In this document: positions 1 through 64,000 of the stretch, piece after piece
How the letters are laid out: every line of letters begins with the position of its first letter
Numbering within the stretch: position 1 is the first letter of the stretch
Source of the DNA: Plantactinospora alkalitolerans
Lineage (GTDB): Bacteria > Actinomycetota > Actinomycetes > Mycobacteriales > Micromonosporaceae
Assembly: GCF_015690345.1 (NCBI RefSeq)
Contig: NZ_JADPUN010000185.1
Location: forward strand, 1-64,000
Direction of reading: 5' to 3'
Length of the DNA: 64,000 nt
Made by a program: the position numbers and the translations under genes
Notes under the pieces: generated by a model
Seen by the model: the letters and a program-made list of their open reading frames with translations, nothing else
Database searches by the model: none
Told to the model about the DNA's origin: nothing

Positions 1-71
1 CACCTGAACTGTGGCCCGGGATCGGGCCTGCGGGTAACGCGCCTGAAACACCGTGCCCGGACGATTCGACT

Positions 72-884
72 ATGAGATCACGGCGGGTGGTGGTGGGTTG
101 CGAGTTCGTCTATGTCGCGGCGATCGATACTCCGGCCGTTCTACAGGTCGAGCCGCGGAACGCGGCACCGGTCACCCTGGAGAGCCGCGGCTGGACCAAG
201 GAGCCGGGGCTGCGGATCCGGAGCTACACCGACATCTACGGCAACCCCTGCGCGCGACTCGTCCTGCCCGCCGGCCGCTCGACGTTGCGCTATGACGCCT
301 CGGTGCTGGTCCCGGACGCGACCGAGGCGGCCGACGAAGACGCTCCGGAGCTGATGCCCGAGGAGCTTCCCGACCACGTACTCATCTACACCCTGCCCAG
401 CCGATACTGCCTGCCCGACATGCTCGGCGACGAGTCGTGGTCCCGCTTCGGCGCCATGCCGACGGGCTACTCCCGGGTGCAGGCGATCTGCGACTACGTC
501 AACAGCCACCTGACCTTCCAGTACGGCAGCAGCAGCCCGCAGTCGACGGCGGTCGACGTCAACGCCTCCGGCTTCGGGGTCTGCCGCGACTTCACCCACC
601 TGGCCATCTCCTTCTGCCGGGCGCTGAACATCCCGGCGCGGTACGTCTTCGGCTACCTGCCGGACATGGACGTGCCGCCGGACCCGGCGCCGATGGACTT
701 CGCCGCCTGGATGGAGGTCTGGCTCGGCGACCGGTGGTGGACCTTCGACCCGCGCAACAACCGCCGCCGTAAGGGCCGGGTCCTCATCGGCCAGGGTCGC
801 GACGCCTCCGACGTGGCGATGGTGACCACGTTCGGGGCGCCACTGCTGGAGTCGATGACGGTGTACGCGGAGGAGTCGACCTGA
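72..884 (+). CDS. Transglutaminase-like (papain-fold) protein, catalytic His apparently missing
   Basis: A 270-aa protein without signal peptide or membrane segment, so probably cytoplasmic. Residues 1-95 or so are a beta-rich N-terminal domain; the transglutaminase core follows, with the nucleophile Cys at residue 171 in the loop GVCRDFTHLAI and the Asp strand WWTFDPRNN. In active relatives the His sits in a DFHAW motif; here the same place reads DFAAW, so the Cys-His-Asp triad looks broken. The family contains proteases and protein-modifying enzymes; the substrate here is unknown. ATG 72 keeps the conserved VGCEFVY strand. The gene stands alone and converges on the dehydrogenase gene downstream. 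The fold is clear, the activity is doubtful. Confidence 0.8.
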   Translation: MRSRRVVVGCEFVYVAAIDTPAVLQVEPRNAAPVTLESRGWTKEPGLRIRSYTDIYGNPCARLVLPAGRSTLRYDASVLVPDATEAADEDAPELMPEELPDHVLIYTLPSRYCLPDMLGDESWSRFGAMPTGYSRVQAICDYVNSHLTFQYGSSSPQSTAVDVNASGFGVCRDFTHLAISFCRALNIPARYVFGYLPDMDVPPDPAPMDFAAWMEVWLGDRWWTFDPRNNRRRKGRVLIGQGRDASDVAMVTTFGAPLLESMTVYAEEST

Positions 885-917
885 CCGGTCCGTCAGCGCC
901 GGGGTCAGCGCCGGGAG

Positions 918-1931
918 TCAGCGTCGGGGGTCCACGTGGATCTTGGGTGCGTCGCCCCATTCCGGTCGGCGGCCGCCGGCGAGCACGGCGGCGGCCTCGT
1001 CGAGTCCGACGGTGGCGGCGACGAGCGGGCGCGGGTCGACCGCTCCGGAGGCGTACAGCTCCACCGTCCGGGGGAAGGCGCCCGAGGCACTGAGCACCCC
1101 CACCGCGGTGACGTCCTTGAGTACGAGGGTGCGGGTGTCGAGCGGGCTCGGTCGACCCGCGAGCCCGACGTACACCACCCGGCGTCCCGGCTCGACGAGG
1201 TCCGCGGCGAGCGCGGGCAGCGCGGCGGCGTTGGAGGCGTCGATCACCGCATCCCAGGGCAGTTCCGGCAGCGTCTCGCTGGTCCACACGTCACCGAAGC
1301 CGATCGACCCGGCAACACCCGGCACGGCGCCGCCGCGCCCGAGCAGGTGGACCTCGACACCGTGCGCGGCGGCGATCTGGGCGGCGAGCAGGCCGATGGT
1401 GCCCGGGCCGAGCACCAGGAGCCGCTGACCGGAGCGCAGCTCCGCCCCCTGCACGGCGCGCAGGGCGTTCCCGCCGGGCTCGACGAGGGCACCGAGCGCC
1501 GCGTCCACCGCGTCGGGCAGGACGTGCAGGGCCGTCACGGGTACGGGAACCTGTTCCGCGAGGGCTCCCGGCCAGCCGTTGCGGATGCCGATCTCGTACC
1601 GGTCGGCGCAGACGTGCTGGCGACCGCTGAGGCACCGCTGGCAGTGTCCACAACCGAGCATGGTGTCACCGGTGACCCGACGGCCTCGCCACGCCGGGTC
1701 GACACCGTCGCCGACGGAGGAGACCGTTCCGCACCACTCGTGCCCGATCCGCATCGGGTAGCGCGCCTGCCCGGTGTGCAGGTACGACATCTCCCCGGTG
1801 AAGAACTCGACGTCGGTGCCGCAGACACCGGCCCGTTCGACGTCGACGACGACCCCGCCGGGACGGGCCTCGGGTGCCGGCACGTCCTGGACCTCGGCCC
1901 TACCGGGGCCGGTGAGAACGAAGGCGCGCAT
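918..1931 (-). CDS. Zinc-dependent alcohol/sugar dehydrogenase (MDR family)
   Basis: A 337-aa medium-chain dehydrogenase that should oxidise a polyol or sugar with NAD(P). Visible are the catalytic-zinc residues in CGTD and GHEWCG, the structural-zinc loop with four Cys (CGHCQRCLSGRQHVC) and the Rossmann glycine motif GPGTIG near residue 170. The start chosen is ATG 1931 (MRAFVLTGPGR), preceded by GGAG at a 9-nt distance; the frame stays open further upstream but that extension overlaps the divergent promoter region. It is transcribed away from an IlvD/Edd dehydratase gene 164 bp away. A sugar-acid route in which this enzyme oxidises and the neighbour dehydrates is an inference; the exact substrate cannot be read from sequence. 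Confidence 0.85.
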   Translation of the reverse strand: MRAFVLTGPGRAEVQDVPAPEARPGGVVVDVERAGVCGTDVEFFTGEMSYLHTGQARYPMRIGHEWCGTVSSVGDGVDPAWRGRRVTGDTMLGCGHCQRCLSGRQHVCADRYEIGIRNGWPGALAEQVPVPVTALHVLPDAVDAALGALVEPGGNALRAVQGAELRSGQRLLVLGPGTIGLLAAQIAAAHGVEVHLLGRGGAVPGVAGSIGFGDVWTSETLPELPWDAVIDASNAAALPALAADLVEPGRRVVYVGLAGRPSPLDTRTLVLKDVTAVGVLSASGAFPRTVELYASGAVDPRPLVAATVGLDEAAAVLAGGRRPEWGDAPKIHVDPRR

Positions 1932-2095
1932 CAGCGCGCTCCGTGACGCGGGAAGGTGAGCCGGCGGAGTCCGTCGCCGGGCAGGTGGCGGCACCGGGAC
2001 GTCCGGTGGGCGAAGCCGATCCGGAACAGCGACGCTACTCCGGTACGGTACCGACATCCCAGAAGCAGGACCAGCGTTGCCACGATCGGAATCCG

Positions 2096-3811
2096 ATGCC
2101 TCAGACCCGTAGCAGCCAGTGGTACTCCGGTCAGGACCGCAACGCGTACATCCACCGCGCATGGATGCGTCGCGGCCTGCCGAACTCGGCGTTCGAGGGG
2201 CGCCCGCAGATCGCCATCGCGAACACCGCCTCGGACCTGACGCCGTGCAACAGCCACCTGGACGAGGTCGCCGAGCACGTCAAGCGGGGTGTCTGGGAGG
2301 CCGGCGGGGTCCCGCTGAACCTGCCGGTGGTCTCGCTCGGCGAGGCGCAGGTGCGGCCGACCGCGATGCTGTGGCGCAACATGGCCGCGATGGCGACCGA
2401 GGAGATGCTGCGGGCCAACCCGATCGACGGCGTGGTGCTGCTCGGCGGCTGCGACAAGACCATCCCCGCCCTGCTGATGGCGGCCGCGTCGGTCGACCTG
2501 CCCGCCGTGCTCGTTCCCGGTGGGCCGATGCTCACCGGCACCTTCCGTGGTACGCCACTGGGCTGCGGCACCGACGTGTGGCGGCTGAGCGAGGAGGTCC
2601 GCGCCGGTACGCTCAGCGAGGCGGCGTTCCTCGAGTCGGAGTCGTCGATGATCCGCAGCCGGGGGCACTGCAACACCATGGGCACCGCGTCCACGATGGC
2701 GCTGCTCGCCGAGGCGCTCGGCGCCGTACTCCCCGGAACCGCCGGGGTCCCGGCCCCGGACAGCCGGCTGCTGGCCCGCTCGCATCAGACCGGCCGGCTG
2801 ATCGTCGAGATGATCTCCGCCGACCGCCGGCCGAGTCGGGTGCTCCACGCGGGCTCGTTCCACAACGCGATCGTCGCGCTCGCCGCGATCGGCGGCTCCA
2901 CCAACGCGGTGGTCCACCTGCTCGCCATCGCCGGCCGGCTCGGGATACCCCTCACCCTGGCCGACTTCGACCGGATCGGCGCCGACGTGCCGCTGCTGGT
3001 GAACCTGCAACCGGCCGGAAAGTACCTGATGGAGGACCTGCACCGGGCCGGTGGGCTCGCCGCCGTCCTGCGCGAGGTGGTCGACCTGCTCGACCCGGAC
3101 GCGATCGACGTCACCGGCCGACCGTTCGTCGAGTCCCTCGCCGACGCGCGGATCTGGGACCCGGACGTCATCCGGACCCGCGACGCCCCGATCCGACCGG
3201 ACGCCGGGATCGCCGTGCTGTACGGCAACCTCGCCCCGAGTGGCGCCATCATCAAGCCGGCGGCCGCCAGTGCACACCTGCTGCGGCACCGTGGCCGTGC
3301 GGTGGTCTTCGACTCCGTCGAGGACCTGCACGCGCGGATCGACTCACCCGGCCTCGACGTGGACGCCGACTCCGTACTCGTGCTGCGCGGCTGCGGCCCG
3401 CGTGGTTACCCCGGCATGCCCGAGGTCGCGAACATGCCGCTGCCGACCAGACTGCTGCGGCAGGGGGTCCGGGACATGGTCCGGATCTGCGACGGCCGGA
3501 TGAGCGGCACCGCGTACGGCACCGTCGTGCTGCACGTGTCGCCCGAGGCGGCGGCCGGCGGCCCGCTCGCCCGGCTGCGTACCGGCGACCGGGTCACCCT
3601 CGACGTGGTGAACCGGCAGGTGTCGGTGGACGTACCGCAGCAGGAGTTCGACAGGCGACCGCCGTCGGCGGCCCTCGCGGGCGCGCTCGCCCGGCCCGGC
3701 CGGGGCTGGGAGAAGCTCTACGTCGACACCGTGCTCGGCGCCGAGGTCGGTGCGGATCTCGACTTCCTCGTCGGTTCCAGCGGCGACCGGGTCTCGCGCG
3801 AGTCCCACTGA
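2096..3811 (+). CDS. IlvD/Edd family dehydratase, probably sugar-acid dehydratase
   Basis: A 571-aa iron-sulfur dehydratase that removes water from a dihydroxy-acid or aldonate. The cluster cysteines are in PCNSHL, GGCDKT and HCNTMGTAST, and the family signature GRMSGTAYGT lies near residue 465. Family members include dihydroxy-acid dehydratase (valine/isoleucine synthesis) and L-arabonate or xylonate dehydratases. The length and the neighbouring sugar-type dehydrogenase favour a sugar acid, but this is inference. ATG 2096 (MPQTRSSQW) was chosen because the longer frame from 1943 runs through the divergent intergenic region. A LysR gene converges on its 3' end. Confidence 0.85.
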   Translation: MPQTRSSQWYSGQDRNAYIHRAWMRRGLPNSAFEGRPQIAIANTASDLTPCNSHLDEVAEHVKRGVWEAGGVPLNLPVVSLGEAQVRPTAMLWRNMAAMATEEMLRANPIDGVVLLGGCDKTIPALLMAAASVDLPAVLVPGGPMLTGTFRGTPLGCGTDVWRLSEEVRAGTLSEAAFLESESSMIRSRGHCNTMGTASTMALLAEALGAVLPGTAGVPAPDSRLLARSHQTGRLIVEMISADRRPSRVLHAGSFHNAIVALAAIGGSTNAVVHLLAIAGRLGIPLTLADFDRIGADVPLLVNLQPAGKYLMEDLHRAGGLAAVLREVVDLLDPDAIDVTGRPFVESLADARIWDPDVIRTRDAPIRPDAGIAVLYGNLAPSGAIIKPAAASAHLLRHRGRAVVFDSVEDLHARIDSPGLDVDADSVLVLRGCGPRGYPGMPEVANMPLPTRLLRQGVRDMVRICDGRMSGTAYGTVVLHVSPEAAAGGPLARLRTGDRVTLDVVNRQVSVDVPQQEFDRRPPSAALAGALARPGRGWEKLYVDTVLGAEVGADLDFLVGSSGDRVSRESH

Positions 3812-3855
3812 TCCGGCGCCGGACAGCGAGGACCGGCGGCGGACCGGAACGTCGG

Positions 3856-4815
3856 TCAGCCGATCGCGTCGAACAGGACCGGCCAGGGGCGGGGCGCGGC
3901 CCCGGACGGCGGCACCGGAAGCCCGGGTTCGGCCTCGGCGAGGACCTCGGCGGCGAGCTGGCCGAACATCGGCGCGGCGGGATGCGGGGCATGCCTCGGC
4001 CAGGCCGGCGAGGTGCGTTTCACCAGCGGGGTACCGGTGATCGGCCGCCAGGCGATCCGGGGCTCCCGGCGGGCGAGCGCCTCCGGCTCGACCGCGACGC
4101 CGCCACCGGCCAGCACGAGGCCGAGGAGGAACTCCGGGTTCCGCGCCGGACGTACCCGGGCCGGTACGAAGCGGTGCCGCCGGCACACGTCGAGCAGGTA
4201 CCCGTGCCAGCCGGGCGCCGTGGCGGCCGGTGCGGTGATCAGGTCGAGCCCGGCCAGCGCCGCCAGTTCGACCTGCCGGTTCCGGGCCAGCGGCGAGGTC
4301 CGGGGCAGCAACACCCCCAGGGGCACGTCGACCGTGGCGCCGAGATGCAGCCCGTCGGCGTCGACCGGATGGTGGATCAGGCCCACGTCGAGCTGCCGAT
4401 CGGTCAGCATCCGGCTCTGCTCGCCGCTGGTCAGCTCGTGCAGTTCCACGTCCAGGCCGGGCGCCCGGGCGGCGAGCCGTTCCAGCAGCTCACGCAGGAC
4501 AACCGCCGACGTTTCCGGCGGCACCCCGGCGCGGAGCACGCCCAGCGTGCCGTCCCGGACCTGCCGCATGAGGTTGCGCAGCCGTTGCTGGCCGGCGAGC
4601 AGCTCCTCGGCCTCGCCGAGCAGCAACTGACCGGCGGTGGTCAGCCGTACCTGCCGCTGGGAGCGGTCGAACAGTTCTGTCTCCAGCTCCCGTTCCAACC
4701 GCTGGATCGACTGGCTCAGCGGCGGCTGCGCCATCCCGAGCAGTTCGGCGGCCCGCCCGAAGTGCAGTTCGTGGGCGACCACCACGAAGTTCCGCAGGTG
4801 TCGGAGCAGGTCCAC
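3856..4815 (-). CDS. LysR-family transcriptional regulator
   Basis: A 319-aa LysR-type regulator. The N-terminal winged helix (residues 1-60: LRNFVVVAHELHFGRAAELL, then LSQSIQRLE) is followed by a periplasmic-binding-fold co-inducer domain. The start is GTG 4815; a TACGAT hexamer lies 6 nt upstream and there is no ribosome site, consistent with a leaderless mRNA. It is divergent from the serine hydrolase gene at 4923 with a 107-bp gap that contains a 22-bp palindrome, the usual arrangement in which a LysR protein controls itself and the divergent gene. It converges on the IlvD-like gene. Confidence 0.92.
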   Translation of the reverse strand: MDLLRHLRNFVVVAHELHFGRAAELLGMAQPPLSQSIQRLERELETELFDRSQRQVRLTTAGQLLLGEAEELLAGQQRLRNLMRQVRDGTLGVLRAGVPPETSAVVLRELLERLAARAPGLDVELHELTSGEQSRMLTDRQLDVGLIHHPVDADGLHLGATVDVPLGVLLPRTSPLARNRQVELAALAGLDLITAPAATAPGWHGYLLDVCRRHRFVPARVRPARNPEFLLGLVLAGGGVAVEPEALARREPRIAWRPITGTPLVKRTSPAWPRHAPHPAAPMFGQLAAEVLAEAEPGLPVPPSGAAPRPWPVLFDAIG

Positions 4816-4841
4816 GACGCGATCGTATGCCAGGGGCGCGT

Positions 4842-4863
4842 ACCGGCCGGTGCACCGGCCGGT
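4842..4863. promoter_or_regulatory. 22-bp perfect palindrome, likely LysR operator
   Basis: Each 11-bp half reads ACCGGCCGGTG or its complement, so the whole 22 bp is self-complementary. It sits in the middle of the 107-bp region between the divergent LysR and serine hydrolase genes, 26 bp from the LysR start and 59 bp from the hydrolase start. The position suits a LysR dimer or tetramer binding site. Confidence 0.6.
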
Positions 4864-4922
4864 CCCGTGCCGACCGTCACCAACCGCAGGTGGGTGGTCG
4901 GCGGGCCGGATACCGTGCCGGG

Positions 4923-5840
4923 ATGGCAGTGGAGGAGTTGATCGAGGGCGTCTTCGCCCGGGCCGGGGTGACCGCCAGCCTGCACGTCGTCGACATCGAC
5001 ATCGACAGCGGCGTCGTCGACACCGGCACCGGCGTCGTCGACCGGGAGGTTGCGGTCCGGGCGGACGAGCAGGTGGTGATCGCCTCGATCTTCAAGATCC
5101 TGCTGGTTCTGGAGTTCGCCCGGCAGGTCGCCGCCGGCCAACTCGATCCGGGGGAGCGCGTCCTGATCCGGGCCGCCGACCGCCTCGGCGGCTGGGGACT
5201 GGCGGGCTGCGCCGACGACGCCGAGGTGTCGTTGCGGGATCTGGCGTACTTCGCCATGTCGGTCAGCGACAACACCGCCGCCGACCTGCTGCTGCGCCGG
5301 GTGGGTGCGGACGTGTTGCCGATGCTCGCCGCCGAGCTGGGGCTGTCCCGGACCCGGATCCTCGGCGGGCCCCGGCAACTGGTCGAGACGATGCTCGCCG
5401 ACGTCGGAGCCCGGACCGAGGCGGAGTTCGCCCGGATCTTCCCGACCATGTCGGCGGAGCGGATCCGGGCGATGCGGGTCTTCGACCCGGCCCACACGAC
5501 GTCGAGCACGGCTCGGGAGATGACCCGGCTGCTCGGCCTCGTCTGGCGGAACGAGGCGGGCCCCGGCGCGGCCTGCGGGATGGTCCGGGAGTGGATGTCC
5601 CGGCAGCTCTCCTGGACCCGGCTCGCCTCCGGCTTTCCGCCCGGTGTCCGGGTCGCGGCCAAGACCGGCACGCTACCCGGGCTGCACCTGGAGGCCGGGG
5701 TCGCCGAGTATCCCGATGGCGGCCGGTACGCGATCGCGGTGTTCGCGCGCAGCGATCGGCTCGCCGTTCGCCGGATCGACGTGGACCTGGCCATGGGCGA
5801 GGCCGCCCGGGTCGCGGTGGAGGCCCTGCGCGCGGCTTAG
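4923..5840 (+). CDS. Class A beta-lactamase-like serine hydrolase without signal peptide
   Basis: A 305-aa serine hydrolase of the beta-lactamase/penicillin-binding fold. The three catalytic motifs are present in order: SIFK (SxxK, near residue 57), SDN (near residue 117) and KTG (near residue 245). Secreted class A enzymes begin with a signal peptide; this one begins MAVEELIEGV with none, so it is probably cytoplasmic and may not be a true lactamase. ATG 4923 is preceded at 6 nt by TACCGT, as for a leaderless mRNA. It is divergent from, and probably controlled by, the LysR gene. Confidence 0.85.
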   Translation: MAVEELIEGVFARAGVTASLHVVDIDIDSGVVDTGTGVVDREVAVRADEQVVIASIFKILLVLEFARQVAAGQLDPGERVLIRAADRLGGWGLAGCADDAEVSLRDLAYFAMSVSDNTAADLLLRRVGADVLPMLAAELGLSRTRILGGPRQLVETMLADVGARTEAEFARIFPTMSAERIRAMRVFDPAHTTSSTAREMTRLLGLVWRNEAGPGAACGMVREWMSRQLSWTRLASGFPPGVRVAAKTGTLPGLHLEAGVAEYPDGGRYAIAVFARSDRLAVRRIDVDLAMGEAARVAVEALRAA

Positions 5841-5920
5841 TCGTTCTCCCGCCGGGCGTTGCCGGTGCTCGTTCGAGAGGAACTGCAATCCCGGGCGGCC
5901 CAGTTCGACGGCCATGACGC

Positions 5921-5949
5921 TGGACAATGTAGGCCGATCGGCCTACCCT
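5921..5949 (+). promoter_or_regulatory. Leaderless tetR promoter with operator in the spacer
   Basis: TGGACA (5921-5926), a 17-bp spacer and TACCCT (5944-5949) precede ATG 5956 by 6 nt, so transcription should start at or next to the start codon. The perfect 18-bp palindrome GTAGGCCGATCGGCCTAC (5929-5946) fills the spacer and overlaps the -10 box, an ideal place for repression by the TetR protein encoded immediately downstream. Confidence 0.7.
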
Positions 5950-5955
5950 CAGACC

Positions 5956-6585
5956 ATGCGGCCTGAGAGTAGTCCGAGCGGACGGAAACGAAACCCGATC
6001 ATCGAGGAGGCCCGGCGGCGGCAGATCGTCGACGCCGCGATCGAGACGGTCGCCGAGGTGGGATACGCGCAGGCATCACTGGCCCGCATCGCGCAACGCG
6101 CCCAGACCAGCAAGAGCGTCGTCTCCTACCACTTCGCAGGCAAGGACGAGCTGCTGGAACAGGTGGTCACGCAGATCTACGCCGACTCCTGGGCGTTCAT
6201 CGAACCCCGGCTGGCCGCCCAGTCGAGCGCGGCCGGCAAGCTGGCCGCGTACATCGAATCGAACATCGCGTACATGCACGCGCGCCGGGCACACCTGCTG
6301 GCGGTGGTGGCCGTCGTCGGCAACCACCGCAGCGCCGACGGCCGGCTGCGATTCGAGCCCAGCGCCGACGAGTCGGTGCTGACGCTCCTCGGCGAGATCC
6401 TGCGCACCGGGCAACGCGACGGGGAGTTCCGGGACTTCGACCCTCGGCTCGTCGCGGTGACCGTCAGTCAGGCGATCATCGGCGTGCTCGGCGCTTGGGT
6501 GGCGGACCCGACGGTCGACCCGACCTCGTACGCCGCCGAACTGGTCACCCTGTTCGACCGGGCCACCCGAAGCCAGGGGGACTGA
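5956..6585 (+). CDS. TetR-family transcriptional regulator
   Basis: A 209-aa TetR-type repressor. The helix-turn-helix is at about residues 20-65 (IVDAAIETVAEVGYAQASLA, then SKSVVSYHFAGKDELL); the remaining helical part is the ligand-binding and dimer domain. ATG 5956 is preferred over upstream in-frame starts because a good promoter with an internal palindrome lies directly before it. The gene is separated by 1 bp from the next gene, with which it forms an operon, so its ligand or target is probably linked to that protein. Confidence 0.92.
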   Translation: MRPESSPSGRKRNPIIEEARRRQIVDAAIETVAEVGYAQASLARIAQRAQTSKSVVSYHFAGKDELLEQVVTQIYADSWAFIEPRLAAQSSAAGKLAAYIESNIAYMHARRAHLLAVVAVVGNHRSADGRLRFEPSADESVLTLLGEILRTGQRDGEFRDFDPRLVAVTVSQAIIGVLGAWVADPTVDPTSYAAELVTLFDRATRSQGD

Positions 6586-6586
6586 C

Positions 6587-7600
6587 ATGAGCCTGACCTA
6601 CCGAGGCGTCAACTACGACACCGGCACCAACTACGGAGCCGGCGGCGCGCTGTCCCGCGACCTGTGGCGACCGGAACTGGTCCGGCGGGAGATCCAGGCC
6701 ATCCGGAACGAGTTGCACTGCGACTCCGTCGGCATCTTCGGCACCGACCTCGACCGGCTCGTACAGGCGGCGACGATCGGGCTGGAACACGGCCTGCACG
6801 TGTGGCTGCAACCCCGGCTGGTCGACGCGGACCCGCAGCGGATGCTCGACCACCTCGCCGAGGCGGCCGGCGCCGCCGAGGATCTGAGGCGGCAGTACTG
6901 CACGGTGACGCTCAACGTCGGCTGCGAGCTGACCATATTTTCCGCCGGCATCATCCCCGGCGCCACCTACCGCGAGCGTGGGGCCCGACTGGCCTCACCC
7001 CGGACCTGGCCGCTGCTGCCCTGGTACAACCGCAGGCTCAACTCGCTGCTGGCCCGAGCCGCCACGGTCGCCAGGTCCTCCTTCCACGGCCGGCTCACCT
7101 ACGGCGCGGGTCTCTGGGAACAGGTCGACTGGCGTCCGTTCGACATCGTCGGCCTGGACTACTACCGGGTCCGGTTCAACCGGCGGCGGTACGCGGCGAA
7201 CCTGCGCAGGCACCTCCGGCACGGCAAACCGGTGGTCGTCGTGGAGTTCGGCTGCGCCAGCTTCGCCGACGCGGTCGAGAAGGGGCCCGCCGCACACGAG
7301 ATCATCGACTGGAGCGGCGACGTCCCCGAGATCAGCGGCGGTCACCAGCGGAACGAAGAGGTCCAGGCGGAGCAGCTCGGGGAGCTGATCGACATCTACG
7401 AGGCGGCGGGCGTCGACGGCGCGTTCGTCTTCGAATTCATCGAGCCGAGCCACCCCCACTCCGACGATCCCCGCCGGGACCTGGACATGGCCGGCTACGG
7501 CATCGTCAAGGTTCTTCCCGGCCAGGAGCCGGAGACGTACCGCTGGGAGCCGAAGGCCGCGTTCCACACCGTCGCCCAGCGCTACGCGGCCGGCGACTGA
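6587..7600 (+). CDS. TIM-barrel glycosidase-like protein of unknown function
   Basis: A 337-aa protein starting MSLTYRGVNYDTGTNYG, with an AGGGGG ribosome site inside the tetR end. The alternating strand/helix pattern, the WYNRRLNSLL region and the late VVVEFGC and AFVFEFIEPSHPH segments (two Glu at strand ends) look like a TIM-barrel glycoside hydrolase. I recall relatives being labelled abortive infection protein in actinomycete annotations, but nothing here supports a phage-defence role. There is no signal peptide. It follows tetR by 1 bp and is probably controlled through the palindrome at 5929-5946. Function is unassigned. Confidence 0.6.
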   Translation: MSLTYRGVNYDTGTNYGAGGALSRDLWRPELVRREIQAIRNELHCDSVGIFGTDLDRLVQAATIGLEHGLHVWLQPRLVDADPQRMLDHLAEAAGAAEDLRRQYCTVTLNVGCELTIFSAGIIPGATYRERGARLASPRTWPLLPWYNRRLNSLLARAATVARSSFHGRLTYGAGLWEQVDWRPFDIVGLDYYRVRFNRRRYAANLRRHLRHGKPVVVVEFGCASFADAVEKGPAAHEIIDWSGDVPEISGGHQRNEEVQAEQLGELIDIYEAAGVDGAFVFEFIEPSHPHSDDPRRDLDMAGYGIVKVLPGQEPETYRWEPKAAFHTVAQRYAAGD

Positions 7601-7673
7601 CCGGGCCGGCAGGTCGGGTGCTCATTCGCCGGACCGGGGCACGGCCGCCGTGGCGGGCGGTTTCAGGCGGCCG

Positions 7674-8312
7674 TCAGCCCGCCTCGACACCCAGATGCGT
7701 ACGGTGATGCCGGGGAGCGTCGATCTCGTCGAGCAGGACGATGGCGAAGTCCGGGTAGGTGATCCGGCTGGCCGCGTCGGCCGGAACCGTGCGGTACCGG
7801 CCGGTGCGCGGGCCGCCGTGGTCGAAGTCGCCGGCCGGGCTGACGATCAGCCAGTCCAGTCCGGTGGTCGCGCTGCTGAGCACCGCCGCCCCGGCCGCGT
7901 GCCCGAGGAAGAACGAGCGGTACTCCTGCGGGTAACCGGGCGTGTCCATCAGAGCCACCCCGGAGGGGTCCGCCAGCAGCGAGGCCAGGCCGACCACGAC
8001 CAGCCGGTCCACGCCGGCCTTCGGCAACCCGTCGACCAGGGCACGGGCGGCGCCGGTGAAGAACGCGCCGGGTTCCGCGCCGGCATCGTAGACGGCGCTG
8101 ATCGCGGCATCGTGGCCGTCGGCGAGCCGGGCGACACCAGCCGGATCCGTGACGTCGCCGGCTTCGACGTGTACGCCGTCGGCGGACACCAGTTCGGGGT
8201 GACGGGCCGGATCACGCACGACGGCGGTGACCCGATGGCCCCGCCGACGCGCCTCCGCCACGGCCGTACGCCCGGCCCTGCCACCCGCACCGAAGACCAC
8301 GATCCTGCTCAT
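7674..8312 (-). CDS. NAD(P)-binding atypical SDR family oxidoreductase
   Basis: A 212-aa protein of the NAD(P)H-binding, NmrA/YwnB-like short-chain group. The nucleotide motif is VVFGAGGRAGR at residues 4-14 and the conserved segment VDRLVVVGLASLL follows near residue 100. It lacks the classical YxxxK of SDR enzymes, as usual for this subgroup, so redox sensing or reduction of a small substrate are both possible. ATG 8312 has the ribosome site GAGGTGG. It is divergent from an HxlR regulator gene and an operator-like palindrome lies between them. Confidence 0.8.
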   Translation of the reverse strand: MSRIVVFGAGGRAGRTAVAEARRRGHRVTAVVRDPARHPELVSADGVHVEAGDVTDPAGVARLADGHDAAISAVYDAGAEPGAFFTGAARALVDGLPKAGVDRLVVVGLASLLADPSGVALMDTPGYPQEYRSFFLGHAAGAAVLSSATTGLDWLIVSPAGDFDHGGPRTGRYRTVPADAASRITYPDFAIVLLDEIDAPRHHRTHLGVEAG

Positions 8313-8379
8313 CCGACCACCTCGCCGTCCGGGCCGGGCCCGATCGCCCGGCGTTGTCCGAGACGGTAGCCAGGCGGAT

Positions 8380-8397
8380 GGTTACCGATCGGATACC
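8380..8397. promoter_or_regulatory. Operator-like palindrome between SDR and HxlR genes
   Basis: GGTTACCGATCGGATACC is an 18-bp near-perfect palindrome; only the pair at positions 4 and 5 of each half breaks symmetry. It lies just upstream of the TACGGT -10 box (8401-8406) of the HxlR gene and between the divergent starts, a fitting site for HxlR binding. Confidence 0.5.
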
Positions 8398-8413
8398 AGT
8401 TACGGTTGGGGAC

Positions 8414-8806
8414 GTGCGTACGTCCCTTGATCCGGAGATGTTCGACCCGGTCTGCCCGTCGGACCTGACGCCGATCCGATTCGGCGACAAATGGGCGGGG
8501 ATGCTTCTCCGCTGCCTGGAGCACGGCCCCCGGCGGTTCTCCGAACTCCGCGTTCCGCTGCGCGGCATCTCAGCCAAGGCGCTCACCAAGTCGCTGCGGA
8601 GCCTCGAACGCGACGGCCTGGTCACCCGCCGGGCGCACGCCGAACCGACCCGTCGGGTCGAGTACGAGCTGACCGCCCTCGGCCGCAGCCTGCTCCAGCC
8701 GATTGCCGCAGCGTGCGCGTGGGCTCGGGAGCACTGGGACGAGCTTCTCGACGCCCGCGAGGCGTCCTCGCTCCCCACCCGCCCGGTCCAGCCGGTCCGA
8801 GGGTAG
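8414..8806 (+). CDS. HxlR-family transcriptional regulator
   Basis: A winged-helix regulator of 130 aa. The HxlR core reads FGDKWAGMLLRCLEHGPRRF, then SELRVPLRGISAKALTKSLR and the wing RRVEYELTALGRSL. HxlR proteins often sense redox or electrophile stress and control divergent reductases, which suits the SDR gene beside it. GTG 8414 was chosen: it is 7 nt after TACGGT, and starts further upstream (TTG 8354, ATG 8378) would place the operator palindrome inside the coding sequence. If 8354 is used the protein has 150 aa. Confidence 0.85.
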   Translation: MRTSLDPEMFDPVCPSDLTPIRFGDKWAGMLLRCLEHGPRRFSELRVPLRGISAKALTKSLRSLERDGLVTRRAHAEPTRRVEYELTALGRSLLQPIAAACAWAREHWDELLDAREASSLPTRPVQPVRG

Positions 8807-8845
8807 ACCTGGCCGCAGGGCGGACGCGGGTCGGATTCGACCCGG

Positions 8846-9364
8846 TCAGGCCGGCGTCGGGAAGCCGTACCGGGAGGCGTGCTCCGGATCGTTCGGGTCG
8901 ATCTGCCGGATCCCCTCGTCGGCCAGCCTCTTGTTGATCTCGTCGAGCTGGTCGCGGACCAGCGCCGCCTCCTCCTCGGTGACCCGGCCCCGGTGTGGCT
9001 TGCCGGCGTGCTCGAGCGTGCCGTAGTCGGGGCGGTCGGCCTTCCGGTTCGCCTTCGGCGGCCGGATCCGCTCGGCGGTCCGCAGCAACTGCGCCATCGG
9101 TACGTCGGTGGCCAGCGCGTCGAACTCGCTGGCGGTGAGCACGATCCGGCGCGGCTGGTCGCCGTCCTGCCCGTCGTAGATCTCCACGACGGCGACGTCC
9201 AGCGCCGCGTCGTCGATGCTCTCGACCTCGACCGGTTCGGCCTCCAACTGCACCGGCCCGGCGACCAGGTCGGGGTGTTCCAGGACGACGATGCGGACCA
9301 CCTGGTCGGCGGTCGGGAGGACCTTGCCAGTGAAGTCGGAGACGTGAACGGTCCTCTTACCCAT
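8846..9364 (-). CDS. Conserved hypothetical protein, 172 aa, acidic
   Basis: I do not recognise the family. The protein starts MGKRTVHVSDFTGKVL, has a beta-rich first half (VVRIVVLEHPDL, VAVVEIYDG, RRIVLTASEFDALA) and a charged helical second half ending DPNDPEHASRYGFPTPA. There is no signal peptide or membrane segment, so it is probably a small cytoplasmic protein. ATG 9364 is preceded by AGGAG at 9 nt. It converges with the HxlR gene and has a 321-bp gap upstream. The codon pattern and good ribosome site support a real gene. Confidence 0.7.
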   Translation of the reverse strand: MGKRTVHVSDFTGKVLPTADQVVRIVVLEHPDLVAGPVQLEAEPVEVESIDDAALDVAVVEIYDGQDGDQPRRIVLTASEFDALATDVPMAQLLRTAERIRPPKANRKADRPDYGTLEHAGKPHRGRVTEEEAALVRDQLDEINKRLADEGIRQIDPNDPEHASRYGFPTPA

Positions 9365-9685
9365 GCCTGAGCTCTCCTGTCCGGGCGGTACGGCCAGAGC
9401 CAGAAATTACCGGACAGGTGTGCGAACCGACCGGCTGGGGTCGGGTCTGTCCGGTTTCCTGGGATGCTGCCGGGCTCGGGCCCTTCGGGCCGCCGGAGCT
9501 ACGACTGGCGGTCCGCGAAGAGGACCGCCCCCGGCCGGCTCTCGTCCAGGTCGAGCGCCAGGTACCCGACGTTCAAGAGCAAGAAGAAGTCGCGCCGGTC
9601 GGCCCGGCCAACCCTGGCCGGTGGTCGGCTACGTCGCCAGGTCCGAACCCGGCGAAATGGTCGTACGCGTCGACCCGTGGAAGGC
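9365..9685. other. Gene-poor stretch with possible relic coding sequence
   Basis: No intact gene is convincing here. On the minus strand a frame ending at the stop 9499-9501 reads like a protein tail (DFFLLLNVGYLALDLDESR, then PGAVLFADRQS), and a second minus frame (YDHFAGFGPGDVADHRPG) precedes it in another phase. Together they could be the remains of a frameshifted gene. The first 50 bases hold the promoter and ribosome site of the 172-aa gene. Confidence 0.3.
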
Positions 9686-10327
9686 TCAGCGGGTCCGATT
9701 CCCCGCGTCGCCCGAGACGAGCAGCGCGATTCCGCTCACCGCGGCGACCAGGAAGGCGACCCCCGCGATCGGCACGGCGACGAACAGCGTCAGGCGCCAC
9801 GTCAGGCTCGTCGACGCCAACGCGCCGAACAGCGGCCCCACCACCAGCGCCACGACGGTCCCCGCGGCGGTGATCGCCCACGCCGTCCGGGCCCGCCCGG
9901 CCGGCTGCTGCCGGACCAGGGCCGCCGTCACACCCCAGGCCAGGCCGGCGCCGAGGCCGGTGAGTGCCCGCGCGAACATCAGCAGGGCGCTGCCGGGGCT
10001 GAACGTCGTCAGCAGCGCCCCGAGGACCAGCAGGCCGATTCCGGGGAGCACGAGGGCGGTCGGCCAGCGCCCGCCGACCAGGAGCCCGACGGCCGCCGTC
10101 GCCAGCGCCGGCAGCAGGTAGGCGACGAAGACCCAGACCACCGCCAGGGCGGGCAGGTCCAGGTCCGTCCGCATCGCCGTCCACTGCGGACCGAGGGTGA
10201 CGGTGAGCAGGGACGCACCCACCCACGCGGCGAGCGCGGGTCCTGCCAGGACCCAGACCGGAAACACGATGGTGCGCGATCCGTACCCGGCATCCGCGTT
10301 CCCGGAGCCAGAAACTGGTGCAGTCAC
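9686..10327 (-). CDS. Half-size MFS-like membrane protein (about six helices)
   Basis: A 213-aa integral membrane protein with about six hydrophobic helices, for example VWVLAGPALAAWVGASLLTV, WVFVAYLLPALATAAVGLLV and AGVAFLVAAVSGIALLV. The ARALTGLGAGLAWGVTAALV segment resembles the A-like loop and fifth helix of a major facilitator transporter. MFS proteins normally have 12-14 helices near 400 aa, so this is half size: a truncated transporter, or one that works as a dimer. GTG 10327 is 6 nt after TAAACT, consistent with a leaderless mRNA. Substrate unknown. Confidence 0.65.
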   Translation of the reverse strand: MTAPVSGSGNADAGYGSRTIVFPVWVLAGPALAAWVGASLLTVTLGPQWTAMRTDLDLPALAVVWVFVAYLLPALATAAVGLLVGGRWPTALVLPGIGLLVLGALLTTFSPGSALLMFARALTGLGAGLAWGVTAALVRQQPAGRARTAWAITAAGTVVALVVGPLFGALASTSLTWRLTLFVAVPIAGVAFLVAAVSGIALLVSGDAGNRTR

Positions 10328-10400
10328 CGTGCCAGTTTACGTACGGCCGGTCGGGCCGCGCCCGGCCCGTCGGCCGGCAACACGGCGGCTCCGGGCGGGT

Positions 10401-10406
10401 TATACT
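10401..10406 (+). promoter_or_regulatory. Likely -10 box of the ahcY transcript
   Basis: TATACT is an excellent -10 hexamer in otherwise very GC-rich sequence and lies about 30 bp upstream of the riboswitch. No strong -35 box is seen; the best 18-bp-spaced hexamer is GCAACA. Transcription from about 10413 would give a 213-nt leader. Confidence 0.55.
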
Positions 10407-10433
10407 TTCCGCACGCCCCACGGGGCGCGGCTC

Positions 10434-10502
10434 GGGCCGAGAGGCGCTGCGACGGATCCTATTCCGCCACGCTCGGTCTGTGGCCAGACGTAAGGGCGCC
10501 TC
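10434..10502 (+). ncRNA. SAH riboswitch
   Basis: The leader of the adenosylhomocysteinase gene matches the SAH riboswitch architecture. P1 is GAGGCGC (10441-10447) with GCGCCTC (10496-10502). P2 encloses the conserved GCTGCGAC segment and its partner CCGCCACGC. The 5' CCGAG (10437-10441) can pair with CTCGG (10472-10476) as the pseudoknot. A small hairpin GTCTG/CAGAC lies at 10476-10489. The class binds S-adenosylhomocysteine and turns on enzymes that remove it, which agrees with the gene downstream. Confidence 0.85.
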
Positions 10503-10523
10503 CGAGCAGGAGGTGCCCTTCTT
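10494..10523 (+). terminator. Riboswitch-controlled intrinsic terminator
   Basis: GGGCGCCTCC (10494-10503) pairs with GGAGGTGCCC (10509-10518) in a 10-bp stem with one G-U pair, a 5-nt loop and a TTCTT tail. Its left arm contains the 3' strand of riboswitch P1 (10496-10502), so P1 and the terminator exclude each other. SAH binding should stabilise P1 and allow read-through. A further hairpin lies at 10571-10589. Confidence 0.75.
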
Positions 10524-10625
10524 GGCATCTTCTGCCGCGCTGCGGACGACAGCCGCCGCGGCGCCGTACCGGTCGGACCCCGTCCGACCGACCTCCAGGC
10601 AGTGCGGAGTACGGAAGAGGAATCC

Positions 10626-12086
<1,461 letters not shown>

Positions 12087-12102
12087 GCCCATCCGAACCC
12101 GC

Positions 12103-12130
12103 CCCGGGGGCCGTTCCGGCGGCTCCCGGG
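12103..12130. terminator. Bidirectional terminator hairpin
   Basis: An 11-bp stem (12103-12113 with 12120-12130, one G-T pair, 6-nt loop) lies in the 59-bp gap between the convergent ahcY and membrane-anchored protein genes. There is no long T run, as usual in actinomycetes. Confidence 0.55.
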
Positions 12131-12145
12131 CCGGGCCGAACGGTT

Positions 12146-12793
12146 TCAGTTGCCCCACTCGGCGCGAAGCACCTGCCAGGCGGCGGTAACCTGCTCGGCG
12201 AGGTCCCGCGCCGTGCGGTCCTGCCCGACAGCCAGCCGCTGCACCCGGTGCAGGCCCCACTCGTCCGGAACCTGGCCCCGCGCGTAGCCGGCCACCATGG
12301 CCTCCTCCTCGGGGACGGCGTACCGCGCGAATTCATCGGCGAGTTTGGCCAGGCCGAGCAGCGGACCGCGGAGTTGCTCCACCCCTCGGGCGGCCAACCG
12401 TTCGGCGTTCATCCGGAAGGTGTCGACGTCGAGGGCCGCGAGCCCGCGAGCCGTGAACGGGCCGTTGTTGCGCACCTGGTACGCGAGCACCTCGCCGTTC
12501 TCGAGCAGCGTACGAATCTGCTGGTACTCCGCGCGCCACATCTCCCGCCGCGCGATCCTCGTCTCGTGTGCCTGGCGCTCGGCACGACGTGCCTCCTGCT
12601 GCTCGCGCTCGGCGGCCCGGTCGCGGAGCTGGATCACCCGCTGTCGCCAGGCGACCATCACGGCGACCACGATGCCGAGTACGCCGACAAGGCCCGGAAC
12701 GATCGTCGGCCAGTCCTCGACACCGATCCCGCCTCCGGCAAGGAACTCCTGGAGGTGGGGGGCGCGCTCCGCGAACCCTCCGGCGTACATCAT
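12146..12793 (-). CDS. Membrane-anchored coiled-coil protein
   Basis: A 215-aa protein with one N-terminal membrane helix (VPGLVGVLGIVVAVMVAW, about residues 28-46), a charged coiled coil (RDRAAEREQQEARRAERQAH) and a helical C-terminal domain ending AAWQVLRAEWGN. The soluble domain should face the cytoplasm. I do not recognise a named enzyme. ATG 12793 has the ribosome site GGGAGG. It is the last gene of an operon: 22 bp behind a nucleotidyltransferase gene, itself 9 bp behind a CRP-type gene. It could be the effector or membrane scaffold of that set; this is inference. Confidence 0.75.
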   Translation of the reverse strand: MMYAGGFAERAPHLQEFLAGGGIGVEDWPTIVPGLVGVLGIVVAVMVAWRQRVIQLRDRAAEREQQEARRAERQAHETRIARREMWRAEYQQIRTLLENGEVLAYQVRNNGPFTARGLAALDVDTFRMNAERLAARGVEQLRGPLLGLAKLADEFARYAVPEEEAMVAGYARGQVPDEWGLHRVQRLAVGQDRTARDLAEQVTAAWQVLRAEWGN

Positions 12794-12815
12794 GAGCTTC
12801 CTCCCGCAGGAACGA

Positions 12816-13292
12816 TCACGCGATGGCGGGTGCCAGGCGGCGGACCGTGGCGGCACGCCCTCGCTGGTGCAACGCCTCCAGGGCACGGATGTCGGCCAGA
12901 TCCTTCGGGCGCCCCAGTGCGCGTTTGTAGGCGAGGACGTGCTCCAGCCGGACGAACCGCAGGCCCTCGATCACGTCCGCACCGTCGATGAGCTCGTCGG
13001 TGTCGAGCAGCGGTGCGATCCATCGGGCGTACACCTCGATCCGGCCGCCCCAGAAGTGCATCGCCCGGTCTCCACTGACGGGTCCCACCCTCGGCTCGCC
13101 GATGGCGCAGGCGCGCTTCCATGCCGCCCCCCTGGCCACGACGTCCAGGTCACCGATGTCCCGGCGCAGGCCCCGGGCGAGCATCGGTCCACTCCCGAAG
13201 ATCGCAAAGTCGCGGTGGTCGAGCCCGAGCGAGACCAGACGTCGCAGCAGCGGGTGTCCGACCAGGTCGGCCACGGCTGGGGCAGTGTGCAC
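12816..13292 (-). CDS. Nucleotidyltransferase-fold protein
   Basis: A 158-aa protein with the nucleotidyltransferase signature: FGS at the first strand, a 13-residue helix region and DLDV, matching hG[GS]-x(9-13)-Dh[DE]h. A third acidic strand follows in GGRIEVYARW. The C-terminal RPKDLADIRALEAL is common in MNT- and AbiEii-type nucleotidyltransferases. Such proteins transfer NMP to proteins, RNA or small molecules; several are antitoxins or toxins. The substrate here is unknown. It lies between a CRP/FNR gene and a membrane-anchored protein gene in one tight operon. Confidence 0.75.
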   Translation of the reverse strand: MHTAPAVADLVGHPLLRRLVSLGLDHRDFAIFGSGPMLARGLRRDIGDLDVVARGAAWKRACAIGEPRVGPVSGDRAMHFWGGRIEVYARWIAPLLDTDELIDGADVIEGLRFVRLEHVLAYKRALGRPKDLADIRALEALHQRGRAATVRRLAPAIA

Positions 13293-13301
13293 AGCGACTC
13301 C

Positions 13302-14024
13302 TCATGATGTTCCGGCGTCCGGTCGATCGTCGGGGCGCGGTACCCGCTCACCGAGACTCGTCGTTCTCGCGCTCGCGATGTCCTGAAGAACCAGCCGGTC
13401 GACGATGGTGATGGCCTGGCGCCCCGTGTGTACGGCGTTGCCGCGTTTCATGGCCCGGATCACCTGCTTCGCCGAGTCGAGCGAGACTCCGGCGATGTCC
13501 GCCAGATCCTGCTGGCTGAACCGCAGCAACGTCCCGGACTCGGTGACAACCCCGAGCCCTCGGGCGTCGAGTTCGAGGATGGCCTTGGCGAGCTTCCGCT
13601 CGGCGCCCAGCAGCGACTCGACGCTCTTCTGCGTGGCCTCGGCGAGCCGCTCCTCGGTGGCGTACAGCTGAGCCAGGACGGCCCGTGGATGCTCGAGCAG
13701 GAAGGTCTTCCAGCTGTCCGCCGACAGGAACAGGGCTTCGACGTCGCTCAACGCGAACACGCTGGCCGAGCGCGGTTTCATCCGGATGGACGCCATCTCG
13801 CCCACCATCTCGCCGGGGCGCCTGATTCCGACGATGCGTCGCGGAGCCCCGGAGACGACCTTGACATGGCCCGTCCGGATCAGGAGCACGAAGTCGGTCG
13901 CCTCGCCCTCGCCGACCAGGATGCTGCCAACCGGATAGTGGATGACGGTCCCGATCTTTTCGAGAGAGGACCACTCCTCGTCAGTGTGGAGCGTTCCCGC
14001 GCTATCTAGGTTGACATATGCCAC
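13302..14024 (-). CDS. CRP/FNR-family transcriptional regulator
   Basis: A 240-aa regulator with a cyclic-nucleotide-binding beta-barrel (about residues 27-125) and a winged helix (FSQQDLADIAGVSLDSAKQV, about residues 168-190). The phosphate-binding cassette is well kept: GEMVGEMASI followed by PRSASV with the Arg-Ser pair, so it can plausibly bind a cNMP or related nucleotide. No cysteine cluster for FNR-type oxygen sensing is seen. GTG 14024 is 6 nt after TAACCT, a leaderless arrangement. It heads an operon with a nucleotidyltransferase and a membrane-anchored protein. Confidence 0.9.
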   Translation of the reverse strand: MAYVNLDSAGTLHTDEEWSSLEKIGTVIHYPVGSILVGEGEATDFVLLIRTGHVKVVSGAPRRIVGIRRPGEMVGEMASIRMKPRSASVFALSDVEALFLSADSWKTFLLEHPRAVLAQLYATEERLAEATQKSVESLLGAERKLAKAILELDARGLGVVTESGTLLRFSQQDLADIAGVSLDSAKQVIRAMKRGNAVHTGRQAITIVDRLVLQDIASARTTSLGERVPRPDDRPDAGTS

Positions 14025-14059
14025 GGCCTAAGGTTAGCAATACACTTTGGAGTCGGCAA
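14025..14059 (-). promoter_or_regulatory. Leaderless promoter of the CRP-nucleotidyltransferase operon
   Basis: On the minus strand TTGCCG (14054-14059), a 17-bp spacer and TAACCT (14031-14036) lie 6 nt before the GTG start at 14024. No Shine-Dalgarno sequence is present. Confidence 0.65.
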
Positions 14060-14142
14060 TCCATGCCCCTAGATCAGTTCGACGAAGGTGGTCCAGGGGA
14101 AGAGCAAGCAGACCACCGACATCCTGAGGTACCAGCCGAACG

Positions 14143-14180
14143 ATGCCGTGGCCGACGGAGGAGACCGTCGGCCACGGCAT
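14143..14180. terminator. Perfect 16-bp hairpin, terminator of the lipoprotein gene
   Basis: ATGCCGTGGCCGACGG (14143-14158) is followed after a 6-nt loop by its exact complement (14165-14180). It lies downstream of the minus-strand lipoprotein gene and upstream of the CRP promoter, so it insulates the two units. Confidence 0.7.
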
Positions 14181-14236
14181 TCTGTCGTCGCGGGCGGCCC
14201 TCCGGCCGACCTCAGTCCTTCGCCGGGCCGACGGTG

Positions 14237-14986
14237 TCAGGCACGGTCGACCAGGAAGATGCGGCTGTTGTCGTCCGGTCCGAGATCGCGGTAGTGCTGG
14301 CCGCGCTGTCCGGCGGACCAGACGTCGACCAGCCACCGAGACACCGGGCTGTCGGCACCGTCCTTCGTGGCCGGTGACTGGATGCCCAACCGGTACCCCC
14401 GGGACTGGCCCGGCGCCAGGTAGCCCTTCTCGCACTTCGCCCCGGCCGGGTTGCCGGCCCGCGTCGACCGGAGACGGGAACAGCCCGACCAGTCTCCGCC
14501 GTCCGCCGCCATGCTCTCCGGTACCTCGACGGTGAAGGTCAGACCCCAAACCGGTTCCGGTCCGCTGTTCCGGATGGTCACCACCAACTCGCCGTGCCGG
14601 ACGCCGTCGACCGGCCGGTTGAGCCGTAGGCCGTTGGTCTGCGCCACCAGGTCGGTGATGTCCTCGGCGGGGTCGTACGACGCCGGCGGCTTCGGTGTCC
14701 CCGTCGGGCGGCCCGGAGCCGTCCGACCCGGAACGGTTGCCGACCCGCTGCCGTCCTCGCCGGGCGGCGCGCTCGACTCCCCGGCCGTCGGCTCCGCCGT
14801 GTTCGGGCTGCTGGTTCCGGAATCGGCGGACGGCACCACCGTCGGTACCCCGGTCGTCGCCGGTGCGCCGGTCGGTGCCGCATCGGCACCGCAGCCGGCC
14901 AGTCCCATGGCCATCGCGCCGGCCAGGGCAACCACCATGGCTGCCATCCGGGTACGTCGATCGGATCCGAACCCGATGCTGTGCAT
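14237..14986 (-). CDS. Secreted lipoprotein with Pro/Thr/Ser-rich linker
   Basis: A 249-aa exported protein. Residues 1-30 are a lipoprotein signal peptide with Arg residues, the hydrophobic run MAAMVVALAGAMAMG and the lipobox LAGC, so it should be anchored to the outer face of the membrane. A Thr/Ser/Pro/Gly-rich linker of about 70 residues follows, then a beta-rich domain (HGELVVTIRNSGPEPVWGL and onwards) reminiscent of immunoglobulin-like or CBM-like domains. ATG 14986 has the site AAGGGGGAGCG. Function unknown; an envelope binding role is plausible. Confidence 0.8.
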   Translation of the reverse strand: MHSIGFGSDRRTRMAAMVVALAGAMAMGLAGCGADAAPTGAPATTGVPTVVPSADSGTSSPNTAEPTAGESSAPPGEDGSGSATVPGRTAPGRPTGTPKPPASYDPAEDITDLVAQTNGLRLNRPVDGVRHGELVVTIRNSGPEPVWGLTFTVEVPESMAADGGDWSGCSRLRSTRAGNPAGAKCEKGYLAPGQSRGYRLGIQSPATKDGADSPVSRWLVDVWSAGQRGQHYRDLGPDDNSRIFLVDRA

Positions 14987-15190
14987 CGCTCCCCCTTGAT
15001 TAGGTGTCGGGCTCCGTCGTTCGCCCGTCGTGGCATACACCTCCATCCCTCCGCCTCGGTTGCGCCGGCAGGGCGGGATCTGACGTTGTGTCGGGGAGCC
15101 GACTGAGATCATCGAGTCGGACGCCCCACGCCATGGAACCGTCCCGAAGGGTCCTGACCGCCCAGAGCGTGGCCGCGTAGGCTCACCCTC

Positions 15191-15649
15191 GTGAACCAGC
15201 CCTGGACGCCGACCGACACCGGTGTGCTCGAACTGCCCTCGGGCCGGCTGGTCCGGGGTCGTGGCCTGCGTCGACCGCTTCCGCCCGGGCCGACCCCGAC
15301 GTTCGCGGTGTACCTGCTCGGACGGAGACCTCCGGAGACGCCCTGGGAGAGCAGGTGGCTACGCTGGCCCGACTTCCGGCTGCCCAGTGACCGGGCTCAG
15401 GCCAGGACGATCCTCTGGGAGGCCTGGCAGCGGGCGGCGGACGACCGGGTCGAGGTCGCCTGCGGCGGTGGCCGGGGACGGACCGGTACCGCCCTGGCGT
15501 GTCTCGCCGTCCTGGACGGAGTTCCCGCCGACCAGGCGGTGGCGTTCGTACGTCGGCACTACGCCGCCGGGGCCGTCGAGACGCCGTGGCAGCACCGGTA
15601 CGTGGCCCGGTTCGCCGGTCCGGACGACCCAGCGGCAGATCCGGCCTAG
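15191..15649 (+). CDS. Protein-tyrosine-phosphatase-like protein
   Basis: A 152-aa cytoplasmic protein with the cysteine-phosphatase signature C-x5-R: CGGGRGRTGTALA near residue 92, followed by a helix and AVAFVRRHY. The WPDFRLPSD segment sits where the general-acid loop is expected. It should hydrolyse phosphate monoesters, perhaps phosphotyrosine; this is family knowledge, not shown. GTG 15191 lies 7 nt after TAGGCT (15178-15183), with CTGACC as a possible -35, so the mRNA may be leaderless. It converges with a CPBP protease gene 23 bp away. Confidence 0.75.
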   Translation: MNQPWTPTDTGVLELPSGRLVRGRGLRRPLPPGPTPTFAVYLLGRRPPETPWESRWLRWPDFRLPSDRAQARTILWEAWQRAADDRVEVACGGGRGRTGTALACLAVLDGVPADQAVAFVRRHYAAGAVETPWQHRYVARFAGPDDPAADPA

Positions 15650-15672
15650 CGTCGGCCCGGTGCGGCTGCCGC

Positions 15673-16530
15673 TCACTCGAGGAACAGTGGCAGCAGGGGG
15701 AGCGAGTTGACCGCGGTGTGCAGCACGACGATGCTCCAGATATTGCGGTAGCGCGCCCACAGGTAGCCGGTGAGGAGCCCGAATCCGCCGTTCCAGACGA
15801 CCATGATCGCGATCATCTCCGCCAGTGGGCCGTCGCCGATCCGGTGTACGTGCATCGCCGCGAAGAGCAGCGCGGTGGCCATGATCGCGGGCCAGCGTCC
15901 GAGCAGCGCCTCCAGCCGGGTCTGGAGCAGCATCCGGTAGAAGATCTCCTCGGCCAGGCTGGCGGTGAGGAAGGTCAACAACATGGCGGAGAGCAGGAAC
16001 GCGCGGTCGAACTCGCGGTATCCGGAGAGGTCCTCGGTGCCGGCGAACGGGCTGTAGTAGAGCAGGTAGGCCCAGCCGAGAAGCGCGGGAACCGGGCCGA
16101 GCCGGCGCCAGCGGGCCGGCATCGACGCACGGTGGGTGGAGCCGCCCCGCCAGTCGGTCGGCCAGCGGCGCAGCAGCAGCCAGGCGCCTCCGAAGAAGAG
16201 CACGAGCTTGACCAGCCCGTACCAGACGCCGGGTTCGGCGGTGAGGACGATGGCGGGCAGCAGCAGGGCGATCCCGACCAGCCCGACGGCCTGCCGGGTC
16301 AGCGCGGGCCGGTGTGCGGCATCGGCCGGTGCGATCGCCGGTAGCTGTGGTGGCACGAGCCGGGTCAGCAGCAGGCCGGCGAGGGTGGCGACAACGATCG
16401 CGATCAGCGGCTTCGGTGATGCCTCGGCGTCGGCCGAGGTCCGTACGGCCGAGCCGCCGAGGCCGAGCAGGACGAACGGGGACAGGAGAAAGACGGCCAG
16501 TCCGGCCCCGGTGAAGATCCGCCATCGCAT
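15673..16530 (-). CDS. CPBP-family intramembrane metalloprotease
   Basis: A 285-aa membrane protein with about eight hydrophobic helices. The Abi/CAAX-protease motifs are visible: SLAEEIFYRMLLQTRL (EExxxR), FAAMHVHRIG (metal-binding His) and VVLHTAVNSL. The family cleaves within the membrane or processes prenylated or peptide substrates; some members give bacteriocin self-immunity. ATG 16530 (MRWRIFTGAG) was preferred to TTG 16584 because the extra 18 residues are polar and precede the first helix. No partner peptide gene is visible nearby. Confidence 0.85.
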   Translation of the reverse strand: MRWRIFTGAGLAVFLLSPFVLLGLGGSAVRTSADAEASPKPLIAIVVATLAGLLLTRLVPPQLPAIAPADAAHRPALTRQAVGLVGIALLLPAIVLTAEPGVWYGLVKLVLFFGGAWLLLRRWPTDWRGGSTHRASMPARWRRLGPVPALLGWAYLLYYSPFAGTEDLSGYREFDRAFLLSAMLLTFLTASLAEEIFYRMLLQTRLEALLGRWPAIMATALLFAAMHVHRIGDGPLAEMIAIMVVWNGGFGLLTGYLWARYRNIWSIVVLHTAVNSLPLLPLFLE

Positions 16531-16668
16531 CGTTCCAGCGTCCTGGCTGCTCCGCCGGTTCTCCTCGTCCGCCGTGATGATCAACCGCTACGTCCTTCGA
16601 TGGATGGCGCGGTTGTGGACCCGATGTGGCGCAAGTCCGGCGCCATCTGGCTCAGTCTTGGCTTGCAT

Positions 16669-16700
16669 GTGGCGCCATAGTGATGCCATCATGGTGCCAC
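16669..16700. promoter_or_regulatory. Inverted repeat upstream of ABC exporter operon
   Basis: GTGGCGCCAT (16669-16678) and ATGGTGCCAC (16691-16700) are inverted copies with one mismatch and a 12-bp spacer. A second, looser pair of the same half-site lies at 16623-16647. The cluster ends 71 bp before the start of the exporter ATPase gene and looks like a multi-site operator. No adjacent regulator gene is obvious. Confidence 0.5.
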
Positions 16701-16771
16701 GGCGGTTGCGGTAGCTCGACGCCGACCGACCCACCCCCACTTGACCATCGGACGTTCGGAGAGGAGAGGAC

Positions 16772-17725
16772 ATGGCCACACCCCGATCGGCGATCTCGGT
16801 GACCGGGCTGCGCAAGTCCTTCGGCAAGCAGGTCGTACTCGACGGAATCGACCTGGACGTGCCGGAGGGCATGGTCTTCGCGCTGCTCGGCCCGAACGGT
16901 GCCGGCAAGACGACCACGGTGCAGATCCTGTCCACGCTGCTCGACGCCGACGGCGGAAAGGTACGGGTCGCCGGACACGACCTGGCCGCCGATCCCGACT
17001 CGGTACGCGCCGCGATCGGCGTCACCGGGCAGTTCTCGGCGCTGGACAACCTGCTCACCGGCGAGGAGAACCTGCGGCTGATGGCGGACCTGTACCACCT
17101 GGGCCGGGGCGAGGGTCGGCGGCGCGTCACCGAGCTGCTGCAACGGTTCGACCTGGTCGACGCGGCCCGGAAACGCGCCGTGACCTACTCCGGCGGAATG
17201 CGGCGCCGGCTCGACCTGGCGATGACCCTGGTCGGCGATCCGCAGGTCATCTTCCTCGACGAGCCGACGACGGGACTCGACCCGCGTAGCCGGCGCACGA
17301 TGTGGCAGATCGTCCGCGACCTGGTGGCGGGCGGGGTCACGGTCTTCCTCACCACCCAGTACCTGGAGGAGGCGGACCAGCTCGCCGACCGCGTCGCCGT
17401 GCTCGACCACGGCCGGTTGGTCGCCGAGGGCACCCCGGAGCAGCTCAAGCGCCAGGTTCCCGGCGGTCACGTCCGGCTGCGGTTCACCGACCCGGGCGGG
17501 CTCCGCGCGGCGGTACGGGTCCTGCGCGAATCCACCCCCGACGACGACGGGCTCGCCCTGCGGGTGCCGACCGACGGCAGCGTCCGGGACCTGCGGACGC
17601 TGCTCGGCCGACTCGACGACGCCTCGATCGAGGTCGAGGCCCTGTCGGTGCACACCCCCGATCTCGACGACGTGTTCCTCGCGCTCACCGGCCAGCCGCA
17701 GAAGGAGAAGGAGACCGTACGATGA
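16772..17725 (+). CDS. ABC exporter ATP-binding protein (DrrA type)
   Basis: A 317-aa ATPase of the daunorubicin-resistance/ABC-2 type. Walker A is GPNGAGKTTT (about residue 42), the signature is YSGGMRRRLDLA, Walker B is VIFLDEPTTGLD and the switch His position reads TTQYLEEAD. The C-terminal extension with HTPDLDDVFLALTG is typical of DrrA-like subunits. It powers export of a lipophilic compound across the cytoplasmic membrane with the permease encoded next. ATG 16772 follows a strong GGAGAGGAGAGG site. The stop overlaps the permease start (ATGA). Confidence 0.95.
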   Translation: MATPRSAISVTGLRKSFGKQVVLDGIDLDVPEGMVFALLGPNGAGKTTTVQILSTLLDADGGKVRVAGHDLAADPDSVRAAIGVTGQFSALDNLLTGEENLRLMADLYHLGRGEGRRRVTELLQRFDLVDAARKRAVTYSGGMRRRLDLAMTLVGDPQVIFLDEPTTGLDPRSRRTMWQIVRDLVAGGVTVFLTTQYLEEADQLADRVAVLDHGRLVAEGTPEQLKRQVPGGHVRLRFTDPGGLRAAVRVLRESTPDDDGLALRVPTDGSVRDLRTLLGRLDDASIEVEALSVHTPDLDDVFLALTGQPQKEKETVR

Positions 17726-18513
17726 CCACCCTTGGCCACGTCGCGAGCGACTCGGCGACCATGCTGCGTCGCAACCTCCGGCACATGGTGCGCTACCCGT
17801 CCCTCACCCTGATGCTCCTCGCGATGCCGATCATCTTCCTGCTGCTGTTCGTCTACGTCCTGGGAGGGACGCTCGGGGCGGGGCTCGGCGGTGTCTCCGG
17901 CGGTCGCGCCGACTACGTCGAGTACGTCACCCCGGGCATCCTCCTGATCACCGTGGCCAGCGGTGCGGCGGGACCGGCGATATCGATCGCGATGGACATG
18001 ACGGAGGGCATCGTCGCCCGGTTCCGCACGATGGCGATTGCCCGCGCCTCGGTACTGACCGGACACGTCGTCGGTAACCTGATCCAGACCATGCTCTGCC
18101 TCGCGGCCGTGCTCGCCGTCGCGGTGCTGGTCGGGTTCCGGCCCTCCGCCGGCCCGGTCGAGTGGCTCGGGGCGGCGGGTCTGCTCGGACTGCTCACCTT
18201 CGCCCTCACCTGGCTGTCGGTCGCGCTCGGCATCTCGAGCAAGAGCATCGAGACCGCCAGCAACCTGCCGATGCCGTTGACGCTGCTCCCGTTCTTCGGC
18301 AGTGGCTTCGTACCCACCGACTCCCTGCCGACCGGACTGCGCTGGTTCGCCGAGTACCAGCCCTTCACCCCGATCATCGAGACCCTGCGCGGGTTGCTGA
18401 CCGGCACGCCGATCGGCAACAGCGCGGTTGTCTCGGTCGCCTGGTGCGTCGGCATCGCCCTGGTCGGATACCTCTGGTCGCTCAGGGCCTACAACCGGGC
18501 CTCCGTGCGGTGA
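17722..18513 (+). CDS. ABC-2 type exporter permease (DrrB type)
   Basis: A 263-aa membrane protein with about six helices, the partner of the preceding ATPase. The pattern matches DrrB-like permeases: an N-terminal amphipathic stretch, YPSLTLMLLAMPIIFLLLF as the first helix, the ABC-2 signature region around IVARFRTMAIARASVLTGH, and the late YQPFTPIIETLRGLL motif. The start overlaps the ATPase stop by 4 bp, so the two subunits are translationally coupled. Export of a drug-like or lipid-like substrate is likely; no cargo gene lies in the operon. Confidence 0.92.
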   Translation: MTTLGHVASDSATMLRRNLRHMVRYPSLTLMLLAMPIIFLLLFVYVLGGTLGAGLGGVSGGRADYVEYVTPGILLITVASGAAGPAISIAMDMTEGIVARFRTMAIARASVLTGHVVGNLIQTMLCLAAVLAVAVLVGFRPSAGPVEWLGAAGLLGLLTFALTWLSVALGISSKSIETASNLPMPLTLLPFFGSGFVPTDSLPTGLRWFAEYQPFTPIIETLRGLLTGTPIGNSAVVSVAWCVGIALVGYLWSLRAYNRASVR

Positions 18514-18570
18514 CGGCGCGGCCGTGGAAGTCCGCCTGACGGGTTCGAGCGGTCCGGACGGGTTCGAGAA

Positions 18571-18605
18571 GAGCAGCCGTGGCGCCGACGGCGCCACGGC
18601 TGCTC
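18571..18605 (+). terminator. Strong terminator hairpin after ABC exporter operon
   Basis: GAGCAGCCGTGGCGCC (18571-18586) and its exact complement (18590-18605) form a 16-bp stem with a 3-nt loop. It ends the exporter operon and also separates it from the convergent NmrA-like gene. Confidence 0.75.
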
Positions 18606-18693
18606 GCGACAACCGCGTCACTCCGGCCGGTTGCGGCCGAGCCCCGTGCGGGCGGCCGGCCCGGCCGTGGCGAGCGCGATGACCGGCGCCTGG

Positions 18694-19536
18694 TCACCCC
18701 GCCCAGACACCGGTCGAGGCCACTGTCCGGGCGTAGTCGCGGAAGTCGCGGGGCGGACGCCCGAGGGCCCGTTCCACCCCGTCGGTGAGGTGGGCGTTGC
18801 GGCCGTCCAGCACCTCGGTGAAGAGGTACGTCAGCAGCGCCACCTCGTCCGCCGGCAACTCGTACTCCGCCAGCATCCCGGCGTACTCCTCGATCGAGAC
18901 CGGTCGGAACCGGATGTCCCGTCCGGTGGCGACGGCGATCTCACCGACGGCCTCGGCGAAGGTCAGCAGCCGGGGGCCGGTCACCTCGTAGAGCTGACCC
19001 GCGTGGCCGTCCTCGGTCAGCGCCGCGACCGCGACGTCCGCGATGTCGTCGGTGTCGACGAACGGTTCGCCGACGTTCCCGACCGGCACCACGACTTCGC
19101 CGCCCCGGACCGGCTCCAGCAGGTGCCCCTCGCTGAAATTCTGGTTGAACCAGCTCGCCCGGACGATCGTCCACTCCAGGCCGGACTTCATGACCACTTC
19201 CTCGGAGAGCTGCGCCTCCTCCTCTCCCCGCCCGGACAGCAGCACCAGCCGGCGTACCCCCTGCCGGGCCGCGAGGTCGGTGAAGGCCCGGATCGCGTCG
19301 GCGGCGCCCGGAACCGCCAGGTCCGGATAGAACGACAGGTACGCCGACGTCGCCCCGTCGAGCGCGGGCGCCCAGGTCCGCCGGTCCGCCCAGTCGAAGG
19401 GCGGCTCGCCGGAGCGGGAGCCGACCCGCACCGGCCGGTGTCGTGCCGTCAGTCGTTCCACCACCCGGCCGCCGGTCTTGCCGGTGCCGCCGAGGACCAG
19501 GGTCAGGGCCGTGTTCTCGTGCTCATGTTCGGTCAT
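18694..19536 (-). CDS. NmrA-like NAD(P)-binding protein
   Basis: A 280-aa atypical SDR. The Rossmann motif is LVLGGTGKTGGRV (residues 12-24), followed by ARQGVRRLVLLSGRG and the conserved LEWTIVRASWFNQNFSEG stretch of NmrA/QOR2-like proteins. Family members reduce small molecules or act as redox sensors; no catalytic YxxxK is seen. ATG 19536 (MTEHEHENTALTL) was chosen; upstream ATGs in the same frame (near 19600) overlap the promoter of the divergent AraC gene. The pair with a divergent AraC regulator 80 bp away suggests control by that protein. Confidence 0.85.
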   Translation of the reverse strand: MTEHEHENTALTLVLGGTGKTGGRVVERLTARHRPVRVGSRSGEPPFDWADRRTWAPALDGATSAYLSFYPDLAVPGAADAIRAFTDLAARQGVRRLVLLSGRGEEEAQLSEEVVMKSGLEWTIVRASWFNQNFSEGHLLEPVRGGEVVVPVGNVGEPFVDTDDIADVAVAALTEDGHAGQLYEVTGPRLLTFAEAVGEIAVATGRDIRFRPVSIEEYAGMLAEYELPADEVALLTYLFTEVLDGRNAHLTDGVERALGRPPRDFRDYARTVASTGVWAG

Positions 19537-19616
19537 GACTGAATTCAAGCCGGCATACGTGCGACGTCCCATAGCCAGGAATCGCAATTCCATGTTCATG
19601 CGTCTAACCTGAGGCC

Positions 19617-20558
19617 GTGGACGTGCTGACCGGCCTGCTCGACGGGCCACGGGCCCGGGGGGCCTTCCTGCTCCGCTCCGTCCTCGACCCGCCCTGGTCG
19701 CTACGGATCCAGGACGAGGCGCCGCTGACCCTGGTGGTGCTGCTGCGCGGCGGCGCGGTGCTGCTGCCCGACATCGGGGAGGTCAGGCCGCTCGGCGAGG
19801 GCGACGTCGCCATCCTGCGCGGCCCGGATCCGTACACCGTGGCCGACGATCCGGCCACCCCGCCACAGGTGATCATCCATCCCGGGCAGCGGTGCACCAC
19901 CGTCCGGGGGGAAGACCTGGCCCAGGCGATGGACCTGGGCGTACGCACCTGGGGCAACAGTTCGGACGGCGCCACGGTGATGCTCACCGGGACCTACCAG
20001 GTGGACGGCGAGATCGGCCGTCGCCTGCTCGGGGCGCTGCCGGGCCTGCTCGTGCTCCCCTCGGACGAGCGGCTCACTCCACTCGTCCGCCTGATCAGCG
20101 ACGAGATCGTCCAGGACGTGCCCGGCCAGGAGGCGATCCTGGACCGGCTGCTCGACCTGTTGCTGGTCGCCGTCCTGCGGGCCTGGTTCGCCCGACCCGA
20201 GGCCGAGGTGCCGGCCTGGTACCGGGCCCACGCCGACCCGGTGGTCGGGCGGGCCCTGCGCATGTTGCACAACAACCCGGCCCACGCCTGGACGGTGGCC
20301 GGCCTGGCCGGCGCGACCGGTGTCTCCCGGGCGGGGCTGGCCCGGCGGTTCGCCGAGTTGGTCGGCGAACCGCCGATGAGCTACCTGACCGGCTGGCGCC
20401 TGGCTCTCGCCGCCGATCTGCTGCGAGAGCCCGGCGCCACCGTCGCCTCGGTGGCCCGGCGGGTCGGCTACGGCAGCCCTTTCGCGCTCAGCACCGCCTT
20501 CAAGCGTGAGCGCGGGATCAGTCCACACGAGCACCGGGTGGGGGCGTCCGCCGGATAG
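19617..20558 (+). CDS. AraC-family transcriptional regulator with cupin-like sensor domain
   Basis: A 313-aa regulator. Residues 1-190 form a cupin-type ligand domain (PWSLRIQDEAPLTLVVLLRG); the two helix-turn-helix units are near residues 215-305 (AWTVAGLAGATGVSRAGLAR and ATVASVARRVGYGSPFALST). The group resembles cupin_6 AraC regulators that control divergent oxidoreductases. GTG 19617 is 6 nt after TAACCT (19605-19610), a leaderless arrangement identical in sequence to that of the CRP gene at 14024. It is divergent from the NmrA-like gene, its most likely target. Confidence 0.92.
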   Translation: MDVLTGLLDGPRARGAFLLRSVLDPPWSLRIQDEAPLTLVVLLRGGAVLLPDIGEVRPLGEGDVAILRGPDPYTVADDPATPPQVIIHPGQRCTTVRGEDLAQAMDLGVRTWGNSSDGATVMLTGTYQVDGEIGRRLLGALPGLLVLPSDERLTPLVRLISDEIVQDVPGQEAILDRLLDLLLVAVLRAWFARPEAEVPAWYRAHADPVVGRALRMLHNNPAHAWTVAGLAGATGVSRAGLARRFAELVGEPPMSYLTGWRLALAADLLREPGATVASVARRVGYGSPFALSTAFKRERGISPHEHRVGASAG

Positions 20559-20565
20559 GCGGACG

Positions 20566-21006
20566 TCAACCGTCCTCGAACTGACCGTCGAACGGATCGC
20601 GACCGAGCAGGTCCAGGAAGGCCGCCCGCACGTCGATCTCGACCGCCTGGCCGCGTTCGACGCGTTCCCGGACCTGCTCGAACAGTGGCGTCAACCGCCG
20701 GATCTCCTCTGCGGAGACCACGGCCACCAGTGGTGCGGAGTTACGCCGGCCGACCGCGACGGCGACGAGGCTGGTGTCCGGGATGGCCGAGAAGGTGAAC
20801 GGCCCCATCCGCTCCACGGTCACCGTCGGCGTTCCGTCCTCGCCGGAGCCGCCCGCCATCGCACGGATCCCGGCGATCCGTTCGAGCTGGTACTGCGCCA
20901 GTGCCCGCAACGTCGTCGACTTCTCAGGGTTGTCGCGGATGTCCCGGAGCCGTCGCTCGACGTCATCGAGGTTGGCCGAGTTGTCATCTTCGCGCGAGCC
21001 TCGCAT
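20566..21006 (-). CDS. Hypothetical protein, 146 aa
   Basis: I do not recognise the family. The protein begins MRGSREDDNSANLDDVERRL, has a helical N-terminal third, then strands such as GPFTFSAIPDTSLVAVAVGR and a helical end with LTPLFEQVRERVERGQAVEI. No signal peptide or membrane helix. ATG 21006 is directly preceded at 6 nt by TACTCT, the same spacing as in the leaderless genes of this window, which supports this start over 21045. It converges with the AraC gene (7-bp gap). Unknown function. Confidence 0.65.
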   Translation of the reverse strand: MRGSREDDNSANLDDVERRLRDIRDNPEKSTTLRALAQYQLERIAGIRAMAGGSGEDGTPTVTVERMGPFTFSAIPDTSLVAVAVGRRNSAPLVAVVSAEEIRRLTPLFEQVRERVERGQAVEIDVRAAFLDLLGRDPFDGQFEDG

Positions 21007-21099
21007 TGCCAGAGAGTATCGATGCCGATCCGGGTCCAGTCGCACACGCGGTGCGAACGAATCTCGATTCGATGTGGGGCGGCGCGACCCGGGTCCCGG

Positions 21100-21675
21100 T
21101 CAGTCCGCCGGTGTCCAGTACGGATCCCGGCCGATGAAGGCGAGCAGCCTGGCCTGGGTGTCGGCATCGTCCTTCACCGGCATCCTGGGGCCGTACTGTC
21201 CGGACGACCGGATGACGTCCTCCAGCGGCTCCATCCCCGCGAGCAGCAGGGCGCAGAACTCCGGGTCGAGGTGATCGTCCTGGCCGGTCGCCCGGGCCAG
21301 GTCCCAGGTGTGCATGAACACGTCCGAGGTGTAGAACTGGTCGATCGCGCGATCGAGCGGCAGTTGACCGATGTGCCGGTTGGACAGCGTCAGTCCGGCG
21401 GTCGCCGGGTCGTCGAGCAGCGCCTGTACGGCATCGACGTGCGCCTGCCAGGCCCCGACCGGATCGTCGTCGACAGACGGTACGGCCGGCAGCCGTACGC
21501 TGGACCCGTGGGCAAGGAACGACGGCAACCATTCGACGAGGTGACGTACGACGTCGCGGGCGGTCCAGCCGGCGACCGGGGCCGGCGCGTTCCACGAGCG
21601 GGTGCCCCGGACGCGGGCGGTGAACACCCGGGCGATCTCCCGGTGCCGCTCGGCGGGCAGGTCAGAGAGTGCCAT
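21100..21675 (-). CDS. DinB-like metal-binding protein (maleylpyruvate isomerase/TIGR03086-like)
   Basis: A 191-aa four-helix-bundle protein. The metal ligands are suggested by His in DVVRHLVEWL and the FMHTWDLARATGQ motif near residue 130, typical of mycothiol-dependent maleylpyruvate isomerase-like and TIGR03086 proteins. Mycothiol is the actinobacterial thiol used by many of these enzymes. The gene is third in the minus-strand operon ArsR-SRPBCC-DinB and its start overlaps the SRPBCC gene by 14 bp. It probably takes part in detoxification; the substrate is not known. Confidence 0.8.
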   Translation of the reverse strand: MALSDLPAERHREIARVFTARVRGTRSWNAPAPVAGWTARDVVRHLVEWLPSFLAHGSSVRLPAVPSVDDDPVGAWQAHVDAVQALLDDPATAGLTLSNRHIGQLPLDRAIDQFYTSDVFMHTWDLARATGQDDHLDPEFCALLLAGMEPLEDVIRSSGQYGPRMPVKDDADTQARLLAFIGRDPYWTPAD

Positions 21676-22144
21676 CGACGAGCATCCTGTCAAGCTTGGC
21701 GTAACCCTCGTTGACCCCGGTCTCCATGCCGCTGGCGAGCCACGCGTCGCGGCCCTCGAAGCTGTCGACAAGGGACTGCACGCGCAACCGGCAGCGCCCG
21801 TTGCCGAGGTCCTCGAACCACAGCGTCTCCAGCGCCACGTCGTCGGGTTGTCCCTCGAACGTGAACGTCTGCACGATCCGGTCGGGCCGGACCTCGTGGA
21901 AGCAGCCCCGGAACCCGTACTCCTCGCCATCGCGGCCGGCCACGTACCGCCAGCCGCCACCGGCGCGAGCGTCCCATTCGAGGATGCGCGTCTCCATGGC
22001 GTCCGGTCCGACCCACTGCGCGTACAGCGCAGGATCGGTGTGCGCCCGGAACAGTTGCTCGGGCGTACCGTCGAAGTCGCGGCTTATTCGGATGACCGGC
22101 ACCTTCGGGTCGGCCTCGATCGTGGTTTCAGCGACAGTGCTCAC
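21662..22144 (-). CDS. SRPBCC/AHSA1-family protein
   Basis: A 160-aa START-like protein: VIRISRDFDGTPEQLFRAHT, WVGPDAMETRILEWDARAGG and the C-terminal helix GMETGVNEGYAKLDRML are typical of the AHSA1 group paired with ArsR regulators. It binds hydrophobic ligands in other systems; its exact role here is unknown. GTG 22144 overlaps the ArsR stop (GTGA), so translation is coupled. The downstream end overlaps the next gene. Confidence 0.9.
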   Translation of the reverse strand: MSTVAETTIEADPKVPVIRISRDFDGTPEQLFRAHTDPALYAQWVGPDAMETRILEWDARAGGGWRYVAGRDGEEYGFRGCFHEVRPDRIVQTFTFEGQPDDVALETLWFEDLGNGRCRLRVQSLVDSFEGRDAWLASGMETGVNEGYAKLDRMLVDGTL

Positions 22145-22506
22145 GCCGTCGTTCCCTTCTGCTCTTCGATATCGTTCGGTGTCTCGTCGTTCATCCGCGC
22201 CAGCACCGCGTCGAGGCGGCGGTAGCGCTTCTCCGCCTGGCGCCGGTAGCGCTCGATCCACTTGTCCATCAGGTCGAAGACCTCCATTTCCAGTCGCACC
22301 GACCGGGGCTGGGGTCCCGGTGGCCGGCTCACCAGCCCCGCGTCCTCGAGCACTTTGAGGTGCTTGTAGACCGCCTGCAGCGTCATCTGGTAGGGCTCCG
22401 CGAGCTGGTTCACGGTCGCGTCGCCTGCCGAGAGTCGGGCCACCATGTCGCGGCGGGTCGGATCCGCCAGTGCCGCGAAGATCCGCGACAACCCGTCTGT
22501 CGTCAT
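22141..22506 (-). CDS. ArsR-family regulator of SRPBCC operon
   Basis: A 121-aa winged-helix repressor. The core is IFAALADPTRRDMVARLSAG, then VNQLAEPYQMTLQAVYKHLK and LEDAGLVSR. It lacks the CxC metal site of classical ArsR, as usual for the SdpR-like group coupled to SRPBCC proteins. ATG 22506 is used, with GGGGGTGAGG before it; GTG 22512 is an alternative. It is first in a three-gene operon. Two palindromes flank its promoter (22519-22540 and 22568-22583), a clear autoregulation layout. Confidence 0.92.
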   Translation of the reverse strand: MTTDGLSRIFAALADPTRRDMVARLSAGDATVNQLAEPYQMTLQAVYKHLKVLEDAGLVSRPPGPQPRSVRLEMEVFDLMDKWIERYRRQAEKRYRRLDAVLARMNDETPNDIEEQKGTTA

Positions 22507-22518
22507 CCTCACCCCCAG

Positions 22519-22540
22519 CTTTCAACTCTCTGGTTGAAAG
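22519..22540. promoter_or_regulatory. ArsR operator O1
   Basis: CTTTCAAC, 6 bp, GTTGAAAG. It lies just downstream of the -10 box and covers the expected transcription start (about 22536) of the arsR operon, a position that blocks initiation. Confidence 0.65.
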
Positions 22541-22542
22541 AA

Positions 22543-22571
22543 ACGTTACGTTCGTTCGACGAGCCTGTCAA
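22543..22571 (-). promoter_or_regulatory. Consensus promoter of arsR operon
   Basis: On the minus strand a perfect TTGACA (22566-22571), a 17-bp spacer and TAACGT (22543-22548). It is the best housekeeping-type promoter in this part of the window. Operators O1 and O2 overlap its start point and its -35 box. Confidence 0.8.
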
Positions 22572-22583
22572 CCAGAAGGTTGA
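22568..22583. promoter_or_regulatory. ArsR operator O2
   Basis: TCAACC, 4 bp, GGTTGA, with the same GGTTGAAAG right half as O1 (to 22586). Its centre is 46 bp from that of O1 and it overlaps the -35 box of the arsR promoter. It is also upstream of the divergent XRE gene. Confidence 0.55.
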
Positions 22584-22637
22584 AAGACTCGCCACCGCGC
22601 TGTCCTGCTCGCGAACACATCGCGAGCGGTTGATGCT

Positions 22638-22655
22638 ATTCCGTCATAATGGAAT
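22638..22655. promoter_or_regulatory. Inverted repeat before XRE/cupin gene
   Basis: ATTCC (22638-22642) and GGAAT (22651-22655) with a partly symmetric 8-bp centre. It lies just upstream of TATGGT (22661-22666), the -10 box 6 nt before GTG 22673, and could be the autoregulatory site of the XRE protein. Confidence 0.4.
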
Positions 22656-22672
22656 TCCGCTATGGTGGAGCG

Positions 22673-23272
22673 GTGCAGAGCATCACCCCGGACCCCGGCC
22701 TCGACATGGCGGCTCTTGGCGGCCGGCTGCGTGCCGAGCGTCGCCAGCGCGGCCTCACCCTCCAGCAACTCGCCGCCGCCAGCGGGGTGAGTCGCAGCAT
22801 GCTGTCCGAGGTGGAACGGGGGAGCCGTGTGCCGACCGTACTCGTCCTCGACCGGATCGCGACCGGGTTGGGCACCAGCATCGCGCGGCTGCTGCGTGCG
22901 GAGCTGCCCGCGCGAAGGGTGGTCCTGCGGCACGACGAGCAGGACGTGGCGCGGGACCCGTCCGGCTGGGAGAGGCGGGTGCTCAGCCCCGTGCTGCCGG
23001 GCGTGGAGTTCGAATTCATGCGCACGACAATCGGCGCCGGAGTGGACGCGGGCGTCTTCCTGCCGCACCGCCCCGGCTCCCGTGAGTATCTCGCCGTGGA
23101 GGCGGGTGTCCTGCGGCTCTCGCTCGACGATGAGCAGGTGGAGCTACGCCAGGGGGACAGCATCTTCTACCTGGGCGACTGTCACCACGGGTTCGCCAAT
23201 CCCGGCACCGAGGCCTGCGTCTACTACCTGGCGATGGACCTTCCCGACGCCCACGACGGGCACTCGGGATGA
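22673..23272 (+). CDS. XRE-family regulator with C-terminal cupin domain
   Basis: A 199-aa regulator. The lambda-repressor-type HTH is at about residues 12-68 (LTLQQLAAASGVSRSMLSEV) and the cupin domain at about 110-190 (EYLAVEAGVLRLSLDDEQVE, then YLGDCHHGFANPG). This architecture, as in PuuR, usually senses a small metabolite and represses the genes that use it. GTG 22673 is 6 nt after TATGGT; ATG 22649 would add 8 residues and run through the inverted repeat. Its stop overlaps the start of an amino-acid decarboxylase gene by 4 bp, so the enzyme's substrate or product is the likely ligand. Confidence 0.88.
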   Translation: MQSITPDPGLDMAALGGRLRAERRQRGLTLQQLAAASGVSRSMLSEVERGSRVPTVLVLDRIATGLGTSIARLLRAELPARRVVLRHDEQDVARDPSGWERRVLSPVLPGVEFEFMRTTIGAGVDAGVFLPHRPGSREYLAVEAGVLRLSLDDEQVELRQGDSIFYLGDCHHGFANPGTEACVYYLAMDLPDAHDGHSG

Positions 23273-24753
23273 CAGCGTCGGTTCCGCCCGGATGGGCCTT
23301 CACCGCCGACGACGTACGCCAACTCGGCCACCGCACCGTGGAGATCATCGTTGCCTACCTGTCCGGCCTGCGGGAGCGTCCGGTGTTCCAGCCGTACCCG
23401 ACCGACCTGGCCGGGGCGCTTGGTGCGGAGCGGGCGCCCGACCACGGTGCGACCGTCGACGCGGTACTGGACGACTTTCTCCAGCGGGTCGCGCCATACC
23501 CCTTCGGCAACGGACATCCCCGCTTCTTCGGCTGGGTGAACTCGCCGCCCCACCTGCTCGGAATCGTCGCCGACGCGCTCGCCGCGACCATGAACCCGAG
23601 CGTCGCCGGCGGCAACCATGCCGCCGTCCACATCGAGCGCCAGGTGGTGCGCTGGTTCGCCGACCTCGCCGGGTTCCCCGATGGGAGCACCGGCCTCCTG
23701 GTCAGCGGTGGCTCCATGGCCACCCTGACCGCCCTGACTGTGGCCCGCCACCGGGCCGCCGTGCGGGTCGGCGTCGACGTACGGGCTGACGGGATGCAGG
23801 GCCACGGGCGGCGTTTCGTGCTCTACCTGGGTGCGGAGGGCCACGGGTCTGCCCGCAAGGCGGCCGAACTGCTCGGCATCGGATCGGCGAACATCCGTAC
23901 CATCGCCTCGGACGACCGGCACCGGATGCGGCCGGATCTGCTGCGCGACCAGATCGCACACGACCTGGCCGACGGACGGGTGCCGCTCGCCGTCATGGCC
24001 ACCGCCGGTGCCGTCAACACCGGTGCCGTCGACCCTGTCGACGTCATCGCCGACATCTGCGCCGACCTCGGGGTGTGGCTGCACGTCGACGGATCGTACG
24101 GCGGCCCGGCGGTGTTGCTCCTGGACCGGTACCGGGACAGCGGGACGGCACTGGCCCGGGTCGACAGCCTGGCCCTCGATCCACACAAGTGGCTCTACGC
24201 CCCGGTCGACGTCGGCCTCGTGCTGCTGCGTGACCGCCACGGTGCCCGCGAGACGTTCAGCCTCGTGCCGCCGTATCTGCGTACCGACGACGACCCGACC
24301 GGGGTGGCGGGCCCGACCTGGTTCAGCGAGTACGGCTTCGACCAGACCCGCCCCTTCCGGGCCCTCAAGGTCTGGCTGATGCTCAAACACCTCGGTCTCG
24401 ACGGCTACCGAGGGCTGATCGCCCACGATCTCGCTGTCGCGGCCCGGCTCGCGGCCGGCGTCACCGCCGCCACCGACCTGGAACTGCTTGCCCACGGGCT
24501 CAGCGTCGTGTGTTTCCGGTGCCGACCCGCGGGATGGGCCGGTGACGGCGCAGCGCTCGACGCACTCAACCGTCAGGTGCTCTCCGCCGTCCAACTCGGC
24601 GGGCGCGCGTTCCTCGCCGGCACGAGCGTCGACGGTGTCTTCGCGCTCCGCGCCTGTGTCGTGAACCCCGGCAGCGACGGCGCGGACGTGGACGCCCTGC
24701 TGACCGAGGTCCGCACGGCGCTGTCCCTGCTCACGGAGGACCAGCCGCGATGA
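23269..24753 (+). CDS. PLP-dependent group II amino-acid decarboxylase
   Basis: A 494-aa enzyme of the aromatic-amino-acid/tyrosine decarboxylase family, which makes an amine and CO2 from an amino acid. The PLP lysine is in LALDPHKWLYAPVD (near residue 308), the ring-stacking region is LYLGAEGHGSARKAA and the substrate strand is YPFGNGHPRFFGWVNSPP. Length is normal. The start overlaps the XRE stop and its stop overlaps the HAD gene, making a three-gene coupled operon. The exact amino acid is not readable; tryptophan, tyrosine, DOPA or another are possible. Confidence 0.92.
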   Translation: MTASVPPGWAFTADDVRQLGHRTVEIIVAYLSGLRERPVFQPYPTDLAGALGAERAPDHGATVDAVLDDFLQRVAPYPFGNGHPRFFGWVNSPPHLLGIVADALAATMNPSVAGGNHAAVHIERQVVRWFADLAGFPDGSTGLLVSGGSMATLTALTVARHRAAVRVGVDVRADGMQGHGRRFVLYLGAEGHGSARKAAELLGIGSANIRTIASDDRHRMRPDLLRDQIAHDLADGRVPLAVMATAGAVNTGAVDPVDVIADICADLGVWLHVDGSYGGPAVLLLDRYRDSGTALARVDSLALDPHKWLYAPVDVGLVLLRDRHGARETFSLVPPYLRTDDDPTGVAGPTWFSEYGFDQTRPFRALKVWLMLKHLGLDGYRGLIAHDLAVAARLAAGVTAATDLELLAHGLSVVCFRCRPAGWAGDGAALDALNRQVLSAVQLGGRAFLAGTSVDGVFALRACVVNPGSDGADVDALLTEVRTALSLLTEDQPR

Positions 24754-24782
24754 GACGACCAGTCGCGATGAGACGACCAGCC
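24747..24782 (+). repeat. Tandem 18-bp duplication at the HAD start codon
   Basis: GCGATGAGACGACCAGTC (24747-24764) is repeated at 24765-24782 with one base changed. Each copy carries an in-frame ATG (24750 and 24768), so the HAD gene has two possible starts. It adds six residues (MRRPVA before MRRPA). Confidence 0.8.
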
Positions 24783-25226
24783 CACTTCTTCGACCTCGGC
24801 GGTACCCTCCTCGCCCTCGACGACCACGACGAGATCGCCTTCGACGAGCATCACCGGGTCACGATCCTGCCCGGCGTCACGCGTCGGCTGGCGGCTCTGG
24901 CCGGAACTCCGGTCTTCGTCGTGACCAACCAGGCGGGCCTCGCGGACGGGACGCTAACCCCCGGGCGGTTTCACGACCTCTGTGACCAGTTGTCCACCGC
25001 CACCCAGGGAGTGGTCACCGACTACGCGGTCTGCGCGCACCCGCGCGACGCCGGATGCACCTGCCGCAAGCCCCGGCCGGGTCTGGTCCTCGGCCTGGCC
25101 CGGGCCCATCACATCGACCTGGCGACGTCGACGATGATCGGTGACACCGAGACCGACCGGGAACTCGCGGTCGCGGCGGGAATCGGGCACTTCACCTGGG
25201 CCGCCGAATTCCTCAGGGAGCCATGA
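24750..25226 (+). CDS. HAD-superfamily phosphatase-like hydrolase
   Basis: A 158-aa HAD-IIIA-type hydrolase. Motif I is FFDLGGTLLAL (nucleophile Asp kept, the usual second Asp replaced by Gly, as in some HAD groups), motif II FVVTNQAG, motif III CRKPRPGLVL and motif IV GDTETDRELA. A Cys-rich loop (CAHPRDAGCTCRK) resembles the zinc loop of HisB-N/GmhB phosphatases. ATG 24750 is preferred because GGAGG lies 10 nt upstream. It overlaps the decarboxylase stop and is last in the operon; the phosphorylated substrate is unknown. Confidence 0.85.
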   Translation: MRRPVAMRRPAHFFDLGGTLLALDDHDEIAFDEHHRVTILPGVTRRLAALAGTPVFVVTNQAGLADGTLTPGRFHDLCDQLSTATQGVVTDYAVCAHPRDAGCTCRKPRPGLVLGLARAHHIDLATSTMIGDTETDRELAVAAGIGHFTWAAEFLREP

Positions 25227-25305
25227 CGGAACGCCTCGGCCGGTGGTCACGGCGCGGGACCGCCGCGGTGGGTCGGCACGAGGGGGCCGGGAGAGCCGTG
25301 TCGGC

Positions 25306-25887
25306 TCAGTCCAGGCAGGTCAGGGCGACCTCGGCCGACCGCATCAGGCTGGCCCGGTCGGGGTTGATGGCGCCCATCACCCGCAGGCCCTGCAGGCTTG
25401 TCACCAGGAAGTTGGCCAGGTCACGTGCGCTGCGGGCGGTCGGGATCTGACCGCGGAGCTGCCCCTCGGCGAGCACGTCGAAGAGTGCGACTTCGAGTGA
25501 CTGGGTGGTCGACCGGAGCCGCTCGGCGACCCGGAGGTCGGTGTGGGCCCGTTCCATCGCCGCACCCACGATCAGGCAGGCCTGTCGCCGGGAGTCCCGG
25601 GCGATGTCGTCGACAACACCGACGAACACCTCACGGATGACGTCGCGGGCGTCGTTGCCGGCGCGGAGCATATCGGTCAGCGGGGCCGCGTACCGCTGCC
25701 GGTATAGGTCGAGCGCGGCCAGGTACAGGCCGTCCTTGCTGCCGAACGCCGCGTAGAGCGAGCCACTGCCCAGGCCGGTCGCCTCGGCCAGATCCCGCAT
25801 CGAGGTGCCCTCGTAGCCTTTGCGCCGGAACACGTCCATCGCCGCGGCTACCGCGACGTCAACGTCAAACTCCCGATTACGCGCCAC
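25306..25887 (-). CDS. TetR-family transcriptional regulator
   Basis: A 193-aa TetR repressor with HTH at residues 8-55 (AAAMDVFRRKGYEGTSMRDL, then GLGSGSLYAAFGSKDGLYLA). The C-terminal half resembles the TetR_C group found with oxidoreductases. GTG 25887 is 6 nt after TACGGT with TTGGTA as -35, a leaderless promoter. It is divergent from a Gfo/Idh/MocA gene 334 bp away; two inverted copies of a 25-bp motif, one over its own -35 box, link the two genes. Confidence 0.92.
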   Translation of the reverse strand: MARNREFDVDVAVAAAMDVFRRKGYEGTSMRDLAEATGLGSGSLYAAFGSKDGLYLAALDLYRQRYAAPLTDMLRAGNDARDVIREVFVGVVDDIARDSRRQACLIVGAAMERAHTDLRVAERLRSTTQSLEVALFDVLAEGQLRGQIPTARSARDLANFLVTSLQGLRVMGAINPDRASLMRSAEVALTCLD

Positions 25888-25902
25888 GGGCCTACCGTAC
25901 GC

Positions 25903-25927
25903 CTTTCTGGAACGACTACCAAAGTAT
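25903..25927 (+). promoter_or_regulatory. TetR binding motif copy A
   Basis: CTTTCTGGAACG, 5 bp, CAAAGTAT. It overlaps the -35 box of the tetR promoter. A second copy (26035-26059) has the same spacing in reverse orientation and matches 18 of 20 bases outside the spacer. Confidence 0.55.
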
Positions 25928-26034
25928 TCGGAAGCCCTCTGCTGCCCGTGGCGACCCACCGGCCGCGCCAGACCGCCGCGTTGAACCATTGTGGCTCGTG
26001 GGGAGCGGCGGATCGGGATTGTGAGCGTAGCCAT

Positions 26035-26059
26035 ATTCTTTGTCGTACGTTCCAGATAG
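26035..26059 (-). promoter_or_regulatory. TetR binding motif copy B
   Basis: On the minus strand CTATCTGGAACG, 5 bp, CAAAGAAT. It overlaps a TATTCT hexamer (26034-26039) that could serve the Gfo/Idh/MocA gene, so both divergent genes may share one repressor. Confidence 0.5.
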
Positions 26060-26221
26060 TCGTTAGCGTAGGCAGCACGGCACGGGGATCGGAAGTGGCC
26101 ATGACGGCGGTGCCGCCGCCAGGACCTCCCGGGCGTGCCGGAACCGCCCGAAACCACCATTCCGGCTGTTCCGGACGAAATCCCGCCTATCGTGCGACCG
26201 AGAACCGACCGGAGGAACAGC

Positions 26222-27316
26222 ATGGCCCCGACAGGCGTAGGCATCATCGGCCCCGGCGCGTGGGCGTCCAGCTCCCACATCCCGGTGCTCGCCGCCTCCC
26301 CGGCGTTCGAACTGCGCGCGGTGAGCACCTCCCGGCGGGCCTCGGCGGACGCCGCAGCGGCCAGGTACGGCGTGCCCGGCTACCACGACCACCGGGACCT
26401 CATCGAGCACCCCGGTGTCGACCTGGTGGTCGTCGCCGTCCAGGTCACCCGGCACTTCGAGCTGATCTCGGCGGCGCTTCGCGCGGGCAAGATGGTCTAC
26501 AGCGAGTGGCCGCTCGCCAACGGCCTGGCCGAAGCCGAGCGCCTCGCCGAACTGGCCCGGACGGCCGGGGTCCGTACCGTGGTCGGGCTTCAGGGCCGCT
26601 ACGCCCCCGAGGTCCGGTACGCCCGCGACCTGATCCACGACGGGTACGTCGGCACGGTGCTCGGCACCGCGATGGTCGGCTCCGGCATGGTCTGGGGCGG
26701 CGAGGTGGCCAGCCACAGCCAGGCCTACTGGTTCGACAACAGCAAGGGCGCGACGACGCTCACCTCCGCCACGCTGCACGCCCTCGATCCGCTGCACTCC
26801 GTGCTCGGCGAGTTCGATACGGTCACGGCGAACCTCGTCGTCGGACGTAGCGAGGCGACGGTCACCGAGGACGGCAGCCGGATCCCGGTCACCGCACCCG
26901 ACCAGGTTGCCATGATCGGCACCCTCGACTCGGGTGCGGCCGCCTCGATCTTCTACCGGGGCGGTGCGTCGCGCGGCGAGAACTTCCGCTGGGAGGTCAA
27001 CGGCACCGACGGGGACCTCGTGCTGACCGCGCCCTGGGGGAACATGCAGGTCGCCCAGCTCACCCTCGCCGGCGGTCGGGGGACCGACGCCGCCGTCACG
27101 CCCCTCACGGTCCCGCCGTCCTACTCGGAGGATGTTCCGGCGGAACTGGCGCGGACCCCCGCCGAAGGAGTCGCGCAGCTCTACGCGGCGCTCGCCCGCG
27201 ACCTGGCCGAGGACACCCGGACCGTGCCCGACTTCGCGCTCGCCCTGGCCCGGCACCGACTTATCGACGCCGTCGAGCGCTCCTCGGCCAGCGGCGTCGC
27301 CCAGTCCCTGAGGTGA
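26222..27316 (+). CDS. Gfo/Idh/MocA-family oxidoreductase
   Basis: A 364-aa NAD(P)-dependent sugar-type dehydrogenase. The nucleotide site is GVGIIGPGAWASSSHIP at the N-terminus, the family EKP motif is represented by YSEWPLANGLAEAE near residue 95 (the Lys is replaced by Trp-Pro-Leu), and the beta-sheet domain follows (GRYAPEVRYARDLI). Loss of the EKP lysine may change the reaction. ATG 26222 has a GGAGGAAC site. It is followed after 57 bp by a quinone-reductase-like gene, probably in one operon, and is likely controlled by the divergent TetR. Confidence 0.88.
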   Translation: MAPTGVGIIGPGAWASSSHIPVLAASPAFELRAVSTSRRASADAAAARYGVPGYHDHRDLIEHPGVDLVVVAVQVTRHFELISAALRAGKMVYSEWPLANGLAEAERLAELARTAGVRTVVGLQGRYAPEVRYARDLIHDGYVGTVLGTAMVGSGMVWGGEVASHSQAYWFDNSKGATTLTSATLHALDPLHSVLGEFDTVTANLVVGRSEATVTEDGSRIPVTAPDQVAMIGTLDSGAAASIFYRGGASRGENFRWEVNGTDGDLVLTAPWGNMQVAQLTLAGGRGTDAAVTPLTVPPSYSEDVPAELARTPAEGVAQLYAALARDLAEDTRTVPDFALALARHRLIDAVERSSASGVAQSLR

Positions 27317-27373
27317 CCAACGGCCGGCCGGCGCCCCGGCGCCGGCCGGCCCAGGACGATCGGAGTCGACGAC

Positions 27374-28333
27374 GTGAAAGCGGTAGGACTACTACGCCAT
27401 GGCGGACCCGAGGTACTCCAGGTCCTCGACGTGCCGACCCCGCACGCGGGACCGGGCGAGGTCCGGATCCGGGTACGGGTCGCGGCGGTCAACCCGGCCG
27501 ACACCCTGATCCGGGCCGGCCTGACGCCCATACGCCAGCGCGGTGCGCATCCGGTCATCCCCGGCCTCGACGTCGCCGGGACCATCGACGAGATCGGCCC
27601 CGGCACCGACACCGGCCTCGCCGTCGGCGACGAGGTGATGGCCATGGTCAACCCCACCCGGCCGGGCGGCGGCGGATACGCCGAACGGGTCGTGCTTTCC
27701 GAGTCGTGGGTGGCACCGGTTCCGACCGGGGCGAGCCTCGCCGAGGCGGCCACGCTGCCGTTGAACGGGCTCACCGCCCTGCACGCCCTCGATCAGCTCG
27801 ACCTTCCCGAGGGAAGCACGATCGCCGTCACCGGCGCGGCCGGGGCGGTCGGCGGGTACGCCCTGCAACTCGCCAAGGCCGCCGGTCACCGCGTACTGGC
27901 CGACGCCGCGCCGGCCGACGTACCGCTCGTCGCCGCGCTCGGTGCCGACGACGTCGTCCCGCGCGGGCCGGGTGTCGCCGACCGGTTCCGTGAACTCACC
28001 TCCCAGGGTGTCGACGCGGTGGTCGACGCCGCGATCATCGGCGTACCGCTGTTGGCCGCCATCCGCCGCGACGGCGCCCTCGCGTACGTGCGAGAGGTGC
28101 CGGACTCGACGGCGTTCGCGCAGGCGGCCGCGGCGCGTGGCATCAGGCTGGTCCACGCCTTCGTGCACGAGTACGACGGACGGCGCGACAAGCTCGACCT
28201 GCTCTGCCGGCTCGCCGGCGAAGGGCGGCTCGGCCTCCGGGTCGCCGACACCTTCCTGCCGCAACGTGCGGCCGAAGCCCACCGGCTCCTCGAAGCCGGC
28301 GGCGTACGCGGCCGGCTGGTCCTCGAATTCTGA
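27374..28333 (+). CDS. Zinc-free MDR oxidoreductase (quinone reductase-like)
   Basis: A 319-aa medium-chain reductase. Landmarks are MKAVGLLRHGGPEVLQVLDV, the VAAVNPADTLIR segment, VIPGLDVAGTIDEIG, and the NADPH motif VTGAAGAVGGYALQLAK near residue 155. No zinc cysteines are seen, as in quinone and enone reductases. It should reduce an alkene, quinone or carbonyl with NADPH. GTG 27374 follows the Gfo/Idh/MocA gene by 57 bp. A strong terminator lies 35 bp after the stop. Confidence 0.9.
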   Translation: MKAVGLLRHGGPEVLQVLDVPTPHAGPGEVRIRVRVAAVNPADTLIRAGLTPIRQRGAHPVIPGLDVAGTIDEIGPGTDTGLAVGDEVMAMVNPTRPGGGGYAERVVLSESWVAPVPTGASLAEAATLPLNGLTALHALDQLDLPEGSTIAVTGAAGAVGGYALQLAKAAGHRVLADAAPADVPLVAALGADDVVPRGPGVADRFRELTSQGVDAVVDAAIIGVPLLAAIRRDGALAYVREVPDSTAFAQAAAARGIRLVHAFVHEYDGRRDKLDLLCRLAGEGRLGLRVADTFLPQRAAEAHRLLEAGGVRGRLVLEF

Positions 28334-28367
28334 CGCGTGGGCCATCGCGGCGACCTCGTCGGACCGG

Positions 28368-28400
28368 GGCCTGTCCGGCGGAGCAAGCCGGACAGGCCCG
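28368..28400. terminator. Perfect 13-bp terminator hairpin
   Basis: GGGCCTGTCCGGC (28368-28380) and its complement (28388-28400) with a 7-nt loop, between the convergent reductase and DUF1062 genes. Confidence 0.75.
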
Positions 28401-28415
28401 TGGCCCGAGGAGGGC

Positions 28416-28964
28416 TCAGCGCTTGAGCGTGAAGGTGAAGTCGCTGGAGAGCTTGCCGCTGAGCCGGACTGCCGAGACGAGTTTCCCCGCCGCGATCAGT
28501 CTGTCGACCTCGGCGCGCGGCAGATCGCAACCTTCGGCGATCAGTCGCACCGGCCGGACCGGGATCCGGGCCGCAAAGCGGACCGAGATGTCGATCACCT
28601 CGCGGTCCAGGTGATCCGATCCGCCGGTGTCGAGGCGCCAGGCGTCGTCCCAGTCGAGGGCGACGCGATTACGGCGCTGCACGACCGGATCCTGGAGCAG
28701 TTCGGCTGTCAGGCCAGGGTCGTTGTCGTGCAGCCGGTCCAGCAGCTCAGGTCGTACGGAACGCACGGTCATCCGCTCCAGGACCGTGAGCTTCGCGGTC
28801 TCCCCGCAGGCGGTACAGAGCGCGAGGAGCCAGACGTCGATGAGCTTGTGGTTTGCGTTGACGCGAAACTTACCGCTCGCCCGGAAGCGCTCGGACGCGC
28901 ACGTGTGGCATCGGCGGCGGACGAGCGGTAGGCAGGTGGGTACGACCATCCAGTTTTTGAGCAC
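28416..28964 (-). CDS. DUF1062-family zinc-ribbon protein
   Basis: A 182-aa protein of the DUF1062 type: LKNWMVVPTCLPLVRRRC begins the domain, two CxxC pairs (CHTC and CTAC) form a probable zinc ribbon, and the tail reads SGKLSSDFTFTLKR. The family is widespread in actinomycetes and firmicutes without known function; the ribbon suggests nucleic-acid binding. GTG 28964 is used because relatives begin with the LKNW segment; ATG 28949 is the alternative. No ribosome site is clear. Confidence 0.85.
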   Translation of the reverse strand: MLKNWMVVPTCLPLVRRRCHTCASERFRASGKFRVNANHKLIDVWLLALCTACGETAKLTVLERMTVRSVRPELLDRLHDNDPGLTAELLQDPVVQRRNRVALDWDDAWRLDTGGSDHLDREVIDISVRFAARIPVRPVRLIAEGCDLPRAEVDRLIAAGKLVSAVRLSGKLSSDFTFTLKR

Positions 28965-29059
28965 AGAAGTACACCGGTTTCCGTGAGAATTCCGCAGCAG
29001 AAGAAGCGCGGCGCAGATGCGCGACGCGCGACAGATCAGCGTTCGGGAGGTCTCACAGG

Positions 29060-29191
29060 GTGTACAACGGCATGTCCTTGACCTGGACGACGTGGTTCGA
29101 CAGCACGGTAGTGGCGCACGACGGCGCCCCGCCAGTGGATTTCGGGGCGAATGTCTTCCAGGACTGGAAGAAGCTGAGGTTCGGTGGGTGA
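29060..29191 (+). pseudogene. Small ORF, possible C-terminal relic of a larger protein
   Basis: A 43-codon frame starting GTG: VYNGMSLTWTTWFDSTVV, then AHDGAPPVDFGANVFQDWKK and LRFGG. The Trp/Phe-rich and Asp/Gly-rich pattern reads like the end of a secreted or carbohydrate-active protein rather than random GC-rich frame. The frame stays open upstream to near 29012 without a good start or ribosome site. It may be a remnant; it could also be chance. Confidence 0.3.
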
Positions 29192-29235
29192 GGGGCGGTG
29201 AGTTCGGACCAGACGGCTCCAGGATCGGTCACGGC

Positions 29236-29262
29236 GGGCCGGCGACGGGAGGTCGCCGGCCC
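29236..29262. terminator. Terminator hairpin of the secreted esterase gene
   Basis: GGGCCGGCGAC (29236-29246) and its complement (29252-29262) with a 5-nt loop, 15 bp beyond the stop of the minus-strand esterase gene. Confidence 0.7.
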
Positions 29263-29276
29263 ACCGTGCCTGCTGG

Positions 29277-31160
29277 CTACCGAACCCGTAGCTGCTGGTG
29301 GACCGCCGCGGCGGGAGCGTAGGTCGGGTCGCCGGAGTAGGCGACGTGGACCGGGTAGACCCCTGCGGACAGTCCGGTGGTCGGCAGCCCGATGACCGCC
29401 GCGCCGCCGGTCAGCGGCACCACCCGGGTGGTACCGCCGAAGGTGACGGCGACCTCACCGGTCGCCTTCGGGGCCCTGCTGTGCCGGGACTGTGCCCGCA
29501 CGTCGACGTTCAGCGTGAACGTGCCACCGTGGACGATCGACGCGGGTGTGGCCTTCGCCTTCACCGCGACTCCCACCGCGCCGGGCGGCGTCAGGGTGAC
29601 CCGGGCCGAACTTGCCTTGGTCGGGTCCGCCACCGACGTCGCCACGACGGTGAGCGACGGCGCGGTCTCGGCGGCGGCCACCGAGAGCAGACCGCCCGCG
29701 GAAATGGTCGTACCCGCCGAGGTCGCGCCCTTGACCGACCATGTCACCGCCGGGCTCACACCCTCGTTGGTCGTCACCCGGGCGCCGAACTGCCTGACCC
29801 AGTTCCAGCCCTTCGTCAGGTTCTGCGTCGCGGGCGTCACCGAGACGGAGTCGACCCCCGACCACAGGTGGTCCCTGGCGAAGGTCGTGAACAGCTGCCC
29901 CGCCGTCATCCCGTCGTGCGCGCCGGGGACCTGGGTCGTCTCGGCGGCGAACCCCCGAGCCCTGAAGTTGTCCGCGATGGCGTTCTGGGCGTTGAGGTTG
30001 CCCTCGAAGACACCGTTTCCGAGGAAGACGAAGAGGTCGTCGTTCCCGACCGCCGCCGCGATGTTGTCGTAGTCCTGAACGGTGAGCGACGGATTACCGG
30101 AGAAGTGCCCGTAGAACGCGAACGTGGTCGGATAGTTCCTGATCACGACCCCGCCCGTCATCCCGCCGTACGAGAACCCGGCGTAGGCGCGCCCGGCACG
30201 CTCGGTCGAGACGTTGTAGTTCTGCTCGACGAGCGGAAGGATCGTCTGGACCAGGTTGTTGGCGGCGTTGGTCTGGTTGTAGGAGGCGAAGCCGAGGCTG
30301 GTGCCGGTGAAGTGGTTTCCCATGGTGACAACCACAGTGGGCTCGATCTCGCCCCTGGCCGTCATGTTGTCCAGGATGTTCGGAACATTCGCCGGGACCA
30401 TGAAGTCGGTCTCGTCACCGAAGATGCCGTGGGCGAGATACGCGACCTTGTACGGCTCCGCGCGGTTGGCATCGTAGTTGGCCGGCAGGTAGACGCCGAG
30501 GTAATGGCCACTGTCGCCCAGGATCGTGGTGTAGGGGACGTACTGGACGGTGCCCCGCTGCGAGGGGTCCGGCGCCGGCAGCTCGTACTTCGCACGCTCC
30601 CTCAGCACCGGGTCGTTCTGCTTCGCGGCGTACGGCACGTACACGGCATCGAGAACGTCGTTGTTCCTCACCCGGAACGAGGACTCGCCAGGGGGTCGGG
30701 GGTGTGTCGAGGCGGGATCCCAGATGCGCCTGTTCACCCAGCCCTGGGTCGGGTCCCAGACCCGGTACCAGTAGCTGAGACTCCCGGCGTGCAGGGGGAC
30801 CGAGACCGACCAGTATCCCTTCGCGTCCTTGGTCATGTCCCTGAGAAACTCGGTACCGCCGGCGTGGTACCGCCCCGGCTGCCACGCCTCCGGCTGGTAC
30901 CGCGTGTTGCCGGTGCCGACGTCCAGCAGAGTCAGGTCCCCGGCAAGGCGGACCTGTGTCGCGTTGGGATTGTGATAGACGAACGTGACGGTGTATCCGG
31001 TCGGTGAATGCCGATCCGGCCTGACGGTCGGGCCTTCCACACTCGTGGGCCTGCCTGCGGCGGCAGCCGGCGCGGCGACGACGGCGCCCGCACCGAGTGA
31101 TATGAACGCGAGCAACGAGACCGCACGCCTGAGCCTGCGTCTTCCGGTCGCCTTCCTCAT
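29277..31160 (-). CDS. Secreted esterase (enterochelin-esterase-like) with N-terminal E-set and C-terminal Ig-like domains
   Basis: A 627-aa exported protein. Residues 1-36 are a signal peptide (RRAVSLLAFISLGAGAVVAA). Residues 45-160 resemble the E-set domain of esterases (TVTFVYHNPNATQVRLAGDL). The alpha/beta-hydrolase core has the nucleophile elbow AGFSYGGMTGG and a late His in GAHDGMTAG. The last 180 residues are beta-rich Ig-like repeats ending SGDPTYAPAAAVHQQLRVR. Relatives include feruloyl and siderophore esterases; an ester-cleaving role on plant polymer or small molecule is likely. A palindrome at 31303-31320 lies upstream. Confidence 0.88.
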   Translation of the reverse strand: MRKATGRRRLRRAVSLLAFISLGAGAVVAAPAAAAGRPTSVEGPTVRPDRHSPTGYTVTFVYHNPNATQVRLAGDLTLLDVGTGNTRYQPEAWQPGRYHAGGTEFLRDMTKDAKGYWSVSVPLHAGSLSYWYRVWDPTQGWVNRRIWDPASTHPRPPGESSFRVRNNDVLDAVYVPYAAKQNDPVLRERAKYELPAPDPSQRGTVQYVPYTTILGDSGHYLGVYLPANYDANRAEPYKVAYLAHGIFGDETDFMVPANVPNILDNMTARGEIEPTVVVTMGNHFTGTSLGFASYNQTNAANNLVQTILPLVEQNYNVSTERAGRAYAGFSYGGMTGGVVIRNYPTTFAFYGHFSGNPSLTVQDYDNIAAAVGNDDLFVFLGNGVFEGNLNAQNAIADNFRARGFAAETTQVPGAHDGMTAGQLFTTFARDHLWSGVDSVSVTPATQNLTKGWNWVRQFGARVTTNEGVSPAVTWSVKGATSAGTTISAGGLLSVAAAETAPSLTVVATSVADPTKASSARVTLTPPGAVGVAVKAKATPASIVHGGTFTLNVDVRAQSRHSRAPKATGEVAVTFGGTTRVVPLTGGAAVIGLPTTGLSAGVYPVHVAYSGDPTYAPAAAVHQQLRVR

Positions 31161-31468
31161 CTGAGGACACTCCTCCGTGGTCTCTTGTCGTGGCCTGCCC
31201 GGATCTCGTGGTCGTCCCGGCCGGTACGAGATCCAGGTCCACCGGATCGCATGCCTCCGCGGCGGCAGCTTCTGATCCGATGCGGGTGGTGTACTGGTGC
31301 CCTGCTAAATCGAATTAGCAGCGTCCGTAGTGTGGCCGGCCCCGCTTTCCGGTGTCAAGGGCGCCCAGGGTTGTCGCGATGTCGCGTTGTCCGGCCGCCC
31401 CCGTCGCGGCGTCGACGAGGTGGCGCGGTGCTCGGCCGGCGCGCCAGAGGGCACGCCGGTCCGACTGG
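31161..31468. other. Intergenic region with operator-like palindrome
   Basis: 308 bp between two minus-strand genes. It should hold the esterase promoter; the only strong feature is TGCTAAATCGAATTAGCA at 31303-31320. ATCTCGTGG-type repeats of GATCCGG are weak. No gene is credible here. Confidence 0.5.
31303..31320. promoter_or_regulatory. 18-bp AT-rich palindrome upstream of esterase gene
   Basis: TGCTAA, 6 bp (ATCGAA), TTAGCA. It is much richer in A+T than its surroundings and lies 143 bp before the esterase start, so it may be an operator or part of the promoter. Confidence 0.45.
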
Positions 31469-33622
31469 CTATCCGTTCAGGGCCGCCACGATGCGGTCGG
31501 TGGTGATCGGCAGGTCGCGTACCCGGACCGAGAGGGCGTCGGCGACCGCGTTCGCGATGGCGGCGGCCGTCGGTCCCTGGGCCGCCTCGCCGGCGCCGAC
31601 GGAGGGCTCGTCCGGCCGGGCGATCAGGTGTACGTCGACCTGCGGCACCTCGCTGAACCGCAGGATCGGATAGCTCTCCCAGTCCGCGCTGGTGATCCGC
31701 CACCGGTCGAACCGGACCCGTTCCTTCAGCGTCCAACTGGTCGCCTGGACGGCCCCGCCCTCGATCTGGTTGCGTACCCCGTCCGGGTTGACCACCCGAC
31801 CGACGTCGACCACCAGCGCCAGCCGGCGGACCCGTACCTCGTGCACGGCCTCCACCTCCGCCACCACCGCGCAGTACGCGCCGCGGTCCTTGTAGCGGGC
31901 GAAGCCGATGCCGTACCCGACGCTCTCCTCGGTGCCGCGCCGATCCCAGCGCCCGAGTTCGGCGGCGGTGGACAGCACCTCGCGGGCCCGTGGATCGGCG
32001 AGCTGGGCCAGCCGGTACGCCACCGGGTCCTGCCCGGCGGCCAGGGCCAATTCGTCCATAAAGGACTCGACCGCGAACACGTTCGTGAACGCGCCCAGCG
32101 AGCGCAGTGACGAGGACCGCACCGGCGTCCGCAGCAGCCGGTGGCCCTGGATCCGGCGGTGCGGGAAGGTGTAGATCGGCGACGCGTTGCGCGTGATTCC
32201 GCCACCGGCCAGCACGGGTGGGTCGGCCGGTGGCGGGACCGGGCGGGACCGGTCCTGGTGTGCCGCGCCCAGCAGTCCCGGGCTGCCGGCGTACCCGGGT
32301 CGGGCGGTGTGCCCCTGGCTCCACACGTCGTACGACCAGGTGAGCACGGCGCCGGTGGCGTCGACGCCCGCCTCGACGTCGGCCACCATCGCCGAGCCGA
32401 AGGGCGCCCAGGTCAGCTCGTCGCGTCGGCTCCACCGGACGTGCACCGGGCGCCCGGGCACCGTACGGGCGAGCAGTACCGCGTCGAAGGCGGCGTCGTC
32501 GGCGCCGTTGTGCCCGTAGCTGCCGGCGCTCTCGACGTGCCGCACGCCGACCTGGTCGATGTCGGAGCCCAGCGCCAGTGCGATGGCCCGTTGCAGGGCG
32601 TGGATGCCCTGACTGTGGCTCCAGACGCTGACGCCCTCGCCGTCCCAACGGGCCGCACCGCAGCTCGGTGCCATCGAGGCGTGCGCGAGGAAGGGCCGGC
32701 TGTAGCTCGCGCGGATCCGCCGGACGGCCCGGTCCGGGACGCCGGACGGGTCCGGCTCGGCCACCACGAACGACTCGGCGGGGCCGTCTCGGAGGAACCG
32801 GGGCAGGTCGTCCTCGTCGGGCAGCGTCGGCTCCTCGTGCCAGCGCGCGGTGCCGGCCAGGACGGCGGCGGCCCGCTCGGCGGTCTCCTCGTCCTGCGCG
32901 ACCACGCCGAGGAAGTCGCCGTCCCGGAGCACGGAGACGACCCCGGGCAGGGCGTCGACGACGGCCGTGTCGACCCCGGTCAGGGTCGCCGCCGGTGACG
33001 GCGGCCGGACGACGCGGCCGGAGAGCTGTCCGGGCAGCGTGAGGTCCTGGATGAACCGGGGTCTGCCGGTGATCTTGTCGGGCAGGTCCAGCCGGGGCAC
33101 GCTGGTGCCGACCAGTCGCGATTCGGGTATGGCCTTGGCCCGGACCGATCCGTCCACCTCCCGCTCGAGGTCGATCCGGTCGGCCAACTCGGCGTAGCTG
33201 ACGCGGCGGGATCCGCCCGGGGTGCTGGCGACGCCGCCCGAGACGGTGACGTCGGCCGGGTCGGCGGCGAGGGTACGGGCGGCCTCGGCGACGAACAGGG
33301 CCCGGACCTCGGCACACACCTGACGTACGGCGGCACCGGAGTCGGCGACGGAGAGGCTGCCGGCGGTCAGCCCCTCGTCCGGTCCCTCCGCGGTGCTCGC
33401 CGCCTGCATCCGGATGGCGGGAAGGTCGACGTCCAGTTCGTCGGCGGCGATCTGGGCGAGGGCGGTGAGGATTCCCTGGCCGAGTTCGACCTTGCCCACC
33501 CGCACGGTGACGGTGCCGTCCCGGCCCACGCTCACCCAGCGGGAGAGCCGGGGGTTCGCGACGAGTCCTCGGGGCAGCGCCGGTCCGGCGGTGGGCGCCG
33601 GGTCCGGGCTTCCGGTGCTCAT
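31469..33622 (-). CDS. Molybdopterin-binding subunit of a molybdenum hydroxylase (nicotinate dehydrogenase-like)
   Basis: A 717-aa large subunit of the xanthine oxidase/isoquinoline oxidoreductase family, which hydroxylates N-heterocycles or aldehydes with water. Landmarks: GKVELGQGILTALAQIAADE near the N-terminus, SAGSYGHNGADDAAFDAVLL (the loop form seen in NicB-like proteins), and the catalytic Glu in SVGAGEAAQGPTAAAI close to the C-terminus. No signal peptide. ATG 33622 overlaps the stop of the iron-sulfur subunit gene (ATGA). No FAD subunit, cytochrome or cofactor-maturation gene lies nearby, so the electron acceptor is unknown. Confidence 0.9.
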   Translation of the reverse strand: MSTGSPDPAPTAGPALPRGLVANPRLSRWVSVGRDGTVTVRVGKVELGQGILTALAQIAADELDVDLPAIRMQAASTAEGPDEGLTAGSLSVADSGAAVRQVCAEVRALFVAEAARTLAADPADVTVSGGVASTPGGSRRVSYAELADRIDLEREVDGSVRAKAIPESRLVGTSVPRLDLPDKITGRPRFIQDLTLPGQLSGRVVRPPSPAATLTGVDTAVVDALPGVVSVLRDGDFLGVVAQDEETAERAAAVLAGTARWHEEPTLPDEDDLPRFLRDGPAESFVVAEPDPSGVPDRAVRRIRASYSRPFLAHASMAPSCGAARWDGEGVSVWSHSQGIHALQRAIALALGSDIDQVGVRHVESAGSYGHNGADDAAFDAVLLARTVPGRPVHVRWSRRDELTWAPFGSAMVADVEAGVDATGAVLTWSYDVWSQGHTARPGYAGSPGLLGAAHQDRSRPVPPPADPPVLAGGGITRNASPIYTFPHRRIQGHRLLRTPVRSSSLRSLGAFTNVFAVESFMDELALAAGQDPVAYRLAQLADPRAREVLSTAAELGRWDRRGTEESVGYGIGFARYKDRGAYCAVVAEVEAVHEVRVRRLALVVDVGRVVNPDGVRNQIEGGAVQATSWTLKERVRFDRWRITSADWESYPILRFSEVPQVDVHLIARPDEPSVGAGEAAQGPTAAAIANAVADALSVRVRDLPITTDRIVAALNG

Positions 33623-34095
33623 CGGCGTCCGGCTCCGCGCGCACCGGCGCGGACGACGGCCCGGACGATGCGTCGCTGTGCGCCGCACCGGCACAGGTGC
33701 CGGTCGAGCGCGGCCGCGACGGTGGACTCGTCCGGGTGCGGGTTCTCGGCGAGCAGCGCGGCGGCGCTGACCAGGATCCCCGAGACGCAGTACCCGCACT
33801 GGGCGGCCTGCTCGTCGAGGACCGCCTGCTGGACGGGATGCAGTACGTCGCCGTCGGCGAGTCCCTCGACGGTGGTCACGTCCCTCCCCACGGCCGACCA
33901 CATCGGTACGTCGCAGGACGGCGCGGGTCGCCCGTCCAGCAGGACGACGCACGCGCCGCACTGCCCGACGCCGCAGCCGAACCGGGAGCCCTTGAGGCCG
34001 AGCCCTTCCCGCAGCACGTGCAGCAGGGTGCTCTGGTCCTCGGCGTCGACCTGTCGCCGCTCGCCGTTGACGGTCAACTCGAATGTCTGCTTCAT
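33619..34095 (-). CDS. Iron-sulfur subunit (2Fe-2S) of the molybdenum hydroxylase
   Basis: A 158-aa protein with two [2Fe-2S] domains. The plant-type ferredoxin motif is FGCGVGQCGACVV followed by a Cys in APSCDV; the second cluster is in QCGYCVSG and DRHLCRCGAQ. It passes electrons from the molybdenum site of its partner. Length is normal for NicA/IorA-type subunits. ATG 34095 (MKQTFELTVNG) was chosen over far-upstream starts. It leads a two-gene operon. A 13-bp palindrome lies 33 bp upstream. Confidence 0.93.
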   Translation of the reverse strand: MKQTFELTVNGERRQVDAEDQSTLLHVLREGLGLKGSRFGCGVGQCGACVVLLDGRPAPSCDVPMWSAVGRDVTTVEGLADGDVLHPVQQAVLDEQAAQCGYCVSGILVSAAALLAENPHPDESTVAAALDRHLCRCGAQRRIVRAVVRAGARGAGRR

Positions 34096-34127
34096 GTCGG
34101 ACTTCCGCCGTACCTCGGGACGATGAT

Positions 34128-34140
34128 CCACAAATTGTGG
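34128..34140. promoter_or_regulatory. 13-bp palindrome in divergent promoter region
   Basis: CCACAA, A, TTGTGG. It lies between the divergent iron-sulfur subunit gene and the 2H-phosphoesterase-like gene and could bind a regulator of either. Confidence 0.4.
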
Positions 34141-34242
34141 CAACAGCCTCGCCCCGCCGGGCCGCGCCGTCAACCGTTCCGGGCCGTCGAACTCCCGCAG
34201 GGGGTAGTCGGACCTGGGGATCCGTTGCCTAGGCTGGGTCGG

Positions 34243-34980
34243 ATGGACGCGACGAGTGGAGCTACCCTGTCGGGCCGTGCGGCGGCGGACGCCGGATATG
34301 CCCTGGCCTTCGACCGGTTGTTCGCCCGGGGCCGGACCGCCGTGCTGGCCGGTACGCACTATCGGGACACGCCGCCGGTGGACGGCGGCCGGTGGGGAAT
34401 GTCGGTGGTCCTCCGGCCGGACCCGGACTGCGCGCACCGGTTGGCGGCGGTAACGGTGGAGGCGCTCGGCATCGCCGGGGCGGTGCACTGGCCGACCGGG
34501 GCGGTCGAGGCGGTGCACTTCACGGTCCGGGCGATCGAGGAGCACCGGTCCGTGATCCCGTCCGACGATCCGTTGGTGGCGCGCTCCGCGTCGGCGTTGA
34601 ACCGGGCCGCCGCCGTCTCGCCGCCGGTCCGGCTGCGGCTGTCCGGGCTGACGTTGACGCCGTCCGGGGTGATGGTCTGCGCCTTTCCGGAGGATTCGGC
34701 GGCGGCCGGGTTCGCCGACCGGCTCGGCGAGGAGTTGGGGCCGGACGGCTGGTTCGAGGCCGCCTACCACCGGGACATCTGGTACGCCACGCTGGTCCAC
34801 TTCACCGGCGAACTGCGTGACCCGCGGGGGCTGGTGGACTGGGTGGCCGCGCGGCGGTACCTGGACCTGGGTACGACCACCGTCGGCGCGGCCGAACTGC
34901 TGCGGTTCGCGTACAACGGTCGCCAGCCGGTACGGGTCGGGCTCGCCCGGGCCCCGTTCGCCGGAGTGTCGACCCCGTAG
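34243..34980 (+). CDS. 2H-phosphoesterase-like (LigT/2'-5' RNA ligase-like) protein
   Basis: A 245-aa protein with two HxT motifs: AVHFTVRAI near residue 88 and LVHFTGELR near residue 186. Two such motifs in a bilobal protein define the 2H phosphoesterase superfamily, which acts on 2',3'-cyclic phosphates or 2'-5' linkages. The overall sequence is otherwise unfamiliar and the assignment rests on these motifs and spacing. ATG 34243 lies 7 nt after TAGGCT, as for a leaderless mRNA. It is a single gene, convergent with a WYL regulator. Confidence 0.6.
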   Translation: MDATSGATLSGRAAADAGYALAFDRLFARGRTAVLAGTHYRDTPPVDGGRWGMSVVLRPDPDCAHRLAAVTVEALGIAGAVHWPTGAVEAVHFTVRAIEEHRSVIPSDDPLVARSASALNRAAAVSPPVRLRLSGLTLTPSGVMVCAFPEDSAAAGFADRLGEELGPDGWFEAAYHRDIWYATLVHFTGELRDPRGLVDWVAARRYLDLGTTTVGAAELLRFAYNGRQPVRVGLARAPFAGVSTP

Positions 34981-35043
34981 CCGAAAGGAGAGCGGCAGCG
35001 AGCGGTTTAGCCACGGCTGACCCGCCCCCAGACCGATCGGCGC

Positions 35044-36045
35044 TCAGGCTGCGGTGTCGTCGGGTCCGGTCGGGGTGTGCGGGCCGGTGGCGGCGGCCCG
35101 ACCGAACCGGTCGCTCCACTCCCGGATCTGGTCGACCAGCTCGGGCGGCGAGATCACCTCGAACTCCGCGCCGAGGGAGCCGAGGGCCAGGATCGGCCAG
35201 TCCAGGGTGTACGTCGTCATCGACAGCCGGCACCGTTGCTCGTCGAGGTGCGCGATCGTGCCCCACCGGCCGACCCGGTCCCGTACCGTGCCGGCGGGGG
35301 CGTGCACCAGCGCCTCGACCTGGTATGGCGTCGCGAGGTTCTCGATACTCGCCCGGATGAACGCGGCGGCGTCCTCGGCGGGCAGTTGCCGGGGGTTGAA
35401 CCGGGCGCCCGTGCCCAGTGGTTCGCGCATCCGGTCGAGCCGGAAGCTGCGCCAGTCCTGCCGGGTGAGGTCGTATCCGACCAGGTACCAGCGGCGGCCG
35501 AGGGAGACCAGCCGGTGCGGTTCGATGTGTCGGGCGGTCTGCTCCGCGTCCCTGGCGGTGTAGGAGAAGCGCAGCCGCTCCGCGTCCCGGCAGGCCTGGG
35601 CGACCGTGGTGAGGACGGCCGCCTCGATGGTCGGTCCGGTCTCGCCGCCCCACGGCGACGGTACGGTCATCGCCCGCAGCGCGTCGACCCGACGGCGCAG
35701 CCGGGCGGGCATCACCTGGACCACCTTGGTGAACGCCCGGATCGAGGCCTCCTCGATGCCGGCGATCGCGCCCTGGGCCGCCGCCTGGAGACCGACCGCG
35801 AGCGCGACGGCCTCCTCGTCGTCGACGACCAGCGGGGGAAGCGCGGCGCCCGGGGCGAGCTGGTAACCGCCGTCGACGCCCCGGTGTGCGTCGACCGGGT
35901 AGCCCAACTCCCGCAGCCGATCGACGTCGCGGCGCAGCGTGCGTACGGAGACGTCGAGTCGGTCCGCCAGTTCGTTGCCGGGCCAGTAGCGGTGGGTCTG
36001 TAGCAGGGACAGCAGGCGGAGGGTCCGGGAGCTGGTGTTCGCCAT
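35044..36045 (-). CDS. WYL-domain transcriptional regulator (YafY type)
   Basis: A 333-aa regulator with N-terminal HTH (residues 5-60: LRLLSLLQTHRYWPGNELAD, then SVRTLRRDVDRLRELG) and a WYL domain near residues 155-230 (RWYLVGYDLTRQDWRSFRLD), followed by a C-terminal WCX-type extension. WYL proteins often bind nucleic acids or nucleotides and respond to DNA damage or metabolites. It is divergent from an ABC exporter operon 99 bp away and is the natural candidate for its control. ATG 36045; a CACACT hexamer lies 6 nt upstream. Confidence 0.92.
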   Translation of the reverse strand: MANTSSRTLRLLSLLQTHRYWPGNELADRLDVSVRTLRRDVDRLRELGYPVDAHRGVDGGYQLAPGAALPPLVVDDEEAVALAVGLQAAAQGAIAGIEEASIRAFTKVVQVMPARLRRRVDALRAMTVPSPWGGETGPTIEAAVLTTVAQACRDAERLRFSYTARDAEQTARHIEPHRLVSLGRRWYLVGYDLTRQDWRSFRLDRMREPLGTGARFNPRQLPAEDAAAFIRASIENLATPYQVEALVHAPAGTVRDRVGRWGTIAHLDEQRCRLSMTTYTLDWPILALGSLGAEFEVISPPELVDQIREWSDRFGRAAATGPHTPTGPDDTAA

Positions 36046-36107
36046 GCCGTCAGTGTGCCCGCAATTCAGGTCAGGAAGTGGCCGCTATGGTCCGTACGTT
36101 CCGTCCC

Positions 36108-36152
36108 ATGACCGAATCGAACATCCGACCGGCGGGACGTGACGATGATTGA
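36108..36152 (+). CDS. Possible 14-aa leader peptide overlapping ABC ATPase start
   Basis: ATG 36108 opens a 14-codon frame (MTESNIRPAGRDDD) that ends at TGA 36150-36152, inside the first codons of the exporter ATPase gene (ATG 36145). The leader ATG lies 7 nt after TACGTT (36095-36100), so it could be the first codon of a leaderless mRNA. Ribosomes ending here would stop beside the ATPase start, allowing coupling. Coding status is unproven. Confidence 0.35.
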   Translation: MTESNIRPAGRDDD

Positions 36153-37149
36153 CGCCCGCTCGCTCACCCGGGACTTCGTGGTGAGCCGTAGCCAGACCGT
36201 GCACGCCGTCCGGGGCATCAGCCTGCGGATCGAGCCCGGCGAACTGGTCGCCGTGCTCGGCCCGAACGGGGCCGGCAAGACCACCACGATGCGGATGCTC
36301 ACCACGCTGATCGCGCCGACCTCCGGTACCGCCACGGTCGCCGGTCACGACGTCGTACGCCAGCCGGCCCAGGTCCGCCGGCACATCGGCTACGTCGGCC
36401 AGGGCAACGGCGCCGGCCACACCCAGCGGGTCCGTGACGAGCTGAACACGCAGGGCAGCATCTACGGTCTGGACCGCCGGGCAGCCCGGCAGCGGGCCGC
36501 CGAACTGCTCGACGCCCTCGACCTCACCGAACTCGCCACCCGGAAGGTCTCGGCGCTCTCCGGCGGCCAGCGCCGGCGCCTCGACGTGGCGATGGGCCTG
36601 GTGCACGGGCCGTCGCTGCTGTTCCTCGACGAGCCCTCCACCGGGCTGGATCCGCAGAACCGGGCGAACCTGTGGGAACACATCCTGCGGATGCGGGCGG
36701 AACACGAGATGACTGTCGTGCTCACCACGCACTACATGGACGAGGCCGACTCGATGGCCGAGCGCGTCGTGGTCGTCGACCACGGCGAGATCATCGCCGA
36801 CGACTCGGCCGCGACGCTCAAGGCGAAACTGGCCGGTGACCGGATCGTCGTGACGGTGGCCGGGGACGACGCCCGGCCGCTCGCCCGACTCGTGGACCGG
36901 CTGCCGGGTGCCCGTGACGTCGTGTGCGACGGGAACCGGGTGCAGGCGCACGTCGGGAACGGGCCGGCGGCGCTCCCGGAACTGCTGCGGGCCGCCGTCG
37001 CCGCGGACGTACCGGTCGCGACCGCACAGGTGCACCAGCCCACCCTGGACGACGTCTTCCTCGCCCTCACCGGCCGGAGTCTCCGGGAGGGCGAGAACGA
37101 GCACGGCAATCCGCAGGACGCGAAGACCCCGAAGGACGTACCGGCATGA
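36145..37149 (+). CDS. ABC exporter ATP-binding protein
   Basis: A 334-aa ATPase of the DrrA/CcmA type. Walker A is GPNGAGKTTTMRML, the signature is LSGGQRRRLDVA, Walker B is LLFLDEPSTGLDP and the switch His is in TTHYMDEADS. The C-terminal DrrA-like domain includes HQPTLDDVFLALTG. ATG 36145 has GGCGGGAC 8 nt upstream; GTG 36139 is an alternative. It is the first subunit of a second exporter in the window, divergent from a WYL regulator, and overlaps the permease gene (ATGA). Confidence 0.94.
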   Translation: MIDARSLTRDFVVSRSQTVHAVRGISLRIEPGELVAVLGPNGAGKTTTMRMLTTLIAPTSGTATVAGHDVVRQPAQVRRHIGYVGQGNGAGHTQRVRDELNTQGSIYGLDRRAARQRAAELLDALDLTELATRKVSALSGGQRRRLDVAMGLVHGPSLLFLDEPSTGLDPQNRANLWEHILRMRAEHEMTVVLTTHYMDEADSMAERVVVVDHGEIIADDSAATLKAKLAGDRIVVTVAGDDARPLARLVDRLPGARDVVCDGNRVQAHVGNGPAALPELLRAAVAADVPVATAQVHQPTLDDVFLALTGRSLREGENEHGNPQDAKTPKDVPA

Positions 37150-37979
37150 GCACTGTCAGCGTTACCGCACCGTCGCAGATCCGGACGGCGGGCCGGACCG
37201 GTCCGCTCGGCCTGTTCCGGGACATCGGCATCGTGATGACCCGGGAACTGCGGCCGTTGCTGCACGACCCGTTCTCGGTGATCTTCGGAATGGTGCAGCC
37301 GCTGGTCTTCCTCGGGCTGTTCGGGCCGCTGCTGGTCGGATCGCTCGGCGGCCAGGCCGGTACGGCTCTCGGCAACGGCGGGGTGTGGCAGTGGTTCGTT
37401 CCGGCCATCCTCGTCATGACGGCTCTCTTCGGTACCTCGACGACCGGCGCCAGCCTGCTGTTCGAGTTCCAGACCGGTGCACACGAGCGGATGCTGGTCA
37501 CCCCGCTGTCCCGCCCCTCGCTGCTGATCGGGCGGGCGCTCAAGGAGATGGTGCCGCTGGCCGGACAGGCGGTGATCATCGTGCTGGTGATGATCCCGTT
37601 CGGCTTCCGGCTGCACCTGGCCGGTGCCCTGGTCGGGCTGGCCCTGCTCGCGGTGTTCGGCATCGGACTCGGTGCGCTCAGCTACGCGCTGGCGATCGCC
37701 GTACGCAAGCAGGACTGGATGTTCTGGGTCGTACAGCAGACCCTGATCTTCCCGCTCATGCTGCTCTCCGGGATGCTGCTGCCGCTGGAGACCGGCCCGG
37801 GGTGGATGCGGGCGGCGGCCCAGCTGAATCCGCTCGCCTACCTGGTCGACGCCGAGCGCGCGCTGTTCGCCGGCCGGATCGGCACCGCGACCGTGCTCTG
37901 GGGATGGGTGGCGGCACTGGTCACCGCCGCCGTCGGGTTGGCGGTGGGAGTCCGGGCGATGGCCCGCAGCGCCGACTGA
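37146..37979 (+). CDS. ABC-2 type exporter permease
   Basis: A 277-aa membrane protein with about six helices (for example VIFGMVQPLVFLGLFGPLLV, VIIVLVMIPFGF, LIFPLMLLSGMLLPLE). The ABC-2 signature is in LLFEFQTGAHERMLVTPLSR and the late LNPLAYLVDAERALF element is typical of drug-export permeases. The start overlaps the ATPase stop by 4 bp. Together they should export a lipophilic compound; cargo unknown. A strong terminator follows 12 bp after the stop. Confidence 0.92.
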   Translation: MSTVSVTAPSQIRTAGRTGPLGLFRDIGIVMTRELRPLLHDPFSVIFGMVQPLVFLGLFGPLLVGSLGGQAGTALGNGGVWQWFVPAILVMTALFGTSTTGASLLFEFQTGAHERMLVTPLSRPSLLIGRALKEMVPLAGQAVIIVLVMIPFGFRLHLAGALVGLALLAVFGIGLGALSYALAIAVRKQDWMFWVVQQTLIFPLMLLSGMLLPLETGPGWMRAAAQLNPLAYLVDAERALFAGRIGTATVLWGWVAALVTAAVGLAVGVRAMARSAD

Positions 37980-37990
37980 CCCCTCGCCTG

Positions 37991-38025
37991 CCGGTCGGTC
38001 CACGGGTCGTCCGTGGACCGACCGG
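37991..38025 (+). terminator. Perfect 15-bp terminator hairpin
   Basis: CCGGTCGGTCCACGG (37991-38005) and its complement (38011-38025) with a 5-nt loop end the exporter operon before the next operon. Confidence 0.75.
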
Positions 38026-38185
38026 GGGAGGCCCAGCCGCCGGACCAGCATCATCCTAGGATGCTTTACGGATGGTGCGCCGCACCACAGGGCCGACGGT
38101 CGACGGCGCGACTGGGGTCGGATACTCAGGCGGGTCCCGCCGCCGCGCTCAGGACGGCGCGTCGGGCCGGAACCAGAATCGTGGA

Positions 38186-39796
38186 ATGTCCGAGACGCTG
38201 CGGCACCCGGCACCGTCCACCATCGACAACTCCGGCCTGACCCTGCGCGAGCGGTGGCGGTGGGGGCGGCTGACCGTCTCCGGGCGACTGCTCGGGGCGG
38301 TCCTGCGGATCGTGCAGGCGCACCCCGCACTCTGGCGCCGGTTGGCCCGAGGCTACCGCCCGGCACTCGACCGGTTCGCCGAGGCCAACGCCCGAGCGGT
38401 CTGCGCACTGGCCGCGCTCGAGGTGCCGGCGTACCGGGAACTCCTCAAGGCCGGTCGGGCCGGTGCGCATCGATCCGGCGCCCGGCGGCGGCTGCGGGAC
38501 TTTCCGGAGACGGACAAGGAGAACTACGTCGCCGTGCACGACGCGGCCAGCCGCTGCTGGGGCGGCCGGCTGCCGGACCGGGGCGTGGTGGTCGACGAAT
38601 CCGCCGGCTCGTCGGGGCGCCCGTTCAACTGGCCGCGCAGCGAACGCGAACTGCGGGCCGTGCACCGCGACATCGCCGGCTACACCAGCCTCGTCTTTCC
38701 GATGCGGCGACCGTTCGTGATCAACGCCTACTCGATGGGGGCCTGGGCGACCGGTACGACCACCGGCAACGCGATGGCCCGGATCGCGGTGGTGAAGAAC
38801 ACCGGCCCCGACCTCGACAAGATCGTCGACACGCTGCACGAGTTCGGCCCCGACTTCGACTACCTGGTCACGGCCTACCCGCCGTTCCTCAAACACCTGC
38901 GGGACCGGCTCGACACGGACGGATTCCCCTGGGCGCGGTACCGCATCTCCGCGACCTGCGGCGGCGAGGGGATGACCGAGGCGTTGCGCGGCTACCTGGA
39001 GGAACGGTTCCGCCGCGTCCGGTCGGCGTACGGGGCGTCGGACCTCACCATCGGAATGGGCGCGGAAACCCGGTTCACCGTGTGGCTGCGGCAGCGGTTG
39101 CAGACCGATCCGGCGCTGCGGGTCGCGGTGCTCGGCGAGGACGAGCAGCGGTTGCCGATGGTGTTCCAGTACAACCCGCTGGCCACCTACCTGGAGACCA
39201 ACCGGCGTCGGGAACTGCTCTGCACCATGACCAGCCGGGACGTGCTCCAGCCACGGCTGCGGTACAACGTCGGCGACGAGGCGCTGCTGCTGTCGTACCC
39301 CCGGATCCTGGAACTGGTCCGGACCGACCCGGCGCGCTGGGCCGCCTGCCAAGCCGCGCTGGCCACCGAACGGATGACCCTGCCGGTGCTGCTGCTCTTC
39401 GGCCGCCGTGACTCCACGGTGTCCTACCTGGGCGCCAACCTCTATCCCCAGGACGTCGAGTACGGGCTCTACACCGGGAACCCGTACGCCGGCGAGATCG
39501 GCCGGTTCTGTCTGGCCCTGGTCGAGGGACCGGACCTGGAGACCCGTCCGGTGGTGCACATCGAACTGCGCCGGGCACTGTCGGAACCGGCCCGCGACGA
39601 ACTCGGCGCGGCCTGCCGGACCGGGGTGCTGCGGCACCTCGCCGAAGTCTCCCGGGACTTCGCGCAGTCGCTGACCGAGGACCCGAGCGCGGCGGAGTTA
39701 CGGGTCGAGTTGCACGATCCGGGCGCCGGGCCGTTCGCCGGAGCCAGAGCCGGAGCTGGAGCCGGAAAAATCAAGAACGTCTACCTGGTGGGTTGA
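38186..39796 (+). CDS. Adenylate-forming enzyme, phenylacetate-CoA ligase (PaaK)-like
   Basis: A 536-aa member of the adenylating superfamily, about 100 residues longer than PaaK. The ATP loop reads DESAGSSGRPFNW (near residue 137), the A5-like motif is AYGASDLTIG and the ribose motif is YNVGDEALLLSYP. It should activate a carboxylic acid as acyl-AMP and pass it to CoA, an amine or another acceptor. A C-terminal Gly/Ala-rich stretch precedes KIKNVYLVG. ATG 38186 is chosen from several in-frame starts and is uncertain. It heads a four-gene operon with a small protein, a GNAT-like protein and a nitroreductase-like protein. Confidence 0.82.
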   Translation: MSETLRHPAPSTIDNSGLTLRERWRWGRLTVSGRLLGAVLRIVQAHPALWRRLARGYRPALDRFAEANARAVCALAALEVPAYRELLKAGRAGAHRSGARRRLRDFPETDKENYVAVHDAASRCWGGRLPDRGVVVDESAGSSGRPFNWPRSERELRAVHRDIAGYTSLVFPMRRPFVINAYSMGAWATGTTTGNAMARIAVVKNTGPDLDKIVDTLHEFGPDFDYLVTAYPPFLKHLRDRLDTDGFPWARYRISATCGGEGMTEALRGYLEERFRRVRSAYGASDLTIGMGAETRFTVWLRQRLQTDPALRVAVLGEDEQRLPMVFQYNPLATYLETNRRRELLCTMTSRDVLQPRLRYNVGDEALLLSYPRILELVRTDPARWAACQAALATERMTLPVLLLFGRRDSTVSYLGANLYPQDVEYGLYTGNPYAGEIGRFCLALVEGPDLETRPVVHIELRRALSEPARDELGAACRTGVLRHLAEVSRDFAQSLTEDPSAAELRVELHDPGAGPFAGARAGAGAGKIKNVYLVG

Positions 39797-39799
39797 GCG

Positions 39800-40240
39800 A
39801 TGCGTACGGACGACTTCTCCACGGCGCCGGCCCAGGCCCGCGCCGGTGCCATGTTCATCGGGGCGACCCGCTACTCCGGGCCGCTGGCGGTGCTCCGGCT
39901 CTATCCACAGTGGCTCCGGATGGTGCGGGACCTCAAGCGGATGGCCGGCTACCGCTGGCACACCATCTACTGGGAGTATCCCTGCACGCTCGGCACCATC
40001 GCGTTCTTCACCGACCGGGACGCGATGCTGCGCTTCGCCCGGTCCCGGCACCACCGGCGGCTGATGCAGTGGGTCACCGACGGCACCCGCAACGCGACCG
40101 GCGGCTACATCCGGCTCTACACCGCCGAGCCGGATGGCTACACCAACGGGATCTGGCGGGCGGAGGGCGACGAGATGGCCCACATCCCGACGTTCACCCC
40201 GCTGTCGACCGAGGCGGCCGGGCCGGCGGTCCGGCGATGA
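39800..40240 (+). CDS. Small protein of unknown function, possibly ABM-type monooxygenase-like
   Basis: A 146-aa protein starting 3 bp after the adenylating enzyme. The pattern of strands and helices (GATRYSGPLAVLRLYPQW, WEYPCTLGTIAFFTDRDAML, RFARSRHHRRLMQWVTDGTR, GYIRLYTAEPDGYTNGIWRA) resembles the dimeric alpha/beta barrel of antibiotic-biosynthesis monooxygenases and spheroidene-monooxygenase-like proteins, but no catalytic motif is certain. No signal peptide. Its place inside a tight operon suggests a role in making or modifying the product of the adenylating enzyme. Confidence 0.65.
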   Translation: MRTDDFSTAPAQARAGAMFIGATRYSGPLAVLRLYPQWLRMVRDLKRMAGYRWHTIYWEYPCTLGTIAFFTDRDAMLRFARSRHHRRLMQWVTDGTRNATGGYIRLYTAEPDGYTNGIWRAEGDEMAHIPTFTPLSTEAAGPAVRR

Positions 40241-40250
40241 GCGAGGAAGC

Positions 40251-41321
40251 ATGAGGCTGGAACGGGTCGTCGACCGGCGCGGGCTGCGGGACTTCCTCGA
40301 CCTCACCGACCGGGTGTACGTCGGCGAGCCGCGCTTCGTACCACCGCTGCGCCAGCAGGTCCGGCGCTGGTGGCGCGACGGCGTGCCGATGTACCTGCTT
40401 CGGGACCGCCCCGGCGGGCAGGTGCTGGGCCGGACCACGCTGCACACCGATGCCGGCTTCGACGCCAAACTGGGGCGGCGGTGCCAGCTGTTCGGGCTGA
40501 CGGAGTTCACCGAGCCCGGGGCGGAACCACTGATCGGAGCGATCATCGAGGCGGCCCGCGCCGCCGGGGACCGGGACACGGTCTTCGGCCCGGTGGCCCT
40601 GCTGCCCAACGAGACGGGCGGGGTGATCACCTCCGGATTCGCGGACCGGGGCTTCGTCGACAGCGCCTACAACCCGGCCTACTACGTCACGGCCTACGAG
40701 TCGTACGGCTTCCGTCGGCGGTTCGAGTCGGACACCTGGATCTGTCCGGTGGCCGGGACCGAGCCGCCACCCGTCGCCGCCCTGCCCGACGGACTTCGGC
40801 TGCACCGGGGCGACACCCGTCGGTTGGACGACCAGCTCGAGCTGTTGCGGGAAATGCTCAACTCGTCCTTCGGCCAGCTCGGCTACTACACCGAGATCTC
40901 GGCGGAGGACCTGCGGCGGCAGACCGAGGGGCTGACGTACCTGCTGGACGAGTCCCTGCTGCTCTATCTGACCAGGGCGGACCGGCCGATCGCCTTCGTC
41001 CTCTGCATCCCGGACATCAGCGAGTTCGTGATCCGGGTCCGGGGCGACCTCGGGCCGCTGAGCCAACTCCGGCTGCTGGCCACCCGGCGGCGGTACCGGC
41101 GCGAGGCGATTCTGCTGATCAAGGGGGTGGCTCCGGCGGAGCAGGGACGCGGATACCAGCGACTGCTCTCCGACGAACTGCACCGCAACCTGCGGGCCGG
41201 CGGCTACACGACCCTGCGCAGCACGTACGTCGGGCGCGACAATCCCGCGTCGGCGGCGCAGTTCCGGGCGATGGGCGGCCGACCGCTGCACGGGTACACG
41301 TTCTACGAGAAGGCGCTGTAG
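40251..41321 (+). CDS. GNAT-like N-acyltransferase
   Basis: A 356-aa protein. The C-terminal part has a GNAT-type acetyl-CoA motif (LIKGVAPAEQGRGYQRLLSD) followed by the late strand YTTLRSTYVGRDNPASAAQF and FRAMGGRPLHGYTFYEKAL, which is a common ending in acyltransferases of this fold. The N-terminal part (FLDLTDRVYVGEPRFVPPLR) resembles the first half of double-GNAT proteins. It should acylate an amine. ATG 40251 has the site GAGGAAGC. The stop is directly followed by the next start. Confidence 0.75.
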   Translation: MRLERVVDRRGLRDFLDLTDRVYVGEPRFVPPLRQQVRRWWRDGVPMYLLRDRPGGQVLGRTTLHTDAGFDAKLGRRCQLFGLTEFTEPGAEPLIGAIIEAARAAGDRDTVFGPVALLPNETGGVITSGFADRGFVDSAYNPAYYVTAYESYGFRRRFESDTWICPVAGTEPPPVAALPDGLRLHRGDTRRLDDQLELLREMLNSSFGQLGYYTEISAEDLRRQTEGLTYLLDESLLLYLTRADRPIAFVLCIPDISEFVIRVRGDLGPLSQLRLLATRRRYRREAILLIKGVAPAEQGRGYQRLLSDELHRNLRAGGYTTLRSTYVGRDNPASAAQFRAMGGRPLHGYTFYEKAL

Positions 41322-42290
41322 ATGGATGTCGAGGCGTTCCGGGCGCTGGCGCCGCTGTGCTGGCGGGCGCCGAGCGCGCACAACACCCAGCCGTGGCGGC
41401 TGCGCTACGAGTCCCGGGCCGTACGGGTGGGCTGGGATCCGGCGGACGCCCTGCCGGCGGCCGATCCGACCGGTCGCGACCTGCGGCTCTCGCTCGGTGC
41501 GTTCGTCGAGACCTGCCTGGTCGTCGCCGCAGACGCCGGTCTCGCGGTACGGTTCGACGCCGACCACTGTGCCGAGGGCCATCGGATCGGCTGGTTGCGT
41601 GGCGCGGGGCGGCGGTACGACACGCCGTTCGGGGCGGCCGGGGTACGGGATCGGCGTACCCATCGGGGCCGGTACCTGACCGGGCCGGAGCCGGAGGTCG
41701 TCGCGGACCTCGACGCGCTCGCCCGGACGGTGGGTGCCCGGTTCCGGGCGGTACCGGACGCCGGCCCGCTGCCGGGGCTGATCCGCGCCGCCGACCAGCA
41801 GCTCTACGCGGATTCCGCGATCGCCGGTGAGCTGCGGTCGTGGCTGCGCCTGACCCCGCGCCATCCGCGCTACCACGCCGACGGGCTCACCGACCGGGCC
41901 TTGGCGCTGTCCCGGGCCGAGGCGGCCGGGCTCCGGGCGGCGTTGGCGGGGTACCCGCTGCTGCGTCGGGTCGGCCTGCCCCGGATCCTGGCGGCGGCGG
42001 GCGGCAACCCGCTCGCCCTCGGCGGCGACGTCCTGGTCCTGGTGGGCCCGCCCGACCTGGACGACCAGGCGCAGGTGACGATCGGCCGGGCACTTCTGCG
42101 GATCTGGCTCACCGTGCAGGCGGCGGGGCTGGCGGCACACCCGCTGAGCCAGCTTCTCGACGCGCCCGTGCCGCGTGCCGCGCTCGCCGCGCAGTTCGGC
42201 GTCGCGCCGCAACGACTGCTGCACGTGGTCCGGGTCGGCCGCCCCGCGACGGCGGCGGCACCGTCCGCCCGGCGGCGCGACCAGCCCTGA
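41322..42290 (+). CDS. Nitroreductase-like FMN protein (Acg type)
   Basis: A 322-aa protein with the Acg/nitroreductase-like beginning LAPLCWRAPSAHNTQPWRLR, a middle FMN-site region (RDRRTHRGRYLTG), and the C-terminal segment TVQAAGLAAHPLSQLLDAPV. The family includes FMN oxidoreductases and FMN-storage proteins; in natural-product pathways nitroreductase-fold proteins often oxidise azolines or amides. It starts with no gap after the GNAT gene and ends the four-gene operon, 11 bp before a convergent gene. The reaction is not known. Confidence 0.78.
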   Translation: MDVEAFRALAPLCWRAPSAHNTQPWRLRYESRAVRVGWDPADALPAADPTGRDLRLSLGAFVETCLVVAADAGLAVRFDADHCAEGHRIGWLRGAGRRYDTPFGAAGVRDRRTHRGRYLTGPEPEVVADLDALARTVGARFRAVPDAGPLPGLIRAADQQLYADSAIAGELRSWLRLTPRHPRYHADGLTDRALALSRAEAAGLRAALAGYPLLRRVGLPRILAAAGGNPLALGGDVLVLVGPPDLDDQAQVTIGRALLRIWLTVQAAGLAAHPLSQLLDAPVPRAALAAQFGVAPQRLLHVVRVGRPATAAAPSARRRDQP

Positions 42291-42301
42291 CCCGGGCCGA
42301 C

Positions 42302-42844
42302 TCAGAGTTTCGGGTGATGTCTCGCGTTCCGCAGCCGGATGCCGCTGAACGCCACGGTGCTGGTGATCACGGCGTCCCAGAAGGGCCAGAGGTTGTCCAG
42401 TACGCGCAGTTGGATCCCCGCCTCGGCGTGGCACTGGAGCAGGTCGCCGACCGGCTCGGCAGGACCGAGTGGCTCGACCGTCTCGACCGACACGTGGGCG
42501 TGTGGCTCGGGCATGCCGAAGGGCCGGAACTGCTCGGCCGGCAGCCGGTAGGCGTACAGCCGCGTCTGACGTATCGCCTCCAGCCAGCCGTACTCGATCG
42601 CATGGACGCGATCGCCGCAGCCGGATCCCATGATGCGTTCCCGGTCCGCCTCGGAGGTCGCGTCGCAGACCCAGGCCATCGCGCGCGGGCACCGGCGGGG
42701 AAACCAGTAGTCGGGTGCGCGATCGTGGTCGACGGCCCAGACGTACGCGTCCGACTGCTGGGCGGTCGCGGCGACGTGCGGAACGAACCGGGTGATCGTC
42801 GGATCCTCTGAAAAGTGCAGCACCTGCCCGGGGTCCGGTCGCAT
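42302..42844 (-). CDS. DUF6886-family protein
   Basis: A 180-aa protein beginning MRPDPGQVLHFSEDPTITRF, with AYVWAVDHDRAPDYWFPRRC and the ending RLRNARHHPKL, matching a conserved bacterial family of unknown function (DUF6886-like). It is soluble. ATG 42844 starts the conserved LHFSEDP region; no ribosome site is evident. It is convergent with the four-gene operon and probably independent of it. Confidence 0.75.
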   Translation of the reverse strand: MRPDPGQVLHFSEDPTITRFVPHVAATAQQSDAYVWAVDHDRAPDYWFPRRCPRAMAWVCDATSEADRERIMGSGCGDRVHAIEYGWLEAIRQTRLYAYRLPAEQFRPFGMPEPHAHVSVETVEPLGPAEPVGDLLQCHAEAGIQLRVLDNLWPFWDAVITSTVAFSGIRLRNARHHPKL

Positions 42845-42924
42845 TTGAATGTTGATACGGCAGGGTCGGGGCCGGGCACAACCCCGATCCGTGCAAATTG
42901 CGCGGACGACCGTCCGGCGACGCA

Positions 42925-43365
42925 CTACTGGTCCGACATCGGGTCACTCCGAGGTCCCGGCCGGTGTCCCGGCACCGGGCGGAGCGTGGTGACCTCGGTG
43001 TCGAGATCGAGCCCGACGTGGATCAGGGACGCGTGCCCGGGATCGTCGACGCGGACCACGACGCGCTGGACGCCGGGACTGTCGAGAACCTTCGTCGTGT
43101 ACGACGTCAGGCGTTCGATGTCGCCCACCCAGAGCGTGTGGTCCATCAGGTCGAGTTCTCCGTCGAAGACCACTGGGCCGAGATACGGCATGTCCCGGGA
43201 CCAGATCGACACCCGGGTCGGCGCGGCCTGTCCCCGGGTGCGTACCACGACGTGTCGGTCGTCGGCGGTCGCCGCCGAGTCGTCGTGCTCCACCTCGGGA
43301 AAGGCCGTGGCACCGAGTACGACCACGGCGTGGTTGGTGTAGATGTCGACGGCTCCGACCAGCAA
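42925..43365 (-). CDS. Hypothetical protein, 146 aa
   Basis: I do not recognise this protein. It begins LLVGAVDIYTNHAVVVLGAT and is mainly beta-strand (RHVVVRTRGQAAPTRVSIWS, LGPVVFDGELDLMDHTLWVG), with a conserved-looking GVQRVVVRVDDPG near the end. TTG 43365 is chosen because GAGGAGCACAG precedes it; the frame extends upstream in low-quality sequence. The protein is soluble and acidic. The 250 bp upstream of it hold no credible gene. Confidence 0.6.
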   Translation of the reverse strand: MLVGAVDIYTNHAVVVLGATAFPEVEHDDSAATADDRHVVVRTRGQAAPTRVSIWSRDMPYLGPVVFDGELDLMDHTLWVGDIERLTSYTTKVLDSPGVQRVVVRVDDPGHASLIHVGLDLDTEVTTLRPVPGHRPGPRSDPMSDQ

Positions 43366-43615
43366 CTGTGCTCCTCGTCCGGGTTCAGGGTCGCGGCATC
43401 GTACCCAGCGGCGCCGACATCGCCCGCATCCGTACGCCGGGCGGCGGGCCGGCCCTGACGGGCTCCGGATCCCGATCGGCGGAGGTGTCGGCACGCCGAA
43501 CATCGCCGGTTCCCGATCCACCGGCACCTGTCGTGCCGCGATCTGATCTCGAACGGGATGGTCTGCGTTTGCGTCCCGGTCGATGCCCGGAGCGCGGCGG
43601 GGCGGGTTGACGGCC

Positions 43616-44374
43616 TCAGTAGAGGCCGAGGCGGAAGACCTCGAAGCTGGCCGCGTGCTTGACACCCAGGCGGCTGCCGGTCTGCCGGGAGAAACCGTCC
43701 AGGAACTCCTCGGGGTCGAAGTCCCCGGCGCCAAGGCCCTGTAGATAGGCGGCGTGCGCCTCGAGCGACTGCACGCCCAGGTCGAACGTCTCGGTGGTGT
43801 CGACTCCGTGCTTCGACAGCGGCGATCCGGCGGCCCACACCTCCCGGACGCCGTTCCACTTCTCCAGCCCTTCCTCGATCTGCTCACGGAACACCCAGCG
43901 GTTCGCCGCGTCGCGTGCGGCGTCGAGCACGGCTCGACCGGTGACGATGTGGTCGGACATGTTCAACGCGTTGCCTTCCGCGTCCCAGCTGTCGCGGAAG
44001 TTGTTCGTGATCACGATGTCCGGCCGGTGCGTCCGGATCACCCGACTGAGGTCGCGGCGCAACGCGACGCCGTACTCCAGGACGCCGTCGGGTAGTCCCA
44101 GGAAGTCGACCTGGGACACGCCCACGATCGCCGCGGAGGTGCGCTGTTCCTCCTCGCGGGTCGGTCCGGCCACGGCCGGCTCCATTCCGTCGATCCCGGC
44201 CTCGCCGCTGGTGAGCAGCACGTAGGTGATCTCTTTGCCCTGGCGTGTCCAGCGCGCGATGGCCGCGGCGGCGCCGAACTCCAGGTCGTCTGGATGGGCG
44301 ACGATGGCGAGCCCACGCTGCCAACTCTCGTCGACGGGCTGGAGCGGGTTGGGAACGGGTGCGTCAGCAGACAT
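43616..44374 (-). CDS. PIG-L family deacetylase
   Basis: A 252-aa zinc deacetylase. The metal motif is AIVAHPDDLEFGAAAAIARW (HPDD, near residue 25), and SDHIVTGRAVLDAARDAANR provides the third ligand His. The family removes N-acetyl groups from sugars; in actinomycetes it includes MshB (mycothiol), Mca-type and antibiotic-sugar deacetylases. The full sequence does not allow a choice. ATG 44374 has the site AGGAAG; ATG 44383 is adjacent to that site and less likely. Confidence 0.92.
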   Translation of the reverse strand: MSADAPVPNPLQPVDESWQRGLAIVAHPDDLEFGAAAAIARWTRQGKEITYVLLTSGEAGIDGMEPAVAGPTREEEQRTSAAIVGVSQVDFLGLPDGVLEYGVALRRDLSRVIRTHRPDIVITNNFRDSWDAEGNALNMSDHIVTGRAVLDAARDAANRWVFREQIEEGLEKWNGVREVWAAGSPLSKHGVDTTETFDLGVQSLEAHAAYLQGLGAGDFDPEEFLDGFSRQTGSRLGVKHAASFEVFRLGLY

Positions 44375-44567
44375 GTGACCCATCTTCCTCGACCACGCTC
44401 CGGGGCCGCATCCCTTCCCGCACCCGGCGCCGGTGTCGCTCCGGGCGGTCGACCGCGGATCCCGATGGCGGCGCGGGCCCGCGGGGCGGTGCACACCGCC
44501 CGGCAGCCGTGCCGGGGGTGGAAACCCGGTGGTCCCGCCGACCAGGCCCGTGCGAAGATCGACATCT

Positions 44568-44695
44568 GGGTCGCTAGCTCAACTGGCAGAGCATTCGGCT
44601 GAGTAGCGCGTCCGCTTTCCGCCTGTGCGGTCATGGGAGCGCTTCCTTCTCCTGGTTGGACCGAATGGTTCGGGGTTCGAGTCCCCGGCGACCCA
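44568..44695 (+). tRNA. tRNA-Lys-like gene with a 60-nt segment in the anticodon loop (possible pseudogene)
   Basis: All canonical arms are present except a normal anticodon loop. The acceptor stem GGGTCGC (44568-44574) pairs with GCGACCC (44688-44694), with A at 44695. The D arm is GCTC/GAGC (44577-44580 and 44589-44592), the anticodon stem is TTCGG (44594-44598) with CCGAA (44661-44665), and the T arm CGGGG/CCCCG carries loop TTCGAGT. Where a 7-nt loop should be, CT is followed by 60 nt (44601-44660). The body resembles actinobacterial tRNA-Lys(CTT), whose loop would end CTTAA; no such sequence remains. The insert is too short for a group I intron. No CCA is encoded. It may be a split pseudogene or a novel tRNA-like RNA. 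Confidence 0.6.
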
Positions 44696-44796
44696 CTGTG
44701 CCGCGGCTGCGAGCCGGCAACCGCCGGCGTCGCCTCCCGGGCCGGCGCCCGTCTGTCGTTTCGCCGAGAGTCACCACCAGCGGAAGGGAGAACCCC

Positions 44797-46980
44797 GTGC
44801 TCGAAAAGCTGATCATCTCCAAGACACTGCGCGTCCCGGCAGGCACCGGAGCGGCTGGCGACGGCACGCCGGTGGCCCGGCAACTGGATGCGGTGCTGCT
44901 CGACGTCGGGTTCTCGGCCTCGCGAGCGCTGCTGGAACACGTCGGTGCCCTGGCTCCCGGCCCGGCGCTGGATCTCGCCGCCACGGTCGTGTCCGCGGTG
45001 CGCGAGCTGGTCGGCGACCATGTCCAGCACAACGCCTACTTTCTCGGTTTTCCGGACGACGTTCCGGACACCATCGAGTTCTGGACGGAACGGCTGCGGG
45101 CGGCCGTGCTCAGCCGCGGCGGCACGGCGACCGACGCGAAGCTTCGGGACGCGGTCGTCTCGGGCGGGGTGAACCTGCTCGACCTGCCGGCCTACGGCGT
45201 CTACCCGCACACCTACGCCGAGCTGTTGGCCGCGCACGACTCGCTGATCGCCACGGCCGGTGACCGGGTGACCCTGCTGCATCTCGGCGACACCGTCGAC
45301 GCGGAGGCGGCGCGGCTCTACCTGGCCCTGGCCGGTAGCTCGACGCCACTCGGCGAGGCGGACCTCGCGATCCTCGGCGAGCTCGCGGTCGCCTGCCTGG
45401 ACGGCGCGCAACCAGCCGAGATTCCGGTGCGGGAGAACCGTGCCGTCCTGAACGGGATGCGGCTCGTCCTCGGCAGGCCGCTGGTCGCCGTGGACACCAC
45501 GACCGACGTGCTACGCCTCGCCTGCTATGCCTCCGGCGGGGACGCCTCGCTCGGAACACCTGCGCGATTTCGTGCCTTTCGGCGCCGGGAGCGCCGGATC
45601 CTGCTTGCCGCCCTGGACGGGGTCGTCGGCGCGAGCCCGGACAAGCTTGGTGACGTCGCACGTTACGCGGAGCGGTGGAAGCGGCTCGGGGAGCGGCTGC
45701 ACCCGCACGAGTACGACGAGTGGCCGCACGCACAGGAGGTGTTCGCCGTCGCGCGGGGGGACCGGCGAGGACACGGCCTCGCCGGTCGTGCCGAGGCGGC
45801 GATCCGGGCCGGAGCCATCGGCCCGGCCGCGTCGGTGCTGTCGGCCGCGCCGGGACTGCTCCTGCGATCGGCGGACCGGCTGCTGCGGCTGGCGCCGGCG
45901 TCGGAGCGAGGCGTCGTGGTCGACGCAGTCACTGGTGCGCTCGGCTCGGCGTCGGGCCGGGTGCTCTGTTCGCTGCGCGAGCATGTCGGCAACCGGCTGA
46001 CGCCCGCGTCCGTCCGGATGTACGCGAGCCGCTCTCGGCGGGCGTGGGTCGGGCCGGACGAGCGGCCGCCGCTGCCGGCCGGTCTGGTGGCCGAGTTGTC
46101 GTCGCTGCTCGACGCGGAGATCAGCGCCCGGCTGCCGGAACCGGGGCGACCGCTGGTGGTGGACCCGCAGGTGCTCGACGTCGCACTGCCGCTGTCCGGC
46201 CGGGCGACCGAAGGCGGATTCGGGGTGCTGCCGAGGGGCTCGCGGGCATCGGTCTCCGGTGAACTGCTGCGCTTCTTCACCTACTGGCGCCAGACCGAGC
46301 GGCGTACCGACCACGACCTGTCGGTGCTGCTGCTCGACGACGAGTTCCACGCTGTGGGCCAGGTGTCCTGGACGAACTACCGCCACGCCGGCGTGGTGCA
46401 CTCCGGCGACGTCACCGACGCGACGAACGGTGCGACCGAGTTCATCGACGTGCCCCTGACGGTTCCCGGGCAATACGTGGTTCCGCAGGTCCACGTCTAC
46501 GCGGGCGAGTCGTTCGACGACGTCGCCGAGTCGATGTTCGGGTACCAGACCCGGGGACGGGACCAGCGCGGCGCCCCGTTCGACGCACGGACGGTGCGGG
46601 CGCGCTCGCAGCTGCGCGGCCAGGGCCGAGTCGCGCTGCCGATGGTGTTCGCCAGGGGCGAGCGTGGCTGGCAGGCCGTGTGGCTCCACCTGTACCTGCG
46701 GGGTATGCCGTCGTTCAACCGGGTGGAGGAGAACACGTTCAGCACGGCGGACCGGGTACGGGCGCTGATGGAGCGGCGCTACCTCACCGTGTCCTACCTT
46801 GTCGACCGGTGGCGGGCCCGGGCCGAGGTGCTGACGTGGGACGGCCGGTTGCCGGACGAGCCGATCACGTTCATCGGCATCGAGGCGCCCGAGGGCCTGC
46901 CGGACGGCTCGGAGGCGTACACCCTGGACCGGCTGGGCGAGCTGATACCGGACAGCCTGCCGGGCGAGCCGCGCAGGTGA
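44797..46980 (+). CDS. TerD-like stress protein, large (727 aa)
   Basis: A 727-aa soluble protein. The C-terminal third (residues 470-690) has TerD-type features: DHDLSVLLLDDEFHAVGQVS, HAGVVHSGDVTDATNGATEF and a late VWLHLYLRGMPSFN. The N-terminal two thirds are helical (ALDLAATVVSAVRELVGDHV, NAYFLGFPDDVPDTIEF) and resemble actinobacterial and myxobacterial proteins annotated as SCO0854/MXAN_6230-like. Some relatives are said to have a RING domain; no cysteine cluster is seen here. Role in tellurite or envelope stress is inferred from the fold. GTG 44797 has a GGAAGGGAG site. It lies 101 bp after the tRNA-like gene. Confidence 0.8.
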   Translation: MLEKLIISKTLRVPAGTGAAGDGTPVARQLDAVLLDVGFSASRALLEHVGALAPGPALDLAATVVSAVRELVGDHVQHNAYFLGFPDDVPDTIEFWTERLRAAVLSRGGTATDAKLRDAVVSGGVNLLDLPAYGVYPHTYAELLAAHDSLIATAGDRVTLLHLGDTVDAEAARLYLALAGSSTPLGEADLAILGELAVACLDGAQPAEIPVRENRAVLNGMRLVLGRPLVAVDTTTDVLRLACYASGGDASLGTPARFRAFRRRERRILLAALDGVVGASPDKLGDVARYAERWKRLGERLHPHEYDEWPHAQEVFAVARGDRRGHGLAGRAEAAIRAGAIGPAASVLSAAPGLLLRSADRLLRLAPASERGVVVDAVTGALGSASGRVLCSLREHVGNRLTPASVRMYASRSRRAWVGPDERPPLPAGLVAELSSLLDAEISARLPEPGRPLVVDPQVLDVALPLSGRATEGGFGVLPRGSRASVSGELLRFFTYWRQTERRTDHDLSVLLLDDEFHAVGQVSWTNYRHAGVVHSGDVTDATNGATEFIDVPLTVPGQYVVPQVHVYAGESFDDVAESMFGYQTRGRDQRGAPFDARTVRARSQLRGQGRVALPMVFARGERGWQAVWLHLYLRGMPSFNRVEENTFSTADRVRALMERRYLTVSYLVDRWRARAEVLTWDGRLPDEPITFIGIEAPEGLPDGSEAYTLDRLGELIPDSLPGEPRR

Positions 46981-47002
46981 GGGCTTCGTACCCCGCCCAA
47001 GG

Positions 47003-47036
47003 CTCTGGGGTGGAGCCGACCGGCTCCACCCCAGAG
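47003..47036. terminator. Bidirectional terminator, perfect 15-bp stem
   Basis: CTCTGGGGTGGAGCC (47003-47017) and its complement (47022-47036) with a 4-nt loop, flanked by AAG and CTT. It serves the convergent TerD-like and CE1-CBM2 genes. Confidence 0.8.
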
Positions 47037-47047
47037 TCTTCTGTCGA

Positions 47048-48406
47048 TCAGGCGAGGCTGCAGGCCGCACCGTTGAGGGTGAACGAGGCGGGCCTGGCGG
47101 TGTTGCCGGTGTGGTTGGCTTGGAAGCCGATGCTCACCGACGCGTTCGGCGCGATCGCGCCGTTGTAGGAGGCGTTCCGGGCCGTTACCTGTCCGGAGGA
47201 CGGCGAGTAGCTGGCGTTCCAGCCGGAGGTGATGGTCTGGCCGCTCGGCAGGGTGAAGACCAGCGACCAGCCGTTGACCGCGGTCGTGCCGGTGTTGGTG
47301 ATGGTGAGGCTCTCGGTCAGGCCCGTGTTCCACGCGTTCACGGTGCTGGTGACCCGGCACGCGCCGGGGCCCGTCGTCGGTCCTGTGGTCGGGCCGGTCG
47401 TCGGTCCCGTGGTCGGTCCGGTCGTCGGTCCGGTGGTCGGTCCGGTGGTCGGGCCCGTCGTCGGTCCTGTCGTCGGCGTGGTGCCCTCGAACTGGGTGAA
47501 GAAGGTCCAGGTCTCCTGGGGGAGCCACTGCCCGCCGGAGTCCGACGGGCTGCCGGTGTGCCCTCCGTCGAACGCGTACCAGGCAACCGGATGCCCGGCC
47601 GAGCAGCCCGAGTAGTGGAACTCGGTGTGCCGTCCGCTGCCCTGCGTCGGCTCGGGCGGGCTTGCCGCGGTGCAGCCGTTGTTCCGGACGAACCTGTCGC
47701 GCATCGAGCGTCCGCCGGAGATGCTGAGCACGTTGTCACTGATGCCGTGCGCATGGAGATACGCGATCGGCTGGGTGCCGCCGTTGCATCCGCTGAGCAC
47801 GCCACCGGCGTAGATCGCGACGGCGCGGAAGACGTTGGCACGGGCACACGCGAGCGCGTAGCTCATGCCGCCGCCGTAGCTGAATCCCAGGGAGAATATC
47901 TGTGCCGTGTCGACACAGAGAGCGTTCCCGATCGTCTGGATCATGTTGTCGGTGAAGGTCACGTCCTCGCCGCCGGAATTGGCCCAGCCGGCGTTGAGGC
48001 CCTCGGGCGCGACGAAGATCGTGCTGTTGTTCGACAGCGGCAGGAGACCGTAGTAGTTCCCGCTCGCGACCGCGTTGGCGTTGCCGTTCAACCAGTGGAA
48101 CCCGAAGACCAGCCGGTAGGGACGGCTGTTGTCGTAGTTGTTGGGCAGCCTCAGGATGAAGGTGCGGTTCTTTCCGCCGCTCTGCATCGAATGTGTGCCG
48201 TTGGCCAGCGCCGGTGCCTTACCGCAGCCGGCGGTGGCCGCGAGGACGCCTACCCCGGAGCCCGGCGCGCTTCCGCCGGCTCCTCCGGATATCGCCGCAC
48301 CCGACGGTATCGCGGTCGCCACCAACATCGCGACGCCAGCGGCGGCTGCGATGCCCGACAGCGTCAGAATCGTCGGGCGACGTCTGCGACCTGTTCTCCC
48401 AATCAA
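47048..48406 (-). CDS. Secreted CE1-type esterase with CBM2 cellulose-binding module
   Basis: A 452-aa exported esterase. Residues 1-38 are a signal peptide (ILTLSGIAAAAGVAMLVATA). The catalytic domain (about residues 55-300) is of the polyhydroxybutyrate depolymerase/feruloyl esterase (CE1) type: nucleophile elbow LGFSYGGGMS, Asp in AHGISDNVL and His in FDGGHTGSPS. A linker of nine TTGP repeats follows, then a CBM2 module (about 350-452: TSTVNAWNTGLTESLTITNT) with two Cys. It should release acetyl or feruloyl groups from plant cell-wall polysaccharide. TTG 48406 has a strong AGGAGG site. Confidence 0.92.
   Translation of the reverse strand: MIGRTGRRRRPTILTLSGIAAAAGVAMLVATAIPSGAAISGGAGGSAPGSGVGVLAATAGCGKAPALANGTHSMQSGGKNRTFILRLPNNYDNSRPYRLVFGFHWLNGNANAVASGNYYGLLPLSNNSTIFVAPEGLNAGWANSGGEDVTFTDNMIQTIGNALCVDTAQIFSLGFSYGGGMSYALACARANVFRAVAIYAGGVLSGCNGGTQPIAYLHAHGISDNVLSISGGRSMRDRFVRNNGCTAASPPEPTQGSGRHTEFHYSGCSAGHPVAWYAFDGGHTGSPSDSGGQWLPQETWTFFTQFEGTTPTTGPTTGPTTGPTTGPTTGPTTGPTTGPTTGPTTGPGACRVTSTVNAWNTGLTESLTITNTGTTAVNGWSLVFTLPSGQTITSGWNASYSPSSGQVTARNASYNGAIAPNASVSIGFQANHTGNTARPASFTLNGAACSLA
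47366..47473 (-). repeat. Nine 12-bp tandem repeats coding a TTGP linker
   Basis: Nine near-identical 12-bp units inside the CE1-CBM2 gene encode (TTGP)x9, a flexible, probably glycosylated linker. Such a repeat is prone to copy-number change between strains. Confidence 0.85.
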
Positions 48407-48834
48407 CGTTCCTCCTCAGAGTATGGGCCATAACGGCAGCGCCGGAGACAAATCGACCGGCTGGGGTCAGCGCGGCCGGTGTCGGCGACGCATCGGCGGC
48501 GGCGGTCGCCGCGACCAGAGCGGCACGGGGGACGAACCGCTCCGGTGGTCGCGAGCCGGCGGCGCGTGGTCTGCACCGGGCCGCCCGTGCGACGAGGTCG
48601 CACACGCGTCGACCGCATGCCCACCACCTCGACAGCCATCGATAACAATAACTGTCAATGTAGAAGGAAAGATGACGATCGTCAATCGAACGCCTAACGT
48701 CGGATCGTCGGATCGTCCAGGCCACATCGCCATCGCCCGCCGGGCCGGACTCCGATCTCGACAACGGAGCGATCCTCGTGGCATCGTCGGGCTCGCCACC
48801 ACCCGGAGCTCCGGGGGAGAGGACGGGAAGACCG
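48407..48834. other. Divergent regulatory region between two secreted hydrolase genes
   Basis: 428 bp without a convincing gene. The part 48640-48700 is unusually AT-rich (GATAACAATAACTGTCAATG) and contains the palindrome GACGATCGTC at 48673-48682, so the promoter of the DUF6351 gene probably lies there. Frames through the region look like shadows of coding bias. Confidence 0.5.
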
Positions 48835-51096
48835 ATGTCCGTGCTCAGACTCCTCGCCCGCCGGAGCGTTCCCGCCGGGCTCGGCACCACCCTGACCGTC
48901 GTACTCGCCACCGGCGCGGCGACGCCGGCCGCCGCCTGGACCGGCGCCGCCGAACACCGGCTCGCCATCGAGACCCTCTCCAGCCGGCCCGACCAGGTCA
49001 GCGGTGCGGACGCACTGGTCCGGGTGGCCCTCGCCGGCCGGATCGACCCACGTTCGGTCCGGATCACCCGTAACGGCACCGACGTCACCCGGGCGTTCCG
49101 GATCGAGGCAGGGGCGCTCCGGGGCGTGGTCGACGGGCTCCGCGACGGTGCCAACCTGCTCCGGGCGAGCGCTCCACACGCCCGTGCCGCGACCCTCGTG
49201 GTACGCAACCACAGCTCGGGTCCGATCTTCTCGGGGCCGAGGCAGTACCCGTTCCTCTGCCGCACCGAGCAGAACGGGCTCGGCGCTCCGGCGGTGGACA
49301 ACCAGGACGGGCAGGGCATGCGGGTACGCGGCCCGGACGGCGCGGTCGTCGGATGGAGCCGGGACTGTGCCGCCCCGACCGTCACCGACCGGCTCTACCG
49401 GGCCACGGACGGCACGTTCAAGCCGATGCCAGCGGACGGCACCCGGCCGGCCGACCTGGCCACCACCCGCACCCTGGACGGCCGCAGCGTCGACTACGTG
49501 GTACGGCGGGAACGCGGCACGATCAACCGGTTCGTCTACTCGATCGCGGTGCTGGAATCCAACTGGAACCGGCGGGTGATCTACCGCTTCGACGGTGGGG
49601 TGGCGATCGGGCACGACCAGGGCAGGTTGCCCGGGGGACATCTCTACCACGAGGGGCTCTCGCTCGGGTACGCCGTCCTCTACTCCACAGGCACCCGTAC
49701 CGCCACCCACTACAACACGGTGCTCGGCGGCGAGACGGCGCTGATGCTCAAGGAGCACTTCGTCGAGGCGTACGGAGTTCCGCTGTACACGGTCGGGGTG
49801 GGCGGCTCCGGCGGCGGCATCCAGCAGTACCTCTACGGGCAGAACTACGGCACCCGGGTCATCGACGCGGCGATTCCGCAGTACTCGTACCCGGACATGG
49901 CGACCCAGACGATCCACGTGGGCGACTGCGAGTTGCTGGAGTACTACATGGACGTCACCGATCGCGCGAACCCGAAGTGGCGGAACTGGGAGAACCGGAC
50001 CTGGCTGATCGGCATGAACGCCAGCGCGACGGTGCCGAACCCGTACCTGGGTGGCGTGCCGGGCTCGACCGAGTGCGTCGAGGGCTGGCGTGGCCTCACC
50101 CCGCTCGCGCTGAACCCGCTGTGGTCACCGGGTGACCCGCTCTGGGCCCAGATGGATCCGCCCGGTGTGGCGCAGACGGTCCAGTGGTCGCACTGGGGCG
50201 ACCTGGTCAACATCTACGGCACCGGCCCGGCCGGGTACGCCCGGTCCACCTGGGACAACGTCGGCGTCCAGTACGGGTTGTCGGCGCTGACGTCCGGCCG
50301 GATCACCCCGACCGAGTTCCTGGACCTGAACGCCCGGGTCGGCTCCTGGCGGCCACAGCCGGAGATGGTGCAGGAGGGATGCCCGTTCACCCCGTCGGCC
50401 TGTGCCGACCCGGCGCAGTTCGACCCGTGGTCGTCCCGGAACATGCGGCTGTCGCCGGACGGTGGCAGTACCCCGGCACCGCGTACGACCGGTGACCGCA
50501 GGGCGATCCGGGCCGCGTACGACTCGGGGATCGTCTTCACCGGCGACATCGACATCCCGGTCATCGACTGGCGGCACTACCTCGAAGAGCAGCTCGACAT
50601 GCACAACTCGCACCAGTCCTTCGCGTCCCGGCAACGGATGCGCGATCACGATCGGAACGCGGCCAACCAGGTCATCTGGTTCACCGACGCCCGGCCGGCG
50701 GAGGCGTTCGACCAGACTCCGGAGGCGCTCGCGGTGATCGACGACTGGATGGCCAACCTGCGTACCCGGCCCTGGCGGGGGGTGGTGGGCAACAGGCCGG
50801 CGCTGGCCGTCGACCGCTGCTTCAGCACCGCGGGTGTGGAGATCGCCCGGGGAGAGCACGTCTGGGACGGGATCCTCGACAACCGCCCCGCCGGTGCGTG
50901 TACGTCCCGCTTCCCGCTCTACGGAACGTCGCGTACCGTCGCCGGCGGCCCGATCGCCGGTGGCGTCTACGCCTGCGACCGGCAGTCCGTGCCGGCGGCC
51001 ATCGCCCGGGGCCGGTACGGGTCGTGGCGTCCGACCGGGCCCGAGCGGCGGCGCCTGGAGCAGATCTTCCCCACCGGGGTCTGCGACTACCGCTGA
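48835..51096 (+). CDS. Secreted DUF6351-family protein (alpha/beta-hydrolase-like)
   Basis: A 753-aa exported protein. Residues 1-35 are a signal peptide (SVPAGLGTTLTVVLATGAAT). A beta-rich N-terminal domain (LSSRPDQVSGADALVRVALA) precedes the main domain with GVGGSGGGIQQYLYGQNY, whose Ser could be a hydrolase nucleophile, and IDIPVIDWRHYLEEQLDMHN with Asp and His candidates. This is the DUF6351 architecture, related to tannase/esterase-like proteins; the substrate is unknown. ATG 48835 has the site GGGAAG. Cys pairs fit an extracellular protein. No partner gene is obvious. Confidence 0.82.
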   Translation: MSVLRLLARRSVPAGLGTTLTVVLATGAATPAAAWTGAAEHRLAIETLSSRPDQVSGADALVRVALAGRIDPRSVRITRNGTDVTRAFRIEAGALRGVVDGLRDGANLLRASAPHARAATLVVRNHSSGPIFSGPRQYPFLCRTEQNGLGAPAVDNQDGQGMRVRGPDGAVVGWSRDCAAPTVTDRLYRATDGTFKPMPADGTRPADLATTRTLDGRSVDYVVRRERGTINRFVYSIAVLESNWNRRVIYRFDGGVAIGHDQGRLPGGHLYHEGLSLGYAVLYSTGTRTATHYNTVLGGETALMLKEHFVEAYGVPLYTVGVGGSGGGIQQYLYGQNYGTRVIDAAIPQYSYPDMATQTIHVGDCELLEYYMDVTDRANPKWRNWENRTWLIGMNASATVPNPYLGGVPGSTECVEGWRGLTPLALNPLWSPGDPLWAQMDPPGVAQTVQWSHWGDLVNIYGTGPAGYARSTWDNVGVQYGLSALTSGRITPTEFLDLNARVGSWRPQPEMVQEGCPFTPSACADPAQFDPWSSRNMRLSPDGGSTPAPRTTGDRRAIRAAYDSGIVFTGDIDIPVIDWRHYLEEQLDMHNSHQSFASRQRMRDHDRNAANQVIWFTDARPAEAFDQTPEALAVIDDWMANLRTRPWRGVVGNRPALAVDRCFSTAGVEIARGEHVWDGILDNRPAGACTSRFPLYGTSRTVAGGPIAGGVYACDRQSVPAAIARGRYGSWRPTGPERRRLEQIFPTGVCDYR

Positions 51097-51335
51097 CCCC
51101 ACCCGCCGGGTACCGCCGCGACGGACGCGTGCCGGTCCCGAGCAAGCGCCGATATCGGACAGTCCGCTTTCCGGATCGCAAGTGTTCAGTCGGCAATCCG
51201 GCCAATTGACACCGATCCGGGACCCTGCCGTGTCCCGGCTGCCAATCCTCGGTTGGACCAGGCGGGCAGTCCGGCGAAACCGGTCCTGACCAGGGAAAAC
51301 GCCTAGGGCAGTGATCGGGCGAGGGAGGGGGACCA

Positions 51336-52652
51336 ATGACGGTACGCGGCGCGGCGGACCAGAACGACATCCTGATCGTCGAACGCCGCGAGTCGGCGGT
51401 GCGCAGCTACTGCCGCCGCTTCGACTGCGTCCTCGACACCGCCGAGGGGAGCGTGGTCAGGGACGTGTCCGGCCGTGAGTATCTCGACTTCGTCGCCGGC
51501 GCGGGTTCGTTGAACTACGGGCACAACGACCCGGACATGCGGGCCGCCCTGATCGCCCACCTCGAACACGGCGGACTCTCGCACAGCCTGGATCTGGCCA
51601 GTACGGCCAAGAGCGCTTTCCTGACGGCCTTCGAGTCGCTCGTGCTGCTGCCGCGCGGCCTCGACCACCGGGTCCAGTTCACCGGCCCGACCGGCGCCAA
51701 CGCGGTCGAGGCGGCACTCAAACTCGCCCGTAAGGTCACCGGCCGGTCCAATGTCATCGCCTTCACCAACGGCTTCCACGGGATGTCGCAGGGCGCGTTG
51801 GCGGCGACCGGGAACCGGCACCACCGGATCGGCCCGCAGATGCCGCTGCACGGCGTGACCCGGCTGCCGTACGACGGCTACCAGGGCGAGGGTGTCGACA
51901 CGGCGGACCTGTTGGCCCGGATGCTGTGCGACCCGTCCAGCGGGCTCGACGCGCCCGCGGCGATCCTGCTGGAGACGGTGCAGGGGGAGGGTGGCCTCAA
52001 CGTCGCGTCGCCGGGTTGGCTGGGAAGAATCGCGGAACTGGCACGGAGCAGCGGCGCCCTGCTGGTGGTCGACGACGTCCAGGCCGGCTGCGGACGGACC
52101 GGTACCTTTTTCAGCTTCGAGCCGTTCGGGATCGTCCCCGACCTCGTCGTGCTGTCCAAATCGATCTCCGGTTACGGCCTGCCGATGGCGCTGCTGTTGA
52201 TCCGGCCCGAGCACGACGTCTGGCTGCCGGGGGAGCACAACGGCACGTTCCGCGGAAACGTCCACGCGTTCGTCACGGCCACGGTGGCGTTGACGAAGTT
52301 CTGGGCGGCCCCCGGGTTCGCCGCCGACGTGACACGCCGGGGGGATCTGCTCGCCGGTCGCCTCGCCGGGATGGCCCGCGTCGTGCCGGGCGCGACCGTG
52401 AAGGGGCGCGGGATGATGCGCGGCGTCGATGTCGGCTCCGGTGCGCTCGCGGCGGACATCACCCGGCGCTGCTTCGCCGGAGGGCTGATGTTGGAGACCT
52501 CCGGCCCGCACGACGAGGTCGTCAAGGTGCTCGCCCCGCTCACCACCCCCGACGACCTGCTGAACGACGGGCTGGACATCCTGCTGGACGCCGCCCGAGA
52601 CGTCACGACGGGGTCCGGGGTACCCGGTGCGTCCGGCCTGGTGAACGCGTGA
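51336..52652 (+). CDS. EctB-like class III aminotransferase (diaminobutyrate-oxoglutarate aminotransferase)
   Basis: A 438-aa PLP enzyme. The family signature is LLVVDDVQAGCGRTGTFFSF (acidic Asp near residue 245) and the PLP lysine is in LVVLSKSISGYGLPMAL near residue 275. Overall length and the motifs FVAGAGSLNYGHNDPDM, GLSHSLDLAST and HNGTFRGNVHAFVTA match EctB/DABA aminotransferases, which turn aspartate semialdehyde plus glutamate into L-2,4-diaminobutyrate. EctA and EctC are absent, so ectoine is not the product. The stop overlaps the start of a Pls-type synthetase (GTGA), so diaminobutyrate is probably its substrate. Ribosome site GGGAGGGGG. Confidence 0.88.
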   Translation: MTVRGAADQNDILIVERRESAVRSYCRRFDCVLDTAEGSVVRDVSGREYLDFVAGAGSLNYGHNDPDMRAALIAHLEHGGLSHSLDLASTAKSAFLTAFESLVLLPRGLDHRVQFTGPTGANAVEAALKLARKVTGRSNVIAFTNGFHGMSQGALAATGNRHHRIGPQMPLHGVTRLPYDGYQGEGVDTADLLARMLCDPSSGLDAPAAILLETVQGEGGLNVASPGWLGRIAELARSSGALLVVDDVQAGCGRTGTFFSFEPFGIVPDLVVLSKSISGYGLPMALLLIRPEHDVWLPGEHNGTFRGNVHAFVTATVALTKFWAAPGFAADVTRRGDLLAGRLAGMARVVPGATVKGRGMMRGVDVGSGALAADITRRCFAGGLMLETSGPHDEVVKVLAPLTTPDDLLNDGLDILLDAARDVTTGSGVPGASGLVNA

Positions 52653-55600
52653 CCGCGACTCCCCGGGTGCCGCCGGACGCCGACCCCCGGGTGGTGCCCG
52701 ACGCCGACCCGGTACGTCCGCCGTACGTCCCCGACCAGGGTGTCGGGCCTGGAACCGGTCCGGTGCTGACCGCCGCGGGGGTGGACAACCGGGTCCGTTG
52801 GCGACCTGGTGAGCGGTTGCACCACCTGTTCGAGCGACGCTGCGACCGGTTCGTCGCCGAGGGCGATCCCGGGCACCTGGCGGTCGACGACGGCGAGCAC
52901 CGGTTGACGTTCGCCGAACTCGACTCCCGGGCCAACCAGTTCGGGCGGCTCCTGCTGGCGCGCGGCGTGGCTCCGGGGGACCGGGTCGGGCTGCTCGTCG
53001 ACAGGTCCGCCCTCGCCTACCTGGCCATGCTCGCCGTCTCCAAGATCCACGCGTCGTACGTTCCGGTGGACGCCGGCTTTCCGACCGACCGGATCGCCTT
53101 CATCGTCGACGACGCGCGCGTCCGGACGGTCGTCGCGCTCTCGGCGTTGGCCGACCGCGTGGACGGGGTGGCCCGGACGGTGATCCGGATCGACGATGCG
53201 CCGGAGCTCGACCGGTACCCCCGGCACCGGATCCGCCTGGACGATCCCGCGCCGACACCGGACGATCTGGCCTACCTCATCTACACCTCGGGTACCACGG
53301 GCCGGCCCAAGGGCGTCGCCATCACCCAGGCGAACATCTGCAACTTCGTCCAGGTCGCGGCGGAGAGCTACGGCCTGCGCGCCGACGACCGCGTCTACCA
53401 GGGGATGACGATCGCCTTCGACTTCTCCGTCGAGGAGATCTGGGTGCCGCTGGTCTGCGGCGCGACGCTGGTGCCGAGCACCGCGCCCGGGGCGCTGGTC
53501 GGACGCGATCTCGCCGGCTTCCTCGCCCGGCACCGGGTGACGGCGCTGTGTTGCGTACCGACGCTGCTGGCCACGATCGAGGGCGAGTTGCCGGACCTCC
53601 GGTTCGTCCTCGTCTCCGGTGAGGCCTGTCCGGCACACCTGGTCAACCGCTGGCATCGGCCGGGAAGGACGTTGCTCAACGTCTACGGACCGACCGAGAC
53701 GTCGGTCACCGCCACCTGGGCCCGACTCCATCCCGACCGGCCGGTGACGATCGGGGTGCCGCTGCCGACGTACTCGGTGGTGATCCTCGATCCGGACCTG
53801 CGGGCCCTGCCCCGAGGGGAGACCGGAGAGATCGGCGTCGCCGGGGTCGGCCTCTCCCCGGGGTACGTCAACCGGCCCGACCTGACCGCCCACGCCTTCG
53901 TTCCGGACCGGTTGGGGATCGCGCACAATCCCTCGGGCCGGATCTACCGCACGGGTGACCTCGGCCGGGTCAACGACGACGGCGAACTGGAGTACCTGGG
54001 CCGGATCGACAGCCAGGTCAAGGTGCGTGGCTACCGGATCGAGCTGACCGAGATCGAGTCGGTGCTGCTGCGGCTGCCGGAGGTGGCCCAGGCGGCGGTC
54101 ACCACGTACCAGCCGGAGTTCGGTGTGGTCGAACTCGCGGCGTTCTACACCCGGAGTGCCGGAGCGGGGGCGCTGGACCGCGGCCGGGCGATGGCCGCGC
54201 TGCGGTCCCGGCTGCCCCGCTACATGGTCCCGGCGTATCTCGAGGAACTGCCGGCGCTGCCCACGCTGCCCAGCGACAAGGTGGACCGTAACCGGCTTCC
54301 CGCGCCGTCCGGAACGCGGCACCGGTCGACGACGTCGGACATCGTCGCTCCCGCCGGGCCCACGGAGTCGGCGCTGGCGGAACTTCTCGCGGAACTGTTG
54401 CGGGTGGAGCGGGTGTCGGTGCGGGACGACTTCTTCACCGACCTGGGCGCCGACTCGTTGATGATGGCGCGGTACTGCACGGGGGTGCGGGAACGGATCC
54501 GCGCCGACGTCTCGATCAAGGACGTGTACCTGAATCCCACGGTCCGGGGCCTCGCCGAGGTGGTCGGCAAGGGTGCGTCGGCGACGCCGGTCGAGCCCCC
54601 ACATCCGGTGCTGCGCGTGCCCGGCGATCTGGCGTACTACGGCTGTGCGGCTCTCCAGCTCCTCTTCGGCCTGGTGTGCATCGTGTTCTTCGCCATGGGC
54701 GCGGTCACCGGGTACACCTGGATCAGCGGCGGCTCCGGCGGGGTCGACGTGGCCCTGCGCTCGCTGAGCTTCGGGTTCGCCTGGTTCGCGGTGACGGCGC
54801 TGCTTCCGGTGGCGGTGAAGTGGTTGCTGGTCGGCAGGTGGCGGGCCGGGACGTTTCCCATCTGGGGGCCGACCTACCTGCGGTTCTGGGTCGTCAAGCG
54901 GGTCACCCGGGCCAGCCCGCTGGTGCTCTTCCGGGGATCGCCGGTCTACAACCTCTACCTCCGCGCGCTCGGCGTGCGGGTCGGGCCCGACGTGTTGATG
55001 CTGTCCCGGTCGGTGCCGGTCTGTACCGACCTCATCACGCTGGGCGCCGGTACGGTGATCGGAAAGGACGTGAGCCTTCTCGGGTACCGGGCGGAGGCCG
55101 GCTGGATCACCACCGGCCCGATCAGCGTCGGCCGGAACGTCCAGGTCGGTGAGGGCAGCGTCCTGGACATCGACACCGAACTGGGCGACGGGGCGCGGTT
55201 GGGGCACGTCTCCTCGCCCCACCCCGGCCAGGTCGTTCCGGCCGGGGCCAGCTATCACGGCTCGCCCGCGGTGCCGGGTGGTGGTGGCAGCCCGGTCGCG
55301 GCGCCGAGGTCATGCTCGCGGGTGCGCCGGCTGTGCTACGGCACCGCCCAACTGATCGGCCGGATGGTGGTCGACACCCAGTTGGTCGTCGTCCTGGTGG
55401 CGGTCGCCTTCGCCGTCGACATCCGGACGGTTCCGGGATCGCTGCTGATGTTCTTCGGCGCGATCCCGCTCGGCCTGCTGCTCGCGGTCGCCGTTCCCCG
55501 ACTGGCGAACCTGTTCCTGGTGGCCGAGCGGGCGTATCCGCTCTACGGCTGGCACTGGATGTGCTTCCAGGTCGTCTCCCGGTTCAGCAACGTCCGGATC

Positions 55601-56716
55601 TTCAACGTCCTGTTCGGAGACAGTTCCTACATCACCGGATACCTCCGGTTGATCGGCTGGCGGCTGCGCGAGGTGCGGCAGACGGGCTCGAACTTCGGGC
55701 TCGGGCAGAAGCACGACAGCCCGTACCTGTGCGAGGTACGCGGTGGCGGTCTCGTCTCCGACGGGCTGTCCATGTCCAACGCCCGGTTCTCCAGTACGTC
55801 GTTCGCGCTGTCGCGGGCGACGATCAGCGCGGAGAACTTCCTCGGCAACCGGATCGTCTATCCCGCCGGGGCGAGGGTCGGGAACAACTGCCTGCTCGCG
55901 ACCAAGGTCATGGTGCCGCTCGACGGCCCCGTCCGGTCAGGTGTCGGGCTGCTGGGCTCGCCACCGTTCGAGATCCCCCGCTCCGTACGCCGGGACGCCC
56001 GTTTCGACGGGTGGAGGACCGGTGACGAGTTCCGGCGACGGTTGTCCCGGAAGAACCGTTCGAACATCGCCACCATGGGCTGGTACCTGCTCTCCCGCTG
56101 GCTGCTGTTCTACCTCCCGATCCTGATCGTGGTACGCGTCGAGGGACTGCACGACGGCGCGGGGCCGCACGTCCCCGCGCTGGCCGCCGGGATCCTGCTG
56201 GCGCTGCTGACGATGATCGGCTACGTCGTCCTGCTCGACTGGGTCTGCCTGGGGTTCCGGCGGCTCCGCCCGTTGTGCTGCTCGATCTACGATCCGCGTT
56301 ACTGGCGGCACGAGCGCTACTGGAAACTCGGCGAGGCCGGGTTCCTCGGGCTGTTCAACGGTACGCCGGTCAAGTCGCTGGTCTGGCGGCTGCTCGGGGT
56401 ACGGGTCGGCCGACGGGTCTTCGACGACGGTTGCGGGATCCCGGAGCGGAGCCTGGTCGAGATCGGTGACTACTGCACCCTGGGCGAGGGGTCGGTGCTG
56501 CACTCGCATTCGCTGGAGGACGGGGCGTTCAAGTCCGACCGGATCCGGCTCGGCCGGGGGTGTTCGGTCGGCGCCGGCGCGCTGGTCCACTACGGCGTCG
56601 AACTGTCCGACGGGGTGGTGGTGGCGCCCGACTCGTTCGTGATGAAGGGAAGCACCCTCGCGGCCGGCACCGTCTGGCGGGGCAATCCCGCACGCCCTGT
56701 CCCGAACGCCGGATAG
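52649..56716 (+). CDS. Pls-type membrane nonribosomal peptide synthetase (poly-amino-acid synthetase)
   Basis: A 1355-aa single-module synthetase with the Pls/PosA architecture. Adenylation domain (about residues 50-560): YLIYTSGTTGRPKG, NVYGPTETSV, YRTGDLGR, RIDSQVKVRGYRIE and the catalytic Lys in PSDKVDRNRL. Carrier domain (570-645): FFTDLGADSLMMARY. Then membrane helices (about 660-730) and three left-handed-helix-like soluble domains separated by further helix pairs near 910-970 and 1140-1210. Such enzymes polymerise a basic amino acid through its side-chain amine without a thioesterase. By-eye alignment gives the specificity residues D-F-E-C-L-S-V-V-T; acidic position 239 suits a cationic side chain. 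With the EctB-like gene, a poly(diaminobutyrate) product is likely. Confidence 0.9.
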   Translation: MTATPRVPPDADPRVVPDADPVRPPYVPDQGVGPGTGPVLTAAGVDNRVRWRPGERLHHLFERRCDRFVAEGDPGHLAVDDGEHRLTFAELDSRANQFGRLLLARGVAPGDRVGLLVDRSALAYLAMLAVSKIHASYVPVDAGFPTDRIAFIVDDARVRTVVALSALADRVDGVARTVIRIDDAPELDRYPRHRIRLDDPAPTPDDLAYLIYTSGTTGRPKGVAITQANICNFVQVAAESYGLRADDRVYQGMTIAFDFSVEEIWVPLVCGATLVPSTAPGALVGRDLAGFLARHRVTALCCVPTLLATIEGELPDLRFVLVSGEACPAHLVNRWHRPGRTLLNVYGPTETSVTATWARLHPDRPVTIGVPLPTYSVVILDPDLRALPRGETGEIGVAGVGLSPGYVNRPDLTAHAFVPDRLGIAHNPSGRIYRTGDLGRVNDDGELEYLGRIDSQVKVRGYRIELTEIESVLLRLPEVAQAAVTTYQPEFGVVELAAFYTRSAGAGALDRGRAMAALRSRLPRYMVPAYLEELPALPTLPSDKVDRNRLPAPSGTRHRSTTSDIVAPAGPTESALAELLAELLRVERVSVRDDFFTDLGADSLMMARYCTGVRERIRADVSIKDVYLNPTVRGLAEVVGKGASATPVEPPHPVLRVPGDLAYYGCAALQLLFGLVCIVFFAMGAVTGYTWISGGSGGVDVALRSLSFGFAWFAVTALLPVAVKWLLVGRWRAGTFPIWGPTYLRFWVVKRVTRASPLVLFRGSPVYNLYLRALGVRVGPDVLMLSRSVPVCTDLITLGAGTVIGKDVSLLGYRAEAGWITTGPISVGRNVQVGEGSVLDIDTELGDGARLGHVSSPHPGQVVPAGASYHGSPAVPGGGGSPVAAPRSCSRVRRLCYGTAQLIGRMVVDTQLVVVLVAVAFAVDIRTVPGSLLMFFGAIPLGLLLAVAVPRLANLFLVAERAYPLYGWHWMCFQVVSRFSNVRIFNVLFGDSSYITGYLRLIGWRLREVRQTGSNFGLGQKHDSPYLCEVRGGGLVSDGLSMSNARFSSTSFALSRATISAENFLGNRIVYPAGARVGNNCLLATKVMVPLDGPVRSGVGLLGSPPFEIPRSVRRDARFDGWRTGDEFRRRLSRKNRSNIATMGWYLLSRWLLFYLPILIVVRVEGLHDGAGPHVPALAAGILLALLTMIGYVVLLDWVCLGFRRLRPLCCSIYDPRYWRHERYWKLGEAGFLGLFNGTPVKSLVWRLLGVRVGRRVFDDGCGIPERSLVEIGDYCTLGEGSVLHSHSLEDGAFKSDRIRLGRGCSVGAGALVHYGVELSDGVVVAPDSFVMKGSTLAAGTVWRGNPARPVPNAG

Positions 56717-56751
56717 CGCGGCGGGGCCGGTCGGAGCGGCAGCGGGACCCA

Positions 56752-56795
56752 TTGACAGTCGATACCTAACAGCTAAGCTATAACCGTTATGTATC
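56752..56795 (+). promoter_or_regulatory. Promoter with inverted repeat upstream of GT39-type gene
   Basis: TTGACA (56752-56757), 16 bp and TAAGCT (56774-56779). GATACCTAAC (56761-56770) and GTTATGTATC (56786-56795) are inverted copies with one mismatch that flank the -10 box. The arrangement suggests a repressor site, probably of TetR or MarR type. Confidence 0.65.
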
Positions 56796-56910
56796 AGCGC
56801 ATGACCGGCGGTGGGGCCGTCGACGTTCGTTCCCGTCCACGTCGGCCGGTCGACGTCACCTCGGCATCCCGTCGCCGATCGGGCCATCGCCAGGGAAAGG
56901 AGCCACGATC

Positions 56911-58470
56911 GTGAGTTCCCACGCCACCCGGCCACGCGCCGACGTCGTGCCGCCGGACGCACCACAGCAACCAGGGATCGACGACGGCGGGCGCGGCCGG
57001 CTGGCCCCGATCGCCTGGCGGCCGGTCGGCGTGGTCGCCGGACTCGTCGCCACACTGCTGCTGGCCACCAACGGTGGCTACGGGTACCACCGCGACGAGC
57101 TCTACTTCCTGCTGCTCCGGCCGGACTGGGGCTACCGGGACCAGCCGCCGCTGACCCCGGCGATCGCCCGGCTGGCCGACGCGCTGTCCGGCGGGTCGCT
57201 GTGGGGGCTACGGCTGCCGGCCACCCTCTGCGTGCTGGCAGCGCTGCTGCTGGCGGCGCTGCTCGCCCGCGAGTTCGGCGGCGGCACGCTCGCCCAGACG
57301 CTGGCCGCGTTCGGTCTCGGCACCGGCGCCGCGACCCTGATCTTCGGGCACGTGCTGCTGACCGCTGGGGTCGACGTGCTGGTCTGGCTCGGCATCATCC
57401 TCTGCGCGACCCGGGCGCTGCTGCGCGACCAGCCGCGCTGGTGGCTGGCGGCCGGCACGGTGCTCGGGATCGGGCTCTACAACAAGCTGCTGGTCGTGCT
57501 GCTCCTGGTCGGACTCGCCGTCGGGCTGCTCGCCCTCGGCCCACGCCGTGCGCTGGTCAACCGCTGGCTCTGGGCCGGCGTGGCACTCGCCCTGCTGATC
57601 GGCGCCCCCAACCTCGTCTACCAGCTCACCCACGACCTGCCCCAGGCCGACATGGCCGGGGCGATCGCCGACGACAAGGGCGCCGAGTCGCGGACCACCT
57701 TCGTGCCGTTCCAGCTCATCCTGATCGGACCGCCGCTGGCGGCGATCTGGATCGCCGGCCTGGTCGGGCTGCTACGCCGAGCGGCCTGGCGACCGGTCCG
57801 GGCCCTCGCCGTGGCGTACCTGACGGTCTGCGTACTGGTGCTGGTCTCGGGCGGGCAGCCCTACTACACCTACGGGCTGCTCGGCGCCCTCTTCGCCGCC
57901 GGGTGCGTGGTCACCGCCGACTGGATCCGGCGGGACCGGCGCCGGACCAGGCTCACCCTGGTCGCGGCCGCTGCCGGAGTCAACGCGGTGGTGAGCGCGG
58001 TGATCGCGCTGCCGCTGCTGCCGGTCGGCGTACTCGGTGCCACGCCGGTTCCGGGGATCAACATCACCGCGGCCGACTCGGTCGGCTGGCCCCGCTACGT
58101 CGACCAGGTGGTCCGGGCGTACGACGAGCTGCCGGCCGCCGACCGGGCCGCCGCGATCGTGCTCACCGCCAACTACGGCGAGGCCGGGGCGCTCACCCGA
58201 CTCGGCGCCGACCGGCTGCCCGTGATCTACAGTGGACATAATGAGCTCGGCTACTACGGGCCACCCCCCGAGTCGGCGACCGTGCTGCTCGGGGTCGGCG
58301 TGGGGGAGGCGGGCGAATTGAGCCGGCACTTCGGTACCTGCGCCCTCGTCGGCCGGCTCGACAACGGGCTCGGGGTCGACAACGAGGAACAGGGCGTACC
58401 GATCGTGGTGTGCCGGGAGCCCCGCACCTCCTGGCAGCAACTGTGGCCGATGATCCAGCACTTCGACTGA
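56911..58470 (+). CDS. GT39/ArnT-like membrane glycosyltransferase
   Basis: A 519-aa integral membrane protein with about ten to twelve helices. The motif YHRDELYFLLLRPDWGYRDQ (Arg-Asp-Glu in the first external loop) and QPPLTPAIARLADAL are typical of PMT-type, lipid-linked-sugar glycosyltransferases. Later segments (YYTYGLLGALFAAGC) and a periplasmic C-terminal domain with VIYSGHNELGYYGP follow. It should transfer a sugar from a polyprenyl carrier to protein or envelope lipid outside the cell. GTG 56911 has AAAGGAG. Its own promoter separates it from the Pls operon. Confidence 0.88.
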   Translation: MSSHATRPRADVVPPDAPQQPGIDDGGRGRLAPIAWRPVGVVAGLVATLLLATNGGYGYHRDELYFLLLRPDWGYRDQPPLTPAIARLADALSGGSLWGLRLPATLCVLAALLLAALLAREFGGGTLAQTLAAFGLGTGAATLIFGHVLLTAGVDVLVWLGIILCATRALLRDQPRWWLAAGTVLGIGLYNKLLVVLLLVGLAVGLLALGPRRALVNRWLWAGVALALLIGAPNLVYQLTHDLPQADMAGAIADDKGAESRTTFVPFQLILIGPPLAAIWIAGLVGLLRRAAWRPVRALAVAYLTVCVLVLVSGGQPYYTYGLLGALFAAGCVVTADWIRRDRRRTRLTLVAAAAGVNAVVSAVIALPLLPVGVLGATPVPGINITAADSVGWPRYVDQVVRAYDELPAADRAAAIVLTANYGEAGALTRLGADRLPVIYSGHNELGYYGPPPESATVLLGVGVGEAGELSRHFGTCALVGRLDNGLGVDNEEQGVPIVVCREPRTSWQQLWPMIQHFD

Positions 58471-58628
58471 CGACCACCCCGACCGGACCTCCGTCCCGGG
58501 CTCGCGCCCGGAGCGGAGGTCCCCGCGCACACCGGGCCGAACAGGCGTACGCTGGGATCAATCCCGGAAACGACGACATCCCACTCCCGAGGTGCCAGCC
58601 ACGCCGGCTCGACCCTTAGGGGAGTGTC

Positions 58629-58961
58629 ATGTCCGTCCTTCACCGCACTCGAACCGCACCGACAGATCCCGCGGTCACCGCTTCGCGGGTCCCGGACGTT
58701 CCCACCGCGACACCGGCGAGCGGGTCGGCCCGGATCCGGCTCGGACCCGCCTGGCTCCGTGTCTGTGCCGTAGGGGTCACCTCGGCGGTTCTTCTCGTCT
58801 TCATGATGCAGAACACCCGCGAGGTCGAGGTCACCTTCCTGTGGATGCACGGCACGCTGGCGCTGGCGCTGGCGTTGCTGATCGCTGGCGTCGGTATGGC
58901 CATCCTGGCCATGGTGGTCGGCGCCGTGCGTCTCACCCGGCTGGACCGCCGGCGTCACTGA
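58629..58961 (+). CDS. LapA-domain (DUF1049) membrane protein
   Basis: A 110-aa protein with a polar N-terminus and two membrane helices (VCAVGVTSAVLLVFMMQNTR and LALALALLIAGVGMAILAMV). The segment MMQNTREVEVTFLWMHG between them is the LapA/DUF1049 signature. In other bacteria LapA works with LapB in envelope lipid quality control; in actinomycetes the role is unknown. ATG 58629 has GGGGAG. Confidence 0.88.
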   Translation: MSVLHRTRTAPTDPAVTASRVPDVPTATPASGSARIRLGPAWLRVCAVGVTSAVLLVFMMQNTREVEVTFLWMHGTLALALALLIAGVGMAILAMVVGAVRLTRLDRRRH

Positions 58962-59095
58962 TCCGCGCCGCGCGGACAGCCCACGAACTGGCTTGGATAC
59001 CTTGCGTGTCCCGATCGCAGGCCCGAGCCGATCCGACGTGATGACGCCAGCCGATCCAGGCTGCCGCCCCACGAGACGAACCGAAGGGACATCCC

Positions 59096-59278
59096 ATGCA
59101 CATCGACAAAGCCGACATCCTCGCATCGCTGCGGTCCAGAGGGCTGCATGCCAGGGCCGCCTGGGTCGACCGGGAACTGCCCACGATGGTCGACACACAC
59201 AAGCACGGGTCGCTGCTCCGGATGCTCGGCGTCGACCCCGCCAGGGCACCCGACACGGTCGGATCGGCGCAGCGCTGA
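59096..59278 (+). CDS. Small conserved-looking protein, 60 aa
   Basis: MHIDKADILASLRSRGLHAR is followed by AAWVDRELPTMVDTHKHGSL and ends LGVDPARAPDTVGSAQR. It is soluble and mostly helical. The ribosome site AAGGGAC and the codon bias support expression. No family is recognised; it is not clearly linked to its neighbours. Confidence 0.6.
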   Translation: MHIDKADILASLRSRGLHARAAWVDRELPTMVDTHKHGSLLRMLGVDPARAPDTVGSAQR

Positions 59279-59339
59279 ACTGCCGCGGAGCCGTCCGGGG
59301 CACCACCAGCCGTCGTCAGCAGGCCGACACCTCCGGCCG

Positions 59340-59368
59340 CGGGCCCGGAGGACAAACCCTCGGGCCCG
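59340..59368. terminator. Terminator hairpin between convergent genes
   Basis: CGGGCCCG (59340-59347) and its inverted copy (59361-59368), with partial inner pairing, between the 60-aa gene and the alpha/beta-hydrolase gene. Confidence 0.55.
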
Positions 59369-59395
59369 CGCCGGACGCCACCGGGGCCGCGAAGG

Positions 59396-60235
59396 TCAGG
59401 CCGGTGTCGTCTCCAGGTGTGTCGTGTCGTGCTTGGTCGCCCACCCGAGGGCGTAGTCGGCCACCGCCTCCCAACCCGGCACTCCGATGGTGAAGTGCGG
59501 TCGGTGGGGAAACACCTTGTAGTCCGTGATCGCGGACGACCTGTCGTACCGCCGGTAGTTCTCCCGATTGAGTGCCGGGGGAGCGGTGTGGTCGCTGCCA
59601 CCGGCGATGATCAGCAGCGGCGCCCTCGTACCGTTGCGGAGATTGACCTTGGTGGCCGGGTGGGGGAGCAGGTTGGCGGTCGCGGCCTGCCACAGCGGGC
59701 GTCCGCTGCTCGGCACGTGGTAGCGGTGGTAGGCGGCCATCGACGCCGCCTCGTCCGAAGTGTTGGTGAACCCGTAGTGCCACTGCTTCGGGCTCAAGGT
59801 CACCGTGCGTCCCCGGTTGGCGGGGTTGCCCAGCACGGGGAACGCGGCCCGCAGGCTGGAGAGGGACAGCCTGAATACCCCCTTCACCGGGGCTGGGGCG
59901 ATCGCGACCCCGGCGTGACCCAGCCCCCGGTCCAGCAGGATCTGCACCAGTACACCGCCGAAGGAGTGCCCGATGAGGACCGGCGGCGTACGCATGCCGC
60001 GGATGATGTTCTCGTAGTGCTCGGCCACCTCCGCGACGCCCACCCCGTTCATGGCCGACGGATCCGCCCGGAGGGCCTTGACCTCTCCATCCATGCCCGG
60101 CCAGGCGGGAGCGATCACTCGGTGGCCGGCCTTGGAGTAGCGGTCGATCCAGTACTCCCAGGCCCGGGGGTTCAGCCACAGCCCATGGATGAGCACGATG
60201 GTGCTCCGACCGTCGGGGGAGTTGGCGCTGCTCAT
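59396..60235 (-). CDS. Alpha/beta-fold hydrolase
   Basis: A 279-aa hydrolase. The oxyanion region is VLIHGLWLNPRAWEYW, the nucleophile elbow VLIGHSFGGVLVQ (Ser near residue 97), and the late acid and His are in IIAGGSDHTAPP and HRPHFTIGVPGW. No signal peptide. Family members cleave esters or act as lactonases or perhydrolases; the substrate is unknown. ATG 60235 (MSSANSPDGRS) has AGGGG. It lies 103 bp downstream of the sigma-like gene on the same strand and may be cotranscribed with it. Confidence 0.9.
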   Translation of the reverse strand: MSSANSPDGRSTIVLIHGLWLNPRAWEYWIDRYSKAGHRVIAPAWPGMDGEVKALRADPSAMNGVGVAEVAEHYENIIRGMRTPPVLIGHSFGGVLVQILLDRGLGHAGVAIAPAPVKGVFRLSLSSLRAAFPVLGNPANRGRTVTLSPKQWHYGFTNTSDEAASMAAYHRYHVPSSGRPLWQAATANLLPHPATKVNLRNGTRAPLLIIAGGSDHTAPPALNRENYRRYDRSSAITDYKVFPHRPHFTIGVPGWEAVADYALGWATKHDTTHLETTPA

Positions 60236-60338
60236 GTCGGTACCCCTGTCTGATGTTGGTTCGTGATCGACCCGTACGGGCGGCGTCGACGCGCCGGGCG
60301 GCCCGGCCCGCTCATTCGGACGCTTTCCGGCACGGTCA

Positions 60339-60758
60339 CTACAGGCCGGGTGGAAGTGTGGAACCCGGGTCGGCGTAGGCATCGGGTGCCCGGAGCGTGG
60401 CCACCAGGTCACGACCAAGGTGTCCGGGGTAGCCGGTGCCGGCTGCCGGCTGCCGGTGGCCGAGTTCGCGGGCCTGGTCGCCGGCGCGACGGGCGGCGAT
60501 GGCAGTGACCCAGCCGAGCACGTCGTCGTGCCGCGCCTGGGATACCGGCGCGAGCCGCCATACCTCGACGAAGACCGCACGGGTCACCGGCACGGCGCGC
60601 GCCGAACTGCCGAGGCTCTCGCGGACCTGGGCGAAGACGGGGCGGACGAGGTGGCGGTAGAGACGGCCGAAGGCGGCCTCGTCCCGTTCGGCGATCCGTT
60701 TGACGAGATCACTCAAGGATTCGGCGGCGGGCGGAATGTAGCTGGATGGGATAGGCAT
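60339..60758 (-). CDS. ECF-sigma-like protein with region 2 only
   Basis: A 139-aa protein. LSDLVKRIAERDEAAFGRLY and LVRPVFAQVRESLG, then TRAVFVEVWRLAPV and VLGWVTAIAARRAGDQAREL follow the pattern of sigma region 2 of SigK/SigL-type ECF factors. Region 4, which should add about 60 residues and bind the -35 element, is missing; the tail (GTGYPGHLGRDLVATLRAPD) is unrelated. It is either a degenerate sigma factor or a regulator that competes for RNA polymerase. ATG 60758 has GGAG. No anti-sigma gene is beside it. Confidence 0.75.
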   Translation of the reverse strand: MPIPSSYIPPAAESLSDLVKRIAERDEAAFGRLYRHLVRPVFAQVRESLGSSARAVPVTRAVFVEVWRLAPVSQARHDDVLGWVTAIAARRAGDQARELGHRQPAAGTGYPGHLGRDLVATLRAPDAYADPGSTLPPGL

Positions 60759-61154
60759 CCGAAGCTCCGGTGGTGTGCCTGTGGTCAGGGCACCGCCAAG
60801 GACTGGAGCGGCTGTGTCGCGCGATCACACTATGGCACCGATGACCCACGGACGACGACGCCGGATCTGGCTATTCGCAGCAACGCGTGCTTTTCGCCTA
60901 TCCAGGACACGTCGTGGGGAACCTCCTGGTCAGCCAGCACAGGCCGGCTACCACTGGGCAGTGGTCCAGGAGTACGCTGACGCCGCGGTTGCTCCGGACC
61001 CTGGCGACGTGCCCTAGTGTCGATCGCCTGGAGGAGCTGTGCGCGTCATCGTTTCGATCATCGCGCCCGTCCCCACGACCGCCCGGCATCACCACAGCTC
61101 ACCGGATACATTCGGCCGCTGCACCGTCCGAGGCGGCAGCGACGCCGTGACGCC
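60759..61154. other. Divergent intergenic region, no clear gene
   Basis: 396 bp between the sigma-like gene and the first GAF-ANTAR gene. Several frames of 60-90 codons cross it, but their composition is random-looking and no ribosome site stands out. The promoters of both genes should be here; a TACGCT hexamer lies near 60975. Confidence 0.4.
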
Positions 61155-61892
61155 GTGAGCAGTGACCGGGTCGTCCGGGTCTGGGCCGAGGTGGGGCGGC
61201 AGGCCGAGGGCAACCCGATGTCCGTGGCGCACGTGTGTGCGGCGGCCGTCGTCGGGGTGGGGGTGGATGGGGCCGGCGTGACGGTGATGGTCAGCCCTGC
61301 GGTACGGGATTCGGTGCACGCCACCGACCACGTGGCGGGCGAACTCGAAGAGTGGCAGCTGACCTTCGGCGAAGGCCCCTGCGTCGACGCGTTCGCCGTG
61401 GGCGGCCCGGTCCTGGTCGTGGACCTCGGTTCACCGGACTTCCTGGCCCGCTGGCCGGCGTTCACCCCGGCGGCATTGAACAGCGGCGTGGGTGCGCTGT
61501 TCGCGCTGCCCGTACAGGTCGGCGCGATCCGGCTGGGCGTGCTCGACCTCTACCGCGTCCGACCGGGCCCACTGAGTCCTGCCGAACTCGCGGACGCGTT
61601 GGCGTTCGCGGACGCCGCCGGCACGCTGCTGTTCGACGAGGCGGGTATCCGGCCGACCACGGTTGCCGTGGCCGGGCAGGGCGACGACCCGACCGCCCAC
61701 CACGCTCAGGTGTACCAGGCCACCGGAATGCTCCTGGTGCAGCTCGGGAGCAGCGCCGAGGCGGCCTTCGCCCGACTTCGGGCCTACGCCTACGCCCACG
61801 ACCGACGACTCGGCGACGTCGCCCGCGACGTGGTGGAGCGCCGGCTGCGCCTCCGGCCCGATCCGCCAGGGGACGACGATGACGGACGATGA
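61155..61892 (+). CDS. GAF-ANTAR regulator
   Basis: A 245-aa protein with a GAF sensor (about residues 10-165: GEGPCVDAFAVGGPVLVVDL) and a C-terminal ANTAR RNA-binding domain (HAQVYQATGMLLVQLGSSAE, ARLRAYAYAHDRRLGDVARD). ANTAR proteins bind paired hairpins in nascent RNA and prevent termination. Start GTG 61155 (VSSDRVVRVW) was chosen because the region before it is not GAF-like; it is uncertain. A second GAF-ANTAR gene follows 85 bp later. Confidence 0.85.
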   Translation: MSSDRVVRVWAEVGRQAEGNPMSVAHVCAAAVVGVGVDGAGVTVMVSPAVRDSVHATDHVAGELEEWQLTFGEGPCVDAFAVGGPVLVVDLGSPDFLARWPAFTPAALNSGVGALFALPVQVGAIRLGVLDLYRVRPGPLSPAELADALAFADAAGTLLFDEAGIRPTTVAVAGQGDDPTAHHAQVYQATGMLLVQLGSSAEAAFARLRAYAYAHDRRLGDVARDVVERRLRLRPDPPGDDDDGR

Positions 61893-61977
61893 CGCCCTGC
61901 CAGCCCACCGTCCACGGCGTGCGATCACCACTCGCTGGCGCCCGCGTCGAGCACAACCGTGATGAGGGAGAACGGGC

Positions 61978-62679
61978 ATGAGTGAGCGGCAACTGACCGA
62001 GGCGTTCGTCGAACTGGCCGACACCCTCGTCGACGACTTCGACATGATGGACTTCCTGCACCAGGTGACGGTCAGGTGCGCCCAGGTGCTCGACGTGTCG
62101 GCGGCCGGGGTGCTGCTGACCGACCAGCGAGGTGTACTGCGCGTGGTGGCCGCCTCGACCGAACAGACGCGGCTGCTGGAACTGCTCCAGTTGCAGACCG
62201 ACGAGGGGCCCTGCCCGGAGTGCTTCCACACCGGGCGGCCGATCGCGGTCGCCGACCTGTCCACCACCACCAGCCGCTGGCCCCGCTTCACCGCTGAGGC
62301 CCGGCGGAGCGGCTTCGCCTCCGTCCACGCCCTGCCGATGCGGCTGCGCACCGAGGTCATCGGAGCGCTCAACCTGTTCGGGGTCGAACCCGGTGCTCTG
62401 GACGAGAACACCATCCGACTGGGACAGGCCCTGGCCGACGTGGCAACCATCGGGCTCCTCCAGGCACGAGCCATCCGACACCGCGAAACACTCGCCGAAC
62501 AGCTGCAAACCGCGCTCAACAGCCGGATCGTCATCGAACAGGCCAAGGGCGTCGTCGCCGAACGCCGCAAGATCGACGTGGACCAGTCGTTCATCCTGCT
62601 CCGCAGTGCCGCCCGTACCAGCAATCGTCGGCTGTCCGAACTCGCCCGCGCCGTCATCGACGGATCAGCAATCGTCTGA
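61978..62679 (+). CDS. GAF-ANTAR regulator
   Basis: A 233-aa protein with GAF domain (residues 15-160: VTVRCAQVLDVSAAGVLLTD, TDEGPCPECFHTGRPIAVAD) and ANTAR domain (175-230: ALNSRIVIEQAKGVVAERRK, then FILLRSAARTSNRRLSELAR). The ANTAR IEQAKG motif is kept here, unlike the YQATG version in the preceding protein. It probably acts as a ligand-controlled antiterminator. ATG 61978 follows GGGAGAACGG. It could share targets or a transcript with the first GAF-ANTAR gene. Confidence 0.92.
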   Translation: MSERQLTEAFVELADTLVDDFDMMDFLHQVTVRCAQVLDVSAAGVLLTDQRGVLRVVAASTEQTRLLELLQLQTDEGPCPECFHTGRPIAVADLSTTTSRWPRFTAEARRSGFASVHALPMRLRTEVIGALNLFGVEPGALDENTIRLGQALADVATIGLLQARAIRHRETLAEQLQTALNSRIVIEQAKGVVAERRKIDVDQSFILLRSAARTSNRRLSELARAVIDGSAIV

Positions 62680-62833
62680 CCCACCCCACCCGGTGCGAAT
62701 CAGGTGCCGCATGGCGCCGGCGCCTGATCCGCACCCGAAAAACGGAGACAATGGTCGACAACCACAACATTTCTGCGCCCCGGCACGGTCCCGGTCCACG
62801 CGTTCCAGTCGATCCCGCCGATCGGCCGTCCGC

Positions 62834-63838
62834 GTGAGGGTAGCCCTGCTGGGACCGGTGGCCTGGCGTACGCCGCCACACCACTACGGACCGTGGGAGC
62901 AGGTGACCGGTCTGCTTGCCGATGGCCTGGCCGCCCACGGTGTGGATGTGACGCTGTTCGCCACGCTCGACTCCGTCACCTCCGCCGCGCTCGACGGCGT
63001 ATGCGCACGCGGCTACGCCGACGATCCGACCATGGACGGGCGGGTCTGGGAGGCGATGCACGTCGGCCACGCCCTGGCCCGGTCGGCGGAGTTCGACCTC
63101 GTGCACAACCATCTCGACTGGCTGCCGCTGGCCCTCGCCCAGCATTGCCGGGCCCCAATGGTAACCACCATCCACGGCTTCTCCGGCCCGAAGATCCTGC
63201 CCGCCTACGAGACCGCCCGGTCGGCGTACGTCTCCATCTCCGACGCCGACCGCGTCGCCGGGCTCGATTACCTCGCCACGGTGTACCACGGGATCGACCT
63301 CGGCGGGCTGCCGTTCGCCCCCGACGGAGGCCCGGGGCTCGTCGCCTTCGGCCGGATCCATCCGGACAAGGGCACCCACACCGCCATCGAGATCGCGCGG
63401 CGGGCCGACCGGCCGCTGACCATCTGCGGGATCGTCCAGGACGAGCGGTACTTCACCGAGGAGGTCCTTCCGCACGTCGACGGTGAACGGGTCGTCTTCC
63501 TCGGCCCGGTCGGCCCGGAACGCCGTGGCCGGATCCTCGGTGCCAGTGCGGCCCTGCTGCACCCGATCGCCTTCGCCGAGCCCTTCGGGCTGTCGGTGGT
63601 GGAGTCGATGGCGTGCGGGACGCCGGTGGTGGCGTACCGGCGCGGATCCATGCCGGAGGTCGTCGACGAGGGTGTGACGGGCTTCCTCGTGGATACCTTG
63701 GAGGAGGCCGCCGAGGCCGTCGCCCGGATCGCGACGATTGACCGGGGAGGTTGCCGGGACCGTGCCCGGGAGCGCTTCAACGCCGACCGCATGGTGACCG
63801 ACTACCTGCGCGTGTACCGCGAGGTCCTGCGCCGGTAA
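62834..63838 (+). CDS. GT4-family glycosyltransferase
   Basis: A 334-aa GT-B enzyme. The N-terminal domain starts VRVALLGPVAWRTPPHHYGP and has the substrate loop LVHNHLDWLPLAL; the nucleotide-sugar domain has LVAFGRIHPDKGTHTAIEIA and the C-terminal Glu motif HPIAFAEPFGLSVVESMACG. It should transfer a sugar from a UDP- or GDP-sugar to a small acceptor or lipid. GTG 62834 is used; its ribosome site is weak. No partner gene is near; the last 160 bp of the window after it show no gene. Confidence 0.9.
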   Translation: MRVALLGPVAWRTPPHHYGPWEQVTGLLADGLAAHGVDVTLFATLDSVTSAALDGVCARGYADDPTMDGRVWEAMHVGHALARSAEFDLVHNHLDWLPLALAQHCRAPMVTTIHGFSGPKILPAYETARSAYVSISDADRVAGLDYLATVYHGIDLGGLPFAPDGGPGLVAFGRIHPDKGTHTAIEIARRADRPLTICGIVQDERYFTEEVLPHVDGERVVFLGPVGPERRGRILGASAALLHPIAFAEPFGLSVVESMACGTPVVAYRRGSMPEVVDEGVTGFLVDTLEEAAEAVARIATIDRGGCRDRARERFNADRMVTDYLRVYREVLRR

Positions 63839-64000
63839 CCGATGCTGATACTGTCGGGCAGTCGATGGCTCTCCGAGGGTCCGGCGTAGGTTCCCGACCG
63901 GTCAGATCCCGCAGAGGCGGTGGCCTCGGTGAACCCCGTTCCGCCCGCCACACACGCTGGTCGGGTGAGCGCCATTATCGCGTGAGGTCCGCCACCGCCC

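What the first reader, a model, noticed from the sequence alone, without database searches (positions are those of the whole stretch)
44568..44695. tRNA-Lys-like gene whose anticodon loop is replaced by a 60-nt segment
Acceptor, D, anticodon and T stems are all perfectly paired, yet CT in the anticodon loop is followed by 60 unrelated nt before the 3' half of the anticodon stem. This is not a simple insertion, because the expected CTTAA of the loop is gone, and it is far too short for a group I intron. The segment has its own pairing (AGCGC with GCGCT, CCGC with GCGG) and contains GGGAGCGCTTCC (44635-44646), like a LacI-type operator. Perfect stems imply recent change or continued selection. 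It could be a recombination scar, a pseudogene or a new tRNA-like RNA.
Basis: partly seen in the sequence, partly recalled or inferred. Interest (0 to 1): 0.8.

Follow-up and report, generated by a model that had tools for sequence, protein, structure and literature searches.

The report
tRNA-shaped noncoding RNA beside Ro60-like gene
What looks like a tRNA-lysine gene with a broken anticodon is a conserved, tRNA-shaped noncoding RNA found in dozens of related actinobacteria, mostly beside a gene for a protein that may resemble the Ro60 RNA-binding ring, so it is probably a new kind of "Y RNA" built on a tRNA rather than a damaged tRNA.

Summary
In detail: at 44568-44695 (+) all four tRNA stems are intact and the anticodon loop is replaced by 62 nt. 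It is not a scar, pseudogene, operator or (very likely) an intron. The whole element, insert included, recurs in 78 of 354 genomes searched in the window's family (79 copies) and in 6 of 297 of a second family. The insert is an extra hairpin supported by compensatory changes, followed by CUUCCUUCU (77 of 79 copies). A conserved promoter-like block ends about 8 nt before the RNA. In 67 of 79 loci a homologue of the next gene, or a piece of it, lies in the fetched region (61 full length by tblastn). All 66 family genomes with a near-full orthologue carry the RNA, 12 have the RNA alone, 276 neither. Four genomes keep both partners though 3-24 kb of other DNA separates them, so the RNA need not be that gene's leader. 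The protein is predicted as an alpha-solenoid whose best-covering structural matches are Ro60/TROVE proteins, plus a TerD-like domain. Best explanation: a tRNA-derived, Y-RNA-like partner of a Ro60-like protein, with the bacterial Y RNA layout circularly permuted. Expression and binding are inferred; no sequence search links the protein to TROVE.

The parts
44521..44559 (+). conserved promoter-like block: GAAAC (44521-44525) ... GTGC-GAAGAT (44550-44559), ending 8 nt before the RNA
   Evidence: consensus over 76 of 77 loci with full upstream sequence, anchored on A-N-[CGT]-[AC]-T, is cgaAAcccgaT.Gcc..G.Cgg.ccgGccgGTGcGAtGAT; spacing to the RNA 8 nt in 45, 7 in 17, 9 in 9, 6 in 4, 5 in 1 (sequences). 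The anchor is loose, so the flanking columns carry the evidence; promoter function is inferred.
44568..44695 (+). tRNA-like noncoding RNA (128 nt)
   Evidence: RF00005 52.8 bits; family model R1 154.8 bits, built from this and four other copies; 79 copies in 78 of 354 family genomes
44599..44660 (+). 62-nt replacement of the anticodon loop
   Evidence: coordinates; alignment of 79 copies
44605..44643 (+). insert hairpin: outer stem 44605-44614 with 44634-44643 (one position not counted), inner stem 44619-44622 with 44627-44630
   Evidence: 13 pairs, 98.1% of cells paired, 7 pairs with change on both sides, 0 of 500 shuffles as high
44642..44652 (+). CU-rich stretch CTTCCTTCTCC, its first two letters paired, the rest unpaired in the stated structure
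   Evidence: CTTCCTTCT present in 77 of 79 copies
44782..44790 (+). ribosome-binding-site-like GGAAGGGAG of the next gene
   Evidence: read from the sequence
44797..46980 (+). partner gene, 727 aa, GTG start: Ro60-like solenoid (predicted) plus TerD-like domain
   Evidence: NF041916 (MXAN_6230/SCO0854 family) 321.6 bits, cut-off 600; homologue or piece in the fetched region of 67 of 79 RNA loci; dN 0.07-0.09, dS 0.26-0.32 in five pairs
45292..46137 (+). Ro60/TROVE-like helical region (about residues 166-447)
   Evidence: whole-protein model: 9l5y_B Z 8.0 (rmsd 5.5, 234 aligned), 2nvo Z 7.4 (8.4, 312); domain model pLDDT 87: 9kop 'Trove domain' Z 9.1 (6.8, 262). Sequence profiles do not confirm it.
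46252..46767 (+). TerD-like beta domain (about residues 486-657)
   Evidence: 2qng Z 13.8 (rmsd 2.7, 148 aligned), 2qz7_B Z 13.4 (2.8, 147), 3ibz Z 12.3 (3.5, 148)

Best explanation
The element is the gene of a structured noncoding RNA derived from a tRNA (the own-genome tRNA most like it is tRNA-Lys CTT). Its anticodon arm has been turned into a long hairpin followed by a CU-rich strand, so it cannot decode. It forms a two-part unit with the gene behind it, which encodes a Ro60-like (TROVE-type) ring or solenoid carrying a TerD-like domain. Likely mechanism: the RNA starts at its own promoter at or within a few nt of its 5' end and is trimmed by tRNA-processing enzymes; the protein binds the extra hairpin and CU-rich strand; the tRNA-shaped body acts as handle, gate or tether for a tRNA-handling enzyme or nuclease. 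This is the logic of bacterial Y RNA (YrlA) with Rsr, with connectivity circularly permuted: YrlA has its ends in the Ro-binding stem, whereas here the ends stay in the acceptor stem and the extra stem is a closed hairpin on the anticodon arm. Shown: conserved structure, promoter-like block, linkage, co-occurrence and some co-decay with the gene. Predicted: the Ro60-like fold. Inferred: expression, processing, binding and function.
For: RNA: 79 copies in 78 of 354 family genomes, 12 of 44 genera by my reading, and 7 copies in 6 of 297 genomes of a second family. The stated structure pairs in 94.5% of cells, with 17 of 39 pairs changed on both sides and 0 of 500 shuffles as high; the insert hairpin alone passes the same test. 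Promoter-like block. Linkage: homologue or piece in the fetched region of 67 of 79 loci, 61 full by tblastn; in the stretches fetched, no ORF outside the unit has relatives in more than 7 other loci. Co-occurrence: 65 genomes with a single near-full match plus G096, whose 688-aa orthologue was split into two matches, all have the RNA; 12 have the RNA alone; 276 neither. Co-decay: RNAs under 100 bits in 0 of 66 with and 5 of 12 without. Trans action possible: intact gene 3.1, 7.0, 18.4 and 24 kb downstream on the same strand in G274, G224, G336, G341, RNAs at 134-148 bits. Fold. In L286 the RNA is followed at once by tRNA-Ser and tRNA-Asn genes, as a tRNA-processed RNA would allow. YrlA anatomy from passages of PMC8394870.
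Against: No sequence search links the protein to TROVE: no Pfam hit, hhalign against 14 actinobacterial TROVE proteins E 0.18 and 0.40, probability under 1%, no relevant PDB sequence match. Ro60 Z values of 7-9 with rmsd 5.5-10 lie in the range the tool warns may be a common arrangement of helices, and Foldseek alone did not show Ro60 in its 50 listed rows. No vWA domain is seen. No Y RNA family appeared in the Rfam scan. 7 of the 12 genomes with RNA alone still have RNAs of 100 bits or more, G213 and G237 (no gene; a 60-residue remnant) the best. Five protein loci outside the branch (four at 48-57% identity, one SCO0854-type) have no such RNA. Related genomes are not independent, so the co-occurrence P is inflated. 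One of the five weak RNAs (G207) is cut by a contig end; without it 4 of 11, P 2e-4.
Confidence: 0.6

Rival explanations
1. A cis-acting leader: the tRNA-like fold in the 5' untranslated region controls the downstream gene, for instance by tRNA-type processing that frees the mRNA, or by binding a tRNA-sensing factor.
For: Same strand and a gap of 1-101 nt where the gene's start was recognised beside the RNA; in L202 and L208 the ATG begins 1 nt after the RNA. A separate promoter for the gene was not looked for.
Against: In four genomes the two are 3-24 kb apart with both intact, and in G219 they lie on different contigs; in L286 two tRNA genes lie between RNA and gene; G213 and G237 keep the RNA without the gene; an insert hairpin conserved across genera is more than a leader seems to need.
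Confidence: 0.15
2. A decoy or inhibitor: a tRNA mimic that occupies a tRNA-attacking nuclease or modifying enzyme, possibly in defence or stress, with the TerD/Ro60-like protein as carrier.
For: Complete tRNA body with no anticodon; passages of PMC7790460 propose that YrlA could be a competitive inhibitor of an anticodon nuclease; patchy distribution (78 of 354 genomes).
Against: No PADLOC defence model matches the protein; no other gene recurs widely beside the unit in the stretches fetched.
Confidence: 0.12
3. An antisense RNA: the conserved CUUCCUUCUCC pairs with purine-rich ribosome-binding sites, including that of the partner gene.
For: Mean duplex energy of the motif with the gene's own 20-nt leader -10.1 versus -6.6 kcal/mol for shuffled leaders, 53 loci.
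Against: A CU-rich strand should pair with ribosome-binding sites in general, and leaders of other genes were not used as a control; L202 and L208 have no room for a leader.
Confidence: 0.07
4. A tRNA-Lys with a small intron in the anticodon loop, spliced to give a working tRNA.
For: Perfect cloverleaf arms; position in the anticodon loop, where introns often sit (recalled).
Against: No conserved anticodon letters flank the insert in the 79 aligned copies (by eye); no intron family in Rfam at this place; tRNA-Lys(CTT) and (TTT) genes are present elsewhere; coupling to one protein gene is unexplained.
Confidence: 0.03
5. Pseudogene, recombination scar or assembly error.
For: ARAGORN does not call it.
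Against: Same insert in 78 of 354 genomes, compensatory changes.
Confidence: 0.01

Closest known systems
Bacterial Y RNA (YrlA) with Rsr, the bacterial Ro60
   Same: tRNA-like D, T and acceptor arms plus an extra stem; encoded beside a (predicted) Ro60-like protein
   Different: YrlA's large stem is made by its 5' and 3' ends (PMC8394870 passages); here the ends form a true acceptor stem and the extra stem is a closed hairpin, so the layout is circularly permuted; no Y RNA family in the Rfam scan; partner lacks a PF05731 match and has a TerD-like domain where Ro60 has vWA (Ro60 vWA recalled)
MXAN_6230/SCO0854 family RING domain-containing protein (NF041916)
   Same: 321.6 bits over three stretches, the best covering residues 325-656
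   Different: below the family cut-off of 600; the one locus over the cut-off among 61 genomes (G022; L151) has no such RNA
tRNA-Lys (CTT)
   Same: arm alignment score 55 of a possible 70 with the own-genome tRNA-Lys(CTT), best of 85 distinct tRNA sequences compared
   Different: no anticodon; 62-nt loop; conserved hairpin
tmRNA
   Same: tRNA-like body with an added domain (PMC8394870 passages)
   Different: added domain is a short hairpin on the anticodon arm; ARAGORN finds no tmRNA

Membership tests
Bacterial Y RNA (YrlA) | tRNA-like domain with D, T and acceptor arms | tested here: met
   RF00005 match and paired arms
Bacterial Y RNA (YrlA) | Ro-binding stem formed by the 5' and 3' ends | tested here: not met
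   ends form the acceptor stem, 99.4% of cells paired; extra stem is an internal hairpin
Bacterial Y RNA (YrlA) | match to a Y RNA covariance model | tested here: not met
   only tRNA, mascRNA and two CRISPR models at E up to 10; which Y RNA models Rfam holds was not checked
Bacterial Y RNA (YrlA) | bound by a Ro60 protein | not testable with these tools
   gene linkage and co-occurrence only
TROVE / Ro60 protein | PF05731 sequence match | tested here: not met
   no family for the window protein at E up to 10; no TROVE among 26 aligned homologues at E up to 1; hhalign with 14 TROVE proteins E 0.18 and 0.40
TROVE / Ro60 protein | TROVE alpha-solenoid ring fold | tested here: inconclusive
   9kop Z 9.1, rmsd 6.8, 262 aligned; 9nep_A 7.5, 10.2, 259; 1yvp_B 7.1, 9.8, 260; 9l5y_B 8.0, 5.5, 234; 2nvo 7.4, 8.4, 312; below the tool's warning level for helical repeats
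TROVE / Ro60 protein | C-terminal von Willebrand A domain (recalled) | tested here: inconclusive
   the domain at 486-657 matches TerD instead (Z 13.8); a missing vWA row is no proof
TerD domain | TerD fold | tested here: met
   2qng Z 13.8, 2qz7_B 13.4, 3ibz 12.3, 2kxt 11.0 over residues 486-657; two other entries, 7jtk_A 12.4 and 9a6r_B 11.8, also match there
TerD domain | Pfam sequence match | tested here: not met
   no Pfam family for the window protein at E up to 10
NF041916 (MXAN_6230/SCO0854) | curated equivalog cut-off of 600 bits | tested here: not met
   321.6 bits
tRNA (RF00005) | gathering score | tested here: met
   52.8 against 29
tRNA (RF00005) | 7-nt anticodon loop with an anticodon | tested here: not met
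   62-nt loop, no conserved anticodon
Group I or II intron | intron model match in Rfam | tested here: not met
   no intron hit; insert 60 nt

The most novel reading that the evidence does not exclude
A new class of ribonucleoprotein: a noncoding RNA that evolved directly from a tRNA gene, keeps tRNA ends (and so possibly 3' CCA addition, base modification or charging), and uses a rebuilt anticodon arm to dock a Ro60-TerD protein. It would be a Y-RNA analogue that arose separately from YrlA, with permuted connectivity, as tether or gate for tRNA or RNA quality control under stress.
Probability: 0.4. Interest if true: 0.9.

Novelty: new variant of a known kind. Interest (0 to 1): 0.8.

Why it matters
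Bacterial Y RNAs are known to mimic tRNAs (PMC8394870 passages); where they came from is, to my knowledge, open. A tRNA-derived RNA that still has the tRNA's ends, tied to a Ro60-like protein, would suggest a route from tRNA to Y RNA and give laboratory actinobacteria in which the Ro60-type machine can be tested. It also shows that elements which tRNA finders pass over as broken genes can be conserved noncoding RNAs. The TerD-like domain would link Ro60-type RNA handling to Ter stress systems.

Tried and rejected
LacI-type operator: the 12-mer is not conserved as a palindrome (2 perfect among 78 readable copies of 79; 32 symmetric at 10 or more of 12 positions). Intron, scar and pseudogene: see rivals. 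Rfam scans for another family gave tRNA plus chance-level hits. Phages and plasmids searched with the RNA: no match. A viral-contig pattern hit (L304) is a chance match: no covariance-model hit and no partner gene there. The PIG-L gene upstream is not part of the unit: in its 48 named relatives (up to 3 kb of flank each) blast found only 27-nt, tRNA-sized matches, in 5 loci. Alignment had one row unflipped and was redone. RNAalifold on A4 without constraint did not pair the anticodon stem; its compensatory changes are counted on the stated structure. Foldseek alone did not show Ro60 in its 50 listed rows. hhalign against TROVE: searches used an alignment (A6) in which 2 of 10 rows (L294, L299) were in the wrong reading frame; redone with 14 proteins in the frame of the TROVE hit it is still not significant (E 0.18 and 0.40). 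It now lines up K..D...W..L..LHP of this protein with KYD...F.DVL.L.HP of TROVE, but the register differs from that, so I give it no weight. Outside the family: order draw 5 of 200 genomes, 4 of them in the family; phylum draw 2 of 396, both in the family. Of the 7 second-family copies, L284 and L288 have no partner gene in the 3.1-kb locus, L283 and L287 only pieces; L282, L285 and L286 hold 341-490 residues of it, up to the locus end. Ten ORFs of DNA lying behind RNAs without an adjacent gene: one Mutator transposase (L238), no integrase, so I claim no attachment site.

Among the 276 family genomes without the RNA, three hold fragments of a close orthologue (G132, G024, G130; 69-85% identity) and three a full relative at 49-53% (G013, G030, G032). 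G191 has a near-full match with two internal stops. One search scored only the three best candidates per genome and one search used strict filters, so absences are lower-confidence than presences.

Papers: PMC8394870, PMC7790460, PMC8058203, PMC4726728 and PMC7159879 seen as passages; all others as search listings (title and start of abstract). Ten searches of the held library, several showing only the top 10-20 of longer lists, listed no paper that by title or abstract describes this RNA or a TROVE-TerD protein. Two key Y RNA papers (PMC6047535, PMC4201824) are not held, so absence from print is not established.

Full report
What is there. The window lies in an unnamed 9.2-Mb genome of 441 contigs; the closest named relatives of the neighbouring PIG-L gene include Plantactinospora, Actinoplanes and Virgisporangium, so I take the family to be Micromonosporaceae (inference). 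At 44568-44695 (+) there is a complete tRNA cloverleaf (RF00005, 52.8 bits) whose anticodon loop is CT plus 60 nt. ARAGORN does not call it. The arms are nearest to the genome's own tRNA-Lys(CTT): alignment score 55 of a possible 70, best of 85 distinct tRNA sequences found in the fetched own-genome loci. tRNA-Lys CTT and TTT genes exist elsewhere, so decoding does not need this one.

It is a conserved RNA family. A first search of 60 relatives found four whole copies at 84-91% identity, three of them in other genera (alignment). A covariance model of these five run over 354 genomes of the family gave 79 copies of 77-155 bits in 78 genomes; the best matches of ordinary tRNA size (73 nt) score 75 bits or less. 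By my reading the copies fall in 12 of 44 genera. A second model found 7 copies in 6 of 297 genomes of another family of the same order; an even draw of 396 genomes of the phylum gave only two, both in the window's family. So the RNA is spread through one family and rare outside it.

Structure. On 79 copies (78 distinct) the cloverleaf plus insert hairpin pairs in 94.5% of cells; 17 of 39 pairs show a change on both sides; no measure was reached by any of 500 shuffles, and sliding the partners collapses it. The anticodon stem contributes (U-A to C-G in 23 copies, A-U to G-C in 13), so it is maintained though it no longer holds an anticodon. The insert hairpin alone has 98.1% of cells paired, 7 of 13 pairs changed on both sides and 0 of 500 shuffles as high; single inserts fold only modestly better than shuffles (mean z -1.5 over 78 of 79). 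CTTCCTTCT is present in 77 of 79 copies. The alignment was fitted to a model with this structure, which leans towards it, and an unconstrained consensus fold left the anticodon stem unpaired.

Expression signals (inferred). Upstream of the RNA most loci share GAAAC ... GGTGCGATGAT ending 5-9 nt before the first G (76 of 77 loci anchored; sequences). The anchor pattern itself is loose, but the surrounding columns are strongly conserved. This looks like a promoter that starts the RNA close to its mature 5' end. In two second-family loci ordinary tRNA genes stand next to the RNA: in L286 tRNA-Ser and tRNA-Asn follow it at once, and in L288 a tRNA-Gly lies upstream.

The partner gene. The next gene (44797-46980, 727 aa) has a homologue or piece in the fetched region of 67 of 79 RNA loci, 61 of them full by tblastn; 12 have none by tblastn, though in one of these (L230) the first codons can be read. 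In the stretches fetched (mostly 1.5 kb before and about 1.2 kb behind the unit) no outside ORF has relatives in more than 7 other loci. Across the 354 genomes, 65 have a single near-full match (75% identity or more; G191's has internal stops), and G096 has a 688-aa orthologue that the search split in two. All 66 have the RNA; 12 have the RNA without it; 276 have neither (Fisher P 9e-60, which overstates the case because relatives are not independent). My first table had G096 among 13. RNAs below 100 bits occur in 0 of 66 genomes with the orthologue and in 5 of 12 without it (P 4e-5); one of the five is cut by a contig end, and without it the figure is 4 of 11 (P 2e-4). In G142, G081, G156 and G296 the arms or the CU stretch are visibly damaged and the gene is missing or broken. 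Against strict coupling, 7 of the 12 keep RNAs of 100 bits or more, among them G213 (no gene) and G237 (60-residue remnant). In G274, G224, G336 and G341 the intact gene lies 3.1, 7.0, 18.4 and 24 kb further down on the same strand, with the RNA at 134-148 bits, so the RNA is not merely that gene's leader. The gene is under purifying selection (dN 0.07-0.09, dS 0.26-0.32 in five pairs). Relatives of the protein at 48-57% identity (L146-L148, L150) and the SCO0854-type locus L151 have no such RNA (with the second model only a chance-level match in L146), so the RNA seems to have joined one branch of the protein family.

What the protein looks like. Sequence gives only NF041916, 321.6 bits, below its cut-off, and no Pfam family. 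The AlphaFold model (pLDDT 75) has a TerD-like domain at 486-657 (Z 13.8). For the helical part the best matches are Ro60 proteins: phage phiLo Ro60 Z 8.0, Deinococcus Rsr Z 7.4, then rows at about 5, two of them human Ro60. Modelled alone (pLDDT 87), the domain's top match is 'Crystal structure of the Trove domain' (9kop, Z 9.1, 262 of 319 residues), with two further Ro60 entries at Z 7.5 and 7.1 over 259-260 residues. Unrelated CAND1 chains at Z 8.0 cover only 97, and no other of the 50 listed entries aligns more than 168. Coverage, not Z alone, singles out Ro60. The tool warns that such Z values can be a common arrangement, rmsd is 6.8-10.2, Foldseek did not show Ro60 in its listed rows, and profile comparison with 14 TROVE proteins failed (E 0.18 and 0.40). 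I rate the Ro60-like fold likely but unproven.

Interpretation. Bacterial Y RNA (YrlA) is described as a large stem formed by the 5' and 3' ends, which binds Rsr, plus a tRNA-like domain resembling the D, T and acceptor arms, which binds PNPase (PMC8394870, passages). The RNA here has the same two modules, with the extra stem on the anticodon arm, but its ends lie in the acceptor stem and the extra stem is a closed hairpin: a circular permutation. With a linked, co-inherited, probably Ro60-like protein the simplest reading is a tRNA-derived Y-RNA-like partner. It is not filed as a Y RNA, because the stem made by the ends and a Y RNA model match were tested and not met. The leader, decoy, antisense, intron and pseudogene readings are weighed under rival explanations.

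Limits. No expression or binding data were available. Related genomes are not independent, and the covariance and protein searches have thresholds, so divergent RNAs or genes may be missed. The held literature lacks two main Y RNA papers.

Noticed in passing
own genome, G000:C111:46328-55047 (L305): An array of 31 ARAGORN tRNA genes is followed within about 1 kb by an ORF with a true Pfam TROVE match (PF05731, 50.2 bits), so this genome also has a second, sequence-recognisable Ro60 relative beside a tRNA array.
   Followed up: partly
L286 (1304-1628, minus strand), L288 (1262-1631): In two genomes of the second family the tRNA-like RNA stands beside ordinary tRNA genes, tRNA-Ser and tRNA-Asn or tRNA-Gly.
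   Followed up: partly
G224, G274, G336, G341 (L239, L195, L244, L238): Other DNA of 3-24 kb sits between the RNA's 3' end and the partner gene; in L238 it includes a Mutator-family transposase. In G224, G336 and G341 the DNA before the displaced gene resumes with CCCACTG, close to the RNA's last bases.
   Followed up: partly
G220 (L200, L255) and G1010 (L283, L288): Two genomes carry two copies of the RNA; G220 also has a second, truncated copy of the gene (residues 1-372).
   Followed up: no
window 43616-44374 (-): PIG-L-type deacetylase directly upstream, divergent from the RNA; similarity to bacillithiol and mycothiol deacetylases below their cut-offs.
   Followed up: partly
window 47048-48406 (-): Protein with a C-terminal cellulose-binding domain (CBM2) and a linker of repeated TTGP units.
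   Followed up: no
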